From Verrucomicrobiaceae bacterium (GTDB lineage Bacteria; Verrucomicrobiota; Verrucomicrobiia; Verrucomicrobiales; Verrucomicrobiaceae), in assembly GCA_016795485.1 (NCBI GenBank), contig JAEUHM010000010.1, positions 1 to 64,000 of the forward strand: 64,000 nucleotides of DNA, read 5' to 3'. This document shows, in pieces, positions 1-64,000 of this stretch; positions within the stretch are counted from its first letter, which is position 1, and every line of letters begins with the position of its first letter. A program made the translations under genes and the position numbers. A model generated the notes under the pieces. It searched no databases, had not been told where the DNA came from, and saw only the letters and a list, made by a program, of their open reading frames with translations.

Positions 1-654
1 CAAAGCCTTGTCTTTGGGGCGGATGACGGCCTCGATGATGGGCACGACTTTGCCTACCTCACCCATGCTCTCCAGGGAGAGGGTGGAGCGCCACTGGCGG
101 ATGGTCTCTGCGGTGAAGGAGAGGGCTACATCCGCATTGATATCATCGGGGTTATGGAACTCGTCTGGCAGGGTGGCACTGCCGCCGCTGGTGGGGCGGA
201 AGTTGATGAGGCCCAGGAAGTCCGGGCTCCAGTCGCACGTGGAGGCGCAGAGGAGGACTTTCTGGAAAAAGCCGCGCAGGACGGCCTCTGTCTGGGCTGC
301 GGTGGTGCCGGTCTCGGCAGCAATAGCAGCGAGGATAGCCGCCTGATCGGCGGGATTGCCACGCACGGCGCGGGTGGTGAAGCCGCCGGTGGACTTGGGT
401 GCTACGTTGTATTTGAACGTGGGCATGGTGTGGGTTGGGCTGGGTGTTGGGGTAGGTGCCGGGCTCTTTTTGGCACGGCGGAAAGGTTTCTTCTTCTTGG
501 GTGCAGGTGGCACCACGGGCGTGGGATAGGGCACAAAGCCAGGATCGCCGGGCTCAAGATAAACGGAGGGGTTGCCCCAACGAAGGTTGGGGTCATTCCA
601 GGTGAACGGCTTCCCAGTAAAAGGGTTGATGGAGTCCCACAGCAGCGGTTTCAT
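1..654 (-). CDS. Hypothetical protein with HU-like N-terminal region, 3' end beyond window
   Basis: The minus frame is open from ATG at 654 to the window edge (218 codons, no stop), so the C-terminus is missing. The first 75 residues are proline- and lysine-rich (start MKPLLWDSINPF; a KKKKPFRRAKK stretch). A second possible start is ATG 426 (MPTFKYNVAPKS). From there the pattern, with a helical stretch ending in VLRGFFQKVLL and then INFRPTSGG, resembles the HU-like DNA-binding domain found before DUF4469-type domains in Bacteroidetes and Verrucomicrobia; this is a family-pattern inference, not a search result. If only the shorter start is used, the proline-rich part would be leader. No clear Shine-Dalgarno sequence precedes either start. 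Codon use is typical of the neighbouring genes. The function is unknown. Confidence 0.6.
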   Translation of the reverse strand, partial: MKPLLWDSINPFTGKPFTWNDPNLRWGNPSVYLEPGDPGFVPYPTPVVPPAPKKKKPFRRAKKSPAPTPTPSPTHTMPTFKYNVAPKSTGGFTTRAVRGNPADQAAILAAIAAETGTTAAQTEAVLRGFFQKVLLCASTCDWSPDFLGLINFRPTSGGSATLPDEFHNPDDINADVALSFTAETIRQWRSTLSLESMGEVGKVVPIIEAVIRPKDKAL

Positions 655-854
655 GGCGAGTTCCGATTTGCTGCGGTGGTTTTATCAGAAACTAACAGGC
701 GGTGTCACGAAAAAAGTGCGGGCGGCCCTAACTTTCACCTGCGGGCCTTGAAAAACCGAACGTTGGCGGTCGGTCAACCTTTGGGGCTTGCTGTAGGCCG
801 TCTCTGTGAGGCGGTAGGCGTGGCGGGGGGGGCGGTGTGACCAATGCGGTGTGG

Positions 855-2000
855 CCTGAAGGGCCGCGAGACGGATCAGAGCCTCTCGTGCCCCTTCAGG
901 GCACCTCGCGTTGCGGGATGGGGAACCCAGGGCATCGCTACGCTCAGCCCTGGGCTAGCCTCTGCCGGCCCTTTGGGCCGGTGGGGGACTGGGCGATGGG
1001 TGGCGAATGTTGATGCGTGTTCGGTGATCGGGTTGCTCTGGGCGTGCGGGTCACGAGGTGGTGTGGTGTTTTGCGGGATGGACGCCCCCAAGGTGGGGCA
1101 GAGATTTTAGCCCAGGGCTTGGCGGAGCCATGCCCTGGGTCTCGTTGTGGCCCATGCATTGCGGCCTGAAGGGCCGCGAGAGGGATCAGAGCCTCTCGTG
1201 CCCCTTCAGGGCACCTTACGTTGCGCGATGGGTGACCCAGGGCATCGCTACGCTCAGCCCTGGGCTAAGCTCTGCCGGCCCTTTGGGCCGGTGGGGGACT
1301 GGGCGATGGGTGGTGGATGTTGATGCGTGTTCGGTAACCGGTGATCGGGTTGCTCTGGGCGTGCGGGTCACGAGGTGGTGTGGTGTTTTGCAGGATGGAC
1401 GCCCCCAAGGTGGGGCGGAGATTCTAGCCCAGGGCTTGTCGGAGCCATGCCCTGGGTCTCGGTGTGTCCCATGCATTGCGGCCTGAAGGGCCGCGAGAGG
1501 GATCAGAGCCTCTCTCGTGCCCCTTCAGGGCACCTCGCGTTGCGTGATGAGGAACCCAGGGCATCGCTACGCTCAGCCCTGGGCTAAGCTCTGCCGGCCC
1601 TTTGGGCCGGTGGGGGACTGGGCGATGGGTGGTGGATGTTGATGCGTGTTCGGTAACCGGTGATCGGGTTGCTCAGGGTGTGAGGGTCACGAGGTGGTGT
1701 GGTGTTTTGCAGGATGGACGCCCCCAAGGTGGGGCGGAGATTTTAGCCCAGGGCTTGGCGGAGCCATGCCCTGGGTCTTGGTGTGGCCCATGCATTGCGG
1801 CCTGAAGGGCCGCGAGAGGGATCAGAGCCTCTCTCGTGCCCTTTCAGGGCACCTCGCGTTGCTCGATGGGACACCCAGGGCATCGCTACGCTCAGCCCTG
1901 GGCTAGGCTCTGCCGACCCTTTGGGCCGGTGGGGGATTGGGCGATGGGTGGTGAATGTTGATGCGTGTTCGGTAACCGGGTTGCTCCGGGCGTGGGGGGA
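855..2000. repeat. Tandem array of palindrome-rich ~315-bp units (about 3.6 copies)
   Basis: The gene-free stretch 655-2192 is dominated by this array. Units begin with CCTGAAGGGCCGCGAGA at 855, 1165, 1482 and 1801, giving periods of 310, 317 and 319 bp; the fourth unit stops near 2000. Each full unit carries several hairpins: an imperfect 19-nt-arm hairpin from CCTGAAGGG to CCCTTCAGG with an 8-nt loop; ACCCAGGGCAT to AGCCCTGGGCT; GCCGGCCCTTTGGGCCGG; and near the end the reverse-oriented pair TAGCCCAGGGCTT to ATGCCCTGGGT. Reading frames inside it are by-products of the repeats. This looks like a REP-type intergenic family. Confidence 0.9.
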
Positions 2001-2053
2001 GGTTCGGTGCGTTGGGTGTGGGCGAAATGGAGTCATTTGGACTGCCGTGACGG

Positions 2054-2099
2054 CGCTGTGGGGACACAGCGGCCCTACCTTGAGCGAACTAACGCTCAA
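2054..2099. repeat. Pair of short perfect hairpins
   Basis: CGCTGTG-GGGA-CACAGCG lies at 2054-2071 and TTGAGCG-AACTAA-CGCTCAA at 2080-2099; both have perfect 7-bp arms. They sit beyond the 3' end of the pit gene with no T-run after them, so they are better read as repeat-family hairpins than as a standard intrinsic terminator, although they could stabilise the pit mRNA end. Confidence 0.6.
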
Positions 2100-2130
2100 C
2101 TACTGCTCAACGGCGCGTCAGCGCCCCTCA

Positions 2131-2180
2131 ACCACTGCAAACCACTGCAAACCACTGCAAACTACTGCAAACTACCGCCA
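2131..2180. repeat. Decamer direct repeat, about 4.5 copies
   Basis: The 10-mer ACCACTGCAA occurs three times in a row from 2131, followed by ACTACTGCAA and a partial ACTACCGCC. The array ends about 12 bp downstream of the pit stop codon. It has no spacers and is too short to be a CRISPR; it is probably a slippage-generated microsatellite. Confidence 0.85.
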
Positions 2181-2192
2181 ACGAGCCCTGTC

Positions 2193-3287
2193 CTACTTGA
2201 AGAAGGCTACGGTCTTGTAGATGGCGTAGGAGAGGCTGGCGGTGATGGGGATGGTGAGGACCCAGGCCCAGATGATGCGCTCGACGAGGCTCCACTTGAC
2301 GCTGTTGAAGCGCTTGGCGGCTCCGACTCCCATGATGCTGGTGGTGATGACGTGGGTGGTGCTGACGGGCATGCCAAAGTGGCTGGTGGCGGCGAGGATG
2401 GTGGCGGCGGTGGTCTCTGCGGCGAATCCGTGCACGGGTTTCATGCGGACCATCTTGTGGCCGAGGGTCTTGATGATTTTCCATCCGCCGGCGTACGTGC
2501 CTGCGGCCATGACGAGGGCGCAGGTGAGGATGATCCAGAGGGGGATGTCTGCGGATTTGTCTGGGACGCGGAGGAAGTGGAGCCAACTGGGGATGTCATC
2601 GAGCTCTCCGGCACTGGTGGAGGCGAAGAGGGTGAGCATGATGACGCCCATGGTCTTCTGGGCGTCTGCTAGCCCGTGGCCAAAGCCCATGTAGGCGGCA
2701 CTGAAGATTTGGAGCTTGGAGAAGATTTGGTTGATCCAGTAGGGCCGCCAGTTGCGGATGAGGGCGAAGAGGATGCCCATGGAGAGGAAGCCGATGAGGA
2801 TGCCGAGGAGGGGGGAGCTGATCATGGGGATGACGACCTTGTGGTAGATGCCTTCCATGACGATGTGGCCGTCTTTCTCCTTGGCACGGGACCAGATGAG
2901 GGCGCTCCAGTTGCCGCCGGAGGAGGCGAGCGCGGAGCCGATGAGCCCGCCGATGAGGGCGTGGCTGGAGCTGGAGGGCATGCCGAACCACCAGGTGACG
3001 AGGTTCCATATGATGCCGCCAAGCATGGCGCAAAAGATGGTGAGGGTGGTGACGGCGATGACTTTGTCGTCAATGATGCCGCTGTGGATGGTCTTGGCCA
3101 CGGCTTGCCCGGTGAGGGCGCCGATGAGGTTCATGCCTGCTGCGAGTACGAGTGCCTGCCGGGGGGTGAGCACCTTGGTGGAGACCACGGTGGCGATGGC
3201 GTTGGCTGTGTCATGGAATCCGTTGATGTACTCGAAGGCGAGTACGACGAGGAGTACGACGAACAGGAGGATGAGCGCGGTGGACAT
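2193..3287 (-). CDS. pit: Inorganic phosphate transporter, Pit family
   Basis: A 364-residue hydrophobic protein of the PiT family, which imports phosphate in symport with a cation across the inner membrane. Family signatures are visible in both halves: GFHDTANAIATVVST near residue 24 and PVSTTHVITTSIMGVG near residue 310, plus GMPSSSSHALIGGLIGSA around residue 105. Length and about ten hydrophobic segments fit the family. It begins 5 bases after the DUF47 gene ends on the same strand, the usual order for this pair, so the two are likely co-transcribed. ATG at 3287 is the natural start. The region beyond its stop holds only short repeats. Confidence 0.95.
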   Translation of the reverse strand: MSTALILLFVVLLVVLAFEYINGFHDTANAIATVVSTKVLTPRQALVLAAGMNLIGALTGQAVAKTIHSGIIDDKVIAVTTLTIFCAMLGGIIWNLVTWWFGMPSSSSHALIGGLIGSALASSGGNWSALIWSRAKEKDGHIVMEGIYHKVVIPMISSPLLGILIGFLSMGILFALIRNWRPYWINQIFSKLQIFSAAYMGFGHGLADAQKTMGVIMLTLFASTSAGELDDIPSWLHFLRVPDKSADIPLWIILTCALVMAAGTYAGGWKIIKTLGHKMVRMKPVHGFAAETTAATILAATSHFGMPVSTTHVITTSIMGVGAAKRFNSVKWSLVERIIWAWVLTIPITASLSYAIYKTVAFFK

Positions 3288-3292
3288 GCTGC

Positions 3293-3922
3293 TCAGGTGT
3301 ACTTGAGCACGATGTGGGAGAGGACGTTGCCGGCGTCTCGGCAGCGGTCGACGACTTTCTCCATGAGGTCGTAGAGGTCGCGGAGCATGAGGACGCGCAC
3401 GGCATCGGTTTCCTTGTGGTAGAGATCGCGCAGGAGGACGGTGACGAGCTTGTCGGCATCGCCCTCGATCTGCTGAAGCTCGGCGTTGAGGCCTTTCATG
3501 CGCTCGAGGTGCATTTTGGCACAGAGCTCGGCGACCATTTTGACGACGATCTCGGCGGCGCTCTGCATGTGGGCGAGGTTCTTGGAGAAGTCTGCGCCTG
3601 GGATGCGGTCGGCACAGATGACGTAGCGCTCGGCGATCTTTTCTACGGTCTTGGGGATCTTGTAGAGGGCGACACTGAGGGCCTCGATGTCTTCGCGCTC
3701 GAGCTCGGTGACGAAGGTGGTGCAGAGGGCTTCGTTGATCTGCTCAGTGATCTTTTTGTCCTTGCGCTTGGCGTCCTTGAGCAGGGCCATGTTGCCATCG
3801 CTTACGGGCTGGGAGAAGAGGGTGCCTAGGGCTTGGACGCTATGACGGGCTTCTTCTGCACTCTGCTGGAGCAGGGTGTAGAAGACGTCGGTTTTGCCGA
3901 AGAGCTTTTGCAGGGAGATCAT
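3293..3922 (-). CDS. DUF47 family phosphate transport regulator (PhoU-like)
   Basis: A 209-residue helical protein beginning MISLQKLFGKTDVFYTLL. Charged heptad-like helices with a central KRKDKKITEQINEALCTTFVTELEREDI are typical of DUF47 proteins, which share the PhoU fold and are almost always encoded beside a Pit transporter. The accepted role is modulation of low-affinity phosphate uptake, probably by contacting the transporter from the cytoplasm. The frame is open upstream to 3964, but the extra 14 residues (MSLALGCPAASQVS) do not resemble the family, so ATG 3922 is chosen. Confidence 0.9.
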   Translation of the reverse strand: MISLQKLFGKTDVFYTLLQQSAEEARHSVQALGTLFSQPVSDGNMALLKDAKRKDKKITEQINEALCTTFVTELEREDIEALSVALYKIPKTVEKIAERYVICADRIPGADFSKNLAHMQSAAEIVVKMVAELCAKMHLERMKGLNAELQQIEGDADKLVTVLLRDLYHKETDAVRVLMLRDLYDLMEKVVDRCRDAGNVLSHIVLKYT

Positions 3923-3975
3923 GCTCACTTGAGAAGCCGCAGGGCAGCCTAATGCAAGTGACAAGTGCGGGGCGG

Positions 3976-4869
3976 CTAGGGGTTAAGTAGTTTTCCCAAA
4001 ATCCAGTCGGCGGCGGGTGGGGCTGGCTGGCTGCTGGTCTGGTCTTGTAGGACGATGGCTTCTACACCTGCGTCCTGGAGGGTCTTCTTGACGGTGCGGG
4101 CGTGGGTGGTGCAGTGGAGCCACTCGCCGCGGTTGGTGGGCTTGGGCACGTCTTGCTTGCTGTCCATGTAGATGGGGGCGTCGTCTTTGGAGATCCAACC
4201 GAGCATGTCGCACTCTTTGAGGACAGCGCGGCCTTTGTCTGACTTGAGGGCGTCCATGCCTGGGAGGTGGTAGAAGAGTGGGAGCTCGATTTCCCGACCA
4301 AAGCTGGGGGTTGCCGGGCCGAGGAAGCTCTCCCAGCGGGTGACATCGTAGGTGGCTTGGGTGGAGGTGAGGACGGCGCACTTCACGCGGCTGGACTCGC
4401 GGAGGATGGGGTCGGTGGCGTTTGGATCAGCTAGGTCATCGCGGGTGGCGAGCCAGAGGGAGGTGCCGGCTCCTGCGGACCCGCCCATGGCGCCGACTCG
4501 GGTCTTGTCGAGGTTCCACTCTGGCGCACGATGGCGGAGGTACTGCACAGCGCGTGCACAGTCCCGCAAAATGTCCTGCACGGGTGCGTGGTAGAGGAAG
4601 CGGTAGTTGATGGCAGCACAGGAGACGCCTTTGCTGAGGGCGGTGCGGAGGACGGAGTTCTTGGCAAACTGGTCCTTGCTGCCGTTGCGGAATCCGCCGC
4701 CGTGGATGAAGACGATGAGCGGGGTGGGTTTGTCTGCTTTCGCCTGCCAGAGGTCGAGGACGTTCCGCTCATGCGGCCCATAGCTGACGTTTGAGAAGGT
4801 GGGTGTCTCTGCAGCAGGTAGAGCGGCTGCGGATAGCAGGGCGGCGAGGAGCAATGAAGGACGAATCAT
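3976..4869 (-). CDS. Secreted alpha/beta-hydrolase (carboxylesterase-like)
   Basis: A 297-residue protein with an N-terminal signal peptide (MIRPSLLLAALLSAAALPAA). The oxyanion-hole motif HGGGF is at about residue 56 and the nucleophile elbow GGSAGAG at about residue 134, as in the HSL and BD-FAE esterase groups. A cap-like region rich in charged residues follows. The substrate cannot be read from sequence; secreted esterases of this type in Verrucomicrobia often deacetylate plant or algal polysaccharides. It ends about 50 bases before the DUF47 gene on the same strand and starts 26 bases after the propeller gene upstream, so it may be part of a loose transcription unit. Confidence 0.85.
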   Translation of the reverse strand: MIRPSLLLAALLSAAALPAAETPTFSNVSYGPHERNVLDLWQAKADKPTPLIVFIHGGGFRNGSKDQFAKNSVLRTALSKGVSCAAINYRFLYHAPVQDILRDCARAVQYLRHRAPEWNLDKTRVGAMGGSAGAGTSLWLATRDDLADPNATDPILRESSRVKCAVLTSTQATYDVTRWESFLGPATPSFGREIELPLFYHLPGMDALKSDKGRAVLKECDMLGWISKDDAPIYMDSKQDVPKPTNRGEWLHCTTHARTVKKTLQDAGVEAIVLQDQTSSQPAPPAADWILGKLLNP

Positions 4870-4895
4870 GCGCGCTTGAACTCGACAAATGCGGG

Positions 4896-6194
4896 TCAGT
4901 TGCGCTTGAAACGATAGAGCGCCTTGTCGGTGCGGAGGAAGAGGGCTTCATCCACGATGGCGGGGCTGCTGTAGATGCCTCCGTCGAGGTTGTTGGTAGC
5001 CACCACTCCGAACTCCCGCCCCGCCTTGACCACAGTGACCACGCCTTCCCGACTACAGGCATAGATGTGACCGCCGGCGTGAGTGAGGGACGAGGTGAAC
5101 TTTCCACCGAGTCGCTCGCGATAGACCTCGTCTCCGGTCAATGCGTCAAGACAGCTGAGGATGCCGCCATCATTGACGAAGTAGAGCTCCTTGCCCACAA
5201 GGAGCGGGGAGGGAATGCTGGGAGCGTTCTTCTTGCTGCTCCAGGCGACCTCGGGGGTCTTTAGCCCTTCATACTTGAGCGCAAACATGGTGGGAGGTGA
5301 GAATGAGGTGCTGAAATAGATCATGCCGTTCCCAACAACCGGGCGCGGAGACATGCTGAAGCCTAACTGGCCGTAAGCGACCTTCCAGAGCTCCTTCCCG
5401 GTAGCGGGATCGTAGCCGTAGAGCCAATCCGCTCCGGTGGAGATGGCGGTGGGGATGCCGTTCAAATCTGCCACGAGAGGTGTGCCATAGGCCTTCTTTT
5501 GCTGAGGGTTGGCGTGCATCTCGCCACTGCGGGTGGTTTTCCACACGGTCTTGCCAGTGGTCTTATCGAGCGCGGTGATGTACTGTTGGTCACTGCCATC
5601 ACAGTGGAAGAGAAGCAGGTCTTTCCAAAGCACGGGGGAACTGCCAGGGCCGTTCTCGTGCTGAATGAGGTTCTCTTGGTTTCTCCAGAGCGGGCTGCCG
5701 CTGGTGGTATCCACACACACGGTGCCAAACGCTCCGAAGTGGCAATAGAGGCGGCCGTCCTCAATGACCGGAGTGGGTGAAGCGTAGCTGTTGAGCTGAT
5801 GCACCCACTGTGGATCACGCACTTCCAGAAGCTCAATGTCCTGCTGAATCTCTCCCGTGGCCTTATCGACACAGATGGCCCGCAGCAGAACGGACGAGAG
5901 CACGGTCACTGGCTGGTCCCCTGTATTGGCCTTGAGCCTACGCTCTGCTTCCTCTGGGCTGGCAGGTTTCTCAATGGCCGTGGTCACCCAAATCTGGTCT
6001 CCCCAGATGACCGGCGAGGAGTAACCACGCCCAGGGAGCTCGCGCTTCCACGCTAGGTTTTGCTTCTCACCAAAGGTAATGGGTGCCTGCACGGAGCTGG
6101 CGTGTCCCTGACCGTCTGGACCACGCCACTGCTGCCAGTTCTCCGCATGGAGTGAGGTCGTGACAACGAGAAGCAGACAAAACCAAGTCTTCAT
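4896..6194 (-). CDS. Exported PQQ-binding-like beta-propeller protein
   Basis: A 432-residue protein with a signal peptide (MKTWFCLLLVVTTSLHA) followed at once by WQQWRGPDGQGHA, the WRG motif that opens the large family of propeller proteins in Verrucomicrobia and Planctomycetes. Repeated blades carry patterns such as DKTTGKTVWK, DPATGKELWK and CLDALTGDEVY, the tryptophan-docking sequence of PQQ-type propellers. No catalytic dehydrogenase domain is present, so it is probably a scaffold or binding protein rather than an enzyme. Its ATG overlaps the purQ stop by 4 bases (6191-6194), suggesting translational coupling although the functions look unrelated. Confidence 0.88.
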   Translation of the reverse strand: MKTWFCLLLVVTTSLHAENWQQWRGPDGQGHASSVQAPITFGEKQNLAWKRELPGRGYSSPVIWGDQIWVTTAIEKPASPEEAERRLKANTGDQPVTVLSSVLLRAICVDKATGEIQQDIELLEVRDPQWVHQLNSYASPTPVIEDGRLYCHFGAFGTVCVDTTSGSPLWRNQENLIQHENGPGSSPVLWKDLLLFHCDGSDQQYITALDKTTGKTVWKTTRSGEMHANPQQKKAYGTPLVADLNGIPTAISTGADWLYGYDPATGKELWKVAYGQLGFSMSPRPVVGNGMIYFSTSFSPPTMFALKYEGLKTPEVAWSSKKNAPSIPSPLLVGKELYFVNDGGILSCLDALTGDEVYRERLGGKFTSSLTHAGGHIYACSREGVVTVVKAGREFGVVATNNLDGGIYSSPAIVDEALFLRTDKALYRFKRN

Positions 6195-6898
6195 GCCATC
6201 GCCTTCCGCACGGAGGTGAACATGTAGTGACCCCAGCCACGCTCGGCTTGATTCCAGTCCGGATCGTAGTGATGGCGCTTCAAGGTAAAGCGCTCAGGGT
6301 GCGGCATGAGGCCGAACACGCGGCCTGATTTGTCCTGAAGTCCAGCAATCCGCTCCGATGAGCCATTCACATCCGTGGAGTAAAGCAAAGCAGCGGTGCC
6401 ATCCTTTACATAGGCCGCAGCGTCACCTTCCTCACCCACAAACCTGCCCTCGGCGTGTGCTATGGGCAGCTCAAAGTCATCAGGGAGCTCGCTCAGGTAA
6501 GGACTGGAGGCATTCCGCTTCAATCCGGCCCATTTGCAGATGAACCGCCCAGTGGTGTTGTGCACCAGGGAGCCGCGAGGCAGAAGATCGAGCTGAGTGA
6601 GGATCTGAAAACCATTGCAGATGCCCATGGCATAGCCGCCGGCATCAATGAAGGAGCGGAGTTTGTCGCCAAGCTTGTGTTTGGTGATGAGTTGGGCGAT
6701 GCGGCCGCTCATGACGTAGTCGCCGTAGCTGAACCCGCCCGAGAAAACGAGCAACTGCGTGCGCGACAACACTCCGGGCTCTAGCAAAGCGACTGGCAGC
6801 ACCTCGGTGCTAAAGCCAGCCTCCAACAAGGCGCGGGAGGTTTCATTGTCGCAGTTGGTGCCGGGAAACTTGACGAGAAGGGCGTGGGGTGTGGGCAT
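6191..6898 (-). CDS. purQ: Phosphoribosylformylglycinamidine synthase, glutaminase subunit PurQ
   Basis: A 235-residue class I glutamine amidotransferase that supplies ammonia to PurL in step four of purine synthesis. The start PHALLVKFPGTNCDNE, the SGGFSYGDYV segment, the nucleophile in GYAMGICNGFQIL (about residue 93) and the His-Glu pair in GLMPHPER near the C-terminus are all present. Length matches standalone PurQ of the small-PurL type, so separate purL and purS genes are expected elsewhere. It overlaps the propeller gene by 4 bases. The other purine gene in the window, purD, lies about 52 kb away, so the pathway genes are scattered. Confidence 0.96.
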   Translation of the reverse strand: MPTPHALLVKFPGTNCDNETSRALLEAGFSTEVLPVALLEPGVLSRTQLLVFSGGFSYGDYVMSGRIAQLITKHKLGDKLRSFIDAGGYAMGICNGFQILTQLDLLPRGSLVHNTTGRFICKWAGLKRNASSPYLSELPDDFELPIAHAEGRFVGEEGDAAAYVKDGTAALLYSTDVNGSSERIAGLQDKSGRVFGLMPHPERFTLKRHHYDPDWNQAERGWGHYMFTSVRKAMA

Positions 6899-6953
6899 CT
6901 TCCCTGCTTTCTAGCGCGGGACTGCGGCTGTGCCAGCGGATAGTGCAGAGGCG

Positions 6954-7988
6954 TTACTCGTCCGCGCACCGCCAAGCCATGGTCAGCCCAGCTAGCAGGC
7001 CCAAAATGGCCCACGGCTGCAAAAACTGCACCGCCAGAGTGCTCCACGAGAAGTCAGGGGAGAAGGCCGTGCGCAAGTTTTGCACGTTCTCCACTAACTG
7101 GCCGATCCCGTCCACCGAACCAGGCATGAACGACATCCCCACCGGCAATGCCAAGATAAAGAGCGTCAACACCGCTCCAACAGCCGTGGTGAGCAGGGCA
7201 TTGCGCCGCTTCAACCGCTCATCGCGATGATAGGTCATGCTAATAATCCAACCCACGGCAACCCCAATCCCCGCAGCTCCGGCAAGGTAGCAGGGCACCT
7301 TGGCCAATGCCGTGGGCGTCCATGTATCCCAAGAAGGACGTAACGTCTCCAGGCCAGCCCATAGCCAGCCAGCAACGATGGCACCTGCCACGCACGCTGT
7401 TTTCATGCTTAGCTTAGGCTCACGAGCAGCAATCATAGAGGTAGATCCAACGCGCGCGAGTGGTGGTGCGGGTTTGGGCAACTCTCTGAGGATCGGCCCA
7501 CTGGCATGTCGATGTCCAAAAAGGCGAAATGACTCACCGGGCGGCCGAGAAGCGGCTTCAAACTCACTCATCGGCGACTCGGGGATGCCGGGGGGCGGGA
7601 CGGAGGCCGGTGCCATCTGGAAAAAAGCAGACTGCGCCCCGGACGAGGAAGGTGTTGGAGTGTCGATACCCCCATCGGACCGGCTTGCAGCCTCTGGGAG
7701 GTCGTCGGCTTCAAAAGTCATGCGGAAGTGACCCGCCAAAATGCGATCCCCCGCAGCCAAGGCGCGGCGAGTCGCTGGGGAATCATTAACCAGCACGGGA
7801 CTATCCGGGATTAACGAAATAAGCGTAAACCCTGTGCCTCCTTCAAGAGGTTGGAGCGCGAAGTGCACGGGCGAGAGCCCAAGGTCTGAGCCCAAACACA
7901 CGTCAGCTTCGGCGGTGGAGCCGAAGCGCAACGGTCTGAGAGGGAGCGGAACTCGGGTGCCCGTGGGCACGACAAGGTGGTAAGCCAT
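6954..7988 (-). CDS. FHA-like domain membrane protein
   Basis: A 344-residue protein. Residues 1-95 look like a divergent forkhead-associated domain (PLRFGSTAEADVCLGSDLG, SPVHFALQPL, then VLVNDSP), a phosphothreonine-reading fold. A low-complexity linker rich in Ser and Pro follows to about residue 190. The C-terminal half has four hydrophobic segments (for example TACVAGAIVAGWLWAGL, CYLAGAAGIGVAVGWII, AVGAVLTLFILALPVGM, ILGLLAGLTMAW), so it is an inner-membrane protein with a cytoplasmic FHA head. Together with the kinase at 35-37.7 kb and the FHA protein at 21.5 kb it suggests Ser/Thr phosphosignalling in this organism. Substrate unknown. ATG 7988 sits directly beside a palindrome. Confidence 0.7.
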   Translation of the reverse strand: MAYHLVVPTGTRVPLPLRPLRFGSTAEADVCLGSDLGLSPVHFALQPLEGGTGFTLISLIPDSPVLVNDSPATRRALAAGDRILAGHFRMTFEADDLPEAASRSDGGIDTPTPSSSGAQSAFFQMAPASVPPPGIPESPMSEFEAASRPPGESFRLFGHRHASGPILRELPKPAPPLARVGSTSMIAAREPKLSMKTACVAGAIVAGWLWAGLETLRPSWDTWTPTALAKVPCYLAGAAGIGVAVGWIISMTYHRDERLKRRNALLTTAVGAVLTLFILALPVGMSFMPGSVDGIGQLVENVQNLRTAFSPDFSWSTLAVQFLQPWAILGLLAGLTMAWRCADE

Positions 7989-8013
7989 CCATAGAAAATA
8001 GTATATTCTATGG
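7989..8013. promoter_or_regulatory. AT-rich palindrome abutting the FHA gene start
   Basis: CCATAGAA and TTCTATGG form perfect 8-nt arms around a 9-nt A/T-rich core, starting one base upstream of the ATG of the FHA membrane protein. On the gene's strand the core includes TATACT, similar to a -10 box. It could be an operator overlapping a promoter. There is no T-run, so a terminator for the gene upstream is less likely. Confidence 0.35.
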
Positions 8014-8063
8014 TAAATACAATCCGTTCGTGGCGGAAAACCTACCTCCCTGCCCAGCCAGCC

Positions 8064-9569
8064 CTACTTTCGCTGCAAACTCCGCCTCAAAGCGTTGGCT
8101 GTGATCCGTTGTACCCTCTCATCGGTTCCATGAGGGCGGCTGAAGTGGCTCCAGGGGAGCATGTGCCCCGGCGGATCACTCAATCCCTGGCTCCAGAAGA
8201 TGGTCGACGCATTGAAAACGATGTTCCCCTTCGGCCCCTCAAAAACGGTGGACGCATATCGGCCCAAGCGAGTGCCACCGGCCCAAACATTGCCCTCTGC
8301 CACGACATCCAGCCCCTTACGCTCCGTGTCGGGTTCGCCATGAAACTCCCAGCCTACCAAGCCTGGCACGGAGTCGCCCTTTTTCATTCCCGTGCCCTCA
8401 AATAACCAATGATCTGGCATCGCGCATGTCCAATCACCACCACCATTGAAAGGCACGATCGTACGAGCCCCAATGATATCCCGCTCATCAGGCCCACCTT
8501 TATCAAACGGTCCTAACACCTTGCTGTAGGCTGCTTTTTCTTCCTCGCGAAACTCTCCATAGCATGTTTCACGCGTCAGTCGACGATTCGCCTCCCCCTT
8601 GGCATTGGGTGTAAACGGCGTCACCATGTAGACATCGTTGGCAGAAAGCCAAAGCACGCTGAGCCCGTCTTGAATCGCCGACTTCACATTCTCATACTGC
8701 CGGATGTCCCAGTACTCATCGTGCCCGACACTCAGCAGCGTCTTACAGCGAGCTAGGTTGGCGGGCTCCAGGGTGTCCACATTCGAGCAGTAAGTCACAT
8801 CGTAACCTTCTTTCTCCAGCCAATAACATAGCGGATACTCCCACAGCAGAAACTCACCACTGCCCATCGACTGTGGATTGTCATAGATCTGCACATACTT
8901 GCCATAAGGCCGGTCAAAGCTCACGCTCACACCCGGTGCATGAGCCGCACGCGGATCAGTGTAGAGCGATTCGTTCACGGGCCAGCGGTTGTAGGCCTGC
9001 CAGGTGTTGTCACTGCACTGAAACAGGAAGTCAGCAGGACGATCATCTTTGACGATAAAGATCACATAACTCTGCCAATAAGGCTGGTCCGGCTTCGAGG
9101 GCACGGTCGTTAACCTGCCCAGATACACACCGCTAGGCCAATCCGACGGGATCACGAGTGACGCTGACTTTTCCCACTGACACTCCCGCAATCGTTGTTC
9201 ACCCATATCGGGCACTGGCTGTGCTTTGCCTTCAAAAGGCCCCAGCGTCTTCATCAACCTCGCCCCCTCCCCGCCGTAGTAGCCCATACGGAAGATGTCG
9301 ATGGTGAATCTGGCAACAGGGTTGGTGCTAACGAAGATATCCAACGTCTCCCCGACCTTCAGCGACTGCCGCGAGCAATAGCCCTCAATCAAAGAAGTGC
9401 GAAAACTCTGAGGGCTGTCCGGCCTCATGCGGGTGAGTTGAAAACTCGCTCCACGCAGTCGGTTCTCATTGCGAATAAGCTCCGGTTGCCTGCTCTGCTG
9501 AGCCAAAACCCCAGCAAAAGGCAGCGCCGAAGCCGCCCCAGCCACCTTGATAAAGTCACGGCGATCCAT
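8064..9569 (-). CDS. Tat-exported N,N-dimethylformamidase beta-subunit-like protein
   Basis: A 501-residue protein with a twin-arginine leader (MDRRDFIKVAGAASALPFAGV). The body matches the C-terminal domain family of the N,N-dimethylformamidase large subunit: an Ig-like start with LVIPSDWPSGVYLGRL, then the characteristic TLLSVGHDEYWDI near residue 281 and late segments with GGGDWTC. The partner small subunit is not next to it. In this group such proteins are common and their substrate is unknown; dimethylformamide hydrolysis should not be assumed. Being Tat-exported suggests it folds in the cytoplasm, perhaps around a metal. It is monocistronic, with 75 bases before the FHA gene. Confidence 0.78.
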   Translation of the reverse strand: MDRRDFIKVAGAASALPFAGVLAQQSRQPELIRNENRLRGASFQLTRMRPDSPQSFRTSLIEGYCSRQSLKVGETLDIFVSTNPVARFTIDIFRMGYYGGEGARLMKTLGPFEGKAQPVPDMGEQRLRECQWEKSASLVIPSDWPSGVYLGRLTTVPSKPDQPYWQSYVIFIVKDDRPADFLFQCSDNTWQAYNRWPVNESLYTDPRAAHAPGVSVSFDRPYGKYVQIYDNPQSMGSGEFLLWEYPLCYWLEKEGYDVTYCSNVDTLEPANLARCKTLLSVGHDEYWDIRQYENVKSAIQDGLSVLWLSANDVYMVTPFTPNAKGEANRRLTRETCYGEFREEEKAAYSKVLGPFDKGGPDERDIIGARTIVPFNGGGDWTCAMPDHWLFEGTGMKKGDSVPGLVGWEFHGEPDTERKGLDVVAEGNVWAGGTRLGRYASTVFEGPKGNIVFNASTIFWSQGLSDPPGHMLPWSHFSRPHGTDERVQRITANALRRSLQRK

Positions 9570-9634
9570 AGGAAGGATACGCCAGACAAACTCACGTCCT
9601 TCAGAAGCTGTGGCTGAACATTTCCAACTGCTGC

Positions 9635-10645
9635 CTACTTAAACGCCGCTGTCCCGGCTTTGTAGTGGGCAGCGTACTCCGCTTGGCGCATGCTGACGCG
9701 TTCGCGGATGGTGCGTTCGCCGATGCCTTCGTGGCGCGTGGCTACTAGCGCTGTGAGTAGACGGATGAGGGCTTTGACGTCATCCATCATGACAAACTCG
9801 GGTTGGAGGGACTTGTCCTCCCCTGTGTTATGATAGTTCCCAAGCGGAACCGAGACGCCCGCACTGCGGACTCCGAGTGCTTGCATGGCTGTGGCCTCAC
9901 AGGCACCTGCGTCCAGCAAACAGCGCTGCACGCGGATGCCTTGCTCAGATGCGGTCCGCATTAAAACTGCCACAGCTTCGGAATCAAATATGGAGAGCCT
10001 GTCACCAACACGAACAACTGGGCCACCACCAAACTCAGCTCCGTTCACCGGGCGGGAGGTTTCCAGGGAAAGGAAGACTGCATCCTTTCCGAAAGGCCAA
10101 TTTTCGCCCAAATGCCAAGCTCCGAGCCAACCCACTTCTTCAGCGCGGGTGAATACGGCGTGGACCGTGGTCTGAATGTTAAGGCGGGCGAGTTCGTGAA
10201 ATGTGGCCACGATAGTAGCGCAGTTGATGAGGTCATCGCATGCGGTAGCAGAGATTTTCTCCTTGGTGATGGTCACTGGGAAGTTCCAGACGGCCATGTC
10301 GGTGCCCTTCACTGCTTTTTGTAAGCCCCGCTTGATGCCGTTGGCACGCACGGGCTCGGCTACTCCGCCCAGGAACTCGTATTCGGCCTTCTTACCAGTG
10401 CTACCGGGCTTTTTGACGAATGCGGGGTGATCCATATGGGCGGCCAGCACCCAAGTGGGAGAAGAGGTCTTCTTTCCGTTCTTGTAGGTCGCCAGCAGGT
10501 TGCCGTATTTGTCGCGCTTGAGCTTTACTCCGGGCACGTCCTTCAAAAGGGTCTCGACTTCACCACGCACCAAGTATTCATGGAACGGAGCAGTAGGTTG
10601 CTTCAAAATCTTCTTGAGAACAGTGGTCAGCGGGGGAAAAGCCAT
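9635..10645 (-). CDS. M42-type metallo-aminopeptidase/glucanase-like protein
   Basis: A 336-residue protein with the metal-site pattern of the M42/M20 clan: AAHMDHP (about residue 68), ACDDLINCA (bridging Asp), TRAEEVGWLGA (general-base Glu pair), a Glu in LSLETSRP, and a late His in VPLGNYHN. This is the dinuclear zinc/cobalt aminopeptidase fold that usually forms large TET-like assemblies. The segment RCLLDAGACEATAM differs from the usual TDA motif, so it may be a divergent subgroup. The frame extends to a TTG at 10678; ATG 10645 (MAFPPLTTVLKK) is preferred. It is divergent from the LpxL-like gene with only about 40 bases between starts. Confidence 0.8.
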   Translation of the reverse strand: MAFPPLTTVLKKILKQPTAPFHEYLVRGEVETLLKDVPGVKLKRDKYGNLLATYKNGKKTSSPTWVLAAHMDHPAFVKKPGSTGKKAEYEFLGGVAEPVRANGIKRGLQKAVKGTDMAVWNFPVTITKEKISATACDDLINCATIVATFHELARLNIQTTVHAVFTRAEEVGWLGAWHLGENWPFGKDAVFLSLETSRPVNGAEFGGGPVVRVGDRLSIFDSEAVAVLMRTASEQGIRVQRCLLDAGACEATAMQALGVRSAGVSVPLGNYHNTGEDKSLQPEFVMMDDVKALIRLLTALVATRHEGIGERTIRERVSMRQAEYAAHYKAGTAAFK

Positions 10646-10687
10646 CGGCTCAATGTATCCCGTTTTTGGAAGTCTCAACCGCGCATC

Positions 10688-11650
10688 GTGAAGAAGATAC
10701 GATACTGGCTAGAGGAACGTGCCGTGCTCATGCTGGCCTGGGTCACCCGGACCCTGCCAAGGCATGTGCTGATGTCCGTCTGCAAAGTCGTAGGCTTTAT
10801 CGCTTGGCTGGCGGACTATCGCGGCCGCCGGGATGGCGTGGAGAATGTAAGATTGGCCTATGAGGGCACGCATTCCTGGTGGGAGTGTGAACGCATCGTG
10901 CTAGGGGCTTACCAAAACTTTGCGCGCACGTTTGCGGACCTCTTTTGGGTGCGGGCAATCCCCCCAACACAATGGCGTGAACACTTCGATCTGGAGATTC
11001 ATCCAGAGGCACAGACTCTTATGGACAGCGGTAAAGGGGCCATCTGGGTGACGCCCCATTACGGCAACTTCGAGCTCTCGAGCATCGTGTGGGGCTTTCT
11101 CGGCAGGTCCTACACCATCGTAGCCCAAGACTTCAAGAACCCAGCCCTCACTCGCATCTTCTCAGACGCCCGTAGCACGACCGGGCATCGAATGATCCCG
11201 CAGGAAGGAGCGATGATTCGCCTCATAAAAGTGCTCATGAAAGGCGGAACGGTAGCTTTTCTCTCCGACCTCAACGTGAAGCCAGACAAGGCCGCACAGA
11301 TCATCGAGTGCTTCGGGCGAAAGACCTGTGTGACCAAGATTCACATCGCCATGGCCCGTCGGCTGGGCGTGCAGATTCAGCCAGCCGTTTGCCGGCCCTT
11401 GGACGATGGAAGCTACCAAATGGTAGTGTTTCAGCCGCTGACAGTAGGCGAGGATGAATCAGACGCTTCCGCAACTCAGCGTGTTTGGGATGTATTCGAG
11501 AATGAGATCCGGCAGCACCCTGAATGGTGGATGTGGATGTACAAGCACTGGCGTTACAAGCCAGCAGACGCTGATGAACAAGGCATAGACTACCCCGCTT
11601 ACGCCAACGAAAGCTGGCGGTTTGAGCGGGTGGTGAAACAAAACGCCTGA
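10688..11650 (+). CDS. LpxL/HtrB-family lipid A acyltransferase
   Basis: A 320-residue protein starting at GTG 10688 (KKIRYWLEERAVLMLAW), which gives the N-terminal amphipathic/TM helix typical of late lipid A acyltransferases; the frame is open further upstream to 10427, but that part overlaps the peptidase gene and is not family-like. The catalytic HX4E motif is seen in TPHYGNFE, with a later DLNVKPDKAAQI region and a C-terminal WWMWMYKHWRY typical of the family. The role is transfer of a secondary acyl chain onto lipid A at the inner-membrane face, indicating that this organism makes lipopolysaccharide. ATG 10730 is an alternative start. GGAAG at 10668-10672 is a distant possible ribosome site. 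Confidence 0.85.
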   Translation: MKKIRYWLEERAVLMLAWVTRTLPRHVLMSVCKVVGFIAWLADYRGRRDGVENVRLAYEGTHSWWECERIVLGAYQNFARTFADLFWVRAIPPTQWREHFDLEIHPEAQTLMDSGKGAIWVTPHYGNFELSSIVWGFLGRSYTIVAQDFKNPALTRIFSDARSTTGHRMIPQEGAMIRLIKVLMKGGTVAFLSDLNVKPDKAAQIIECFGRKTCVTKIHIAMARRLGVQIQPAVCRPLDDGSYQMVVFQPLTVGEDESDASATQRVWDVFENEIRQHPEWWMWMYKHWRYKPADADEQGIDYPAYANESWRFERVVKQNA

Positions 11651-11674
11651 TCGATTGATTCAGATCAGACAACT

Positions 11675-12961
11675 TCAAATCGGCTTCGTGTAAATGCGCT
11701 CGAAGACTTTGTCGGCTCCTTCTGCCGCGCGGTTGGGATCTACGATGGTGATGCCGTCGGGTCCGAAACGCGCCGTAACGGTCGCGCCTTTGCCTTCGGC
11801 CATGTATTTGAAGTTGAGGTCGCGCACCCGAGCCGCTGCATCGACCAAGGCACAGGTAATCCGTGAGTCTTCTGCTGTTGGGTAAAGCGATGCCACGTCA
11901 GCGAGGCTAGCTCCATCAAACTTCACCGAGCAAATGGCGACGAGACCGACGGTGAGACTGTCTACGCCATAACCGATGTATCCTTTGGTCCCGTCCGGGC
12001 GAGAAACCTCGCGCGTGAAGTGGTTGTTGGCCGTGCGGCTGCCTCCACCCGCGTTCCACCAGCGGAAACCGCGATACTGTTGATCGCTCTCCACCTTACC
12101 ATCCGCACCGACGATTTCATGCCCCTGATTCACAGGTGCTTCGAAGTCTGGCGGGGTGATCCAGTTGTTGTGGAAGTTGATGCTCATGCCATTCTCGAAG
12201 TCCACGCGTACTTGCACGGCGTCATAAGCATTGATGCCATCGCGCACGAGGCGCTTCTTCTGGCCCACGGCGGTGAGTGAGACGGGCTTACTGCGGTAGT
12301 AGCTCCAAATCAGATCTGTCCAATGCGGTCCCACATAGCTGAATGGATCGCTAGACTCCACCCACTTAAAAGTGCTTGTGCTCACCTCAAGAGGCTCTTC
12401 CAAGAATGCGGTGCCGTAGAGTGGCTCGCCGATGCGTTTCTGGATATCATCGCGCACACGAAGATGATCCGGATCGTAGCGCTTGTGCATGTCGACAGCC
12501 ACGACACACCCTTTGGCTTGCGCTAGTTCAATGATTTCATCTGCCTCGTGAATGGTGAGGCACATGGGTTTTTCAGTGATGACATGCACACCTGCTTTGA
12601 GCGCCGCAAGGATCGGCTGAGTGTGCAAATGGTCTGGAGTGGCCACCGCCATCACGTCGAGGTCAGGGAAGTCACGCAGAATATCGCTCCACGGCTCATC
12701 ACCAAAGTAAGCCTTTGGCTCATGACCGGTCTGCTCTTTGAAACTAGCTGCAGCTTTCCGTGCTGATTTTTCTGACCGGGTGGCCACTGCCACAAGATCA
12801 AACTTCACCGGCGAGAGCTTCCGCGCATGGCTTTCCAAACCAACTCGGGCTAACTGCCCCGCGATTCCGAAACGTTGCAAATCAGCGTATGCCCGAGCGT
12901 GTACGTCTCCACCGAACATTCCCGCGCCCACCAATGCGATCTTAATGCTGCCATCTGCCAT
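11675..12961 (-). CDS. Gfo/Idh/MocA family oxidoreductase
   Basis: A 428-residue NAD(P)-dependent oxidoreductase. The Rossmann motif is IALVGAGMFGG at the N-terminus, and VITEKPMCLT near residue 130 carries the conserved EKP lysine. The C-terminal alpha/beta domain contains WWNAGGGSRTANNHF. Members act on sugars, inositols or their derivatives; the substrate is not predictable here. No signal peptide is present with start ATG 12961 (MADGSIKIALVGAG). The frame extends 22 residues further to 13027, but that stretch is proline-rich and not family-like. It faces the LpxL-like gene tail to tail, with only 24 bases between stops. Confidence 0.9.
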   Translation of the reverse strand: MADGSIKIALVGAGMFGGDVHARAYADLQRFGIAGQLARVGLESHARKLSPVKFDLVAVATRSEKSARKAAASFKEQTGHEPKAYFGDEPWSDILRDFPDLDVMAVATPDHLHTQPILAALKAGVHVITEKPMCLTIHEADEIIELAQAKGCVVAVDMHKRYDPDHLRVRDDIQKRIGEPLYGTAFLEEPLEVSTSTFKWVESSDPFSYVGPHWTDLIWSYYRSKPVSLTAVGQKKRLVRDGINAYDAVQVRVDFENGMSINFHNNWITPPDFEAPVNQGHEIVGADGKVESDQQYRGFRWWNAGGGSRTANNHFTREVSRPDGTKGYIGYGVDSLTVGLVAICSVKFDGASLADVASLYPTAEDSRITCALVDAAARVRDLNFKYMAEGKGATVTARFGPDGITIVDPNRAAEGADKVFERIYTKPI

Positions 12962-13067
12962 AGGCGGGGCACTTTGGAGAGCGGCAGGCAGTGGGCAAAG
13001 AGAAACCGGGGCGGGATTGGGTTCCAAACTGACTCCGGCTGGAGAACAGGCAGGGAGTTGTCATTTT

Positions 13068-13781
13068 ATGGAAATTATAGTAGTCTGCACCATGCGCACT
13101 CTCCAGACCATGAAATGCAACGCCTGTGGCTCTCCCTTGCCCATGGACGAGGCCGATCCCTACGGCTCGGGGTTATTGAAGTGCGCTTACTGCGGCACAG
13201 CTACCGATGTGCATTCGCTGCCCGGTGCACGACGACGACTGAAAGTCCCTCTTCCCACGGGGATGACATGCGAGACTCAGGGTCACGATCTGATCATCAC
13301 CCGTCGTCTGTTGGGCATGGATTCATGGATCTTCCTGGCAGTAGCACTGATGGTGAACAGTATCATCTTTAGTGACTGGGATCGCATGATGGCACGTCAT
13401 GGCAGCGGCGGTGTCATGCCCCTCTTCCTGGGAAGCATCGTCATCGTGGTGAACTACATCGCGCTGAGTCTTTTCATCAACCGCGCCGTCGTGCGATTAA
13501 GCCCAGATTGCCTCAGCATCACCCACCAGCCTCTACCTCTGCCCGGTGGTGGTGAATGGACTCCCGTGCAGGTGGCTCAACTTTACTGCACCGAGCGGAT
13601 TCGCTATCACAAGAACGGTGCCACGGTCGACTATCAGGTGCGTGCCGTTTTCAGAGATGGAAGCTCGCGCACACTGGTGTCCAAGCTGCCTGAGAAAGCG
13701 ATCGCGGTGTTCATTGAGCAAAAGATCGAGGAAGCGTTGGAGATCCGCGACATTCCCGTGGGTGGCGAGGTAATACGCTGA
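13068..13781 (+). CDS. Zinc-ribbon membrane protein of unknown function
   Basis: A 237-residue protein. Near the N-terminus CNACGSPL and KCAYCG form a four-cysteine zinc ribbon. Two hydrophobic stretches follow (SWIFLAVALMVNSIIF and LFLGSIVIVVNYIALSLFI), then a C-terminal soluble region of beta-rich sequence ending GGEVIR that may be PH-like. Start ATG 13068 is chosen because AGGGAG lies about 10 bases upstream; ATG 13092 or 13110 are possible. The gene is convergent with the second propeller gene (22 bases apart). I do not recognise a specific family, and nothing in the neighbourhood defines its role. Confidence 0.7.
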   Translation: MEIIVVCTMRTLQTMKCNACGSPLPMDEADPYGSGLLKCAYCGTATDVHSLPGARRRLKVPLPTGMTCETQGHDLIITRRLLGMDSWIFLAVALMVNSIIFSDWDRMMARHGSGGVMPLFLGSIVIVVNYIALSLFINRAVVRLSPDCLSITHQPLPLPGGGEWTPVQVAQLYCTERIRYHKNGATVDYQVRAVFRDGSSRTLVSKLPEKAIAVFIEQKIEEALEIRDIPVGGEVIR

Positions 13782-13803
13782 TGGTCGTTAGGAGCCCAAT
13801 GCT

Positions 13804-15060
13804 TCACCGCCAGGTCTCCCAGGCAACCACTTCACGATCTGACCGCGCTATCACTCGATTGCCGAAGAAAGCAGGGTGGGCCCATGTTTTGCCGATGATC
13901 TGATGCCTTGCCAACTCCTCAGCGCTATCAGCTTGGAGCTTGGCATAGACGAGTTCACCATTAGCGTTCAGAACAGCGATCAAATCGCGACTCTCATCTA
14001 GCCAAACAAGACTAAAGTGCGGATTGCGGTCTTTGGGGGTGAGCTTGTTTTCGTCTTGCCAATAGATCTTGCCGGTCTTCAGGTCGAAGCAGGTCAATCC
14101 ATGCGTTTTGTCCAAGAGATACACCCGTCCTTTCTTGTAGAGCGGTGAACTCATGAGGCCGCAGATGTCTTTTTCATTCTGCCACAACAACTCCGGCGTC
14201 AGATCGTCTTGGGGAAAATGCAATGCTCGTGTCCCATGCCAATAGCCTGACACGATGACAATCCCCTCCACCGCGAGTGGCTGAGCAATGCTCACACCGT
14301 ACGTGATCTCATAAGGAAACGACCAAAGCTTGCTGCCCGTGGATGGATCGAGCCCCTCCAACTCATCCGGGCCCCACTGCAAGAGCCTCCCATCCGCAAA
14401 CTCGGGTGTGCAGTAGCCTGCTTTTCCAAATCCACCTGTCCAGATGACCTCCCCGCTGAGAGGCTCAAATGCCACCACACTACCACCGCCATCCTTGATG
14501 CCCAGATGCACGTGCAAACGCCCATCACGGAGCACCGGCGATCCTGAGAAGCCCCATTGTGGCACCACCGCGCCAAGCTTCTTCACGCAGTCGATAGCCC
14601 AAACGACCGAACCCTTGCTCACGTCATAGCATCTCAAGTTCCCTGTGGCACCAAGCGCCCACGCGAGGTGTTTCCCTTCGATCTGCGCCTGCAAAACCGA
14701 TGTCCGCGGCCCAGTGCTGTAGCCACCCATCTCACCATAGGTCACCGGCCACTTATCTTCCCACAGCACTTTGCCGCTCTGAGCGTCAAGGCAGAGAAGA
14801 CGTTCGATCTCACTCGGCTCTGTAGCGCGGTCCATGAGAAGGACCCTGCCACTCATCACAGTGACTCCGCCAAAGCCCTTCCCCACGGGCATTTTCCACA
14901 ACAATTTCGGTTCCTGATCCAAAGCATCGGCTGGAAGCTTCCCCGTGGGCCACCTGGCGTCCTGCTTTTCACCACGCCAAGCAGGCCAGTCTTCAGCGAG
15001 CAAAAACGGCGCGCCAATTAACAGCGAGAGAGTGAGAGTGAGCCAATTCATGACTCCCAT
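13804..15060 (-). CDS. Exported PQQ-binding-like beta-propeller protein (second copy type)
   Basis: A 418-residue protein with a signal peptide (MNWLTLTLSLLIGAPFLLAE) and WPAWRGEKQDARW right after it. Blade motifs such as CLDAQSGKVLWEDK, AFEPLSGEVIW, DPSTGSKLWSF and CFDLKTGKIYWQD repeat at regular spacing. It is clearly related in type to the protein at 4.9-6.2 kb but far from identical, so these are ancient paralogues rather than a recent duplication. There is no dehydrogenase active-site signature. The frame starts at ATG 15060; ATG 15051 gives a better signal peptide. It lies only 11 bases after ftsY on the same strand, so it may be read through from the rib-nus-fts operon. Confidence 0.85.
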   Translation of the reverse strand: MGVMNWLTLTLSLLIGAPFLLAEDWPAWRGEKQDARWPTGKLPADALDQEPKLLWKMPVGKGFGGVTVMSGRVLLMDRATEPSEIERLLCLDAQSGKVLWEDKWPVTYGEMGGYSTGPRTSVLQAQIEGKHLAWALGATGNLRCYDVSKGSVVWAIDCVKKLGAVVPQWGFSGSPVLRDGRLHVHLGIKDGGGSVVAFEPLSGEVIWTGGFGKAGYCTPEFADGRLLQWGPDELEGLDPSTGSKLWSFPYEITYGVSIAQPLAVEGIVIVSGYWHGTRALHFPQDDLTPELLWQNEKDICGLMSSPLYKKGRVYLLDKTHGLTCFDLKTGKIYWQDENKLTPKDRNPHFSLVWLDESRDLIAVLNANGELVYAKLQADSAEELARHQIIGKTWAHPAFFGNRVIARSDREVVAWETWR

Positions 15061-15071
15061 TACGAATCAGT

Positions 15072-15920
15072 TCACAGAAGTTCATCCACGAACTTCTGCG
15101 CATCAAAGGCGTGAAAGTCCTCCGCAGTCTCACCAACTCCGATGAACCGCGTTGGCACCTTCAACTCCTGAGCGATCGGCACAATGATGCCGCCCTTACC
15201 GGAACCGTCCATTTTGGTCACAATCAGGCCAGTGATCGGTGTCGTCTTCTGAAACTCCCGCGCCTGAGACAACGCATTCGCACCTGTGGTGGCATCTACG
15301 ACCAAGAGGATCTCGTGGGGGCTCGTCGAGTCCTTCTTGCCGAGCGTCCGATGCACTTTCTTCAGTTCCTCCATGAGATTGTGCTTGGTGTGCAGACGCC
15401 CAGCCGTGTCCACGATCAAGAAGTGAGCGTTCTCTTTCACAGCACGCTCATAGGCATCAAAACAAACGCCACTTGGGTCGCAGTTAGGCGGTCCTTTGAC
15501 CACTGGCACGCCAAGCCGCTGTCCCCAGACCTCAAGCTGCTCCACCGCAGCCGCGCGGAAGGTATCAGCCGCGGCAAGGACCAGACGGAAGCCCTGTTTG
15601 CTTAACAAATGAGTGAGTTTTGCCGTGGAGGTCGTCTTTCCAGTTCCATTCACGCCAATGATGAGCAGCACCTTGGGTCTTCCATCGCTCAACGGCTGCA
15701 AAGCAGGCGGTGACTCGGGAATGATTTTGCGCACATGCTCGCGTGCCACAGTGACGATATCCTGACCGTTGAGTTTGCGGCCCTGATTGCGCAAATCTGC
15801 CACAATCTGCATAGCCAGCCTAGGACCCAGGTCCCCCGCAATGAGGGTGGCCTCCAGTTCATCCCAATCAAAGTCAGGCTTTGAGAATCGAGCAAACAAG
15901 GACTTGAAGAAACCGGCCAT
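15072..15920 (-). CDS. ftsY: Signal recognition particle receptor FtsY
   Basis: A 282-residue SRP-type GTPase that docks ribosome-SRP complexes at the membrane. The N domain starts MAGFFKSLFARFSKPDFDWD; the G domain has GVNGTGKTTSTAKL (P-loop), AADTFRAAAVEQLEVW, DTAGRLHTK, TKMDGSGKGG and GVGETAEDFHAFDAQKF. The acidic A domain found in E. coli FtsY is absent, leaving the minimal NG form with a short amphipathic N-terminus, as in many other phyla. ATG 15920 is preferred to the upstream 15974 because the extra residues overlap nusB. It is seven bases after nusB, in the run ribBA-ribH-nusB-ftsY. Confidence 0.96.
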   Translation of the reverse strand: MAGFFKSLFARFSKPDFDWDELEATLIAGDLGPRLAMQIVADLRNQGRKLNGQDIVTVAREHVRKIIPESPPALQPLSDGRPKVLLIIGVNGTGKTTSTAKLTHLLSKQGFRLVLAAADTFRAAAVEQLEVWGQRLGVPVVKGPPNCDPSGVCFDAYERAVKENAHFLIVDTAGRLHTKHNLMEELKKVHRTLGKKDSTSPHEILLVVDATTGANALSQAREFQKTTPITGLIVTKMDGSGKGGIIVPIAQELKVPTRFIGVGETAEDFHAFDAQKFVDELL

Positions 15921-15927
15921 GGCGTAA

Positions 15928-16350
15928 CTACGAAGCGCTTGGGAGGTTCTTGGAGATGCGATCCAGCACGCCATTCACAAACGAAGCCGACTCAGCGGTG
16001 GCATACTTCTTCGCGATCTCAATGGCCTCGTTGATGACCACCGCACGTGGCACATCCGTGCACGCTAGGAACTCATAAACGGCCAATCGGATGATATTGC
16101 GATCCACGCTAGCCATCCTTTCCAGGCTAAAGTTGTCGGTGGCAGCGACGATGTGCTGATCAATTTCCTTAAGGCGTTGAACAACGCCCTTCACCAAGTT
16201 TTCGGCGAACCCTCGTGCACCACGACGTGCACTGTGGATGTCCCAGAATCCCTCCCGCTCATCATCGGATATGCTGCCTGCACCCAGATGCAGGTCGTGT
16301 GCGAACAAAAACTGTACGGCGGCTTCTCTACCTTCTCTTCGGAGTCCCAT
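15928..16350 (-). CDS. nusB: Transcription antitermination factor NusB
   Basis: A 140-residue all-helical protein. The start MGLRREGREAAVQFLFAHDLH, the central FAENLVKGVVQRLKEID, and the C-terminal LAVYEFLACTDVPRAVVINEAIEIAKKYATAESASFVNG pattern (read in parts) are classic NusB, which binds boxA RNA together with NusE/S10 during rRNA transcription antitermination. The ribH-nusB order, 11 bases apart, is a widely conserved pairing in bacteria. Length is normal. The region DERYGFWD-like of the family is replaced by DDEREGFWDIH near residue 35. Confidence 0.95.
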   Translation of the reverse strand: MGLRREGREAAVQFLFAHDLHLGAGSISDDEREGFWDIHSARRGARGFAENLVKGVVQRLKEIDQHIVAATDNFSLERMASVDRNIIRLAVYEFLACTDVPRAVVINEAIEIAKKYATAESASFVNGVLDRISKNLPSAS

Positions 16351-16361
16351 GTGTATGCAAA

Positions 16362-16847
16362 TCAGTCTGGTTTCGCCGCGCTCATTTTGCTGAAGAGGCT
16401 GATCATGTTCACAGCCACACGCGCGGCTTCTGTGCCACGATTGATCTCCTCCCCGAGGCAGCGGGCGATGGCCTGCTCATCATTCTCCACGATGAGCACC
16501 TCATGAATCACAGGTGTGCCATGAGAGATGGCTATCTTTTGGAGTCCGTCAGTAACCGCAGCAGCCACCAGATCACCATGCTCCGTTTCACCTCGCAAAA
16601 TGAGGCCTAGAGCAATCACTGCATCAGCATGAGAGTCACGAAGCACACGCTCCACCGTCACAGGAATCTCAAACGCACCCGGAACGCGATAAACTGCAAT
16701 GCTAGCGTGCGGTGCAATCTCCACCAATTCATCCGTAGCTGATTCCAGCATCCCATCCACGTAGTCTTGGTTGTACAAACTGGCGACGATGGCGATATGC
16801 GCTCGCTCCAGCGTGGTATTAGGTCGTGACGGTATGCTATGAGACAT
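16362..16847 (-). CDS. ribH: 6,7-dimethyl-8-ribityllumazine synthase
   Basis: A 161-residue lumazine synthase, the penultimate enzyme of riboflavin synthesis, joining the pyrimidine intermediate with dihydroxybutanone phosphate. Motifs: VASLYNQDYVDGM, VYRVPGAFEIPV (ribityl site), GLILRGETEHGDLV with the catalytic His, and ISHGTPVIHEVLIVENDEQA. It lies 23 bases downstream of ribBA, which makes one of its substrates. The family usually forms 60-meric capsids or pentamers. GETEH instead of the more usual GxTxH form is within the known range. Confidence 0.96.
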   Translation of the reverse strand: MSHSIPSRPNTTLERAHIAIVASLYNQDYVDGMLESATDELVEIAPHASIAVYRVPGAFEIPVTVERVLRDSHADAVIALGLILRGETEHGDLVAAAVTDGLQKIAISHGTPVIHEVLIVENDEQAIARCLGEEINRGTEAARVAVNMISLFSKMSAAKPD

Positions 16848-16870
16848 GTGTAAAGGATTGAGGGGCAGTA

Positions 16871-18076
16871 TTAGAGAGCGTGACCGAGTTTGGTGCGTTT
16901 GGTTTCGAGGTAACGGGCGTTGTGCTCGTTGGGTTCCAGGCGGATGGGAAGCTGCTCAGTGATCTCCAAGTTGTGGCCCTGTAGCCCAACGACTTTTCGT
17001 GGGTTGTTGGTCATGAGTCGGAGCTTCCGCACACCGAGGTCACCCAAAATCTGAGCTCCGAGGCCGTAGTCGCGCAAATCCATGGGGAATCCGAGCTTGA
17101 GATTGGCCTCTACCGTGTCGAGTCCATCTTCCTGAAGTTTGTAAGCGTGAATCTTGGCTGGGAGACCGATTCCTCGGCCCTCCTGGCGCATGTAGAGCAA
17201 CACACCGCGGCCTTCTTGCTCAATCCGCTGAAGAGCGGTGTGCAACTGGCCACCGCAATCGCATCGGCGCGAACCAAACACATCGCCCGTCAGACATTCA
17301 CTGTGCACGCGCACCAAAACGGGCTCTCCATCGTCGATGCGCCCCTTTACCAGTGCTAGATGATGCTCATCGCTCAGCCTGGAGCGATAAAGATGCAGAT
17401 CGAAGGTGCCAAAGTCTGTCGGCATCTTGATCACTTGCTCGCGCTCAATCAAACGCTCTCGCTGACGACGATACTCGATCAGAGACGCGATGCTGCACAT
17501 CTTGAGCCCGTGCTTGTCCGCAAACTTACGCAGTTCCGGCACCCGCGCCATTGTGCCATCCGGGTTCATGATCTCGATCAAAACGCCCGCTTCCTGCAAA
17601 CCAGCCATGCGCGCCAAATCCACTGCCGCCTCGGTGTGCCCCGCACGGCGGAGAACACCGCCCGGCTTGGCGACCAAAGGGTTGATATGCCCAGGTTGCA
17701 CGAAATCATCCGCGCTGCTCTTTGGATCAGCCAAGAGTCGAATCGTGCGTGATCGATCTGCGGCACTGATGCCAGTGCTAATGCCCTCCCGCGCATCCAC
17801 CGTTACGGTGAAGTGCGTTCTAAACGCCTCGGTGTTCCGCTGCACCATGCTTTCGAGGTGTAGACGTCGGGCAATGTCTGGAGAAACTGGCACGCAAAGC
17901 ATACCGGCCCCTTCCCTCACCATGAACGTTACGAGCTCGGGCGTGATCATCTCCGCAGCGCAAATCAGGTCCCCTTCATTCTCGCGATCCTCATCATCTG
18001 TCACGATCACGAGCTTGCCATCGCGGATGTCGGCGAGCACGGAGTCGATAGGGTCAAAGATCAGATCAGAGGGCAT
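16871..18076 (-). CDS. ribBA: Bifunctional DHBP synthase / GTP cyclohydrolase II (RibBA)
   Basis: A 401-residue fusion supplying both branches of riboflavin synthesis. Residues 1-205 are the dihydroxybutanone-phosphate synthase, with [18 protein letters not shown] and [21 protein letters not shown]. Residues 210-401 are GTP cyclohydrolase [22 protein letters not shown] gives the three zinc cysteines, and [20 protein letters not shown] the arginine and glycine loops. It heads the operon ribBA-ribH-nusB-ftsY. No FMN riboswitch-like sequence is visible in the 104 bases between this start and fmt. ATG 18076 is the obvious start. Confidence 0.96.
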
Positions 18077-18180
18077 TGGGGGAGGCGAAACTACGCGGGA
18101 AATACGATTTAGCCAGCAGAAGGGAGACTTTCACAAGATTGACGCCGCCCAAGCCATGCGTCTTATGCCGCGAGAATATC

Positions 18181-19122
18181 ATGCGCATCCTTTTCCTTGG
18201 CACAGGTGAGATCGGGTTACCCTCCCTGGAGTGGCTTTTGTCCACGCCGAAACACCAGGTGGTGGCCGTGGTCACTCAGCCAGACAAACCGGTGGGTCGA
18301 AAGCTAGTCCTCACTCCACCTGAAGTGAAAGTACGGGCCTTGGCAGCAGGAGTTCCGGTCCATCAGCCAGAACGGTTGCGAGATCACGTGGAAGAACTGA
18401 AGCACTACAATGCCGACATCGGGGTCGTGATCGCCTACGGCCAGATCCTCAATAAGGCAGCCCTGGAACTGCCACGCCTCGGCTGCATCAACGTGCACGC
18501 CTCGCTTTTGCCGAGACATCGTGGCGCTTCTCCCATCCAAGCAGCCATTCGTGATGGTGATTCCGAGTCAGGGGTGAGTATCATGCACGTGGTCAAAGAA
18601 CTCGATGCGGGGGACGTGATCGACGTCGAGAAAACGCCCATCAATGGGCTAGATACGGGCGGCAGTCTCCATGATCGGCTGGCAAAGATTGCGCCCGCAG
18701 CACTTGAGCGCGCGTTAGATGCCATCGCTGCTGGAACAGCATCCCGCACACCGCAGGATACAGCTCGAGTCACTTATTCAGGCAAGTTGAACCGAGAAGA
18801 CGGTGCGATCGACTGGTCAAAAAGTGCCGTGGTGCTCGACAGGTTGGTCCGGGCATACCACCCTTGGCCCGGCACTTTCACCTTACTGCCGAGCGGAGAA
18901 GTATTGAAGGTTCACCAAGTCCAAGTGGCTGCCGCCACGTCAGGTTGCGCGATAGCAGGCACGATTGTTTGCGCTGATCCTCGTCAAGGCCTGCTGGTGA
19001 GCACAGGAGATGGGCTTCTAGAACTAACCGAAGTGCAGGCACCCAACGGCCGCCGAATGGCCGCGAGAGACTATCTGGCCGGGCATCCAATTGAGGTTGG
19101 GGCAGTGCTGAGAGCCTCATAA
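18181..19122 (+). CDS. fmt: Methionyl-tRNA formyltransferase
   Basis: A 313-residue protein that formylates initiator Met-tRNA using 10-formyl-THF. MRILFLGTGEIGLPSLEWL opens the domain; the catalytic Asn-His-Asp set is seen in GCINVHASLLPRHRGASPIQ and ELDAGDVID. The C-terminal OB-like domain with VRAYHPWPGTF binds the tRNA. ATG 18181 is chosen over the open frame to 18076 because it matches family N-termini exactly. Upstream, TTGACG at 18139 with a weak -10 near 18162 may drive it. def (peptide deformylase), often adjacent in other phyla, is not next to it here. Confidence 0.96.
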   Translation: MRILFLGTGEIGLPSLEWLLSTPKHQVVAVVTQPDKPVGRKLVLTPPEVKVRALAAGVPVHQPERLRDHVEELKHYNADIGVVIAYGQILNKAALELPRLGCINVHASLLPRHRGASPIQAAIRDGDSESGVSIMHVVKELDAGDVIDVEKTPINGLDTGGSLHDRLAKIAPAALERALDAIAAGTASRTPQDTARVTYSGKLNREDGAIDWSKSAVVLDRLVRAYHPWPGTFTLLPSGEVLKVHQVQVAAATSGCAIAGTIVCADPRQGLLVSTGDGLLELTEVQAPNGRRMAARDYLAGHPIEVGAVLRAS

Positions 19123-19175
19123 AAGGCTGAGCGTGCGCTTGCATCGCAGCGACTTTTCCACCTATTGGGCGTCTC

Positions 19176-19706
19176 ATGACTCTTAACTCCAAATTGGCCA
19201 AGCTGTTCAACGAGCAGATTAACAACGAAATGTCGTCCAGCTACATCTACCTAGCCATGGCAGCTTGGTTCGAGCAGACTCCCTACTCTGGATTTGCGAG
19301 TTGGATGTTCAATCAGAGCCGGGAAGAGTCCATGCACGCTCTCAAGTTCTATCAATACGTCGTAGATCGTGATGCTGCGGTAGTTCTTCAGCCCATCGCA
19401 AAGCCAAAGGCAGACTACAAGAGCCCGATTGATGTCTTTGAGCACAGCTTGAAGCAAGAGCAGAAGGTCACTCAGCAAATCAATGAGTTGTTTGAAGTCG
19501 CGGAGCAAGTCAAGGATCACGCTTCCAAGAATCTGCTGCTCTGGTTCCTCAACGAGCAGATGGAAGAGGAAAAAACCGTGCGTGACATGCTGGACCGCCT
19601 GAAACTTGCTGGAAATGATTCAGCGAGCTTGCTCGTCCTCGACGGTGAGGCGGCTAAGCGGAATGGCGCGGGTGGTGGTGCTTCAGGTGCAAACGGAGCG
19701 GCATGA
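19176..19706 (+). CDS. Non-haem ferritin
   Basis: A 176-residue four-helix ferritin of the FtnA type. The ferroxidase residues are visible: Glu in QINNEMSSSYIYLAM (near residue 18), Glu and His in SREESMHALKF (about 50 and 53), Glu in SLKQEQKVTQQI (about 93), and Glu in FLNEQMEEEKTV. It has no haem-binding methionine pattern of bacterioferritin. The C-terminal tail (GAGGGASGANGAA) is an unusual low-complexity Gly/Ala extension. Role: storage of iron as a mineral core in the cytoplasm. Its stop overlaps the start of a small lipoprotein gene by 4 bases. No Fur-box-like palindrome was evident upstream. Confidence 0.95.
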   Translation: MTLNSKLAKLFNEQINNEMSSSYIYLAMAAWFEQTPYSGFASWMFNQSREESMHALKFYQYVVDRDAAVVLQPIAKPKADYKSPIDVFEHSLKQEQKVTQQINELFEVAEQVKDHASKNLLLWFLNEQMEEEKTVRDMLDRLKLAGNDSASLLVLDGEAAKRNGAGGGASGANGAA

Positions 19707-19909
19707 GCACTATGAAGCATCGTCGTTGTTATCTCGCACTGGCTGCGTGCGTCCTCTCTAGTTGTGCCGGAGTGTCAAAACCCGAGCCCGTCGGTGCTCT
19801 CGGCTATGCCCTTAATGGCACAACGTCCGAAAAACCGGTCGAAAAGGCCGCCAATGAGCCACCGCCAGCGAAATCGAGCGGTCAACTGCGTTGGCAAATG
19901 AAGTTCTGA
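19703..19909 (+). CDS. Small lipoprotein of unknown function
   Basis: A 68-residue protein. The leader CYLALAACVLSSC has a lipobox-like end (LSSC), so it is probably lipidated at Cys22 of the longer form and held in the membrane. After this comes a short Lys/Glu/Pro-rich tail ending GQLRWQMKF. The ATG at 19703 overlaps the ferritin stop in the ATGA arrangement, so translation is probably coupled; ATG 19712 is an alternative start. A strong terminator lies just beyond its end. No family is recognised. Confidence 0.7.
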   Translation: MSTMKHRRCYLALAACVLSSCAGVSKPEPVGALGYALNGTTSEKPVEKAANEPPPAKSSGQLRWQMKF

Positions 19910-19936
19910 AGCTCCAATCACCTTCTCCCAAAGAAA

Positions 19937-19966
19937 AAACCACCGCCGGACTTCCAGCGGTGGTTT
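19937..19966. terminator. Bidirectional intrinsic terminator
   Basis: AAACCACCGC and GCGGTGGTTT form a perfect 10-bp stem around a 10-nt loop. An A-run precedes it and a T-run follows (TTTTTGTTT), so it can stop transcripts from both sides. It sits between the convergent lipoprotein gene and the Tat-type oxidoreductase gene. Confidence 0.92.
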
Positions 19967-19991
19967 TTGTTTAGACAATGATGTGTCTGAA

Positions 19992-21437
19992 TCAGCCTGG
20001 GAGCCAGCCTGGACGGTATGCAGCGCGCTTGATGAAACGATTGGCGGCTTCCACGTTGCTCACCTTCATGGCGTCCTTGTCCCATGAGATAGTCTGGCCA
20101 GAGCGAATGGCAAGATTACCAAGCAGCACAAACTCAGTCAGCGGGCAGGAGTAGTCGAAGTTCGAACTCGGCTTGCCTCCATTGACGATGCAGTGTGCCC
20201 ACTCGCCTTGAGGGTTGTTAGGCATAGGACTGCGGGCTTCTGTCTTCTTGATCGTGCCAGCGGCCATTCCTTTGCGGACTTCCGTGAACTTGGTGAGCGG
20301 ATAAACAGACGGACTGGCGCAATAAGCATCGCCCTCGTAGACGACACCTTCGGTTCCAACAAACATCATGCCTGAAGACGCCTTCTTGAATGTCTCCTCT
20401 GGAATGTCTGGGTGACGCTCTGGCTTGTTGGGCTGTCCATCACGGCTGCCGTCATTCCAAGATACCACCACAGCACCATGCTTGTCAGAAGCTGGCATGT
20501 GATACTTCAAGTTGGACCACATCGGTGCGCACAGCTCAGTGGTTTCACCAGACTCAACCTCAATCTTGGTTGGGATGACTTGATTCAGAATGCTGAAGGT
20601 AGCGTCCATGATGTGGCAGCCCATGTCACCCAAGGCTCCAGAGCCAAACTGCCACCAACCCCGCCAGTTAAACGGATGCACGGAGTTGCCGCGCTTGCCG
20701 CTCACTCCTTCAGGGATCTCAAACTCAAAATACGGTTCACTGGCTTCCGAAGCCAGCCACAGATCCCAATCAAGAAACTCAGGTGCTTGTGCTGGCACTT
20801 TCTTGAGGTTGCCTTGCGGCCAGATTGGGCGGTTGGTCCACAGGCGGATTTCCTGAAGTTTGCCGATGACTCCCTGCTCAATCCACTCCTTGGCCAAGCG
20901 CTGTCCTTCCATGGTACGACCTTGGTTGCCCATTTGAGTGACGACTCCAGCCTCCTTAGCGGCCTTGTGGAGTTCACGCACTTCCCAGATGGTATTGCAA
21001 AGCGGCTTCTGAACGCAGACGTGCTTCTTATACTTCAACGCCCACATGGCAGCCACGAAGTGAGTGTGGTCGGGTGTGGAGATGATCACGCCGTCGATCT
21101 CGTTGTGCGTCTCATCCAGGGCCTTCCGGAAGTCTTGATACAGCTTCGGCGCTGGAGGAGCCTTCTCACCAGCATCCAAATGATGCTTCTCACGCTTCTT
21201 GGCAGCATCTTCAAGGCGGTTCTTATCCACGTCGACCATTGCGACGATGTTGTGGTTCAACGTCACGCCGCCAGTGTCAGACTGACCTTTACCGCCAGCA
21301 CCGATTTGGAGGATGTTCAGACGCTTGCCCGCGCCATCCTGGCCACGAAGAAGAATGTTGGGTCCCGTGGAGAGCGCTCCAACGGCTAGGCCAGTGGTGC
21401 CCAGGAAATGACGACGGCTAAAAGTGCGGTTTGGCAT
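19992..21437 (-). CDS. Tat-exported Gfo/Idh/MocA family oxidoreductase
   Basis: A 481-residue protein starting MPNRTFSRRHFLGTTGLAVG, a twin-arginine leader. The Rossmann motif is LNILQIGAGGKGQSD, and the EKP-type lysine appears as HVCVQKPLCN. A family C-terminal domain with GCHIMDATFSIL follows. Such exported, NAD-pre-loaded dehydrogenases are abundant in Verrucomicrobia and Planctomycetes and probably act on sugar derivatives in the periplasm; the substrate is unknown. The open frame reaches 21536, but the added residues are not family-like and would bury the leader. It is a separate unit, ended by the terminator at 19937-19966. Confidence 0.9.
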   Translation of the reverse strand: MPNRTFSRRHFLGTTGLAVGALSTGPNILLRGQDGAGKRLNILQIGAGGKGQSDTGGVTLNHNIVAMVDVDKNRLEDAAKKREKHHLDAGEKAPPAPKLYQDFRKALDETHNEIDGVIISTPDHTHFVAAMWALKYKKHVCVQKPLCNTIWEVRELHKAAKEAGVVTQMGNQGRTMEGQRLAKEWIEQGVIGKLQEIRLWTNRPIWPQGNLKKVPAQAPEFLDWDLWLASEASEPYFEFEIPEGVSGKRGNSVHPFNWRGWWQFGSGALGDMGCHIMDATFSILNQVIPTKIEVESGETTELCAPMWSNLKYHMPASDKHGAVVVSWNDGSRDGQPNKPERHPDIPEETFKKASSGMMFVGTEGVVYEGDAYCASPSVYPLTKFTEVRKGMAAGTIKKTEARSPMPNNPQGEWAHCIVNGGKPSSNFDYSCPLTEFVLLGNLAIRSGQTISWDKDAMKVSNVEAANRFIKRAAYRPGWLPG

Positions 21438-21492
21438 GGTTGAGATTCGATTTTTGTGCGGTTTGTGACTGAGGGATTGTGAATGAAGAGGA

Positions 21493-22122
21493 TTATTGCT
21501 CGCTGTCTTGCGGTTTTTCGATGGTGATTCGACCAAACTTCTTCATCACGGCGTCTGCCATGTCATTGAGAAGGAAGCGTTCGGTCAGGCTGTAATGGCG
21601 TAGAGCCATGCCGATAACGAATGCAGCGAGGAACAAACCAATCACCATCAATGCATTAACACAGCCATCACCAGCTAGACGAGTGGTGGTGACTGGTCGC
21701 CGTGATGGGCGCCTGACCACATTGACAGGCGCAGGAGGACGCGAAAACTCGGGGATCCCCACTGCCGGAGCTGGCGGGATGAAAATCGGCTCTGGGACGA
21801 CCACCGCCGGCACAGCTACTGCCTCGGCCACAGGCTCATCGCCCACAAACATGGCCTGGATATCGCCAAAAGCCACCTGATCGCCATTCTGGAGCAGCGC
21901 TTCCTCCACAAGAGTGCCATTGACGCGAGTTCCGTTCCTGGAGCCCAAATCTTGAACATAGTATTGGCCGTCTTTGAGTCGAACGGTCGCATGTTGACTG
22001 GATACCGATGGAGACTGAAGCGGCACCATGCTGTCTTCATGGCGTCCTACGGTGAGCAGGTCGGTATCGAGCTCCACATCAAGCGTGGAACCATCGTCTA
22101 AAGTGAAAACAAGCGAGGCCAT
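21493..22122 (-). CDS. FHA domain protein with C-terminal membrane anchor
   Basis: A 209-residue protein. Residues 1-95 form a canonical forkhead-associated domain: LLTVGRHEDS, SVSSQHATVRLKDG, and DLGSRNGTRVNG, the phosphothreonine-binding residues. A proline-rich linker (PIFIPPAPAVGIPEF) and an Arg-rich patch lead to one transmembrane helix (CVNALMVIGLFLAAFVIGMA) and a short tail. It is thus a cytoplasmic phosphopeptide reader tethered to the membrane. ATG 22122 (MASLVFTLDDGS) is chosen over the upstream frame start at 22170. The start is divergent from the secreted protein gene at 22152, 29 bases away. Confidence 0.85.
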   Translation of the reverse strand: MASLVFTLDDGSTLDVELDTDLLTVGRHEDSMVPLQSPSVSSQHATVRLKDGQYYVQDLGSRNGTRVNGTLVEEALLQNGDQVAFGDIQAMFVGDEPVAEAVAVPAVVVPEPIFIPPAPAVGIPEFSRPPAPVNVVRRPSRRPVTTTRLAGDGCVNALMVIGLFLAAFVIGMALRHYSLTERFLLNDMADAVMKKFGRITIEKPQDSEQ

Positions 22123-22151
22123 GGATTTTTTTGGTGGCGCGGAGTATAATG

Positions 22152-22616
22152 ATGGCGTTGATGAACACAACGCCCATGCGCATCGTCTTTTCTGTTCTCA
22201 TCGCCGCCGCTTTTGCGGTGGTTCCGGAGTTACACGCCCAGATTAGAGGGGAAAATAAGGCTCTGGAGACACTGATGGACTCCGTGGAGACTTACGAGAA
22301 GGACGGTTACGAGTTTCGCCAACAAGCCTGGGTGGGAATTTTGAAGCCGGAACTAGGTAGGGCTGTGCGAGTCCAGTTTTTCAAAGGCTTGGAATACAAG
22401 GTTTGTATCTCCGTGCCCCAGGATTCTGGTGCAAAGGTAGCCGCTGTGCTTTTAGACGGTGAGGGCAAGCAAGTCGGGCAAGCGGACCCGTCCGAAGGTG
22501 CTGGAAATGTGGTCATCTCGGCCAAACCCCGGCGCACCGGCTACTACGCGGTGGCTATTCGCCTTGTGGAAGGGAAAAAAGACGTGGTCTGTGCGATGAC
22601 CCAAGGCTGGAAATAA
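22152..22616 (+). CDS. Secreted protein of unknown function
   Basis: A 154-residue protein with a signal peptide (MRIVFSVLIAAAFAVVPELHAQ, read from the internal Met). The mature part is beta-rich, with YKVCISVPQDSGAKVAAVL, then RTGYYAVAIRLVEGKKD, like the pre-peptidase C-terminal beta-sandwich type but not a clear match. Several ATG codons occur between 22149 and 22176; 22152 is chosen because GGAG lies about 7 bases upstream. It lies divergent from the FHA protein and just before the rpsT promoter. No function is assigned. Confidence 0.65.
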   Translation: MALMNTTPMRIVFSVLIAAAFAVVPELHAQIRGENKALETLMDSVETYEKDGYEFRQQAWVGILKPELGRAVRVQFFKGLEYKVCISVPQDSGAKVAAVLLDGEGKQVGQADPSEGAGNVVISAKPRRTGYYAVAIRLVEGKKDVVCAMTQGWK

Positions 22617-22631
22617 GGATTCAACCCCGTC

Positions 22632-22660
22632 TTGACAAGGTGCACGGGGGAGGCGATATG
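22632..22660 (+). promoter_or_regulatory. Probable sigma70-type promoter of rpsT
   Basis: A perfect -35 box TTGACA at 22632-22637, then a 17-base spacer and GATATG at 22655-22660 as the -10. It lies about 30 bases before the rpsT start. The -10 matches the consensus at three positions only. Confidence 0.5.
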
Positions 22661-22688
22661 CTCCGCCCCTTTTTCCGCCCTATTCCTT

Positions 22689-23015
22689 ATGGCCAACACC
22701 CGCTCAGCAGAAAAGAACATCCGCAAGACCAAAGCTCGCACGGCTCACAACCAGTCCGTCAAGAGCCGCATCCGCACCGCTCGCAAGCGCGTGCTGGCAG
22801 CCGTGGAGAAAGGCGACCCCAAGGCAGCCGCTGCTGAATTGAGCGCTTTTGCTTCCCTTGCGGACAAGGCAGCCAAGACCAAGATCCTTCACAAAAACGC
22901 CGCTTCCCGCCTCAAGAGCCGCCTGTCCAAGAAGTTGAAGGGCGTTGGCGAAGCAGCTCCTGCCGCTCCCGCTAAGAAAGCAGCCAAAAAAGCTGCTAAA
23001 AAGAAGGCCAAGTAA
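22689..23015 (+). CDS. rpsT: 30S ribosomal protein S20
   Basis: A 108-residue basic protein beginning MANTRSAEKNIRKTKART, the S20 signature, followed by HNQSVKSRIRTARKRVLAAVEKGD and NAASRLKSRLSKKLKG. It binds 16S rRNA in the body of the small subunit. The C-terminus carries an Ala/Lys-rich extension (APAAPAKKAAKKAAKKKAK), longer than in E. coli. ATG 22689 matches the family; the frame upstream to 22632 overlaps the promoter. A hairpin follows 8 bases after the stop. It is expressed alone, as in most bacteria. Confidence 0.96.
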   Translation: MANTRSAEKNIRKTKARTAHNQSVKSRIRTARKRVLAAVEKGDPKAAAAELSAFASLADKAAKTKILHKNAASRLKSRLSKKLKGVGEAAPAAPAKKAAKKAAKKKAK

Positions 23016-23023
23016 CTCCGCTG

Positions 23024-23049
23024 GGTGCTGAATACGTTTTCAGCACCCG
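23024..23049 (+). terminator. Hairpin after rpsT
   Basis: GGGTGCTGAA and TTCAGCACCC form a perfect 10-bp stem with a 6-nt loop. The following bases (GCAGTTTAAG) contain only a short T-run, so termination may be partial. Confidence 0.65.
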
Positions 23050-23093
23050 CAGTTTAAGCCCGCGAGCGAATCAGATTCCGGGCATATCATCGG

Positions 23094-23124
23094 TTGACGC
23101 TCCTTTCATGGCGCGCTTCATAAT
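23094..23124 (+). promoter_or_regulatory. Probable promoter of pyrR-pyrB
   Basis: TTGACG at 23094-23099 and CATAAT at 23119-23124 each match the consensus at five of six positions, with a 19-base spacer. Transcription would start at about 23131, essentially at the pyrR GTG, which would leave no 5' leader. Confidence 0.45.
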
Positions 23125-23129
23125 CCCGC

Positions 23130-23702
23130 GTGCAGCAGCCACCCGATAAAGTCCGCCAAATCCTCAGTGCCGAACAAGTGGCACGTTGCTTGGAAGATTT
23201 GGCTTCTCAGATTGCGAATCGGTGGGCCAAGCGCAAAGAACTAGCCCTCGTAGGCGTCCACAAACGCGGAGTTCCCTTTTCCAGACGCCTTGCGGACCTG
23301 CTTACCACCAAATACGGCAAATCCGTGGTGCTTGGGACGGTCGACATCACTCAATATCGTGACGACCTCTTCACTCTGGCGGAAGTGCCTAAGCTCGAGG
23401 GCTCCGACATCGGTTTTGATGTGGAAGATGCCGTCGTCATTCTCTGCGATGAAGTGATTTATACCGGACGAACCACTCGCGCGGCTCTGGAAGAGCTGCT
23501 GGACTTCGGCCGACCTGCTTGTGTGGAGCTGGCCGTCCTGGTGAACCGCCCTGGACGCGAACTACCGATTCATCCGGACTACATAGGTGCTCAAGTCGCC
23601 GAAGGTGATCTGAAACCAGACGAGCGCGTCTCCGTGCGCTTCGTTGAGAGTGATGGATGGGATGAGGTGTTCATCCGCAAACTGCCAACCCAACCCGTAT
23701 GA
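23130..23702 (+). CDS. pyrR: PyrR: pyrimidine operon regulator / uracil phosphoribosyltransferase
   Basis: A 190-residue type I phosphoribosyltransferase. The PRPP loop is VVILCDEVIYTGRTTRAAL near residue 105, and the KRGVPFSRRLADLL and VDITQYRDDL segments are typical of PyrR. In Gram-positive bacteria it binds pyr mRNA leaders and causes attenuation, and it has weak uracil phosphoribosyltransferase activity. Here the start is GTG 23130 with no good ribosome site, and no terminator/antiterminator leader is seen upstream, so attenuation control is doubtful. The stop overlaps the pyrB ATG by 4 bases, confirming the operon. An about 10-residue N-terminal extension (MQQPPDKVRQ) precedes the domain. 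Confidence 0.93.
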   Translation: MQQPPDKVRQILSAEQVARCLEDLASQIANRWAKRKELALVGVHKRGVPFSRRLADLLTTKYGKSVVLGTVDITQYRDDLFTLAEVPKLEGSDIGFDVEDAVVILCDEVIYTGRTTRAALEELLDFGRPACVELAVLVNRPGRELPIHPDYIGAQVAEGDLKPDERVSVRFVESDGWDEVFIRKLPTQPV

Positions 23703-24625
23703 AGCCGCGCAAAGACCTTTTGGACATCGCCTCCCTCACGGATGAGGAGATAGAGTTCGTGCTGAGCAATGCAGTGCCCTTCAAAGATCTTTTCAAGCGC
23801 TCGGTGAAGAAAGTGCCCACGTTGCGCGGACGCTCGGTGCTCACTCTCTTCTACGAGCCCTCCACACGCACGCGTTCCTCCTTTGAGGTGGCCGCCAATC
23901 GGCTCTCTGCTGACGTGACCAATTTCGATGTGGAGAGCTCCAGTGTGGTAAAGGGCGAGTCCGTCGTCGATACGGTCGAGACCTTGGAAGCCATGAGGGT
24001 CGACTACATTGTCGTCCGCCATAAGCAAAGTGGTACACCCAATTTGATCGCCCGCAGCACACGAGCCTCTGTCATCAATGCAGGTGACGGTTGGCACGCT
24101 CACCCCACCCAGGCCCTGCTAGATGCATTCACCCTGCGGGAAAAGCTAAAAGACATTCGTGGGGCCAGAGTTGTCATTGTGGGCGACATTCAGCACTCAC
24201 GCGTGGCACGCAGCACCAGCCTCTTGCTCAGACGTCTTGGTGCTCAAGTTGCTTACTTGGCCCCAGGGTCCCTCATGCCTCGCGATCTTCCTCCCGATGT
24301 CACTACCTTCCACTCATGGGATGATGTGCTCACCAACTTCAGGCCAGACGTCGTCTACTTGCTCCGCGTTCAAATGGAGCGGCAGGGCGAGCAGTTTTTC
24401 CCAAGCCTTGGCGAGTATCACAAGCTCTTCGGCCTCACCGATGCACGGCTTCAGGTTCTGCGTGAACGCAAGCTCTGGCTCATGCATCCCGGTCCAGTCA
24501 ACCGTGGTGTTGAAATCACGGACGCTGGCATGAACTACGAACGCAGCCTCATTAACGAGCAGGTGGAGAATGGCATCGCCGTGCGCATGAGCGTGCTCTA
24601 CTGGCTCAGACCTGGCGCTGAGTGA
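23699..24625 (+). CDS. pyrB: Aspartate carbamoyltransferase, catalytic subunit
   Basis: A 308-residue enzyme forming carbamoyl-aspartate, the first committed step of pyrimidine synthesis. FYEPSTRTRSSFE carries the carbamoyl-phosphate site, DGWHAHPTQALLDAFTL the central site, LLRVQMERQ the aspartate loop region, and LMHPGPVNRGVEI the C-terminal site. Length fits a class without PyrI; no regulatory-subunit gene is adjacent. pyrC, often next in the operon, is not here; instead the operon ends at a long hairpin before the convergent GloVer gene. Confidence 0.96.
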   Translation: MKPRKDLLDIASLTDEEIEFVLSNAVPFKDLFKRSVKKVPTLRGRSVLTLFYEPSTRTRSSFEVAANRLSADVTNFDVESSSVVKGESVVDTVETLEAMRVDYIVVRHKQSGTPNLIARSTRASVINAGDGWHAHPTQALLDAFTLREKLKDIRGARVVIVGDIQHSRVARSTSLLLRRLGAQVAYLAPGSLMPRDLPPDVTTFHSWDDVLTNFRPDVVYLLRVQMERQGEQFFPSLGEYHKLFGLTDARLQVLRERKLWLMHPGPVNRGVEITDAGMNYERSLINEQVENGIAVRMSVLYWLRPGAE

Positions 24626-24633
24626 TCAAGTAG

Positions 24634-24687
24634 CTTCGATTGGCAATCGAAGTCGCACGTCTCCTGACTTCGATTGCCAATCGAAGT
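24634..24687. terminator. Nested palindrome pair between convergent genes
   Basis: CTTCGATTGGCAATCGAAG (24634-24652) and CTTCGATTGCCAATCGAAG (24668-24686) are each nearly self-palindromic, and together, including neighbouring bases, they form a perfect inverted pair of about 21 bases around a short spacer. The pair lies just after pyrB and touches the stop of the convergent GloVer gene. It can fold as one long hairpin or two short ones. No clear T-run is present, so it may be a repeat element acting as a bidirectional terminator. Confidence 0.6.
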
Positions 24688-27600
24688 TACGGCACCACCA
24701 CATGCACCAAGTGTGTGCCACCCGCCGCATCCGTCACCTGAATCACCACATCTCCGCTACGGTTGAAGCTCCTCGCTTGTGCGGGGCTTCCTGACACGGT
24801 GGTCAGCACTTGGAAGCTGGCTACTTTGGAAGCACCTATCGGGTCACCCTCTTGGATGAGCTTCTTCACTGCTCCCGCGCTGTCCGTGGCCCATACTCCC
24901 TTGTCTTTCCCCGTGGTGATGCCCGCACGCCCCACTTCAAGCGTTGCGACAAAGATCGGCCCGCGCCCCTCTGGCAGTGCCACGGTGTTGAACGACTTCC
25001 AGCGCGCTCCAGTCACCACGCCCGGTGGTTGCGCACCTTCTCTCGCGACCAGAGTGAGCACGCTGCCGTTGTCATACCACACGCCATCGTTACTCGTGCT
25101 CGTGATGCCCGCCGCTGAGTTGTTAGCCATGCTGCCGATGAACGCTAGCTTCCCACCACTCCCATTCACCGGGTCACTGAAACCAGAGAACACCCCACCT
25201 GCTATCCCCGCGCCATCTTTGAGTCCGTAGCGCTTGGTTAGAGCCAAAGTCGTGTCGTCCTCACTGAACAGCGCGATGTTGTTCGTCGCGGTAGCCGTTC
25301 CTGTGCCGGCCTTGACCGTCCCGAGGAAGCAGAGTGCTCCCGACGGACTGTTCTGGCCCGGCAGACCGAAGAACGACCACAGCGCGCCTGTCCCGAAGCC
25401 CACGGTTGGCATCCCACTCTGGTAAGGAAACGAAACTCCTCCCGGTGACGACACTACACCCAGTGCCGTCTTGCCATTGGTCAGCGTAATCCGCAGCGCG
25501 ATCTGATCTTCACTGCTGCTTGTCATCACCCCGCGCCCCTGACCACCCGCTTTGGTTCTAGTGGCCAACGCACCGATCACCTTCACCTTGGACCCCAGCA
25601 ACACATCGCCCTCACGGATCATCAGCGAGGTCACGCCCGTGTCGCGATCATAAATCCACAGCCCTTGATCACTCGACTCACTCACACCCGCTGACGAAGA
25701 CACCACCAACTTGCCAAGGAAAGCAATCGCACCCTCACTCACCGCGATGGAATCAAACGAAGCCCACTTCGCATTCGCAGTCCCCGCTGCCACATCGCCT
25801 TTGCGAGCCAATATCCCCGACGTGCTGAGGAAGATCGCCGCATTGTTGCTCGACTTGACCGCACCCGTGGTGCCCGGAGCATTCCCCAGAGTCGAGTGCC
25901 ACACCACCGCCCCATCCTCAGCCACCAACGGGTCCTTGAAAGCACTGAACACCGCATTGGTCACGCCCGGCACCGCCGCACCCTTGGCCCTGAGCAAACC
26001 CAGCGCACTCGATGAAGACGCTTGGTAAAACACACCCGATCCCAGAGCGGAACCCACCTTCCACTCACCCAGCAGAGCCATCTGGCCTCCCTCACCCATC
26101 GCAGGCACGCCCAGCTTGTTCCAGACCGCCCCCACCGGAATGCCACTGCCCATCACACCAGCCCCAGGTACGGCACCACCTTTGGAGTAGAGCACCGTGG
26201 GGTCAACGAACCACAGCCGCCAGACGCACATCTGATTGGCCGTGCCATAGAGGCTGCCATCCGTGCCGAAGATAGGTTTGCCATGAGGATTGGCAGATGT
26301 GATGCCATCAAACGAGTGCAGCGGGGTGTGAGTGACGCTGTTACCGCTGATCGTGATCTGGTACACCGTGCCGTTGCCGCTCGCTCCACCAGCAGTAGTG
26401 GTGCCGTAGAAGTTGCCATCAATACTTTTCACCAGACCGGCAAAGGGATAGCTGCCATTGGGGCCGTCGAAATGGTGCAACAGGGTATGAGTGCCAACAG
26501 CAGTGATCTTGAACGCCGTGCCGCCATCGCTCGCTCCGCCCTCATTAGTGGTACCGTAGAAGCTGCCATCGCTGCCCTGTACCAACTCGCCATGAGGATT
26601 GCGGCCATGGATGGAGTTGAAGCTGTGCAGCAGGGTATGGGTGCCTCTGGCGGTAATCTTGAATACTGTGCCGTTGTTGCTCGCTCCGCCACTTACGGTC
26701 GTGCCGTAAAAGCTGCCATCGCTACCTTGCACCAGTCCGGCATAAGGGAAACTGCCATTGGAGCCGTCGAAACTGTGAAGCAAGGTGTGGATGCCGCTGC
26801 GAGTGATCTTGAAAACCGTTCCTTTGTCGCTCGCTCCACCTTCTCTTGTGGTGCCGTAGAAGTTGCCATCGCTGCCTTGGACCAGAAGGGATCTGGGAGA
26901 GGCACCATCGGTACCGTCGAAGCTACGCAGCAGAGTGTAGATTCCAGCAGGGGTGATCTGGAATACTGTGCCGTGATCGCTCGCGCCGCCATAAGAAGTG
27001 GTGCCGTAGAAGCTGCCATCAGTGCCCTGCACCAGCCCGGCCCAGGGAGAACGACCATTGGCTCCGTTGAAGCTGTGCAGAACGGTGTGGATGCCGCTGG
27101 AGCTGACCTTGAACACCGTTCCTTTGTCGCTCGCTCCACCACTTTCGGTAGTGCCGTAGAAACTGCCATCAGTGCCTAGCACCAAGCCTGCACGGGGATA
27201 GGCACCATCGGCACCATCGGCACCATAGGCACCGTTGAAGGTGTGCAGCAGGGTGTGGGTGCCGCTGGCGGTGATCTTAAACACCGTGCCGATAGCGCTT
27301 GTTCCGCCATACGTGCTCGTACCATAGAAGCTGCCATCGCTGCCCTGCACGAGTTCGGCACTGGGATAGCCGCCATTGGTTCCGTTGAAGCTATGGAGCA
27401 GGGTGTGAGTCCCACTGGCGGTGATCTTGAACACCGTGCCCCTGTCGCTCACTCCGCCCCCGCTAGTGGTGCCGTAGAAACTGTCATCGCTGCCTTGCAC
27501 CAACCCGACCCGAGGATGGCCGCCATTGGTATTGTTGAAGCTGTGGAGGAGTGTGTGAGTGCCACTAGAGCTGATCTTGAACACCGTGCCGCTGCTGCTC

Positions 27601-28379
27601 GCCCCGCCTTGTTGAGTGGTGCCGTAGAAGCTGCCATCGCTGCCCTGGAAGAGCCCGGCTTGGGGATAGCGACCATTGGTATTGTTGAAGCTGTGGAGGA
27701 GGGTGTGAGTGCCACTAGAGGTGATCTTGAACACTGTGCCGCTGTTGGTCGCCCCGCCTTGTTGAGTGGTGCCGTAGAAGCTACCATCGCTGCCCTGGGC
27801 GAGCCCGCCCTGAGGATAGCGGCCATTGGTGTTGTTAAAGCTGTGCAGCACGGTGTGGGTGCCGCCAGTTGTGATCTTGAACACCGTGCCGTTGTTGCTC
27901 GCTCCGCCAGTAGAGGTGGTGCCGTAGAAGCTGCCATCGCTACCCTGCACCAGTCGAGCATTAGGATTGCTGCCATTGGTGCTGGCGAAGCTGTAGAGCA
28001 GCGTGTGGGTGCCGCTGGCGGTGATCTTATAAACTGTACCGTAGCCACTCGCTCCGCCTTGTTGAGTGGTGCCGTAGAAGCTACCGTCGCTTCCCAAGAC
28101 GAGTCCGGCCTCAGGATTGCCACCATTGCTGTAATTGAAGCTGTGGAGGAGTGTGTGAGTGCCACTAGAGGTGATCTTGAAGACCGTGCCATAGTCGCTT
28201 GCTCCACCTGAGTAAGTTGTGCCGTAGAAACTGCCATCGCTGCCTTGAATGAGACTGCCGTAGGGGTTTCCCCCTTCATTGACCGAGAACAGCGTCTCAA
28301 AAGTTTGCCCCTGGGCATGAAGGGCACTGAGCAGGAGGCTCAGGAGCAAGACGAGGCCGTGGGGGAAGTGAATGTGCAT
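24687..28379 (-). CDS. Exported GloVer tandem-repeat protein with NxxGxxAF-like C-terminal region
   Basis: A 1230-residue protein. After a signal peptide (LLLSLLLSALHAQG), 13 copies of a roughly 50-residue repeat run from about residue 50 to 715. Each has the form SFYGTTxxGGASxxGTVFKI, then a THTLLHSF motif and LVQGSDG: the Gloeo_Verruco (GloVer, TIGR03803) repeat, likely a beta-propeller or solenoid on the surface. Unit 7 has an ADGADG insertion. The 14th unit breaks off after SLYGTANQ and changes to an odd stretch (CVWRLWFVDP). The C-terminal part, from about residue 730, holds weaker repeats such as GAIAFLGKLV and GKLAFIGSM, like the NxxGxxAF type. No enzyme domain is seen. Function is unknown, probably adhesion or surface structure. 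Confidence 0.9.
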   Translation of the reverse strand: MHIHFPHGLVLLLSLLLSALHAQGQTFETLFSVNEGGNPYGSLIQGSDGSFYGTTYSGGASDYGTVFKITSSGTHTLLHSFNYSNGGNPEAGLVLGSDGSFYGTTQQGGASGYGTVYKITASGTHTLLYSFASTNGSNPNARLVQGSDGSFYGTTSTGGASNNGTVFKITTGGTHTVLHSFNNTNGRYPQGGLAQGSDGSFYGTTQQGGATNSGTVFKITSSGTHTLLHSFNNTNGRYPQAGLFQGSDGSFYGTTQQGGASSSGTVFKISSSGTHTLLHSFNNTNGGHPRVGLVQGSDDSFYGTTSGGGVSDRGTVFKITASGTHTLLHSFNGTNGGYPSAELVQGSDGSFYGTSTYGGTSAIGTVFKITASGTHTLLHTFNGAYGADGADGAYPRAGLVLGTDGSFYGTTESGGASDKGTVFKVSSSGIHTVLHSFNGANGRSPWAGLVQGTDGSFYGTTSYGGASDHGTVFQITPAGIYTLLRSFDGTDGASPRSLLVQGSDGNFYGTTREGGASDKGTVFKITRSGIHTLLHSFDGSNGSFPYAGLVQGSDGSFYGTTVSGGASNNGTVFKITARGTHTLLHSFNSIHGRNPHGELVQGSDGSFYGTTNEGGASDGGTAFKITAVGTHTLLHHFDGPNGSYPFAGLVKSIDGNFYGTTTAGGASGNGTVYQITISGNSVTHTPLHSFDGITSANPHGKPIFGTDGSLYGTANQMCVWRLWFVDPTVLYSKGGAVPGAGVMGSGIPVGAVWNKLGVPAMGEGGQMALLGEWKVGSALGSGVFYQASSSSALGLLRAKGAAVPGVTNAVFSAFKDPLVAEDGAVVWHSTLGNAPGTTGAVKSSNNAAIFLSTSGILARKGDVAAGTANAKWASFDSIAVSEGAIAFLGKLVVSSSAGVSESSDQGLWIYDRDTGVTSLMIREGDVLLGSKVKVIGALATRTKAGGQGRGVMTSSSEDQIALRITLTNGKTALGVVSSPGGVSFPYQSGMPTVGFGTGALWSFFGLPGQNSPSGALCFLGTVKAGTGTATATNNIALFSEDDTTLALTKRYGLKDGAGIAGGVFSGFSDPVNGSGGKLAFIGSMANNSAAGITSTSNDGVWYDNGSVLTLVAREGAQPPGVVTGARWKSFNTVALPEGRGPIFVATLEVGRAGITTGKDKGVWATDSAGAVKKLIQEGDPIGASKVASFQVLTTVSGSPAQARSFNRSGDVVIQVTDAAGGTHLVHVVVP
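26235..28232 (-). repeat. Thirteen near-identical ~150-bp in-gene repeats
   Basis: These encode the GloVer units. Whole phrases such as the DNA for SFYGTT (GGCAGCTTCTACGGCACCAC on the coding strand) recur almost unchanged in every unit, so the array is liable to recombination and length change. One unit is longer by six codons. Such an array is also prone to collapse in short-read assembly. Confidence 0.85.
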
Positions 28380-29018
28380 ACCAGAGGGGACGGCGGGGAG
28401 GTCTGAGGGACGGAACTAGGAGGGTTTTACCATGTTTGGCCTTAGGGTGTCAATCATTTGAGGAGTACGGCGGCAGGAGTGGGCGATACGGCGGTCGAAC
28501 AGGCAGGTACGGCAGCCAAAATGGGCGATACGGCGGTCGAATTGGCAGGTACGGCAGCCGTACTTGCCTCTGAGGGCGCCGTACCTGCCTCCGGGACCGC
28601 CGTGGATGCCACTTAAGGCGCCGTGCCTGCCTCTTCGGCGGCGGATTCTGGGGCGCCGTTGGCTTTGGAGCGTCGGGAAGTCGGAACTCTGGCGAGTTCC
28701 GCTACGTGGGGTGTAACGGAGGGCATCTGCGCTCGTAGTTCGAGCTTTAGCTCGTCCCCGGCGCTTCCTGAGCGAGCTGAAGCTCGAACTACGAACTCGT
28801 AGCGGAAGCCGCGTAGGCTTCCGATGAGTGGCCCATGGCTTGTTCAGAGCGCAGAAGTCGGAACTCTGGCGAGTTCCGCTACGGGGGGCGCGGAGGGCTT
28901 CTGCGCTCGTAGTTCGAGCTTTAGCTCGTCCCCTTTTCCGGTCGTCAGATTCGAGTTCCGGAGTGAGAGAGGAGCCTTTCCCTCAACGATGGCTAAACCA
29001 TCGCCAACCACCGTGAAC
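28380..29018. repeat. Gene-free mosaic of short direct and inverted repeats
   Basis: This 639-base stretch has no supported gene. GGGCGATACGGCGGTCGAA occurs at 28481 and again 42 bases later, each followed by a GGCAGGTACGGCAG word. A composite block starting GAAGTCGGAACTCTGGCGAG recurs at 28677 and 28854, and each copy is followed by a CTCGTAGTTCGAGCTTTAGC word (28731 and 28906). An inverted copy of the second word lies at 28773-28794. The blocks contain internal hairpins (GAGCTTTAGCTC, GGAACTCTGGCGAGTTCC). It looks like an intergenic REP-like cluster. Confidence 0.85.
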
Positions 29019-30113
29019 TCAGTCGATCTGCTCTTTTGGCGGCTTGATCTCAGGTGGGGCTGCGGGTGCGTTCGGATTTGGCTTGGTCGGAGGCACATCC
29101 AGTACGATCCCTGGCATACGAACCCGATGGTACTCGACGGGCGAGATCTGCCAGACGACGGGTATGCCAACTACGTCAGCCACGTTTCTGGCTTCGAGAT
29201 ACGCTTCCACAGAATCTTGGAAGACGGAGAAGGAGATGACTTTTCCAGGCTCGCTTTTGAACTTGCGCACGGCGCGCTGATAAAAGGATGCAGGATTGCG
29301 GACTTGGGTGACATCCTCGCCACCGCCATCGAGAAGCGAGAGCTTCATGAACAACGCGGCAGATGTCGGAGCGGTCTGCTCCACGGTTGCGGCAAGGGTC
29401 CGGTCGCCTATTCTCGCTCTGGAGAAGTGCTCCAGGACTTTAGCGGGGAGGTAAACTGGCTTGTCTGGGGGGGAGCCGGGTTTAAGGAAGTCCTTCTTGT
29501 TCTTTTCAAACTCGGCCATCACCGCAGACAGGAACTGCTGCTCGTTGAGGTAGATGACTCTGCCCTTGGACACCAAAAACTGCTCTTTGACGGCATTCTC
29601 CGGCATGGGGCGCGGATTTGGGATGCGCACAAACTTGGGAGGCGGTGGTTGGTAGACGGGAGTGTCGTCGAGGGCCTTCTTCAAGCGGTCAACTTCGGCA
29701 AAAAGCTTGTCGAGAGCCGCTTTGGCAGCATCGCGGTCTTTGGTGGCCTTCTCGGTCCGCTTTTGGATCTCAGCTAGGTCCATGAACTTGACCTTCTTTT
29801 GCATGTCCGTGAGGTCGATGCTGTTGATCTGCTCTCGGAGCTTGGCCACCAGGTCTTTGTTAAGGTCGATCTCTTTCTTTACATCATCCGGCTTCTTCAC
29901 CGGTGGCGGTAGTTTCTCCAGTTTCTTCTTCAGTTCCTCTAACTGCACTTCCGTAACTGGGGGTAGATCCGAGAGGATCTTTTCCATCGTGCGTGCCACG
30001 TTGAGAGCAACGAGCACGAGCACGATCATGAGCACGCCCACCACGTTAGTGACGGCATCCATGAGGGAGTCGAGATTGGTCTCAGAGCCTCCGGAGTTTT
30101 TTCTCTTGGCCAT
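29019..30113 (-). CDS. ExbD/TolR-like protein with long coiled coil (second of pair)
   Basis: A 364-residue protein with one N-terminal transmembrane helix (NVVGVLMIVLVLVALNVA), preceded by ETNLDSLMDAVTN: an Asp at the membrane entry as in ExbD/TolR. A long charged coiled coil runs from about residue 55 to 165, followed by a proline-rich link (TPVYQPPPPKFVRIPNP) and a C-terminal domain with VISFSVFQDSVEAYLEARNV. It presumably forms the plug and periplasmic arm of a proton channel complex with the ExbB-like protein upstream. Start ATG 30113 (MAKRKNSGG) mirrors the MAKRRE start of its partner. It lies 4 bases from that gene. The cargo or outer-membrane partner is unknown. Confidence 0.8.
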   Translation of the reverse strand: MAKRKNSGGSETNLDSLMDAVTNVVGVLMIVLVLVALNVARTMEKILSDLPPVTEVQLEELKKKLEKLPPPVKKPDDVKKEIDLNKDLVAKLREQINSIDLTDMQKKVKFMDLAEIQKRTEKATKDRDAAKAALDKLFAEVDRLKKALDDTPVYQPPPPKFVRIPNPRPMPENAVKEQFLVSKGRVIYLNEQQFLSAVMAEFEKNKKDFLKPGSPPDKPVYLPAKVLEHFSRARIGDRTLAATVEQTAPTSAALFMKLSLLDGGGEDVTQVRNPASFYQRAVRKFKSEPGKVISFSVFQDSVEAYLEARNVADVVGIPVVWQISPVEYHRVRMPGIVLDVPPTKPNPNAPAAPPEIKPPKEQID

Positions 30114-30117
30114 AGGA

Positions 30118-31008
30118 TTAAGGCTTCGGGGTCGCGGGTTGAGGTGGCTGGAAATCTGCGGGTATCGGCCCAACGGTGCCGAGACGATCTCCAAAGAGCT
30201 TTAAGTCGACATCTCCCATGCCGGGGAGCAGAAGACGAGAAATGCGGATGTTATATTTTTCCTGAGCCCAACCACCACCCCGATTGTAAGCGGTGGTGCC
30301 ATCTGTGCGGAGGAGGAAAATGAGCTGTGCATTTCCTGCTTTTTTCACCTCGGTCAGGAAGTGGTTGAACTCGGCGCTGCCAATGATGGCCTCCTCGGTG
30401 GCTGCAACGGTCTTCTTTTGCCCGTCAATGGTGAAGGCCAGCTTCCCTCCGGATGCCTCAACGAAGAACAGCTTCTGTGCGGCATCTTCCCCAGTGCCAC
30501 TGGGCTGCACCACCACGGGTGGCGGCTTTTTGTCGGGCGGGATCTGCCGTTTCTTCAGCTCTTCCATCAACGCAGCGATCTCTTTTTTCGTTTCTACCGC
30601 CTGCTTGTTAATGCCTTCAATCTCCAGCAGGAGGTTATCGAGTTTTTTGAGTGCCTCCTGACCCATCGCCTCGTTTTGACGCTGCACATCTGCGCTAGAG
30701 GTGATCAGACGGCGGAGATTGGCGAGCTTGTCCTCCTCCTGCTTTTTGTCTTCCACGTACTGGGCCAGCTTTTTGAGCAGCTCTTCCAGTTCCTTCTGTA
30801 GCTTTTCGCGCCGTTCCAGCTCACGAAGGAGCACTTGGTAGGTCTTGGCGCGGTCAATCTCCTCTTTGGTCCTGCCATCACCCTGCTCCGATGTGGTGAC
30901 GCTCATGACCACAATCATGAGGATCAGGCCGCCGATCAGGCAGGCCAGAATGCTCAGGAAGGGGAAGAGAGAAACCTCATCCCCTGTGGACTCGCGTCTT
31001 TTGGCCAT
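30118..31008 (-). CDS. ExbD/TolR-like protein with coiled coil (first of pair)
   Basis: A 296-residue protein. One hydrophobic helix near the N-terminus (FPFLSILACLIGGLILMIVV) follows MAKRRESTGDEVSL; a charged coiled coil (about residues 50-165, KLQKELEELLKKLAQYVEDK) and a C-terminal region with FFVEASGGKLAF and LIFLLRTDGTTAYN follow. The helix itself contains no Asp or Glu, unlike canonical ExbD, although Asp and Glu lie just before it. It is the middle gene of the ExbB-ExbD-ExbD set, so the complex may contain two different D subunits. The ATG at 31008 is clear. Confidence 0.8.
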   Translation of the reverse strand: MAKRRESTGDEVSLFPFLSILACLIGGLILMIVVMSVTTSEQGDGRTKEEIDRAKTYQVLLRELERREKLQKELEELLKKLAQYVEDKKQEEDKLANLRRLITSSADVQRQNEAMGQEALKKLDNLLLEIEGINKQAVETKKEIAALMEELKKRQIPPDKKPPPVVVQPSGTGEDAAQKLFFVEASGGKLAFTIDGQKKTVAATEEAIIGSAEFNHFLTEVKKAGNAQLIFLLRTDGTTAYNRGGGWAQEKYNIRISRLLLPGMGDVDLKLFGDRLGTVGPIPADFQPPQPATPKP

Positions 31009-31051
31009 GGTGAAAGTTTAGGGCTGGGGTTTTGGCAGCACAGAAGAACGA

Positions 31052-32500
31052 CTAGCGCCCAAACCAACCCTTCTTGCGGACCTGCTGAATGATGACCTGC
31101 TTCTCTCCAAGCTCTCTCAAAACATTGTTCAGCCCTTGCAGACCGGATGCGAGGGAGCCGACATAGTCTCTGGTCTTGGACATGGTTTCTTCCATGCCGG
31201 ATGTCACATCCTCACGCAGCTTGATCATCGTTCGACTGAAATCAGCTGCCACTTGCTGGGCATGTGCGTCTGCCCGTTTATCGAGATTGGCTGCTTGCTC
31301 GCCGATCTTGGCAGTGACTCTCTTCAAGTCTTCGATCAGCTCCTGCTGAGCGGCTGTGACTGCCTTGGTCAGTGCTTCGATGAACTCTCCGGTGGCACCA
31401 CCACCAAACATCTGACTGATTTCAGAGCCAGCACCATCGTTGAGGCGAGGAAGGAGCACTTCATTGCAGAATGCATCGATGGCATTGAGGTTGTCATCCT
31501 CAGCCTTGGCGAGTGCGTTCATGGGGAAGTTCAGGAACATCGCCAACACCAGACCCAGAAGAGTGGTATCGAAAGCTGTGCCCAAGCCCTGGGTCACTTT
31601 GCCGATGGAAGCCACAAGTGCATCCACGCCACCAGCGATGTCCATGCTCCCGATGGCTTGGGAAAGACCGAGCACGGTGCCGATGAACCCGAGAATCGGA
31701 ATCGCCCACAAGAACACCTTGATGATCGTGTAGCTGTTACCGATGCGGGAACCGTCGATGTTGGACTGAGCGTCCATCATGCTGGAGACCTCGCCGTTGT
31801 TTTTGCGCACTTCAAAGAGTTCCAGCGCTTTGCGCAATCGGTTGACCATCATGCTGTCGCGCAAGCGATGAGGGAAGCCATAAAAGCGATCGATGAACTC
31901 ACCCACGTTGTCGCCGTTGATCTCATCACTCATATCGCGAGGAAGCACGTCGATGTACATCGCATTGCGCTGCTGGCGGAGCTTCTGCCACTTCAGCCAA
32001 AGCATGCCAATGGCCCAGAAGAAGAACCAAGTTTCCGTGTAGTTGACCCAAGTGCGCTCGTAGAAGAGGTCGTGAATGTAGTCGAGCGCGTTAGACGGGG
32101 GTGTTCCATACGCGCCTTTTGCTAGAGGGAAGATCGCTCCATACCAAGCAAGGGTGGCCACCGTGCCGATCGCCAAGGAAATCCAGACGCTGGGGTTGGC
32201 TGGGTCTGTCTCTTCCCAACCCGTTCGCACCGGTGGCTTGCTGTTTGTAGAACTTGATGACTCGGAGGCTGCCGAACTGCTATGAGTTGCTCCATCGTCG
32301 ATAGGTCCAGAGTCACGCTCACCGCCCCAGTTGGGATCGTCTGGTCCGCCGGGAGCCGTGGTGCCAGCCGCAGTGGGTGGGGGAACAACAGATCCAGGGA
32401 TCTGCAGTTTCGTGTCGCATCCTGGGCATCGTACGGTCTTGCCTGCCATCTCGGCTTCGGCTTGCAGCGTCATGCTGCATGAAGGGCACTTAAACTTCAC
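31052..32500 (-). CDS. ExbB/TolQ/MotA-family proton channel with zinc-ribbon head
   Basis: A 482-residue protein. The first 37 residues form an MJ0042-type zinc ribbon (CPSC and CPGC, with MAGKTVRCPGCDTKLQIPG). A Ser/Pro-rich linker follows, then hydrophobic segments (WISLAIGTVATLAWYGAIF; WFFFWAIGMLWLKW; VFLWAIPILGFIGTVLGLS; FDTTLLGLVLAMFLNF) of which the last two are the MotA_ExbB domain. The C-terminal third is a helical region (TAAQQELIEDLKRVTAKIG). GTG 32500 is the start, with AGGAGGA about 8 bases upstream. It powers an envelope process through proton flow, together with the two ExbD-like proteins. The zinc ribbon is probably cytoplasmic and regulatory. Confidence 0.85.
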   Translation of the reverse strand: MKFKCPSCSMTLQAEAEMAGKTVRCPGCDTKLQIPGSVVPPPTAAGTTAPGGPDDPNWGGERDSGPIDDGATHSSSAASESSSSTNSKPPVRTGWEETDPANPSVWISLAIGTVATLAWYGAIFPLAKGAYGTPPSNALDYIHDLFYERTWVNYTETWFFFWAIGMLWLKWQKLRQQRNAMYIDVLPRDMSDEINGDNVGEFIDRFYGFPHRLRDSMMVNRLRKALELFEVRKNNGEVSSMMDAQSNIDGSRIGNSYTIIKVFLWAIPILGFIGTVLGLSQAIGSMDIAGGVDALVASIGKVTQGLGTAFDTTLLGLVLAMFLNFPMNALAKAEDDNLNAIDAFCNEVLLPRLNDGAGSEISQMFGGGATGEFIEALTKAVTAAQQELIEDLKRVTAKIGEQAANLDKRADAHAQQVAADFSRTMIKLREDVTSGMEETMSKTRDYVGSLASGLQGLNNVLRELGEKQVIIQQVRKKGWFGR

Positions 32501-32632
32501 GGTTTCTTTCCTCCTGGGTTGGGCTTGGTTTTTTTGGTGATGGGAGCTGACAGTTTTGCCGTACGGGATGCCCCTGAGTCAACCGTTTTGAAATCTTTAC
32601 GTCACTTGATTTCAATCCTCTCGGAGCAGCAA

Positions 32633-32662
32633 TTGCGCATTTTTGCCTTCACGTATGATAAT
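32633..32662 (+). promoter_or_regulatory. Possible promoter of the PilT-like gene
   Basis: GATAAT at 32657-32662 matches the -10 consensus at five of six positions; TTGCGC at 32633-32638 is a weak -35, with 18 bases between them. It lies about 58 bases before the gene start, in the region between divergent genes. Confidence 0.35.
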
Positions 32663-32719
32663 TGCGATGTGGAGGCTCCAAGCTTGCTTCCAATCGCGGC
32701 TTCTGGCTAAATCCAATTC

Positions 32720-33775
32720 ATGTCGATGACCATAGACCAAGTGCTTGCCGCTGCGGACGAGCACAACGCGAGCGATGTCTTCCTCCAGGAGGGAGAGTTG
32801 GCCCGTTTGAAGATCAATGAACAAATCATGATCTATGGTGAGGAACCAATCTCACTAGCCCATCTCTCGGGGCTGTGGCAGGCATGCGGAGCAGATATCT
32901 TAGGCGACCTTGATCGTGACACCGGACTCATTTCTCAGCATGGGACACGATTCCGTGTGAACCTCCACAAGTCCATGGGGCGGCTGGGAGCAGTTCTGCG
33001 GCGTATTCGCACCCGTATTCCGCCGTTGGAGTCGCTTGGTGCTCCCCACCATCTTCTAACTAAATGGGCTCAGCGTCCGTACGGCATTATTCTCGTCACT
33101 GGCCCCACAGGGACCGGAAAATCAACGACACTGGCAGCACTGCTTCAGTGGCTGAACGACAATCAGCCCCGCCACGTCGTGACGATCGAAGACCCGGTGG
33201 AATACATCTTCACTAACAACCAATGTCTGTTCACCCAAAGAGAAGTGGGCCGTGACACGGACACTTTTGCACGCGGTCTGCGCGGTGCCATGCGTCAGGC
33301 ACCGGATGTGATTTTTGTGGGTGAGGTGCGTGACTATGACACGGCACTGACGCTACTGCAGGCATCTGAAACGGGTCACTTGGTGCTCGCCTCACTTCAC
33401 AGTGAACGCGTGAGCGACACGATGGAGCGCTTCCTCAATCTTTTCCCACCGGATCAACTCAATCTCGGTCTGCACCTGCTCGCCCACCAGTTGATCGGTA
33501 TCGTTTGCCAAAAACTCGTGCCAAAAGTCGATGGCGAACTCATGCTGCTCTGCGAGCACCTGGAGAACGGTGGCGCGGTACGAGACTGGATTGCACGACG
33601 TGAGGTGGATCGCATTCAAGACTACCTGATGCGTGGATCCGATCCGAACGCCCGCAACTTCCTCCGCAACATCGTTGAAGCATACAATGATGGCCTGATC
33701 GATGAAGCCACGGGCATCATTGCTGCCGGAAACGAAGCTGAGTTCCGCCGAGCCGCGCGAGGAGTCGTCAGTTAG
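32720..33775 (+). CDS. PilT/PilU-type twitching motility ATPase
   Basis: A 351-residue secretion-type ATPase. GPTGTGKSTTLAALLQWL is the Walker A motif, TIEDPVEYIF the Asp box, DVIFVGEVRDYDTAL the Walker B, and ASETGHLVLASLHSERV the His box, as in retraction ATPases of type IV pili. It lacks the extended C-terminal part of PilB. The N-terminal region (DVFLQEGELARLKINEQI) is the PAS-like domain. No other pilus gene is adjacent, so it is an orphan copy, perhaps PilU-like. It converges with an MFS gene and their stop codons overlap by 4 bases (33772-33775). Confidence 0.9.
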   Translation: MSMTIDQVLAAADEHNASDVFLQEGELARLKINEQIMIYGEEPISLAHLSGLWQACGADILGDLDRDTGLISQHGTRFRVNLHKSMGRLGAVLRRIRTRIPPLESLGAPHHLLTKWAQRPYGIILVTGPTGTGKSTTLAALLQWLNDNQPRHVVTIEDPVEYIFTNNQCLFTQREVGRDTDTFARGLRGAMRQAPDVIFVGEVRDYDTALTLLQASETGHLVLASLHSERVSDTMERFLNLFPPDQLNLGLHLLAHQLIGIVCQKLVPKVDGELMLLCEHLENGGAVRDWIARREVDRIQDYLMRGSDPNARNFLRNIVEAYNDGLIDEATGIIAAGNEAEFRRAARGVVS

Positions 33776-35112
33776 GCCGCAGCCTTTTTGGCACCCAGTC
33801 CCAATGAGAAAATGATGGTTGCAGACACCAGCATGGATCCACTGAGATAGTACAGTCCACCAGCATAGGAGCCGGTGAGCGTTTCCACATTACCCATGAT
33901 CGTGGGACCAAGGAAGCCGCCGAGGTTGCCCACTGAGTTAATCAATCCAATGCTGCCTGCCGCTGCGGCTTCGGCGAGAAATAGGTTCGGCAGGGACCAG
34001 AAAGCTGGCATGTAGGCTTTGAAGCCCATGAAAGCGAACATGAAAAGCGCCACGGTCAGCCCTAAATGCCCTTTGGTGAACGGCATGGCGGCAAGTGCAG
34101 CAGCGCCCATGACGATGGGCAATGTCGCATGAAAGCGGCGCTCTTTGAAATGGTCCGAGCTCCAGCCCACACTCAACTGACCAGCCACAGCCATCAATGG
34201 GGGTAGCATGATCAGCCACGTGAGGTCATCCAGACTAAGTTGATACCAATCCTTCAAAATACTGGGCATGAAGAACTCAATCCCGTAGCTCCCAGTGACT
34301 GTGCAAAAGTATGCCAGCGCGAGGAGGAGAACTTTCGGGTGTCGCAAGGCCTCCCCAACCGTCATTCGCTTGCCGCGTGTGCTGCTGGCGCGCTCCTCGG
34401 CTAAGCGCGACTCCAAAGCATCCCGCTCTTCCGCCGTTAGCCACGAAGCATCTCTTGGCCTGTCAGTGAGCCAAAACAGAACTCCAATGCCAAGCAACAC
34501 TGCAGGAACAGCCCAAAACACATACACCCACTGCCATCCACTCATGCCGAGCACCAGCGGATGCGTAATGGTTTGTCCATTCACGACCTCTGTGCTGCCG
34601 ATTTTCAGAAGCGCGTTGGATATCTTCGGGCTTACGACCTGGGCGAACGGCGTTGCGATCAGAAAGTAGGACAGCGCCTTTGCGCGATCTCGACTGGTAA
34701 ACCAGTGCGTGAGATACACAATCACACCGGGAAAGAATCCAGCTTCCGCAAGACCCAACAAAAAGCGCACAACGTAAAACTGCGTTGGTGTGTTCACCGC
34801 GGCAGTGAGACCGGCCATGATTCCCCAACTGACCATGATCCGGCAAATCCACTTTCGTGCGCTCCAGCGCTCCACAAGAAGTGATCCAGGTATCTCTAAC
34901 AGAAAGTAGCCGATAAAGAACATTCCCGCACCCAGTCCAATCACCGCATTGTCAAAACCGGGCAACTCCTTGACCATCGTCAGCTTAGCGACTGCCACGT
35001 TCTGCCGATCCACGTATGCGATGACGTAGCTAAGGAACAACAAGGGAAGCAGACGGCGGAAGGACTTACGTCTGGCAGAGTCCAGGGCTTCTGAATCGGT
35101 GGGTATGGGCAT
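33772..35112 (-). CDS. MFS transporter, anion:cation symporter (ACS) type
   Basis: A 446-residue twelve-helix transporter. FLSYVIAYVDRQNVAVAKL near the N-terminus and FLLGLAEAGFFPGVIVYLTHWF carry signatures of the ACS subfamily (glucarate, galactonate and tartrate-type sugar-acid importers). LTDRPRDASWLTAEERDAL is the usual central loop. The substrate is probably a sugar acid or similar organic anion. The frame begins at GTG 35121; ATG 35112 is preferred. It lies next to the kinase gene (about 68 bases) on the same strand but no link is implied. Confidence 0.88.
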   Translation of the reverse strand: MPIPTDSEALDSARRKSFRRLLPLLFLSYVIAYVDRQNVAVAKLTMVKELPGFDNAVIGLGAGMFFIGYFLLEIPGSLLVERWSARKWICRIMVSWGIMAGLTAAVNTPTQFYVVRFLLGLAEAGFFPGVIVYLTHWFTSRDRAKALSYFLIATPFAQVVSPKISNALLKIGSTEVVNGQTITHPLVLGMSGWQWVYVFWAVPAVLLGIGVLFWLTDRPRDASWLTAEERDALESRLAEERASSTRGKRMTVGEALRHPKVLLLALAYFCTVTGSYGIEFFMPSILKDWYQLSLDDLTWLIMLPPLMAVAGQLSVGWSSDHFKERRFHATLPIVMGAAALAAMPFTKGHLGLTVALFMFAFMGFKAYMPAFWSLPNLFLAEAAAAGSIGLINSVGNLGGFLGPTIMGNVETLTGSYAGGLYYLSGSMLVSATIIFSLGLGAKKAAA

Positions 35113-35180
35113 GGGGATCACTCAAACGTAGCTGCTGAGGCACTCCCTTCGGCAAGCAAGCGTTCTGTAGCCAACTCAAG

Positions 35181-37727
35181 TCACTCAAGTGGCTTCCTGG
35201 ACACTACCACTCGGAAGCCAAGGGTGTTTCGCCGCGTGTCAGGCGGCACCGGGAATCTCGTCGAAGACAAGGCTTCCTCCGGACTGGACGTTCGCCAGTT
35301 GGCACCACGCGCCGTGCCCAGGACGTTCGACTTCTCTTTGGAAGGGGGCTCAGTCGCCTGTGGCTTGGCATCAAAGTCCGTGTCCACCCATTCCGAAATG
35401 TTTCCACCCAAAGCAAAGATGCCACGATCATTCGGCTGCCCGGCCGCGACTGGGGCTGTGAACGGAAAGTTGTCGATGTAGCCAGGAATCACGCTGTCCA
35501 ATCCTGCCTTTTTCGCCGCTTCGAGGTCGGCAAGGTTGGCCATCCCCGGTGGTGGTGGCCACTCAAACCCCCACGGGTAAATGCCCCGGATGCGCCCACT
35601 GCGTTCCGCTGGGGTACTGCCGCGCTCCAAGGGCAATGATACAGCGCGCGACCACTCTTCATCCGTGGGGAGACGATACTCATCGTCTGGGCCGATAAGT
35701 TTGGCCGCTTGCTGTTGTTTGGTCAGCCAAGCACAAAAATCACGTGCGTCATCCCTGCTAACTGACACCACAGGAGCTCCGACATTCTTTCCACTGCTGT
35801 CATCTGTCATCGGAGGGCGCTTTCTGCCCGTTTCTTTGCAAAACTCGATGTAGTCGCGTCTACGCGTTTCCCAGACGGCAAAGAGCACATCCCCGAGCGG
35901 CACAAACTTCATGCCCAGGCTGTTGCGCCACTCTCGTCCGTAAGTCACGCCGGTCTTTGGGTCCATGTCGGCATACAGTTCCAGGATCTCGCCACCTTTA
36001 ACGTCACCCTCAAGCAGAAGGTCGGTGAAACTCTCTTTTCGCAGTTCAAACTCCACTGGCCCGCTTCTCACCCGGGGAACTTCCAGAGGCGTTTCACCGA
36101 GAAACTCGTCTTGCAGATAAACCTTCACACCCTCAGGCACCGTTTTGATCGCAACCGTGCCGTATGTCTGCCTCTCGACCTTTAGATTGAAGGCCTGCCA
36201 GTCTTTTTCAGCATCGTTCGTGTCATTCTCATCTCGTGACTCGGACTGCTCGTCATTGCTTTGGTTCTCGGCGTAATAGAATGGCTCAACGATGTATTGA
36301 TGCTCCTGAGACAAGAGCCCATCTACACGATCCCGGTCAGTTAACCAGTAACGAAAAGCGTCTGCATCCCGCGTGGGCACCACGACGATGTAAACCGCAT
36401 CATTGCCGTCCTGATAGCGCACCACTTTGCCCTCAAAAGCGCGTCCACTGCTTTCCACGAACTTTCTGAAGTAGGACATCTCCACGGGATGTTGGGACGC
36501 ATGGCCGCCTTGTCGGGGAACAAACTCCATGCCCAAACTGTTCTTCCAGCGCTCTCCCGCCTGCGGTAGTCGGCTTTTCTCCAGTGGGATATCCATGGTT
36601 AGTGGCTTGCCGGCCTTTGACGTATGCTCCAGTTCGTAGTGCTTGTATCCCTGCAGCCTGATCTGATAGATCACGGGCACATCCTCTGGAGGGAAGACAT
36701 CCAGTGGCGTTTGACCGAGTTGGTCCGGCCCAGCAAAGACCACCGCCCCCGGCGGTGTCGTCCGGATCACTAATGGTGGTGCAATCGGCTTGCTCTCCAC
36801 GGACATGATGCCTCCAGGAGCCCGCTGGTGGGCGATCCACATGCCGATGCCTGTAAAACAAAGCGCCGCCACCGCAGCAGTCACAATAAGCTTCTTTCGC
36901 CGTGCGGAAGGCAGCACCTCTCCTCGCAATGCGAGGCCCATCTCGCGGGCACTATCATAGCGCTGTCCCGCCTTGGGAGCACATGCGCGACAGATCACAT
37001 CATGCAACCTCCGCCAATCCTGCAACTTCACGCCCGTCTCGCGATAGGAAGGAAGATCAGGGAAATCCAACCGATCCTTGCCCGTGGAGGCCTCATACAA
37101 GACCATCCCAAGAGAAAAGATGTCAGAAGCAGGCGTGCCTGGACCCTCGGGAGCAACAAAGCCTTCCGTTCCAACAAATGTCCTCTGCCCCAACAGCGCG
37201 ACAAGGCCGATATCCGCAAGCCGACATTGCCCATCGATAAAGATCAGGTTGGACGGCTTCACATCCCGATGGATCAGCTTGTTCTGATGCAAATAATGCA
37301 AGCCTTCCGCGATATTGCTGCCCAGCTCCAGGCACTTGGTAGCCTGAATACGCTTGTCCCGCCGCATTTGAGCCGTGAGCGTGTGCGGCTTGTAGGTATC
37401 AGGGTCGATCTCGCGTCCTGATTCGAGATCATCAGCGAGTTCCATTACATAGTAGTAGAAGCCCTCGGTGTCGCTACGGCCCACCTGAAGCACAGGCACC
37501 AAGCCTGGGTGCTTCCGCGAAATCGGCTCGTAACGTTTGATCGCCTCAAACTCCCTCTCGAATACCTCAGGGTGATCATAGTCCTCTCGCCAAATCACTT
37601 TTACAGCTCGCAACGCACCAGTCACCGAGCGCGCCATCCACACCTCACCAAACGCTCCACGCCCGATCATTCGGATCGTTTCATGATCCCTGATAGCAGG
37701 AGCTGGGCGATGAGGTGCCGATGACAT
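35181..37727 (-). CDS. Ser/Thr protein kinase fused to PEGA and SUMF1-like domains
   Basis: An 848-residue transmembrane receptor kinase. Residues about 15-265 are the kinase: MIGRGAFGEVWMA, AVKVIWRED (Lys), HRDVKPSNLIF (catalytic loop) and LADIGLVA in place of DFG; all key catalytic residues are present. One TM helix (VTAAVAALCFTGIGMWIA) is at about 280-300. Outside are two modules, each with a PEGA-like stretch (TPPGAVVFAGPDQLGQTPL; VPEGVKVYLQDEFLGETPL) and then a SUMF1-type start (WKNSLGMEFVP; WRNSLGMKFVP). The first SUMF1-like copy is degenerate; the second is fuller, ending TLGFRVVVSRK. ATG 37727 is chosen over an upstream TTG; GAGGA lies 6 bases before it. The signal sensed is unknown. 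Confidence 0.9.
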   Translation of the reverse strand: MSSAPHRPAPAIRDHETIRMIGRGAFGEVWMARSVTGALRAVKVIWREDYDHPEVFEREFEAIKRYEPISRKHPGLVPVLQVGRSDTEGFYYYVMELADDLESGREIDPDTYKPHTLTAQMRRDKRIQATKCLELGSNIAEGLHYLHQNKLIHRDVKPSNLIFIDGQCRLADIGLVALLGQRTFVGTEGFVAPEGPGTPASDIFSLGMVLYEASTGKDRLDFPDLPSYRETGVKLQDWRRLHDVICRACAPKAGQRYDSAREMGLALRGEVLPSARRKKLIVTAAVAALCFTGIGMWIAHQRAPGGIMSVESKPIAPPLVIRTTPPGAVVFAGPDQLGQTPLDVFPPEDVPVIYQIRLQGYKHYELEHTSKAGKPLTMDIPLEKSRLPQAGERWKNSLGMEFVPRQGGHASQHPVEMSYFRKFVESSGRAFEGKVVRYQDGNDAVYIVVVPTRDADAFRYWLTDRDRVDGLLSQEHQYIVEPFYYAENQSNDEQSESRDENDTNDAEKDWQAFNLKVERQTYGTVAIKTVPEGVKVYLQDEFLGETPLEVPRVRSGPVEFELRKESFTDLLLEGDVKGGEILELYADMDPKTGVTYGREWRNSLGMKFVPLGDVLFAVWETRRRDYIEFCKETGRKRPPMTDDSSGKNVGAPVVSVSRDDARDFCAWLTKQQQAAKLIGPDDEYRLPTDEEWSRAVSLPLERGSTPAERSGRIRGIYPWGFEWPPPPGMANLADLEAAKKAGLDSVIPGYIDNFPFTAPVAAGQPNDRGIFALGGNISEWVDTDFDAKPQATEPPSKEKSNVLGTARGANWRTSSPEEALSSTRFPVPPDTRRNTLGFRVVVSRKPLE

Positions 37728-37804
37728 GGAGGTCCTCAAGATAAAGGAAATCTCGTCAGTGAAAAGAAATAAGGCGGGCTCGGAGGCGCGCCATTGAGCC
37801 GCAA

Positions 37805-39307
37805 CTACTTCTTGTCGGTGTAATCGGCTCCCGTGAGGCTGTTGAGGACGGATGTTTGCCAGTCCCTTAGTTTATTGGCCAACGACTGAGACCGCTCGGC
37901 TTCTTGCTGGCTGATGTCATTCTTCTCAGCGGGATCCTTCTTCAGATCAAACAGCTCTTTTTTGCTGCTGGTTTTGCCGCTGTCGTGGATGACCAACTTG
38001 AAGCCTTCATGCTCAATCGCACGCGCACCTGTGTAGTCGTCCTCGCTGAGGCCAGGATGTTTGAAGTTGCGAAAATCCCGTGTGGCTTTTCCTCCCGAGC
38101 GTTTGGCAAGCGGTGTGGTGCCCTCCTGGAGTGACGGCTCAATCCAGGGAGCGGGTTTCGTCTTGCCAAACCTCCCCGCGTTGAAGCTCCAAACCGCAAA
38201 AATGCCAGGTCTCTGTTCAAGACTTCCGCCTAACACCGGACTGAGGTCGATGCCATCCAGAGGACGATCAGGAAGTGCTGTAGCCGTGAGTGCACAAAGT
38301 GTGGGGAGCAAATCACTCGTACAGGCTGTGATGTTGCTGGTTTGTGGTTTCTTGATCTTTGCAGGCCACTCTATGATTCCCGGAACCAGTGTCCCGCCAT
38401 CATAGACCTGCCCTTTTGCCCCTCGGTGGGGCGAGTGCCGGACGGCATCGCCAGACGTGCCGTTGTCCCCGCAGTAAAAGACAAGTGTGTTCTCCGCGAG
38501 ATTCTTTTCCTTCAAGTAGCGGCGTAAGCGGCCAATTGCACGATCCATGGCAGTAATCTCAGCATAGCGCTCTCGCAGCACGTCACCTTGAGGGCGAGTG
38601 ACTGGTCCACCAGTCTCATTGGATGTTAGCCGCACTTTTTTGTCATTGTATTTGGCTGGCAAGTCATCATAGAGTGCGAGGTCCTCTGGCAGCCCGCTGT
38701 AGGGTTCATGTGGCGAACCGAACCACACCACTGTCATGAAGGATTTTCCTTTTGCAGTGGCATCAGCGATAAAACGTATTGTCTCGTCTACCAAGATCGC
38801 AGAGCTCTCGCCCTGATGCACCTCGGGCGGGCCTCCGTTGCGAGAAAGTGACGGATTGAGTTCAAAAAAGTTATCGTGGGAAAGCCATTCATGAAAGCCC
38901 ATGGCACCTGGACTCACAGGAGACTCTTTTTTGACCGCACCCACGTGCCACTTGCCGAAATGACCGCATTGGTAACCGGCTTTACTCATCAGATGCGCAA
39001 TAGTGATCTCCTCAGGCCTGAACGAGTAACCTGGATCAAAAGTGCCCATGCGGTTGGGGTGCCGCCCGGTGAGAAAGCTCGCTCGCGTGGGAGAGCAACT
39101 TGGGTGTGCTGAATGAAAGCGCTCCAACTTCAACCCAGTGGCAGCCATCTCGTCCAAAACGGGAGTCTTCACATGTGGATGGCCATGGTAGCCTGTCTCT
39201 TCCCAGCCATGATCATCTCCCATCATCAACACGAAGTTGGGGCCGACAGCAAATGACTGGCTGCCAACGAAGAGGAGCGGAAGGAGGTATCTGAGAGAGA
39301 TGCGCAT
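37805..39307 (-). CDS. Exported Cys-type sulfatase
   Basis: A 500-residue sulfatase with a signal peptide (LRYLLPLLFVGSQSFA). FVLMMGDDHGW gives the first metal-binding Asp pair, and HPSCSPTRASFLTGRHP the formylglycine motif CxPxR with its Cys converted after translation. GHFGKWHVG and the FYCGDNGTSGD segment complete the metal site. It most resembles arylsulfatase or N-acetylgalactosamine-6-sulfatase types; sulfated marine or plant glycans are possible substrates. The frame extends to 39358, but ATG 39307 gives the signal peptide. It lies 77 bases upstream of the kinase gene on the same strand. No maturation enzyme is beside it. Confidence 0.92.
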   Translation of the reverse strand: MRISLRYLLPLLFVGSQSFAVGPNFVLMMGDDHGWEETGYHGHPHVKTPVLDEMAATGLKLERFHSAHPSCSPTRASFLTGRHPNRMGTFDPGYSFRPEEITIAHLMSKAGYQCGHFGKWHVGAVKKESPVSPGAMGFHEWLSHDNFFELNPSLSRNGGPPEVHQGESSAILVDETIRFIADATAKGKSFMTVVWFGSPHEPYSGLPEDLALYDDLPAKYNDKKVRLTSNETGGPVTRPQGDVLRERYAEITAMDRAIGRLRRYLKEKNLAENTLVFYCGDNGTSGDAVRHSPHRGAKGQVYDGGTLVPGIIEWPAKIKKPQTSNITACTSDLLPTLCALTATALPDRPLDGIDLSPVLGGSLEQRPGIFAVWSFNAGRFGKTKPAPWIEPSLQEGTTPLAKRSGGKATRDFRNFKHPGLSEDDYTGARAIEHEGFKLVIHDSGKTSSKKELFDLKKDPAEKNDISQQEAERSQSLANKLRDWQTSVLNSLTGADYTDKK

Positions 39308-39345
39308 ACGAATGGAATGAGAACGTGAGGTGACCGCTAGATGAA

Positions 39346-40326
39346 TCAAGGCTTCCAATTTGCTGGCAATTGCAACGACCAGACTTCGGACGAGAGCGGT
39401 CGGGCATGACCAGCGATGACCCAGAGCTTGCCCTGAGAAACAAGCACCGAGTGCTCATGGCGAGCTTTCCAGCAATGAGAAGTGGCAAGTTTTTTCCAAT
39501 CGCGGCCATTTGCCGAGTACCACACATCACCGAAGTTATCCTCTTCTTTTGCCCAGCCGCCGATCACCCACAAGCAGCCACGATAGGCAACGGCAGAGAA
39601 CCACAAGCGCGGTTCCCAGGGGGCACTTGCGGTCTCTTGGGACCAATGAACACCATCCGCCGAAGACCACACGTCATTGCGAGCTTGGTAAGTAGGAACA
39701 TAGTTTCCCCCGCCTAACACATAGATCCGATCTTTCAAAACAGCAGCTTGATGGTAGGCACGTGGAGACCACGCTGCAGCAGCGGTTTCTAGCTTCCATT
39801 CACGGCCATCGGCTGTGGACCAAACATCGTTCTTCGCGCTTTTGTCGTTGCCAAAGTAGTAGTTCTCCGTTCCTCCCAGCATCCAGAGTCTGCCCTGATG
39901 CTCTACAAGACCTGCGGCGATCCGTGGACTCCAAGCAGCATTACCCTGCTGAGTCCACACTTTGCCATCTGTAGAGGACCAAACGAGATTGGAGGCAGAG
40001 TGGCCGGGCAACCGCCCATTGTACCAGCCACCCATGATCCACATCTGCTCTTTGAAGGAGATGCTCATGGCTAGATCACTGTGAAGCCAGGGAGCTTCTG
40101 CGGTGACGCGGAGCCAGTGTTTCCCATCCGCAGACGACCATACATCCCTGGGCGGTGCCTCATAGGAAGAGCGCCAGCCGCCCATAATCCAAAGGCGATC
40201 TCCAAACACACACTCTGCCTGGGAATCGCGTGGATCAAACGGAGCTGTAGCCTCCAGCTTCCAGTCAGGCTCCTGCGCTCCAGCGATCACAGTGCTGAGC
40301 AAAAGCGTGGACAAAATACGATTCAT
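39346..40326 (-). CDS. Secreted kelch-like repeat protein
   Basis: A 326-residue protein with signal peptide (MNRILSTLLLSTVIAGAQ). Repeated units of about 50 residues include DVWSSADGKHWLRV, VWSSTDGKVWTQ, DVWSTADGREWKLE and DVWSSADGVHWSQE, with LWIMGGW-type strands between them. These are kelch-type beta-propeller blades, here without a catalytic galactose-oxidase domain. Its start is 39 bases after the sulfatase start on the same strand, so it may be the leading gene of a short unit that goes on into the sulfatase. Its role is probably binding or sensing of a surface ligand. Confidence 0.82.
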   Translation of the reverse strand: MNRILSTLLLSTVIAGAQEPDWKLEATAPFDPRDSQAECVFGDRLWIMGGWRSSYEAPPRDVWSSADGKHWLRVTAEAPWLHSDLAMSISFKEQMWIMGGWYNGRLPGHSASNLVWSSTDGKVWTQQGNAAWSPRIAAGLVEHQGRLWMLGGTENYYFGNDKSAKNDVWSTADGREWKLETAAAAWSPRAYHQAAVLKDRIYVLGGGNYVPTYQARNDVWSSADGVHWSQETASAPWEPRLWFSAVAYRGCLWVIGGWAKEEDNFGDVWYSANGRDWKKLATSHCWKARHEHSVLVSQGKLWVIAGHARPLSSEVWSLQLPANWKP

Positions 40327-40377
40327 GAAGTGAAGGAACCAGGAACAAACGGCACGTGGTGGTCGTTTTGCACTGCC

Positions 40378-41391
40378 ATGAAGTGGTTTTTCCCTTTCTT
40401 CCTAGCCATGATGATGCTGAACAATGCTGAATCTGCCAACAACTGGCCTGCCGAGGTCCAGCAAGTGGAAATCCCATGCTCTGACGGCGCCATTCAGAGG
40501 GCGAAATGGTATGTGCCACCGATAAAAGGCAATAGGCCGTTGCTTGTGGGTCTTCACACCTGGAGCAGCACGTTTGATTCTGCTGGCGGAGATGCGGTCT
40601 ATGCTGAGTGGTGCATCAAACAAGGCTGGGTATTCATTCACCCTGACTTCCGCGGCCCAAACCGCACGCCTGAAGCACTTGGGAGTGATCGTGCCGTGCG
40701 TGACGTAGTGGAATCCGTGAGTTGGGCGCAATCCAAAGCCTCGATTGATGAAACCCGCATCTACCTGGTGGGCGTGAGTGGCGGCGGGCACATGGCGATG
40801 CAGATGGCCGGCCGCCATCCAGAAATCTGGGCGGGTGTGAGCGCTTGGTGCGGCATTAGTGACGTTGCGCTTTGGTACGAACAGCATTGCAAAGCCGGAG
40901 AGCCCGACCGCTATGCCAAAGACATCGTTGGTGCTCTAGGCCATGCCCCCACTCGCGATGATCCCGAGGCTTGGAAGCGCTCGCCACTCAGTTCACTCAG
41001 CAAGGCTGCGTTAGTGCCTTTAGATATTGCTCATGGCATCCACGATGGACGCAAAGGAAGCGTGCCATTCACTCACTCGCTGGTCGCATTCAATGCGGTT
41101 GTGGGGAAGAAGGCTGCCCTCGAAGAAGACGCTGTTCAGAGTTACTATGACACTCAGCAACTGCCTTCAGGATGGGCCGCCGCAAAGCAAGATCCCGTAT
41201 TCGGCACGCGGATTCCACTGTTCCAAAAAACGCATGGCAATACTCGTGTAACCATCATTGAGGGCGGTCACGAGATCGTTCATCAAGCAGCGCTCAACTG
41301 GCTAGCAAAACAACAGAAGGGCAGACCTCCAGTGTGGGAGATTACAGATTTCGTGTCCGTGGACGAAGCGAAAAGCGAGAGCGGAAAGTAA
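40378..41391 (+). CDS. Secreted alpha/beta-hydrolase (prolyl-oligopeptidase-like)
   Basis: A 337-residue protein with a hydrophobic leader (FFPFFLAMMMLNNAESA). The nucleophile elbow GVSGGGHMAMQM (near residue 140), a probable acid in AHGIHDGRKG, and His in EGGHEIVHQAA give a catalytic triad in the usual order. It resembles the S9 or BAAT-like hydrolases. ATG 40378 is selected over the open frame to 40081, which overlaps the divergent kelch gene. The substrate is unknown; an esterase or peptidase role is likely. It is 51 bases from the divergent kelch gene start. Confidence 0.85.
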   Translation: MKWFFPFFLAMMMLNNAESANNWPAEVQQVEIPCSDGAIQRAKWYVPPIKGNRPLLVGLHTWSSTFDSAGGDAVYAEWCIKQGWVFIHPDFRGPNRTPEALGSDRAVRDVVESVSWAQSKASIDETRIYLVGVSGGGHMAMQMAGRHPEIWAGVSAWCGISDVALWYEQHCKAGEPDRYAKDIVGALGHAPTRDDPEAWKRSPLSSLSKAALVPLDIAHGIHDGRKGSVPFTHSLVAFNAVVGKKAALEEDAVQSYYDTQQLPSGWAAAKQDPVFGTRIPLFQKTHGNTRVTIIEGGHEIVHQAALNWLAKQQKGRPPVWEITDFVSVDEAKSESGK

Positions 41392-41400
41392 GCTGGCGCA

Positions 41401-42210
41401 TCAATCAGCGGACTGACTATCGAGGTCCCACAACAGCCAGTCGTCATCAGGCACTCGACGCTTGAGTTTGTCATCCCACCGCTCCGGAATGGCTGTAGCG
41501 AGTTTCTCAATGTATGGCAGCAGGGGATTTTGTGGTGGGTGACGCTGCTCAAGGTCGTCCAACGGTATGCGTTCCCAACCGAAGCGCTCTCGATACGGTT
41601 CAAAACCAAAGCCATCGAAGAAACAACTGCCGCTGATGAGAGGCATGTACCAAAGGCTGGGAATGCCCTTGGGATTGGGCTTGATTGGGACTTCCCGCGC
41701 CAGCGAGTCAAGCAACTGCAGCCCCTCGGTGTCGTCTTTTAGATGCTCCCGAAGTTTATCGAGAGACGGAAACGTCACTGGCGGGCTGACAAACAGGACG
41801 GGCTTCAGTTGCTGCCGCGCCAACACGATCTCGTGCACCGTTCCTACGCTGTAGATGTTGGTCGGCACATACGCGATGGTAAAGTCACTGGTATCAACCA
41901 TTCGGAGGTCAATGTGTAGAGTCTGCCAAAAGTTGTTAGCGCAATGGGCGCGCGCTTGATCGCAATCCTCGCCAGCTTCGAACGTCCACTTCTCCCTAGC
42001 ATCAATGGAATGCACATCTTCGAGCCCATACTCGTGCAATCCGCGCACGCCCGGCTTGAACCACGGATCAAACACCGTGCTGCCGAAGAAACGCAGCACA
42101 TCGCCGACACGATTGCGCCAGCCGAGCTTCTTCTCGACCGCGCGAGAGGCCACGAAGTCCATTGGGCCAGACAGATACACACGTGCCCCTTTGAGATGGT
42201 TGGTGCTCAT
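41401..42210 (-). CDS. Nucleoside 2-deoxyribosyltransferase-like protein
   Basis: A 269-residue protein. ARVYLSGPMDFVASR at the N-terminus and DLRMVDTSDFTIAYVPTNIYSVGTVHEIVLA in the middle (quoted in parts: the Asp-rich strand and the GTVHE) match the Rossmann-like fold of nucleoside 2-deoxyribosyltransferases, where the Glu after GTxxE is catalytic. After this come a long unique C-terminal part (LISGSCFFDGFGFEPYRERF) and a Trp-rich end. It may be a nucleotide salvage enzyme or a related nucleosidase. It is 8 bases after the phosphate-sugar transporter gene on the same strand, a possible operon. No phage gene is near. Confidence 0.6.
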   Translation of the reverse strand: MSTNHLKGARVYLSGPMDFVASRAVEKKLGWRNRVGDVLRFFGSTVFDPWFKPGVRGLHEYGLEDVHSIDAREKWTFEAGEDCDQARAHCANNFWQTLHIDLRMVDTSDFTIAYVPTNIYSVGTVHEIVLARQQLKPVLFVSPPVTFPSLDKLREHLKDDTEGLQLLDSLAREVPIKPNPKGIPSLWYMPLISGSCFFDGFGFEPYRERFGWERIPLDDLEQRHPPQNPLLPYIEKLATAIPERWDDKLKRRVPDDDWLLWDLDSQSAD

Positions 42211-42217
42211 ACTTTTG

Positions 42218-43585
42218 TCAGGTGATGGGTTTGGGCAGACTCTTCTGCTTTTGTTTTACCCTCCACATAGCGATTCCGCCGATGATGCCAAAGGCGGCCA
42301 TGGAGGGATACCACGTGCCCCAGCCATAGGTGTCGATCAACCGACCGGTTATAGGCAAGGCAATGGCTGCACCGTAGTACTGAAATGAATCAATGACGCC
42401 AGAGGCGAATCCCGCCATTCGCTTGCCACCAATGTCCATGGGCGCGGCAGCGCCAACAATCGCGTGGGTGGAGTTGGCGGTCATGGAGATGAGAATCAAA
42501 AAGATGCAGCCCAAGATGATGCCGCCCGTGGTGGGTCCAACGGCCCCGCTGTAGATCACAGCTGCTGCACAACCGATCACAACGGCTTCCATGAAGTAGA
42601 GCACCATCGCCACTGGGGAGCGCTGACCTTTGAAATACTTGTCCGAGATGTAGCCAGCGAGCATCGAACCCACAACAGCGGCCATGGGCATTGCCATCAG
42701 CGTGATCGAAACGGCAGCTGGCTTGTTGTTTAGGTCAAGCTGAAGCATGTCTTTGAAATACAAAACAGAGAGCTGCTCTGAACTCTGCCTGACCGCTCCC
42801 GTACATCCATAGGCGATGGCATAAAGCCACACGAGCGGGTGCTTGAAGATCGTGACAAAAGCTTCCGTGAGAGTCGCACGAGTATTACCATCTTCGGTGT
42901 CGGAGTGATCCTTTACGACGCCGGGATAGCCAGCCGCTTCTGGAGATTCCTTCGGAATAAGGGCAAAAAGGATCGCAACAAAGGCCACAACAAACGGCGG
43001 GATGCGGAACAGCCAATACCAATCGCCCTTGGCCACCGTCCAGGTGAAGATCGTCATGCCAGCGAGGATGACTGGGCCCAGCCAATTGATGGCAACTTGT
43101 CCCAACTGGATCATGAAGCCAAAGATGCCAGCAAAGGTGCCACGCTCGTGAGGGTTGAACCATGCGGCGTTGATTTTGACCATGCTTGGCGCACCAAAGG
43201 ACTGAAACCAGCCATTGATCAGCCAAACTAGGGCCATGGTCGAAAACGAGCTGATGAACGAGGAGAAACCGAAAAACAGATTGACCACGATAGTGCCAAC
43301 AGCACCGATCAACATCGCTGCCTTGCCTCCAATGCGGTCTGTGAGCAGGCCATTGACGAGTTGCCCCGTTCCGTAAGCGATCGACCAGACGCTTAGCATG
43401 TCCGTGATGTCAGAATGGTCGAAACCAAAGTCCTTCTCGATACCGGGAGCCGCAAACTTGAAGTTGTACCGGCACATGTAGTACGAGGCATACATCAAGC
43501 CGATAACGATCCAGTTAATGTTCCGCCGGACCCGGAAGCCCGGAGGATATTCAGGAATCGGGCCGTGATGTTGAGCTGGGTGCAT
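42218..43585 (-). CDS. MFS transporter, organophosphate:phosphate antiporter type
   Basis: A 455-residue transporter similar to GlpT/UhpT-type proteins. WIVIGLMYASYYMCRYNFKFA is the first helix with the conserved YxxxRxN pattern, and WNSPHERGTFAG-like (WFNPHERGTFAG) is the loop after helix 4. The C-terminal half has the expected six helices. It probably exchanges phosphorylated sugars or glycerol-3-phosphate for phosphate. The frame is open to 43741, but ATG 43585 (MHPAQHHGPIPEY) matches family starts. It precedes the deoxyribosyltransferase-like gene by 7 bases. Confidence 0.88.
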   Translation of the reverse strand: MHPAQHHGPIPEYPPGFRVRRNINWIVIGLMYASYYMCRYNFKFAAPGIEKDFGFDHSDITDMLSVWSIAYGTGQLVNGLLTDRIGGKAAMLIGAVGTIVVNLFFGFSSFISSFSTMALVWLINGWFQSFGAPSMVKINAAWFNPHERGTFAGIFGFMIQLGQVAINWLGPVILAGMTIFTWTVAKGDWYWLFRIPPFVVAFVAILFALIPKESPEAAGYPGVVKDHSDTEDGNTRATLTEAFVTIFKHPLVWLYAIAYGCTGAVRQSSEQLSVLYFKDMLQLDLNNKPAAVSITLMAMPMAAVVGSMLAGYISDKYFKGQRSPVAMVLYFMEAVVIGCAAAVIYSGAVGPTTGGIILGCIFLILISMTANSTHAIVGAAAPMDIGGKRMAGFASGVIDSFQYYGAAIALPITGRLIDTYGWGTWYPSMAAFGIIGGIAMWRVKQKQKSLPKPIT

Positions 43586-43744
43586 GACTTGGGTGCGGAA
43601 CAGCCGCCGAGAATGGCGGTTTTGCCAAAAAAGGCAATCCCTGAGAATCCATAGGTGCCAGAACCGACGATTGGCGCTGGTAGGGAGTTGGGGGGTGCCG
43701 GGTTCAGAAAAACAATCCACGCCCCAAAAAAAGGGCCGCAACTA

Positions 43745-43772
43745 TTGACTGCCAGAGGCGGTTTTTGATAGT
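43745..43772 (+). promoter_or_regulatory. Probable promoter of the giant DUF1800 gene
   Basis: TTGACT at 43745-43750 and GATAGT at 43767-43772 are 16 bases apart and lie about 80 bases before the ATG. The 268-base intergenic stretch 43586-43853 holds no gene. A small palindrome TAGTC-TGGCG-GACTA overlaps the -10 (43769-43783), a possible operator. Confidence 0.45.
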
Positions 43773-43853
43773 CTGGCGGACTATTTACCGTGCCGGTGAG
43801 ACACAACGCCCTCTGCACGACGCTCCCGACTCTTCTCCAACCACGCTCTTCCC

Positions 43854-46800
43854 ATGCACCCACGCACCCTCGTATCCCTGCTGTCTTTGTTTCTTGCCGT
43901 AACACAGACCGCCTCGGCCATGGACTTCTTCAGCACTGGACCCGGGCAGGGCGGCCCCGACAACATGAGCGATGTCTGGCAGGCAAAAATGGACGCTTGG
44001 GGGCTTGATCCTAACGGGGATGAAGATTCGGACGGATGCAGCAATCTGGTGGAGTCCATCGCTGGCACAGATCCACGTAATCCAGCCGATTGCACCAAGG
44101 TCGGGAACACCATCGTGGCGGGAAATACCATCGTGTTCACCTTTGATGCCGAAGCCGGGAAAAAATATCGAGTGAAGAGCGATAGCAATCCCACGGGTGC
44201 CTTTAGCACCATAGAAAACATCACCTCTCCGGTCACCGATACGGAATACATTCCCACGGCGGATAATCCCAGTGCCACCATAACGATCACTAAGTCTGGC
44301 ACGGCCAAGTTTTACCGGATTGAGACAGACGATGTCGATTCCGATGGTGACGGTGCCTCCGACTGGGAAGAGAGAGAAACTGGAACCAATCCCAACAATG
44401 GGTTTAGCCCTGGGAACGCCTCTGGTGGGGCGGCCAATGACGGTGATACACTGCGGTCACTGCTTTCTCTAACAGCAACCGCACAAACGCCCAACGGCTA
44501 TGAGAGAGCAGACAAAACCGCTACCACTCCTGTCGTGACTCCTGCCGTAGTGAGGCTTTCGCGGAGCTTTGGCACGATGCCTCTGAATGGCCTCACGCTA
44601 GATGGAAGCGGTGGCGCACCCGATGCTACGAAGGCCAACGCATCGACCAACGATTTTGCCAATCCTGGAACCATCAACATCCCGAATGGAGCCACCACTC
44701 ATGATGTGTCCATCAGCCCCGTTCAGGACTCCACGGCCGAGGTTCCTGAGTTCCTAAAGGTCACCATCAACCTGCCCACAGTGGCCTCGCCTGGGCCCAG
44801 CGCTACCGTTTGCATGTGCGATGCAAATCCCACGCTGCCAGCAAACAACCAACTCTACGTTGCCTTCCTTGGACATGAGGCTGGAGAAGCGACCACTGCC
44901 AGCGGTTACGCAACAGCCCTGGTGAATGGTGACAACACGAGCGCCTCTGTCTCGGTGGTGTTCAACAACCTTTCTAGCGAGCAAAATACGGCCTACATTC
45001 GTTACGGTCCTAACAATGACTTGGCACCCGCGCTGCCAAACGGTCAAGTCTCCGGCTTCGGTTACAACGTTGTCTACAAACCAGGATTTCTCTCTACAGA
45101 TCAAGCGTTCCTGGATGCCTTGCGCAACTCAGACCTGTGGTGCGCCGTCACCTCTGCCAACTTTCCCGCCAAGGAGATCGCTGGTCCCTTTCAGCTCGCA
45201 GATGGTTCCGAAACTTTCACCGAGCCAGCCGAGGAACCCGCTACAGGCAGCGGTGCCTGGGCGACCACTACGACAGACCAAATCGAGCGAGATATCTGGC
45301 GTTTCATGGGCCAAGCGACCTTCGGCGGTACTACTGCCCTATACAACGAGATCCGGGCAAAGGTCGACACCCGCATCGGGGCGCTTTCGGGCTCTCCCAC
45401 GGCAGCACAGATCACTGACGCTTATCTTTTGGGCCTTGAGGACTGGATGGATGACCAGATGAACTCCACACTCACACCCAGTATCAACTTCCAGAAGCTC
45501 GTCATGGCTGCGGACAACGAGGAGTTTGCGCTCCGGGGGAATAAACCGAGCACCTATTTTGGCGATCCACAGATCAACAACGCCACCTACCAACTGAGCT
45601 ACGATGCCCAGGGCATGCCGTTTTTGCCCTCCAACACAACCGCTAACAACAACAACTTCGGCGGGAACTACCCACAATCTGGACCCAATCGCCGCCGCGA
45701 ATGGTGGACCATAGCCCTACAGGCAAAGGACCAGCTTCGTCAGCGCATGGCGCTGGCGCTGAGTGAGATCGTCGTCATCTCCGAGGCGGACCAGACGATT
45801 CTGGATCGCCACTACGGCTGTGCCAACTACTGGGACATGCTGGCTACCGGTGCGTTTGGTAAATACCGCAGTCTTCTGGAGCAGGTCACTTACAGTCCCA
45901 TGATGGGCATCTACCTCTCCCACATGTCCAACCGTGCTAGATATGAAGCCAGCCCAGGACTTTGGGTCAGCCCAGATGAAAACTACGCGCGTGAGATCAT
46001 GCAGCTCTTCTCCATCGGTCTGGTTTTGCGGCACCCAGATGGCTCTTTGATGCTGGATGGTGCAGGCTTGCCCATTCCCACCTACGACAACAATGACATC
46101 ACTGAGTTGGCACGCGTGATGACCGGATTTTCCCACGGAGCGCGACATGCCAACGCTTACTACTCCAGCTTCAGCGGCAGCACGTTGCTCTACAACAACT
46201 ACTCGGCCAGTGACATGAGTGACCAGATCATTCTGAACTACGCCTCACCCACCAACTTCCAAAGCGGTAACAACGTGTGGTTTGGCCGCCGCGATGGTCA
46301 ACTCTTCTGGCCTGCACCGTGGGTCTACCCGATGAAAGTGATGGGACGCATCAGCGATGCCACTGGCACACCAGCAGGCAGCATTTACTACCACGACTTC
46401 GATACCTATCTCGACCCAGTCAGCGAAACACCCGTTCCAGGCGTCTCCAAACGCCTGTTCGCTGGCAAGCATGCCCAGTATGACATCGACGTGCGCGTGC
46501 TTCCCGCCCTGGGACGTGGTGCCAATGACATCACCTGTCATAACCTCGCAGCGCAAGACCTCACCGATGCCCACAACGTTCTGGCAGGCGACCCCAATGC
46601 GGCGACCTACCCTGCACCGCCATCAGGACCCGGCCCAGATGCTGGCTTTGAATCCAATCCAGGCCATACCAATACACCGATCAACATTTCCCGTTGGCTC
46701 ATTCAGCGCCTCGTCACCTCCAATCCCTCCAACGGCTACATTTACCGTGTTCAGAACGCCTACCGCGCATCCAACGGGAACCTCGGCACCGTTCTGAAGG

Positions 46801-49800
46801 CCATCCTGCTTGATTTTGAGGCTCGCTCCCTGCAACTCGCGGACACAGCCATCTCCCACGGCAAAGTGAAGGAGCCCCTCGTGGCCTTTGCCCAAATGTT
46901 GCGGGCATTCCGAGCCTTCTCCGGCGCGCCGCTCTCGATTCTCAGAGACAACACACCGCCTTTTGGCTCTGGCGAGACGCCAATGCCCGAGGCCTATCCC
47001 GCAACGGAGTTCAATAAGTTCTCCAACCAAAACGTGAATCCACCCGCCTTGCCAAACGGCTGGGCCCAAGGGCCATTCCGTTACCGCTTTGGTGATCTGA
47101 CAGCGAACATCGGACAATCGCCACAGCGAGCGCCGAGTGTGTTCAACTGGTTCCTGCCAGACTTCGTCGTTCCAGGACCGATGGCCCAAGCGGGCTTGTT
47201 TGCACCTGAGCTTCAGATCAATACAGAGGCGTCCGTGGTCGCTAAGGTGAACATGTTCTACAACTTCACTTGGTCCAACCTCACCGGTATGTCGACACAG
47301 CCAGGCTCTGACGCCAACGTGGCAGATTTCACGCTTAGCAATGCCTGGGCCACTCCAGCAGTGCTCTTCTCTCTGGACGGCGGGAAGACCTTCACCAACT
47401 CGCTCACATTCAACGCGTCGAATTGGAACTCGGCTCAAACCATCACGGTCATCGCCGCAGACACGCCCAGTCTCGCCACCCTGGACAACAGCCTGCTTCG
47501 TTTCTCCGTTTCAGGCGCAGGATCTGGTTACGACGCGTTGCCGGTCCTGCCAGTAAATGTGAGCACCACTGACAATGAGTTGCGAAATGAAGGCATCCGA
47601 GTGGAAGAAACAGGCTTCTCCACCTGGGTGCAAGAAGGCGGAGCCACTGATACCGTGAACGTGCGACTTACGTCACCACCGCCCACTGGCGCGACAGTTA
47701 CGATCAATCTATCGACTTCCAACGGGCAGGCCTCTGTCTCACCCACCACGCTCAACTTCACTAGCGCGAACTGGGATACGGCCCAACCCGCAACCATCTC
47801 GGCTGTGCAAGACGGTACCACAGAGGCCTCTGGATCTGCCAACTCCGCACTCATCATCTCTTCCACCAGCGCCACCGCCGCATGGAACGGGCTCACCGCA
47901 CCTTCGTTCGTGATTAACGTGGCGGATGACAACGACGGAGCCAACAGCTACGGCATCATCATCGCAGAGAGCGGTGGTAGCACCATCGTGGCAGAGACGA
48001 TCAATACCTCCGGCGCCGGCACGGATAGTTTCACCATCGTGCTGGCCAAACAGCCTACGGCAAGCGTGACGATAACGATTCTCCCTGTTTTTGGGCAGCT
48101 TGGGATTCACAACGGCACTAGTTTCGTCACAACAGCAATTACCCGAACTTTCACTACGACGACCAATCAGGCAGTGAGCGGCACGACGAGCGGCTGGAAC
48201 GTGCCACAGACCGTCGTCGTGCGCGGTAATGACGACAACACTGCTGACAACGACTGGCCGGAGAACCCGCTGCACTACGGCTCACTCGTCGTTTACGGCA
48301 CAGGCGGCGGTTATGACGCGGTAAAGGCCCAGACGGTGGTCGTTCCTGTATCTGAGACTGCCTTCACGGTCAGCACCACCAATGATAACCGCATCATGAT
48401 CAGCCACGGCGGCTCGGATGCCAGTGAGACCCGCGTTTCTGAAGACGGCACCATTACTGACACTATCACCGTGGCCCTCCGCGCGGCTCCTCAGGCTGGT
48501 GTCCCTGTCACAGTGACCCTTGGCTCCGGGCAACTCTCCTGCACGCCAGACCACATCGTTTTCAACAACACCAATTACAGCACCCCAGTGACGGTGACCG
48601 TGAAGGCGATTGACGACCACTTTGCTGAGGGTCTGCACGTTTCCGAGCGTCAGGGACTCGTCAATGCAAACGCCGTGCAAGCCTTTGCCACCTGCACCAT
48701 CTCCGGTGGAGCGGTGAACGCCACGACCATCACCGGACGTGGCTACGGCTATGCCAGCGCACCTCAGGTCACCTTTGCACCATCTCCTACGGGTGTGTTC
48801 GCCACGGGTACAGCCGTGTTGAATGCGCTGGGCCAAGTTGCTTCGATCAACATCACAAGCGGCGGCTCAGGTTACGTCAGCGCACCCTCTGTTACCATTG
48901 CAGCTCCACCCAATTCCATGCCCTTGATTCCCACGGCGATCTCCACTATCGCCAGTGGTGCCGTTAACAATGTCATCGTCACCAGTGGCGGAGGCGGATA
49001 CTCAAGCCCACCCCTAGTGTTCTTCTCTGGCGCACCTGCTGGCGGCACGACAGCCAGCGGATATGGACAAATCAATGCCCAAGGCCAACTCACCAACATC
49101 GTCGTTACCAACGCTGGTGCGGGCTACATCACCGCACCCACCATTAGCTTCTATGAGCCACCGCACGGCCAGGCGACCATCGTGGCCACTGCCACCAGCG
49201 ACAATGTGGCAGACAACAACTACAACAACTACTGGGCGCGCACCCACTCCAGTTTGTACTGCACTGTCATCGACAACGACCTCGCAGCTTTGGTGGTGAA
49301 TCAGTCTGGCGGCAGCACCTCGGTGAATGAAAACGGCACAACCGACACCGTTGGCTTCTCTCTCAGCCAGCAACCTTCTGCAAACGTCACCGTCACTCTC
49401 ACACCTACCAACCAAGTGCTGGTCAACAACACCACACTGCCCACCACGCTCACCTTCACAACGGCAAACTGGGGCACGGAACAAACGGTGACCGTGGCCG
49501 CAGTCAATGACGCGACTGTGGAGGGTGATCTTGGAGCCAACATAGGAGTGGGCATCGTATCAAATGATACTGCATTCGGTGGGTTGAAGGCCAAAGCCAT
49601 TCCAGTCACCGTCATCGACAACGACTTCCTGCCTCTCAACCTCGCTCATGCCAACACCTGGACAATCGTGGCCGAAGGTGCTGCTGCTGGCAACTCTGAT
49701 GCCAGCACTGTGCGGTTGAGCGACACCTTCACCGTAAGTCTGCCGCGCACACCAACGTCAGCTGTCACCGTGACGCTTGTCCCAGACGCAAACGTCACCG

Positions 49801-52800
49801 TTTCACCTTCCACGCTAAACTTTACTGCCGCCAACGTGGCTCAGACGGTGACCGTCACCGCCGTGGATGATGCCGCGTTGGAAGCCACTAACCACGAGGC
49901 CTCCATCCGCTTCCAGATCAGCAGCGCGGATCCAAGCTATAGCAACAATGCCATGTATCCGTGGCCGGTGCAGGTGATTGACAATGACAGCTACGGAGTG
50001 GCCATCGTACAGTCAGACCTCTTCACGACACCGACGGAGACCTCCACGGATACTTACACCGTAAGGCTAACTCGCGCTCCAGGAGGCAATGTCGTCGTCC
50101 GCGCCACCTCACCAGCTCCCGCAGAACTGCTGGTCAACAGTGCTACCTCCGTCAACCTCACCTTCACCACCACCAACTGGGCCACACCACAGACCATCAC
50201 GGTCACCGCAGTGGGCGATGGGGTTATTGAGGGCCGCGAGTTGTTCAATGTGACGCATGACATCTTCTCCACCGCTGATGCCACAAACTACCCCACAAGC
50301 ATGGGTATCTCACCAGTCACAGTATACAACACCGACAACTTCCGCCGCAATGAGGGCATGCTCAGTTATCCGGCGGGCGGCGGTATTACCGTCAATGCCA
50401 GCACGCCCAACAGCGGCACCCTTTGGACTGCTGAGGGTGGAGGCTACATGGACACGGTGGATGTCTATCTGACCGGAAAGCCCATCAACGATGTGGTGGT
50501 CTACATCTTCCCCTCCATCCCCACCGGTCAGGTGGCTCAAGTCGGCACAGACAAGACCACACTCGTCTTTAACTCCACCAACTGGAACATCCCGCAGACT
50601 GTCCAAGTCATGGCGCTGGACGACAGCTTTGTGGAGCCGCACCACATCAGCCAGGGCATCACTTTCCAAGCTCAAAGCAGCGATCCGCTCTATCAGTTCG
50701 TTAGCGCCACGCCCACCGTTTACATCGTGGACAACGACACCGCAGGCGTCATCATCGAGCAGTCTGGAAACACCACCAACACCACCGAGGGAGGGGCCAC
50801 TGATACTTACACCGTCCGCCTCAACCGCGCTCCAAACGGCACTGTGGTCATCGAGCCACGTGTCAATACAGACACCACCGTCTCACCCACCAGTCTGACC
50901 TTTGATGCCAACAACTGGAACACCCCTCAATCGGTGACTGTGACGGCGTTTAATGACACTGGCAATGAGCGCAACGAAGTGTCCAATATCGGGCATTGGA
51001 TCAATCCCACCGGCACAACGGACACTACCGGATTCGCCCTGCAGCTTCTCAACTGCAACACCACCATCAGCATCACCACCGTCACCTGTGCCTCAACGGT
51101 AGGTCTTTACGCTGGAATGCCCATCTCCGGTCCTAACATCAATCCTGGCACCACCATCAGCAGTATTTCCAATAGCACCACCTTTGTCCTTAGCGGAAGC
51201 GCTACCGCCACCACCACGACGCCCATCACCCTCACCGCTGGCATTCAGCACGTGCCCAACTTCGTCACCGACAATGATGACCTCGTGGCCGTCTCCCACG
51301 TCGGCCTGGATACACGCGTTCATGAGGACGGCAGCCTCTCTGACACTGTGCAGGTCACCCTCCGGCGTGCACCCACAGGCGGTAGCACCGTCACCGTCAC
51401 CGCCGCCGTTCCCGCCAACCAAGGCTATGCCGCCAGCCCTACTGTGCTGACTTTCAACAGCAGCGACTGGAACACCGTTAAGACCATCAACATCACCGGC
51501 GTCAACAACAACAACTTCACTGACCGCCTCCACAGCGCCAACCTGACCTTCACATCCGCCGCGAGCGGCGGCTCGCCCAACGACACGGCGTTCAACCTCG
51601 CCAACAACGTTATCAATCAGATCCCGGTGTTCGTAGCCACTGTGGATACGCCGCAGGTCGTTGTTAGTGAGTCCAGCAACTCCACCAACCTCAATGAGGG
51701 TGGTGCCACTGACACCGTTTCCTACATCCTGAGCCACCAGCCCACCGGAGACGTCACCGTCACCATCACCTGCGACTCCCAGCTCGAAGTCGCCGGTCTC
51801 GCGGTCAACGGTGTCCTCACTTATGGCCCCACAGCCACGCTCACCTTCACCACGACCAACTGGAATGTCTATCAAGCCGCCACCTTCCGCGCCAAAGACG
51901 ATCTCGTCACCGAGAGCAACAGTTTGCTCGTCCCGCATCTCGGCTGGGTCACAAACTCAGCCACCAGCGGTGATCCCCAATACAACGGCGTCACCATGGC
52001 CACGTTCCCGGCACTCATCATCGACAATGAAGTGCCTGGAGCCGTGCTCAGCCACACTGGCGGAACTACGATCGTGGCCGAAGGCGGCACGGGCGACACC
52101 TACACCGTCGTCCTCACCCGAGCACCCACCGCAGATGTCACGGTCAACATCACCCCAGATGCAGACGCCACCGTCAGCCCCACCAGCCTCACATTCAACA
52201 CCGGGAACTGGAGTACACCCCAAATCGTGACCGTCAATGCCGCCCCCGACACAGACATCGAGAGCCTACACACTGCCACCATCGGTCATAGCTTCACCAG
52301 TGCGGACCCCATTTACAGCGGCCACCCCGCGCCCAATCACATCGCCACCGTTTACGATGACGATGGTAACCAACTCGTTGTCAACCAGACCGGTGGCACC
52401 ACCGTGCTGACCGAAGGCCCCAACAGTAGCGGCTGGGACACCTTCACCCTCGCGCTCTCACAGCCGCCCACCGGCACCGTCACCATCAGCCTCATCCCGC
52501 CGATGTATTACATCCCGCCGGCACCCTACTCCAAGCAATACGGCTACTACACCAGCGACCTCTCCGGCTCCAACCAGCAGCGCGACCGCGTAGTGCTGGA
52601 CTACACCGAGATCAACCTCCTCTACCGCAGCACCTTCTACGGCTATCTCACCAGCGTCTACGGAAGCAACATCCCGAATCCACCCACAGACGCAGAGTGC
52701 CAGAGCGCCCATTGGGCCGCCGCCAAGGCTGTGGTCGACAAACTCGACCTCTGGTTCAACGGCGGCAGCCTCAAAGCCCGCTACCCCGTGCTCAAAGAGC

Positions 52801-53039
52801 CCAATCAGGCCCCGCCTACCAATCCAGAAGACGCCCTGCACCCTCGTCAGGTCATCCTTGAAGCCATATTCTATCACAATGGTGCGTCCAACAATCCCAG
52901 CACCACGCGATACATGCCAGAGATTGTTTTTGATCCGAAAGTTCCGCCCGTGGGCACCTTCCACGACGAGATTCGTGATCGCTGCCGTTGGGCCGGTTAT
53001 CTCATGACCACCGTGATGAACGGATTTGTAGCACACTGA
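43854..53039 (+). CDS. Giant exported DUF1800 protein with Calx-beta array inserted
   Basis: A 3061-residue secreted protein (signal peptide LVSLLSLFLAVTQTASA). Order: TSP3-like Ca-binding repeats (residues about 50-80, and DSDGDGASDWEE near 165), a Calx-beta-like domain (about 205-330), a CHRD-like domain (about 341-448, LYVAFLGHEAGEATTASGYA), then the DUF1800 domain starting at about 476 (ERDIWRFMGQATFGG) to about 1140 (APSVFNWFLPDFVVPGP). Next come about twelve Calx-beta repeats to about 2880, each with a pattern like LTFTTANWGTEQTVTVAAVND and ending near a DND. The C-terminal 180 residues (RDRVVLDYTEINLLYR to CRWAGYLM) look like the missing end of DUF1800. It is paired with a DUF1501 gene. 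The pair probably handles exported multiprotein or polymer material. Confidence 0.9.
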   Translation: MHPRTLVSLLSLFLAVTQTASAMDFFSTGPGQGGPDNMSDVWQAKMDAWGLDPNGDEDSDGCSNLVESIAGTDPRNPADCTKVGNTIVAGNTIVFTFDAEAGKKYRVKSDSNPTGAFSTIENITSPVTDTEYIPTADNPSATITITKSGTAKFYRIETDDVDSDGDGASDWEERETGTNPNNGFSPGNASGGAANDGDTLRSLLSLTATAQTPNGYERADKTATTPVVTPAVVRLSRSFGTMPLNGLTLDGSGGAPDATKANASTNDFANPGTINIPNGATTHDVSISPVQDSTAEVPEFLKVTINLPTVASPGPSATVCMCDANPTLPANNQLYVAFLGHEAGEATTASGYATALVNGDNTSASVSVVFNNLSSEQNTAYIRYGPNNDLAPALPNGQVSGFGYNVVYKPGFLSTDQAFLDALRNSDLWCAVTSANFPAKEIAGPFQLADGSETFTEPAEEPATGSGAWATTTTDQIERDIWRFMGQATFGGTTALYNEIRAKVDTRIGALSGSPTAAQITDAYLLGLEDWMDDQMNSTLTPSINFQKLVMAADNEEFALRGNKPSTYFGDPQINNATYQLSYDAQGMPFLPSNTTANNNNFGGNYPQSGPNRRREWWTIALQAKDQLRQRMALALSEIVVISEADQTILDRHYGCANYWDMLATGAFGKYRSLLEQVTYSPMMGIYLSHMSNRARYEASPGLWVSPDENYAREIMQLFSIGLVLRHPDGSLMLDGAGLPIPTYDNNDITELARVMTGFSHGARHANAYYSSFSGSTLLYNNYSASDMSDQIILNYASPTNFQSGNNVWFGRRDGQLFWPAPWVYPMKVMGRISDATGTPAGSIYYHDFDTYLDPVSETPVPGVSKRLFAGKHAQYDIDVRVLPALGRGANDITCHNLAAQDLTDAHNVLAGDPNAATYPAPPSGPGPDAGFESNPGHTNTPINISRWLIQRLVTSNPSNGYIYRVQNAYRASNGNLGTVLKAILLDFEARSLQLADTAISHGKVKEPLVAFAQMLRAFRAFSGAPLSILRDNTPPFGSGETPMPEAYPATEFNKFSNQNVNPPALPNGWAQGPFRYRFGDLTANIGQSPQRAPSVFNWFLPDFVVPGPMAQAGLFAPELQINTEASVVAKVNMFYNFTWSNLTGMSTQPGSDANVADFTLSNAWATPAVLFSLDGGKTFTNSLTFNASNWNSAQTITVIAADTPSLATLDNSLLRFSVSGAGSGYDALPVLPVNVSTTDNELRNEGIRVEETGFSTWVQEGGATDTVNVRLTSPPPTGATVTINLSTSNGQASVSPTTLNFTSANWDTAQPATISAVQDGTTEASGSANSALIISSTSATAAWNGLTAPSFVINVADDNDGANSYGIIIAESGGSTIVAETINTSGAGTDSFTIVLAKQPTASVTITILPVFGQLGIHNGTSFVTTAITRTFTTTTNQAVSGTTSGWNVPQTVVVRGNDDNTADNDWPENPLHYGSLVVYGTGGGYDAVKAQTVVVPVSETAFTVSTTNDNRIMISHGGSDASETRVSEDGTITDTITVALRAAPQAGVPVTVTLGSGQLSCTPDHIVFNNTNYSTPVTVTVKAIDDHFAEGLHVSERQGLVNANAVQAFATCTISGGAVNATTITGRGYGYASAPQVTFAPSPTGVFATGTAVLNALGQVASINITSGGSGYVSAPSVTIAAPPNSMPLIPTAISTIASGAVNNVIVTSGGGGYSSPPLVFFSGAPAGGTTASGYGQINAQGQLTNIVVTNAGAGYITAPTISFYEPPHGQATIVATATSDNVADNNYNNYWARTHSSLYCTVIDNDLAALVVNQSGGSTSVNENGTTDTVGFSLSQQPSANVTVTLTPTNQVLVNNTTLPTTLTFTTANWGTEQTVTVAAVNDATVEGDLGANIGVGIVSNDTAFGGLKAKAIPVTVIDNDFLPLNLAHANTWTIVAEGAAAGNSDASTVRLSDTFTVSLPRTPTSAVTVTLVPDANVTVSPSTLNFTAANVAQTVTVTAVDDAALEATNHEASIRFQISSADPSYSNNAMYPWPVQVIDNDSYGVAIVQSDLFTTPTETSTDTYTVRLTRAPGGNVVVRATSPAPAELLVNSATSVNLTFTTTNWATPQTITVTAVGDGVIEGRELFNVTHDIFSTADATNYPTSMGISPVTVYNTDNFRRNEGMLSYPAGGGITVNASTPNSGTLWTAEGGGYMDTVDVYLTGKPINDVVVYIFPSIPTGQVAQVGTDKTTLVFNSTNWNIPQTVQVMALDDSFVEPHHISQGITFQAQSSDPLYQFVSATPTVYIVDNDTAGVIIEQSGNTTNTTEGGATDTYTVRLNRAPNGTVVIEPRVNTDTTVSPTSLTFDANNWNTPQSVTVTAFNDTGNERNEVSNIGHWINPTGTTDTTGFALQLLNCNTTISITTVTCASTVGLYAGMPISGPNINPGTTISSISNSTTFVLSGSATATTTTPITLTAGIQHVPNFVTDNDDLVAVSHVGLDTRVHEDGSLSDTVQVTLRRAPTGGSTVTVTAAVPANQGYAASPTVLTFNSSDWNTVKTINITGVNNNNFTDRLHSANLTFTSAASGGSPNDTAFNLANNVINQIPVFVATVDTPQVVVSESSNSTNLNEGGATDTVSYILSHQPTGDVTVTITCDSQLEVAGLAVNGVLTYGPTATLTFTTTNWNVYQAATFRAKDDLVTESNSLLVPHLGWVTNSATSGDPQYNGVTMATFPALIIDNEVPGAVLSHTGGTTIVAEGGTGDTYTVVLTRAPTADVTVNITPDADATVSPTSLTFNTGNWSTPQIVTVNAAPDTDIESLHTATIGHSFTSADPIYSGHPAPNHIATVYDDDGNQLVVNQTGGTTVLTEGPNSSGWDTFTLALSQPPTGTVTISLIPPMYYIPPAPYSKQYGYYTSDLSGSNQQRDRVVLDYTEINLLYRSTFYGYLTSVYGSNIPNPPTDAECQSAHWAAAKAVVDKLDLWFNGGSLKARYPVLKEPNQAPPTNPEDALHPRQVILEAIFYHNGASNNPSTTRYMPEIVFDPKVPPVGTFHDEIRDRCRWAGYLMTTVMNGFVAH

Positions 53040-53043
53040 TGCC

Positions 53044-53073
53044 ATTTTGGATTTTGGATTTTAGATTTTGGAT
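53044..53073. repeat. Left inverted repeat of the cassette
   Basis: An A/T-rich run of ATTTTGG-type words; its inner 24 bases (53050-53073) are perfectly complementary to 53452-53475. It begins 4 bases after the DUF1800 stop codon. Confidence 0.9.
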
Positions 53074-53077
53074 CGTC

Positions 53078-53464
53078 ATGAACGAAGCGGAACTCAAATC
53101 GCGCACCAAGCAGTTTGCTCTGCGGGCCATTCGGCTCGTGGATGCGTTGCCGCGAAAAGTGTCAGCAGAGGTGCTTGGCAAACAACTCATCCGCAGCGCC
53201 AGTTCTGTGGGTGCCAACTATCGCAGTGCCTGCCGAGCCAAGTCCTCACCCGATTTCATCTCCAAGCTCAGCATCGTCGAAGAAGAAGCCGATGAATCCG
53301 AATACTGGCTGGAACTCATCCAAGAAGCCGAACTGATGAAGCACACGCTAGTCGATCCCCTCCGCACCGAAGCCCACGAAATCACTGCCATCTTCACCGC
53401 CTCCATCAAGACCGCCCGGCGCAACACTCAGAGCACACGGAGCAATCCAAAATCCAAAATCTAA
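53078..53464 (+). CDS. Four-helix-bundle protein (23S rRNA intervening-sequence family)
   Basis: A 128-residue, almost all-helical protein starting MNEAELKSRTKQFALRAI. LGKQLIRSASSVGANYRSAC and FISKLSIVEEEADESEYWLELI are the diagnostic pattern of the S23/IVP family (TIGR02436), a relative of Avd from diversity-generating retroelements. These proteins form pentameric barrels that may bind nucleic acid; their role is still unclear. The gene lies inside a 24-nt inverted repeat, and its last codons (SNPKSKI and stop) are made from the right repeat itself. ATG 53078 is chosen over an open frame to 52988 that would translate the left repeat. GC content is similar to that of its neighbours apart from the ends. 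Confidence 0.9.
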   Translation: MNEAELKSRTKQFALRAIRLVDALPRKVSAEVLGKQLIRSASSVGANYRSACRAKSSPDFISKLSIVEEEADESEYWLELIQEAELMKHTLVDPLRTEAHEITAIFTASIKTARRNTQSTRSNPKSKI

Positions 53465-53475
53465 AATCCAAAATC
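53444..53475. repeat. Right inverted repeat of the cassette
   Basis: CCAAAAT-type words; the 24 bases 53452-53475 are perfectly complementary to 53050-53073. It contains the stop codon of the four-helix-bundle gene and ends two bases before the DUF1501 ATG. Confidence 0.9.
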
Positions 53476-53477
53476 AA

Positions 53478-55232
53478 ATGAACTTGTTGCTCAAAAAGTC
53501 CGAAGACAGAAGTCGGCCCAATCGCCGGGATTTCATGGTGCAATCCGCTGCGGCAAGCCTCGGAGTCACCAGCATTGTCAACACGCTGGCTCAACTGAAG
53601 CTTGTTGGCTCAGCAGCAGCCCAAGGTGGCCCAGGCGACTACAAGGCCCTCGTCTGCTTTTTCCTCAATGGCGGGAATGACGCCAACAACCTGCTACTCC
53701 CCATGGGTGGTAGCGCCAGGACTCTTTACGATTCTGGGCGCGGCGTGCTAGCCATTCCCACAGGTCAGATCACCGGCATCCCAGCCACAGGTGCGAACGC
53801 CTACTTTGGGGCGGGCAGCACAGTTAGCAGTGAGATTACGCCCACCAATGGCGGAGCCTACGGGACCGCTGGCTATCTCGGGAGCACCATGGGTCTGCAT
53901 CCGGGGGCCTATCCATTGTCGACCATGTTTGGTGCCGGAGATCTGAGTTTCATTGCCAACGTTGGCACTCTTATTGGTACACAGGCAGTCACGCGCACCA
54001 ATTTCAATACCTTGCCCGCTGCCGCCAAGCCCCCTCAGCTCTTCTCCCACTCAGACCAGCAGGTTCAATGGCAATCTTCTCTCCCCGATCAGCCGTTTGC
54101 TCGCGGCTGGGGCGGAAAAATCGCGGACTTCCTTCAGAACCTGAACAGCGGCGACCTTAGCATGTCCGTCTCCATCGCAGGCGTGAACAGCTTTCAAGTC
54201 GCATACGACCAGCCAGCTTATTTCATGAATAGCTCTGGCAATGTGTCAGCACTGACGGGCTTTTCAGGAGGCACTCCAACTCACAATTACGGAGCCGCCT
54301 TGAGAAACACCAACCTCCAGCCCATTTACACCAATCCTACCACCCTGCCATCCAACAAATACAATCCTATGGCGGGTCTGGCCAGTGGTGCAGACCCACT
54401 AGCAGGCACGAACTACCAACACAACGCAGCAGGCTGGCGACTCCGAGCCGTTGAGCAAATCATGGCCTTGACTCACGCCTCACTGTTTGACGAGGCCTAC
54501 AACGGCGCGCCAGAGAACGCACGTGTCACGGAGGGTTTGGTGGGGAACGCACTCGGTATGACTGCGGGGTCCACTGCGGGAACTTCCACAGTAGATATTC
54601 ACTGGGAGAACTGGTTCCCCAACGGCCTGTTCAACCCCCGTATCCCTGACATAGCCAACCAGATGAAGACGGTAGCCCGCCTCATCGCAGGACGGAGCCA
54701 GTTGAACAACACTCGCCAGATTTTCTTCGTCCAGCTTGGTGGATGGGACACACACACCTCGCAGATTCCTGGCGCAACGAACAATGGCCACTATGCCCTC
54801 GTCAACCAGATGTCCCGCGCCATCCGTGCCTTCAAAGACGCCATGGTGGCCCTTGGTGACTGGAATAAAGTCCTGCTCTTCTCGGCCTCAGACTTTAATC
54901 GCACTTTTACGCCCAACAAAAACGACAACACCGGCGGCTCCGACCATGCTTGGGGCAGCCACATGTTCGTAGCAGGCGGCGGCGTCAAAGGCGGCAAAAT
55001 CTGTGGCACCTACCCCGACCTTACGGTGAATGGCGGCATCGACTGCACTGGCAACCGCGGCCGCTGGATTCCCAGCACGTCCACGGACCAAGTCTTTGCG
55101 AGCATCGCGAAGTGGTTTGGCGTCAACGACGGTGACATCAGTACTATCCTGCCCAACTTCACCCGTTTCCAAACCGATCTCAGCCCCGCAACGCTCACCG
55201 CTAAGAACCTAGACTTCGTGAACTTCACGTAA
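53478..55232 (+). CDS. Tat-exported DUF1501 protein
   Basis: A 584-residue protein with a twin-arginine leader (PNRRDFMVQSAAASLGVT). The body follows the DUF1501 pattern: ALVCFFLNGGNDANNLLLP near residue 55, SHSDQQVQWQSS near 195, QLGGWDTHTSQ (about 415) and DFNRTFTPNKNDNTGGSDHAWGSHMFVAGGGVKGG near 475-505 (in parts). It belongs to the alkaline-phosphatase-like superfamily and is nearly always next to a DUF1800 gene. The ATG 53478 lies at the edge of the inverted-repeat cassette with no Shine-Dalgarno sequence, so the insertion may have changed its translation. It ends 17 bases before the DUF3820 gene. Confidence 0.92.
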   Translation: MNLLLKKSEDRSRPNRRDFMVQSAAASLGVTSIVNTLAQLKLVGSAAAQGGPGDYKALVCFFLNGGNDANNLLLPMGGSARTLYDSGRGVLAIPTGQITGIPATGANAYFGAGSTVSSEITPTNGGAYGTAGYLGSTMGLHPGAYPLSTMFGAGDLSFIANVGTLIGTQAVTRTNFNTLPAAAKPPQLFSHSDQQVQWQSSLPDQPFARGWGGKIADFLQNLNSGDLSMSVSIAGVNSFQVAYDQPAYFMNSSGNVSALTGFSGGTPTHNYGAALRNTNLQPIYTNPTTLPSNKYNPMAGLASGADPLAGTNYQHNAAGWRLRAVEQIMALTHASLFDEAYNGAPENARVTEGLVGNALGMTAGSTAGTSTVDIHWENWFPNGLFNPRIPDIANQMKTVARLIAGRSQLNNTRQIFFVQLGGWDTHTSQIPGATNNGHYALVNQMSRAIRAFKDAMVALGDWNKVLLFSASDFNRTFTPNKNDNTGGSDHAWGSHMFVAGGGVKGGKICGTYPDLTVNGGIDCTGNRGRWIPSTSTDQVFASIAKWFGVNDGDISTILPNFTRFQTDLSPATLTAKNLDFVNFT

Positions 55233-55249
55233 GAGGCTGATCCTGAGTG

Positions 55250-55570
55250 ATGGAGCCCTCTGAGCTTGCAGCAGCAATCTCCGCCGAGTTGGCGGAGATT
55301 GAACGTACCTTCATGCCATACGGAAAATTTGGCCCGAAGGCTTTCCCTCCTCACGGCGTGCCGATTTATGATCTGCCTGCAGACTACTTGAGTTGGTTCG
55401 CTATGAAGGCAGGCTTCCCTAAGGGCAGGCTAGGCGTGCTGTTGCGCATCGTTTACCAAATGAAAACCGATGGCTCTGACTTTGTCTTCGAGCCGATGAG
55501 GAAGAAGCGCGGAGGCCGAACCGTGTTGCGCGAGCAACGACCGAAGGTGTGGAAGATCGACAACGACTAG
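55250..55570 (+). CDS. DUF3820 family protein
   Basis: A 106-residue protein. MPYGKFGPKAFPPHGVPIYD, then LPADYLSWFAMKAGFPKGRLG (quoted in parts) matches the DUF3820 pattern (M-[PV]-x-GKx-x-LxDLPxDYLxW), a family with a phage/exonuclease-like link in some bacteria but no settled function. ATG 55250 follows a GTG at 55247; either could start. A short basic C-terminus (KKRGGRTVLREQRPK) may bind nucleic acid. Its stop overlaps the stop of the convergent DUF374 gene by 4 bases. Confidence 0.8.
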   Translation: MEPSELAAAISAELAEIERTFMPYGKFGPKAFPPHGVPIYDLPADYLSWFAMKAGFPKGRLGVLLRIVYQMKTDGSDFVFEPMRKKRGGRTVLREQRPKVWKIDND

Positions 55571-56205
55571 CAAATGGCATGATTGAGCGCGGCCTCGAGA
55601 GCCACTCTCAACGAATCGAACTGACCTTCATCGACCTTGCGCGGAACGTTTACCGGCGGATCTAAGGCGATCCGCACCTTTGAAAACGGCTTCGGTAACT
55701 GAAAACGATCCCACGTGCCAAACTCCCAGTACGACTCGTAACTTATCCTCGCCGTCATGATTCGAGCGCCCGTGAGTTGAGCCAGTTTTAAGGCTCCTGG
55801 ATGCATCTGGTAAAGAGGACCCCGCGGACCATCTGGCGTAATGCCGACGTCATAACCGGCTTTGACTTTTTCAGCCAATTTGATGAGCGCGGACATGCCT
55901 TTGTCTGGTTTCGACGATGAGCCACGTGCTGCCTCAAGCCCAAACTCGGCACAAACGTCTGCGATGATCTGTCCATCCCCACTTGGCGAGCTTAGGATGC
56001 ATCCAGGAATGTGCGGAAACCACCGCTGATGCAGATATGGCACAAGGAACATCCTGTTGTGCCAAAACAACCAAATCAGAGGCTCACGTGGTGCCGTGGA
56101 AGTCAAAACACCCGCTTGGTCATCCACTTCATACTTCAAAGTCGAAGCAATGCCGCGGAGCAGCCACGAAACAACGCGTCCGGTGTGCTTAAACCGAATC
56201 TTCAC
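55567..56205 (-). CDS. DUF374 family lysophospholipid acyltransferase-like protein
   Basis: A 212-residue protein resembling the DUF374 family, relatives of lysophospholipid acyltransferases. PLIWLFWHNRMFLVPYL contains the His motif, SPSGDGQIIADV and VGITPDGPRGPLYQMHPGA the substrate-binding loops. It could act in lipid A or envelope lipid modification, as DUF374 proteins in other Gram-negative bacteria do. Start is GTG 56205, which overlaps the sulfatase stop by 4 bases (GTGA), so translation is coupled with that gene. Confidence 0.85.
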   Translation of the reverse strand: MKIRFKHTGRVVSWLLRGIASTLKYEVDDQAGVLTSTAPREPLIWLFWHNRMFLVPYLHQRWFPHIPGCILSSPSGDGQIIADVCAEFGLEAARGSSSKPDKGMSALIKLAEKVKAGYDVGITPDGPRGPLYQMHPGALKLAQLTGARIMTARISYESYWEFGTWDRFQLPKPFSKVRIALDPPVNVPRKVDEGQFDSLRVALEAALNHAIC

Positions 56206-57827
56206 CGCGAAAACTCTTCCAGGGTAACTTTCTCGTCGTGATCATCGTCAAAGTTGTCGAACCTCTTCTTCCCTTCCTCTTCACGACCTTTGAAATGGGT
56301 AATGTGCTCGTCGCGCGTGATAAAGCCGTCATGGTTCTTATCCACCTTCAAAAACATGGCTTTGCGATCTGATGCTTTCGTGGGCGCTGCTTTCCCTGAC
56401 TTGGGCGCACCACTCCCAGGATTGATTCCCCAGGCATGTTCCATGATCGGCAGCGTCTTGTGCCACGAGAGCAATGCCTCGGTCATTCGGCTGACCACCT
56501 CCGCGTGATCAGTAGCCACGTTGGTCATCTCTGCCTTGTCTTCAGGAATGTTGTAAAGCTCCACCATTTTGGCATCAGGCGTCATCAGCAGTTTCCACGG
56601 TCCATCCCTCATAGCGAGTGGCGGAGGAGTAAAGTCTTTGAGTCCTTTTTGGGCTAATGAGAAGCGCCATTCCCAAAACAGCGGTTTCTTCCTCGGGCGC
56701 GGCCCATCTGTGAAAACATCACTGACATCCTCGCCGTCCATATTTGCTGGCACATCTGCTCCAACGAGCTTGCAGATGGTCGGCATCAGATCGACCGCGC
56801 CGATCACGCTCGTCTCGTCAAGAACGCCAGCCTTTACCTTACCAGGCCAGCGGACGATCATTGGCGTGCGCACACCGCCTTCGTAAATGCTCCGTTTTCG
56901 TCCACGAAGAGGTCCAGGTGAGCCAACTCCTGCGTTGGAAGCATTTCCAATGTGATAATCTTCCGGCCCGTTGTCCGCACTGTAGATGAGCAGTGTGTTG
57001 TCATCGATTCCCAACTCCTTGAGCGCATCAAGGAGACGACCCACCTGGGTGTCGAGGTCCGTAATGCTGGCGGCAAACACCTTCATCTGCGCCTGCAAGT
57101 TTCTGGCCTGCCGATAATACTCCTGAGTGTATTTACCAAACGCGGGATGATTCGCCTCGGGCTTGAGCTCATCGTAAACGGCAAGCTGCTCTGGCGTGGG
57201 ATCCAACTTGGCATGAGGCACCAAAGTCCAAATGTTGCAGTAGAAAGGCTCGTCCTTGTGTTTCTGGATGAACTTGAGCGCGTGATCCATGATGATGCCA
57301 GTGGATTTGCCCATCCAGTGCGGCTCCCGCTCTTCACGTGGCCCACGGAGACGTGTGTCGTTTGAAACGGTCGTTACCGACTCATCCACGGCATAAGCAT
57401 CGGGCATGGGAGCTCCCTCTCCACTGCCCAAGTGCCATTTACCAAAATGTCCTGTGACATACCCTGCGGATTTAACCTGCCGCGTGATCAAAGGAGCCGA
57501 GGTGTCCAGCCAGTCCGGCATCTTCCGTGCAGAGTTTTGTGCGTGATCAGAGAAATGGCCATGAACCCTGTGCCTCGCTGGAAATTGGCCCGTCATGAAA
57601 GCCGTGCGGCTTGGCGAGCAAACGGGATTGGCCACGTAAAACTGCGAGATCCTGGTCCCCTCACGTGTCAGACGATCCAGGTTTGGTGTTTTATAATAAG
57701 GATGCCCCCAGGATGCCGCATCTGCCCAACCTTGGTCATCCGTGAGGAGGAAGATGACATTGGGCTTCCGATCAGCGGCGTGTATTGCGCCCGCTAACAG
57801 CAAGAGTAGCGCGATTCGATTCAGCAT
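56202..57827 (-). CDS. Exported Cys-type sulfatase with C-terminal EF-hand
   Basis: A 541-residue sulfatase with signal peptide (MLNRIALLLLLAGAIHAA). NVIFLLTDDQGWADA is the first metal site, VANPVCSPSRTAFMTGQFP the CxPxR formylglycine motif, GHFGKWHLGSG and LLIYSADNGPEDYH further metal ligands. After the sulfatase domain, from about residue 490, an EF-hand-like segment DKNHDGFITRDEH and FDDDHDEKVTLEEF follow, so calcium may regulate or anchor it. ATG 57827 gives the signal peptide; the frame is open to 57887. It is 10 bases from the purD stop on the same strand and is coupled to the DUF374 gene. Confidence 0.92.
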   Translation of the reverse strand: MLNRIALLLLLAGAIHAADRKPNVIFLLTDDQGWADAASWGHPYYKTPNLDRLTREGTRISQFYVANPVCSPSRTAFMTGQFPARHRVHGHFSDHAQNSARKMPDWLDTSAPLITRQVKSAGYVTGHFGKWHLGSGEGAPMPDAYAVDESVTTVSNDTRLRGPREEREPHWMGKSTGIIMDHALKFIQKHKDEPFYCNIWTLVPHAKLDPTPEQLAVYDELKPEANHPAFGKYTQEYYRQARNLQAQMKVFAASITDLDTQVGRLLDALKELGIDDNTLLIYSADNGPEDYHIGNASNAGVGSPGPLRGRKRSIYEGGVRTPMIVRWPGKVKAGVLDETSVIGAVDLMPTICKLVGADVPANMDGEDVSDVFTDGPRPRKKPLFWEWRFSLAQKGLKDFTPPPLAMRDGPWKLLMTPDAKMVELYNIPEDKAEMTNVATDHAEVVSRMTEALLSWHKTLPIMEHAWGINPGSGAPKSGKAAPTKASDRKAMFLKVDKNHDGFITRDEHITHFKGREEEGKKRFDNFDDDHDEKVTLEEFSR

Positions 57828-57837
57828 GGCATTCGTT

Positions 57838-59088
57838 TCAGGTGAAGTGGAGCCTGGCGATGTCAGAGCGGTTCTGCATGCCGTCAAAGGTCACGTGCTT
57901 AACGCTTTCATAAGCCGCATCTCTCGCCGCATCACGCGTATCGGCCTGAGATACGACTGCCAAAACTCGCCCACCGTTGGTTTCAAACATTCCAGAGGCA
58001 TTCTTCCGCGTGCCGCAATGATACACCCGTGATCGACTCACTTTCTCAAGTCCACTGATGACGTCCCCGCTCCTTGAGGACGCGGGATAGCCTGCACTGG
58101 CTAGGATCACACACACACTCCAACCAGGCTTGAACTGGATGAGTTGGGGATCCAATTCCCCACGAGCACCGGCCATGCAATACGCTGCAAAATCTCCCTC
58201 TACCATGGGCATCACAGCCTCTGCCTCAGGGTCACCAAAGCGGCAGTTGTACTCGATCACCTGCGGCCCCGTGGGCGTCAGCATCAGACCAAAATAAAGG
58301 AAACCGCGATACCGCAGCCCATCCTTCTGCAACCCAGCTACGGTGGGCTTCACGATGTTCTCCTCAATTTGTTGCAAGGTCGCAGCATCAGCGAGATCCA
58401 TGGATGCCACTGCCCCCATGCCGCCGGTGTTTGGCCCCTGGTCGTTGTCTCGGATGCGCTTGTAGTCACGCGCCGGCATCAGAATGTGATAGCGGTCATC
58501 ACAGACGGCCGCAAAGATGCTAATCTCTGGACCTGTGAGGCATTTCTCCAAAAGCAATCGTCCCGGACCAAAAATGCGCTTCGTCATCACGTCGTGGACG
58601 AACTCCTCTGCTTCCTCACGATTTGGGCACACGGCCACCCCTTTTCCGGCAGCGAGGCCATCGAACTTGAGCACCGCCGGAAAATCGGAGAGCACGGCTA
58701 ACACGGATGCTGCATCGTCATGCACACTGAAATCGGCTGTGGGGATGCCATGGCGCTTGAGGAACTCTTTGGCGAACACCTTGCTGGCCTCAAGTTGAGC
58801 AGATTCTTTTCGCGGACCCCAACAAGGAATGCCCGCCTCGGCGCACATGTTGGCCAAGCCCTCATCTTTCACGAGCCAAGCTTCTTCTCCGGCAACACAA
58901 AGGTCCACACCCTCAGCTTTCATCAGGTTGATGAGGGACTCTAAGTCAGAAGCCTCCACCCGCCGAGCCAATGAAGCGATCGCGTCACTACCGGGCCAAG
59001 CGAGAAGCTCATGGTTGCCAGGGCTTTCGCTCAATGCGGTAAGAAGTGCGTGTTCACGACCGCCTTTTCCTGTGACGAGTATTTTCAT
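57838..59088 (-). CDS. purD: Phosphoribosylamine-glycine ligase
   Basis: A 416-residue ATP-grasp enzyme, the second step of purine synthesis. The start MKILVTGKGGREHALL, the ATP-grasp loop AVLKFDGLAAGKGVAV, RDYKRIRDNDQGPNTGGMGA and YNCRFGDPEAEAVMPM are all present. It is a stand-alone gene, separated by about 135 bases from the divergent ftsH. GNGGREHA in most homologues is GKGGREHA here, a small change in the N-terminal loop. The downstream sulfatase start is 10 bases from its stop. Confidence 0.95.
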   Translation of the reverse strand: MKILVTGKGGREHALLTALSESPGNHELLAWPGSDAIASLARRVEASDLESLINLMKAEGVDLCVAGEEAWLVKDEGLANMCAEAGIPCWGPRKESAQLEASKVFAKEFLKRHGIPTADFSVHDDAASVLAVLSDFPAVLKFDGLAAGKGVAVCPNREEAEEFVHDVMTKRIFGPGRLLLEKCLTGPEISIFAAVCDDRYHILMPARDYKRIRDNDQGPNTGGMGAVASMDLADAATLQQIEENIVKPTVAGLQKDGLRYRGFLYFGLMLTPTGPQVIEYNCRFGDPEAEAVMPMVEGDFAAYCMAGARGELDPQLIQFKPGWSVCVILASAGYPASSRSGDVISGLEKVSRSRVYHCGTRKNASGMFETNGGRVLAVVSQADTRDAARDAAYESVKHVTFDGMQNRSDIARLHFT

Positions 59089-59223
59089 GCGTTTCGTAGA
59101 GCCATGAGTGGTGGGATTTCCACAAAAAATCCGTGTTTCTCCGCGACTTCCGGCATTTTTTTGGCATTCTGGTTACGGTTTTGCCGTCTTTGGCATTCCG
59201 TTCGCGCGTAACCACCCCCAGAC

Positions 59224-61305
59224 ATGTCAGAAGAAAATCAACCGAATCGCGGTGACAGCAATCGTCGCAATCAGGAGCCACAGTTTAACTGGCGCGGCTT
59301 CATACTCTTCATGCTTTTTGTGATGCTGGTTCTCTCGGCCTATGTGGCCTACAATCAGAAGAACCAGCCGCAGGATTGGACGTTCTCCAAGTTCAAGGAA
59401 AACGTGGAAGCAGGTAATGTGGTTTCGGAGGTGTCTTTTCCCCTTCAACTCGTGACCTCGGACTCAACGCGCAAGGAAGTCATTGAGGGCTACTACCGTT
59501 TCGGCCCAGATAAGGCAGCGCCTGCCCCAGAGCAGACCGCTCCGGTCATGCCGGGCAGCATTCAAGCCCGCCCAGGCTATGTGCCTTTCCGCGTGCCGGT
59601 AAATCTGGATTTACAAAAAGACGAGATCAACGCCCTACTCAAGACCAAGGGCCTCACCCTGACGGCACGGCACACGGATGCCACGCTTACTTCTCTATTG
59701 GTGACGCTACTGCCGCTCATATTGATCATCAGCGTCATCTACATGCTGATTCGTCAGCAGATCAAGACTGCAGGCCGCGGTGCCCTAAACTTTGGTAAAT
59801 CAAGAGCCCGTCTTCTCTCGCTGGATCGCAACAAGATCACCTTCAAAGATGTAGCGGGTGTGGAAGAGGCTAAAGACGAGGTCCACGAACTGGTGGAGTT
59901 CCTCAAAGATCCGAAGAAGTTTCAGCGCCTAGGCGGCAAGATTCCAAAAGGTGTGCTCATGGTTGGCCCGCCCGGAACAGGCAAGACGTTGTTGGCCAAA
60001 GCGATTGCTGGTGAGGCTGATGTGCCCTTCTTCAGCATCAGCGGCTCTGATTTCGTGGAGATGTTCGTTGGTGTTGGAGCAAGTCGCGTGCGCGACATGT
60101 TCGAGCAGGGCCGCAAAAATGCTCCCTGCTTGATTTTCATCGACGAAATTGACGCGGTGGGCCGTCATCGTGGCCACGGAATGGGTGGAGGCCATGACGA
60201 ACGTGAGCAAACGCTCAACGCTCTGCTCGTCGAGATGGACGGCTTCGATACCCAGGAAGGAATCATCATCATCGCCGCGACGAACCGCCCTGACGTGCTT
60301 GACCCTGCGTTGCTCCGCCCTGGACGATTTGATCGTCAGGTCACGGTTTCTTTGCCTGATGTGAAGGGCCGGGAGGAGATCCTCAAGGTCCACTCGAAGA
60401 AGGTGAAGCTAGCCGAAGATGCTGACCTGTCCAAAGTCGCACGCGGTACACCCGGCTTCTCTGGAGCGGAACTCGCTAATGTGATCAACGAAGCAGCGCT
60501 CCTAGCTGCTCGCCGCAACTTGAAGGCTATCACGACCGCCGAACTCGAAGAAGCCCGCGACAAAGTGCGCTGGGGCCGTGAGCGTCGTTCGCTTGCACTC
60601 ACCGAGAAGGAGAAGGAAAACACAGCTTATCACGAAGCAGGTCACGCGATTCTGATCGAGTTGCTCGAGCACACCGATCCACTGCACAAGGTGACGATCA
60701 TTCCTCGGGGTCCTTCTCTTGGCTCCACCATGTGGCTGCCTGAAGAAGACAAGCACAACGACCGCAAAAGCGAGTTGTTGGACGACCTAGTGGTGGCGAT
60801 GGGCGGCCGTGTCGCAGAAGAGATTCAGTTTGGCGATGTTACCAACGGAGCGAGTGGAGACATTCGGATGGCCTCAAGGATCGCACGCAACATGGTCTGC
60901 AACTGGGGCATGAGCACCGAGTTAGGCATGATCGAGTATGGCGAGAATGAGAGCGCTAGCTTCATGGGCCGTGGCACCAACAACTACAGCCAAGACACGG
61001 CGAGAAAGATCGATCAAGAGGTGAAGCGCCTGATCGATGATGCCTATGCTAAAGCCAAGGACATGCTGCTTGCTTACAAGGCTCAACTTGATGCTATCGC
61101 CCTAGCGTTGCTTGAATACGAGACGCTAGATGGTGAGCATATCAAAGAAATCATGCAGCATGGCAAGTTGCTCAATCCGCCGAAGAATCACTCCAAGCCG
61201 CCGCCCCCTCCTCCATTGCCTAAATCGGCGGAAAATCGTCCTGCACGCCAAGAAGATGAGGATGAGGGTGGACTTGCGCCCAACATCGTCGGTGCGCCTG
61301 CATGA
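59224..61305 (+). CDS. ftsH: ATP-dependent zinc metalloprotease FtsH
   Basis: A 693-residue inner-membrane AAA protease that degrades unstable membrane and cytoplasmic proteins. Two TM segments ([18 protein letters not shown] and [19 protein letters not shown]) flank a periplasmic domain (about residues 45-155). Then come [18 protein letters not shown] (Walker A), [20 protein letters not shown] (Walker B), the second region of homology ([19 protein letters not shown]), and [12 protein letters not shown] (zinc HEXGH). A proline-rich C-terminal tail ([14 protein letters not shown]) is unusual. Its stop overlaps the start of the hisN-like gene by 4 bases. The start [10 protein letters not shown] is well placed. 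Confidence 0.97.
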
Positions 61306-62075
61306 CCGGCCTACCCGGCACCACAGAGCTTGTTGAGTTCACACGCGCGTTGGCAGATGCCAGCGCGCAGGTTATTCGGGGCTATTTTCGGTCAGACTAT
61401 GAGGTAATTAGCAAGTCAGACGATTCTCCTGTCACCAAAGCTGACCGAGAAGCGGAAGAAGTAATGCGCTCCCTCATCACCGCTCGATTTCCCGAGCACG
61501 GCATTCTTGGCGAAGAGTGCGGGCACTATCAGCCCGAGGCAGATTACCAGTGGGTGCTTGATCCGATCGACGGAACAAAGGCTTTTGTGAGCCACAGTTA
61601 CCTTTTCGGCACTCTCATTGCGCTACTCTATCAGGGTCGACCTATTCTCGGTGTCATCCATCACCCACTCATGGCGGACTTCCTCATCGGGATCGAGGGA
61701 GAGACGTTTCTCAACGGCAAAAAAGTCATGATGCGCTCCTGCGAGCGGATTGAAGATGCAATCTTACTCAGCAGCACGATGGATTTGATACGGAAGCATC
61801 AGAACGGAGATGCGTTCGACGGACTGAGCCTCCGAGTCGCGCGCCACAACAACTGGGGAGATTGCCACGGCTACTACCTCCTCGCTGTAGGAGGTGCAGA
61901 CATCATGGCAGACCCAATCATGAATCCTTGGGACATCATGGCGCTCATTCCGATCATTGAGGGCGCTGGCGGCCTTATCACTGACTGGCAAGGCAACGAT
62001 GCGGTTGCTGGACGAAGCATCGTGGCGGCAAACCGAGCACTCCACGCTGACGTAATCAGGGCTCTGAATCCCTGA
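61302..62075 (+). CDS. hisN: Inositol monophosphatase-family protein, probable histidinol-phosphatase
   Basis: A 257-residue metal-dependent phosphatase. [25 protein letters not shown] and [20 protein letters not shown] are the three motifs binding metal and phosphate. The [17 protein letters not shown] pattern is typical of the histidinol-phosphatase (HisN) branch rather than inositol monophosphatase, but the substrate is inferred. Its ATG overlaps the ftsH stop by 4 bases. It converges with the Ig-repeat gene: the stops abut at 62075/62076. Other his genes are not nearby. Confidence 0.88.
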
Positions 62076-64000
62076 TTATTGCGAGATTACGACCTGTCCG
62101 GAAAGCATGGGCGAGGTTTTTATGGTCTGGCCAACTCCTGGCACCTGGGGCACGAGGAAATAGCCGAAAGCCTTCTCAGTGCCGCTAGCCGGGCGCACGA
62201 TGACGCCGTAGAACTTAATAGCAGACCGCACGAGTGCCGGACTTGCTTCCGTGAGGGTAAACTCGCCAGTCACCAAACCACTCGCTGGATTGATGCTGAG
62301 CTTTGCCTTGCCTGGATTTGCCGGGGAGCCCGCAAGTGGCATCACAACTGTGTTAGTCGCCGTAAAGGTAAAGGCCGCCACGTCAGGGTTGGTTGCAGAA
62401 GCATCCACTCCCCCCGTCAGACCACCATCAGCAAACAAAAGGCTGGCTGTAGAAGCGGAAGATGGAAGACCAAGTACGATGCTGCCCTTGGAAGCGCGCG
62501 CCAAATACTTGCCATAGACATCAAGCGTCAGGGGGCCGAACAGACCGGTGTAAACCCTACCCGTTGTGGTAACACTCTTGTTCCAAATGACATTGCCAGA
62601 GACCGCGTTCTCAGTGAAGGCCCCACCTGGATCAGCACTGAGCGTCAAAATGCCAATCATTGAGCTCTGCTTATTGTAGAGCGGTTGGTAGAAGAGGATC
62701 TCGCCATTGGGTCCGATAAACCCTGGGCAAGAAATGCCATTCCCATCGGAAGTTTTGCCTGCAAGCGTTAGAGATCCATCGAGTCCCACGGCGAAAGTCG
62801 CATAGCCAGTACCCTGCGGAACGGTTTGCACCCCAAAATTGGAGGCTAGCTCGATTCCCATGCTGTAATAACCGGCACGATTGCTCGCCGGGTTAATCGT
62901 CTTGTCCCAGACCTTCCTCCAACCAGAGACAGCAGCTGAGTTAGCGCCCTGAGCGACTGTTCCAGACAAGAGGTTCGTGATGCGATCCAGCACTAAGTCA
63001 ACGTCAAAGCCCCCCAATGTGATATCAACGGCAGGATTGCCTCCGACCACTGTAACCAAAGACCCGGTGCTCTTCAAAGTTACCGTGCCCATCGTCAGTG
63101 TGATCGAGTAGCCACCCGTGATGGAGGTTTTCAGGTCGATGCGACCACCTATGGAACTGTTGACTTGTTCATTCGGAGCAACCCGGGCGAGATAGGTGCC
63201 AACGGTGTTGTTGCTGAGCGGGACCACGATCAATTGAGCGCTGACTGGCGGGCTAGTTCCGGCGCTGTTGGTCGCTTTTGCCTGCACCGCATACACACCA
63301 GGTGCCGTTGGCTTACCACTGATCACTCCGGTGGTCTTGTTGAGGACCAGCCCTGGTGGAAGCCCCGATACCGAGAAGGATTTAGGGTAGTTGAGGGCCT
63401 GTAGCGTGGCAGTGAATGGACTGCCGACGACTACGGAAGTGAAGACGGGAGTCTGCATCACTGGCGTGATCAGCCTAGCGAGTACCGTGAGACTAAAAGC
63501 CTTGGTGGACGTTGTGCCTTGACCGTCTTGCACTTGTGCAGTGAAGTTAAAGGCACCCGTAACTGTTGGCGTGCCCGTGAGAACTCCCGCACCACTCAAC
63601 GTGATGCCCGAAGGAAGGGCTCCACCACTCACCGTCCAGGAATAAGTCCCGTCGCCACCTGAAGCTGCCAGCGTCTGCGAATAAACCAAGGTAGAGAAAG
63701 CATTCGGCAGCGGACTGGATGTCGTGATGCTGAGGGCTGGGAACGCAATGTTGAGTACGAAGGCTTTGGTGCTGGATGCACTGCTTGAGTCAGTTACTTC
63801 AACCGTAAAGTTGAAGGTGCCGCCCTCCGTTGGCGTTCCAGAGAGCGTTCCGCTGCTGCTGAGGGTAATGCCATCTGGAAGCGCTCCTGCAGAAACATCC
63901 CATGTGTATGGCGTGGAGCCACCAGTTGCAGCGAATGTCGCGTTGTATGCCGTGTTCACCGCTCCGGACGGCAGCGGCGAGCTCGTCGTAATGGTTGGCG
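62076..64000 (-). CDS. Ig-like repeat surface protein, 5' end beyond window
   Basis: A minus-strand frame open to the right edge; the start lies outside. The visible 640 residues begin with at least two putative-Ig (He_PIG) repeats, each with ALPDGITLSSSGTLSGTPTE or ALPSGITLSGAGVLTGTPTV, then another with LPPGLVLNKTTGVISGKPTA. The C-terminal 400 residues form a different beta-rich region (GTYLARVAPNEQVNSSIGGR; TGLFGPLTLDVYGKYLARAS), repeated in part, common in Verrucomicrobial exported proteins. No enzyme motif is seen. The sequence before residue 1 in the window again reads as an Ig-type repeat. It probably acts as an adhesin or surface scaffold. Confidence 0.85.
   Translation of the reverse strand, partial: PTITTSSPLPSGAVNTAYNATFAATGGSTPYTWDVSAGALPDGITLSSSGTLSGTPTEGGTFNFTVEVTDSSSASSTKAFVLNIAFPALSITTSSPLPNAFSTLVYSQTLAASGGDGTYSWTVSGGALPSGITLSGAGVLTGTPTVTGAFNFTAQVQDGQGTTSTKAFSLTVLARLITPVMQTPVFTSVVVGSPFTATLQALNYPKSFSVSGLPPGLVLNKTTGVISGKPTAPGVYAVQAKATNSAGTSPPVSAQLIVVPLSNNTVGTYLARVAPNEQVNSSIGGRIDLKTSITGGYSITLTMGTVTLKSTGSLVTVVGGNPAVDITLGGFDVDLVLDRITNLLSGTVAQGANSAAVSGWRKVWDKTINPASNRAGYYSMGIELASNFGVQTVPQGTGYATFAVGLDGSLTLAGKTSDGNGISCPGFIGPNGEILFYQPLYNKQSSMIGILTLSADPGGAFTENAVSGNVIWNKSVTTTGRVYTGLFGPLTLDVYGKYLARASKGSIVLGLPSSASTASLLFADGGLTGGVDASATNPDVAAFTFTATNTVVMPLAGSPANPGKAKLSINPASGLVTGEFTLTEASPALVRSAIKFYGVIVRPASGTEKAFGYFLVPQVPGVGQTIKTSPMLSGQVVISQ

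What the first reader, a model, noticed from the sequence alone, without database searches (positions are those of the whole stretch)
29019..32500. Proton-channel operon with zinc-ribbon ExbB and two unlike ExbD partners
Seen: the ExbB-like protein has an N-terminal CPSC/CPGC zinc ribbon. One ExbD-like partner has an Asp at the membrane entry, the other has no acidic residue within its helix. Both have unusually long coiled coils. Known: ExbD and TolR normally work as a dimer inside an ExbB pentamer. Inference: here the dimer may be a heterodimer with one protonatable subunit, working a large envelope device of unknown cargo.
Basis: partly seen in the sequence, partly recalled or inferred. Interest (0 to 1): 0.6.

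Follow-up and report, generated by a model that had tools for sequence, protein, structure and literature searches.

The report
Ion motor with two unlike axles
A three-gene, ion-driven membrane motor in Verrucomicrobiota and Planctomycetota seems to use two different central subunits, one of them without the usual acidic residue, and its membrane core exists in two versions that relatives have exchanged many times as a matched three-part set, which offers a way to test how such motors work and which ion drives them.

Summary
Confirmed: a minus-strand operon ExbB(zinc ribbon)-D1-D2. D2 Asp19 and D1 Ser19 occupy the same ungapped helix position. The triple is in 32 of 35 same-family genomes and in Planctomycetota; no fourth gene is conserved.

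Relatives have one of two membrane cores. "SD" (the window): D1 Ser19, D2 Asp15+Asp19, ExbB Thr312-Thr313. "DV": D1 Asp19, D2 Val15+Asp19, ExbB Ala312-Thr313. In 100 triples: 58 SD, 41 DV, one with all three acids, no other mixture. On a tree of the periplasmic parts the core type changes 9-12 times, and in all 9 supported independent contrasts the three sites change together, although the D1 periplasmic domain between them keeps its own history (AU p 1e-66). Best explained by one complex, probably ExbB5-D1-D2, with two incompatible cores.

Thr275/312/313 match the threonines reported for all Na+-driven flagellar stators; DV matches E. coli TolQ/ExbB. Inference: SD may be Na+-coupled, DV H+-coupled; NqrA, absent from both, gave no support.

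Stoichiometry, ion and cargo are untested. A new variant of 5:2 rotary motors; heterologous TolR-like pairs in PVC bacteria were already noted (PMC12204202).

The parts
31052..32500 (-). ExbB/TolQ/ZorA-like pentamer subunit, 482 aa, GTG start
   Evidence: Pfam MotA_ExbB 48.9 bits, cut-off 22.9; nearest PADLOC model ZorA2, 34.3 bits
32417..32488 (-). N-terminal zinc ribbon CPSC...CPGC, ExbB residues 5-28
   Evidence: present in nearly all Verrucomicrobiota relatives and in Planctomycetota; function unknown
31676..31678 (-). ExbB Thr275, aligned with E. coli ExbB/TolQ Thr in GLFGTV
   Evidence: alignment with E. coli TolQ, ExbB and MotA
31562..31567 (-). ExbB Thr312-Thr313; SD type Thr-Thr, DV type Ala-Thr
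   Evidence: residue 312 separates the 58 SD and 41 DV triples without exception; E. coli TolQ/ExbB have Ala-Thr
31055..31465 (-). ExbB C-terminal cytoplasmic helical tail, residues 346-482, ending GEKQVIIQQVRKKGWFGR
   Evidence: follows the history of the periplasmic parts, not of the membrane core: 9 type changes on its tree
30118..31008 (-). D1: TolR-like axle subunit without acid in its helix, 296 aa
   Evidence: no Pfam ExbD hit; C-terminal domain best match TolR 5by4, Z 6.6
30952..30954 (-). D1 Ser19 (AGC), in place of the ion-binding Asp; Asp in DV-type relatives
30547..30867 (-). D1 long periplasmic helix, residues 48-154
   Evidence: AlphaFold2 model, mean pLDDT 88
29019..30113 (-). 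D2: TolR-like axle subunit with acids, 364 aa, ATG start
   Evidence: Asp19 invariant; C-terminal domain best match TolR 5by4, Z 5.5
30069..30071 (-). D2 Asp15 (GAC), second carboxylate one helical turn below Asp19; Val in DV-type relatives
30057..30059 (-). D2 Asp19 (GAT), the conserved ion-binding position
   Evidence: invariant in every D2 aligned
29664..29951 (-). D2 periplasmic helices, residues 55-150
   Evidence: AlphaFold2 model, mean pLDDT 86.6

Best explanation
This is a 5:2-type ion-driven rotary motor of the ExbBD/TolQR/MotAB kind whose axle is a D1-D2 heterodimer in an ExbB pentamer. Shown by computation: the three genes occur together; D1 and D2 are homologous helices in the same register; ExbB core, D1 helix and D2 helix form one co-evolving unit with two alternative states (SD: Thr312, D1 Ser19, D2 Asp15+Asp19; DV: Ala312, D1 Asp19, D2 Val15+Asp19). 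These states have been swapped at least nine times against the tail and periplasmic parts, always as a matched set. Inferred: both helices share one pore. In the SD state all ion binding is on D2 (Asp19, with Asp15 as a relay or second site towards the cytoplasm), so D2 and D1 alternate unequally. Rotation turns or twists two rods that carry TolR-like domains to the cell wall or outer membrane. More tentative: SD and DV differ in coupling ion (Na+ versus H+), and swapping the core changes the fuel without changing the output.
For: Triple conserved: 40/57 relatives and 32/35 of the family, order ExbB-D1-D2 wherever read. D1/D2 register. States 58 SDD, 41 DVD, 1 DDD. Sites that separate the types cleanly: ExbB 149, 150, 156, 262, 312; D1 13, 15, 19; D2 13, 15, 36. 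Type changes by tree: ExbB 36-172: 1; ExbB 256-345: 1; ExbB tail: 9; D1 periplasmic: 10; D2 periplasmic: 14; nine of nine supported contrasts concordant for D1/D2 and for D1/ExbB, p 0.004 each. AU test: DV as one clade rejected on periplasmic data, p 9e-67, yet one branch with full support on core data; all five mixed-type groups tested were rejected on core data, p <= 1.6e-33. Mosaic: the closest mixed pairs (L043/L044, L077/L056, L085/L059) are 70-92% identical in the terminal domains but 27-35% in ExbB 126-172. Operons of both types share the same neighbours. D1 homodimers of SD type would have no carboxylate. Ion part: Thr158/185/186 rule (PMC10374538) and alignment.
Against: No complex was predicted or observed. 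Two separate homodimeric complexes sharing ExbB would also make each helix co-evolve with ExbB. D1 and D2 rod lengths do not co-vary positively (rho -0.25; both nearly constant). In some Planctomycetota D2 lies apart from ExbB-D1. NqrA is absent from all 38 genomes of both types tested, so there is no support for Na+ from that side. The Na+ rule comes from flagellar stators, and Thr275 is Thr in H+-driven ExbB/TolQ too. The switches are probably recombination events, so the nine contrasts may share donors.
Confidence: 0.65

Rival explanations
1. ExbB forms two separate motors, ExbB5-D1(2) and ExbB5-D2(2), and the matched changes reflect each D adapting to the same ExbB pore.
For: Each helix touching ExbB would co-vary with it; in DV-type both D subunits carry Asp19, so both homodimers could work; for AglQ/AglS the same question is open (PMC9389320).
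Against: In the SD type a D1 homodimer would have no carboxylate at all, yet D1 is kept in every complete locus read; absence of the D1 acid goes with presence of D2 Asp15, as if the pair shares one acid budget.
Confidence: 0.2
2. D2 is the working homodimer and D1 is an inactive regulatory or plug subunit that binds the pore or occupies it in a resting state.
For: D1 position 19 is Ser, Thr or Ala in various relatives, so the residue looks free of ion-binding duty in most of the superfamily.
Against: In DV-type relatives D1 has the canonical Asp and the ExbD/TolR-like motif PFLD; D1 and D2 have similar rods and the same class of terminal domain.
Confidence: 0.12
3. A rival to the ion part only: SD and DV differ in mechanics (step size, torque or leak) rather than in the driving ion; the core swaps are selected for another reason or are exchange between two ancient alleles.
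For: NqrA does not separate the types; many other residues also differ between the cores, including ExbB 126-172.
Against: The cleanly separating residue in the pore threonine ring is one of those reported to separate Na+ from H+ stators.
Confidence: 0.45

Closest known systems
TolQR / ExbBD (Tol-Pal and Ton motors)
   Same: MotA_ExbB fold with conserved pore threonines, single-helix partners with Asp at the same helix position, TolR-like terminal domain as best structural match
   Different: two different D subunits, one acid-free in the window; extra D2 Asp15; about 100-residue periplasmic rods; zinc ribbon and cytoplasmic tail on ExbB; no TolA, TonB, TolB or Pal recognised beside it; D1 and D2 below detection by Pfam ExbD
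AglRQS gliding motor of Myxococcus
   Same: one TolQ-like and two TolR-like proteins; hetero- or homodimer stated as unknown (PMC9389320)
   Different: AglQ and AglS both match Pfam ExbD (PMC3169522) and both are described with the Asp; gliding partners not seen here
Zorya ZorAB (5:2)
   Same: ZorA2 is the best PADLOC match to ExbB; a C-terminal cytoplasmic tail is present in both (PMC11890865)
   Different: ZorB is a homodimer with a Pal-like peptidoglycan-binding domain; no ZorC/D/E; stable housekeeping neighbours rather than a defence island
[quoted passage not shown]
   Same: a tolQ-like gene plus two unlike tolR-like genes in the same group of phyla
   Different: no fourth gene is conserved beside this triple; the acid trade-off and the core exchange are not described in the passages read
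Xanthomonas exbB-exbD1-exbD2
   Same: one ExbB with two ExbD genes (PMC3551730 in the search)
   Different: resemblance from name and my own knowledge only; not aligned here
PomAB Na+-driven flagellar stator
   Same: threonine triad Thr158/Thr185/Thr186 corresponds to ExbB Thr275/Thr312/Thr313
   Different: homodimeric PomB, flagellar function; the correspondence goes through E. coli MotA, TolQ and ExbB, PomA itself was not aligned

Membership tests
MotA/TolQ/ExbB superfamily (5:2 motors) | MotA_ExbB domain above Pfam cut-off | tested here: met
   48.9 bits, cut-off 22.9
MotA/TolQ/ExbB superfamily (5:2 motors) | pore threonines in the two channel helices | tested here: met
   Thr275 and Thr313 align with E. 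coli ExbB/TolQ threonines
MotA/TolQ/ExbB superfamily (5:2 motors) | five outer and two inner subunits | not testable with these tools
   no complex prediction offered
ExbD/TolR (PF02472) | match to the ExbD profile | tested here: not met
   no hit for D1 or D2 at E <= 1; the locus is not among nine ExbD hits in the genome
ExbD/TolR (PF02472) | Asp at the ion-binding position of the helix | tested here: inconclusive
   D2 met; D1 of the window not met (Ser19), D1 of DV relatives met
ExbD/TolR (PF02472) | TolR-like periplasmic domain | tested here: inconclusive
   TolR 5by4 is rank 1 for both models, Z 6.6 over 86 and Z 5.5 over 93 residues, both under 8; Foldseek prob 0.99 for D1, 0.28 for D2
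Zorya anti-phage system | ZorA above the curated cut-off | tested here: not met
   23.1 bits against a cut-off of 100 for the best NCBIfam ZorA model
Zorya anti-phage system | ZorC/ZorD or ZorE neighbours | tested here: not met
   no conserved neighbour beyond the triple; recurring neighbours look like NusB, lumazine synthase, GpsA and PlsY by my reading of their sequences
Tol-Pal or Ton system | TolA/TonB and partner genes beside the motor | tested here: not met
   no conserved fourth gene in 38 neighbourhoods; a partner elsewhere in the genome is not excluded
Na+-driven stator | Thr at all three PomA positions 158/185/186 | tested here: met
   SD type Thr275/Thr312/Thr313; DV type Thr/Ala/Thr (rule from PMC10374538)
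Na+-driven stator | activity depends on Na+ | not testable with these tools
   needs an experiment

The most novel reading that the evidence does not exclude
A natural heterodimeric 5:2 motor in which only one axle subunit binds the ion through two stacked carboxylates, and whose Na+-type and H+-type membrane cores are interchangeable cassettes: evolution repeatedly replaces the core in three matched pieces while the rods and output domains stay, so one machine changes fuel.
Probability: 0.35. Interest if true: 0.85.

Novelty: new variant of a known kind. Interest (0 to 1): 0.72.

Why it matters
Current models of 5:2 motors treat the axle as two equal helices, each with one ion-binding Asp that takes turns. 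Here nature offers one family in which one helix lacks the acid, plus sister motors that have it, with exact residue swaps that go along. That makes two open questions testable: whether two unlike D proteins can share one pentamer (unknown for AglQ/AglS), and whether both axle subunits must bind the ion. The repeated exchange of a matched core also shows where the module boundary lies, which artificial chimeras (1 of 14 worked, PMC11500496) have struggled to find, and may show natural Na+/H+ switching.

Tried and rejected
A viral-contig scan with the ExbB alignment gave no confirmed relative. Zorya membership rejected. A conserved fourth gene was looked for in 38 neighbourhoods: only housekeeping-like neighbours recur, and they differ between lineages. 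D1-D2 rod-length co-variation as a sign of a shared coiled coil: not seen, lengths are nearly constant. NqrA as a marker of Na+ use: absent from all 38 genomes. Profile searches of D1, D2 and ExbB against solved sequences found coiled coils and apolipoproteins, not motor proteins. A single origin of the DV type by descent of the whole operon was rejected by tree conflict. Independent point mutation of all separating sites in each switch is judged unlikely, since ExbB 126-172 differs at 62-77% of positions between the mixed pairs compared but shows 74-100% identity in the same-type pairs.
Full report
What is there. On the minus strand lie three genes, ExbB-like (32500..31052), D1 (31008..30118) and D2 (30113..29019), with short gaps (43 and 4 bases). 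Only ExbB is recognised by Pfam (48.9 bits); D1 and D2 match no ExbD profile, and a genome-wide ExbD search finds nine other places but not these. The genome has nine MotA_ExbB matches in all. The closest catalogue relative of this one is ZorA2, far below the NCBIfam ZorA cut-offs.

The helices. D1 MAKRRESTGDEVSLFPFLSILACLIGG and D2 MAKRKNSGGSETNLDSLMDAVTNVVGV align without a gap, so D1 Ser19 stands where D2 has Asp19. The motif PFL[S/D] of D1 lines up by eye with E. coli ExbD PFID and TolR PLLD. D2 has a further Asp15 one turn towards the cytoplasm.

Distribution. D2 was found in 40 of 57 relatives, including 32 of 35 of the same family. In the loci read the order is ExbB, D1, D2. Named relatives span Verrucomicrobiota, with one titled as a planctomycete (L156), and more were found in that genome's phylum. 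In some of these D2 stands apart, but D1 with ExbB is elsewhere in the same genome. The zinc ribbon is present in nearly all Verrucomicrobiota members. Recurring neighbours look like housekeeping genes by my reading of their sequences (NusB, lumazine synthase, GpsA, PlsY) and differ between lineages, so there is no sign of a dedicated cargo.

Two cores. In 100 distinct triples the residues at D1-19, D2-15 and D2-19 are Ser-Asp-Asp in 58, Asp-Val-Asp in 41 and Asp-Asp-Asp in one (L156). ExbB 312 is Thr in all 58 and Ala in all 41; further sites in ExbB, D1 and D2 separate the types as cleanly. In the more distant two-D systems that were read, position 312 is Thr (Ser in L250) and D2 has Asp or Glu at 15, while D1-19 may be Ser, Thr, Ala or Asp. 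So no triple was seen with fewer than two carboxylates per D1-D2 pair.

Core exchange. On the ExbB tree the type changes three times, on ExbB membrane segments once, but nine to fourteen times on trees of the ExbB tail, D1 periplasmic part and D2 periplasmic part. Nine contrasts on supported branches are independent, and in each D2-15 and ExbB-312 change with D1-19 (sign test p 0.004 each). Periplasmic data reject the DV rows as one clade (p 9e-67), while core data give them as one branch with full support and reject the mixed-type groups seen on the periplasmic tree (p at most 1.6e-33). Sister operons such as L043 and L044 are 91-92% identical in the last 200 residues of D2 but 27% in ExbB 126-172. 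Both types occur with the same flanking genes in one genus (L055/L056/L076 against L077/L080). Because the D1 periplasmic segment between the D1 and D2 helices does not move with them, at least three separate tracts must have changed each time. Selection for matched sets explains this; linkage alone does not. Caution: I chose the groups after seeing the trees, the trees were quick searches, the core trees contain the type-defining columns, and transfers may share donors.

Mechanism. Published structures show two D helices in one ExbB/TolQ pore, about half a helical turn apart in TolQR, with one Asp at the threonine ring and the other towards the cytoplasmic cavity (PMC12215075). A matched set of ExbB, D1 helix and D2 helix is what a D1-D2 heterodimer in that pore predicts. 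In the SD type a D1 homodimer would be without a carboxylate, which speaks against separate complexes. A review of 5:2 motors calls the hetero- or homodimer question open for AglQ/AglS (PMC9389320).

Ion. PomA Thr158, Thr185 and Thr186 are described as conserved in all Na+-driven stators, with Thr158 and Thr185 replaced by Ala in H+-driven ones (PMC10374538); MotA Thr209 of E. coli corresponds to Thr186 (PMC6677748). Aligned through E. coli MotA, TolQ and ExbB, the window's Thr275/Thr312/Thr313 are these three; DV motors have Thr/Ala/Thr like E. coli TolQ and ExbB. This suggests Na+ for SD and H+ for DV. It remains an inference: PomA itself was not aligned, and NqrA is absent from all genomes tested.

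Rods and ends. Models give a 107-residue helix in D1 and a broken helical rod in D2, then a small domain in each; TolR (5by4) is the top match for both (Z 6.6 and 5.5), in the range where a common arrangement may be all. Rod lengths are nearly constant over the family (D1 143-165, D2 139-150 residues between fixed points).

Prior art. [quoted passage not shown] In the passages I read it does not describe the acid-free subunit, the second acid, or core exchange. My searches covered only open-access papers.

Noticed in passing
L231:4491-12391 and L228:52-6864: A relative of the two-D motor without zinc ribbon (D1 with Asp19, D2 with Asp or Glu15) lies beside a protein of about 960 aa and one of about 460 aa in both loci; in L231 the smaller one has a trypsin-like protease domain. 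No function known.
   Followed up: partly
own genome G000:C3:252541-253945: A second ExbB gene with two ExbD genes beside it, these with ordinary Pfam ExbD matches.
   Followed up: no
L112 and L149 (both Akkermansiaceae bacterium UBA2381): One assembly seems to hold both a DV-type and an SD-type operon, on different contigs.
   Followed up: no
window:29019-30113 against relatives: D2 comes in several sizes: about 364-385 aa here and in some genera, about 515 aa or about 560 aa elsewhere, by insertions in the terminal domain.
   Followed up: partly
window:28727-28756 and 28901-28930 (-): Exact 30-base repeat GACGAGCTAAAGCTCGAACTACGAGCGCAG downstream of D2; chance expectation 0.
   Followed up: partly
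window:24687-28379 (-): 1230-aa protein made largely of short repeats (GSDGSFYGTT..GG..GTVFKIT), with a DUF7453 match at its end.
   Followed up: no
window:32720-33775 (+): PilT-like ATPase divergent from the operon, 293 bits, below the pilT_fam cut-off of 319; not a conserved neighbour.
   Followed up: partly
window:43854-53039 (+): 3061-aa ORF with a DUF1800 domain and weak TSP3, CHRD and fn3 matches.
   Followed up: no
L220, L222-L225: In some Planctomycetota D2 stands alone with no ExbB or D1 beside it, while ExbB-D1 lies elsewhere in the genome.
   Followed up: yes
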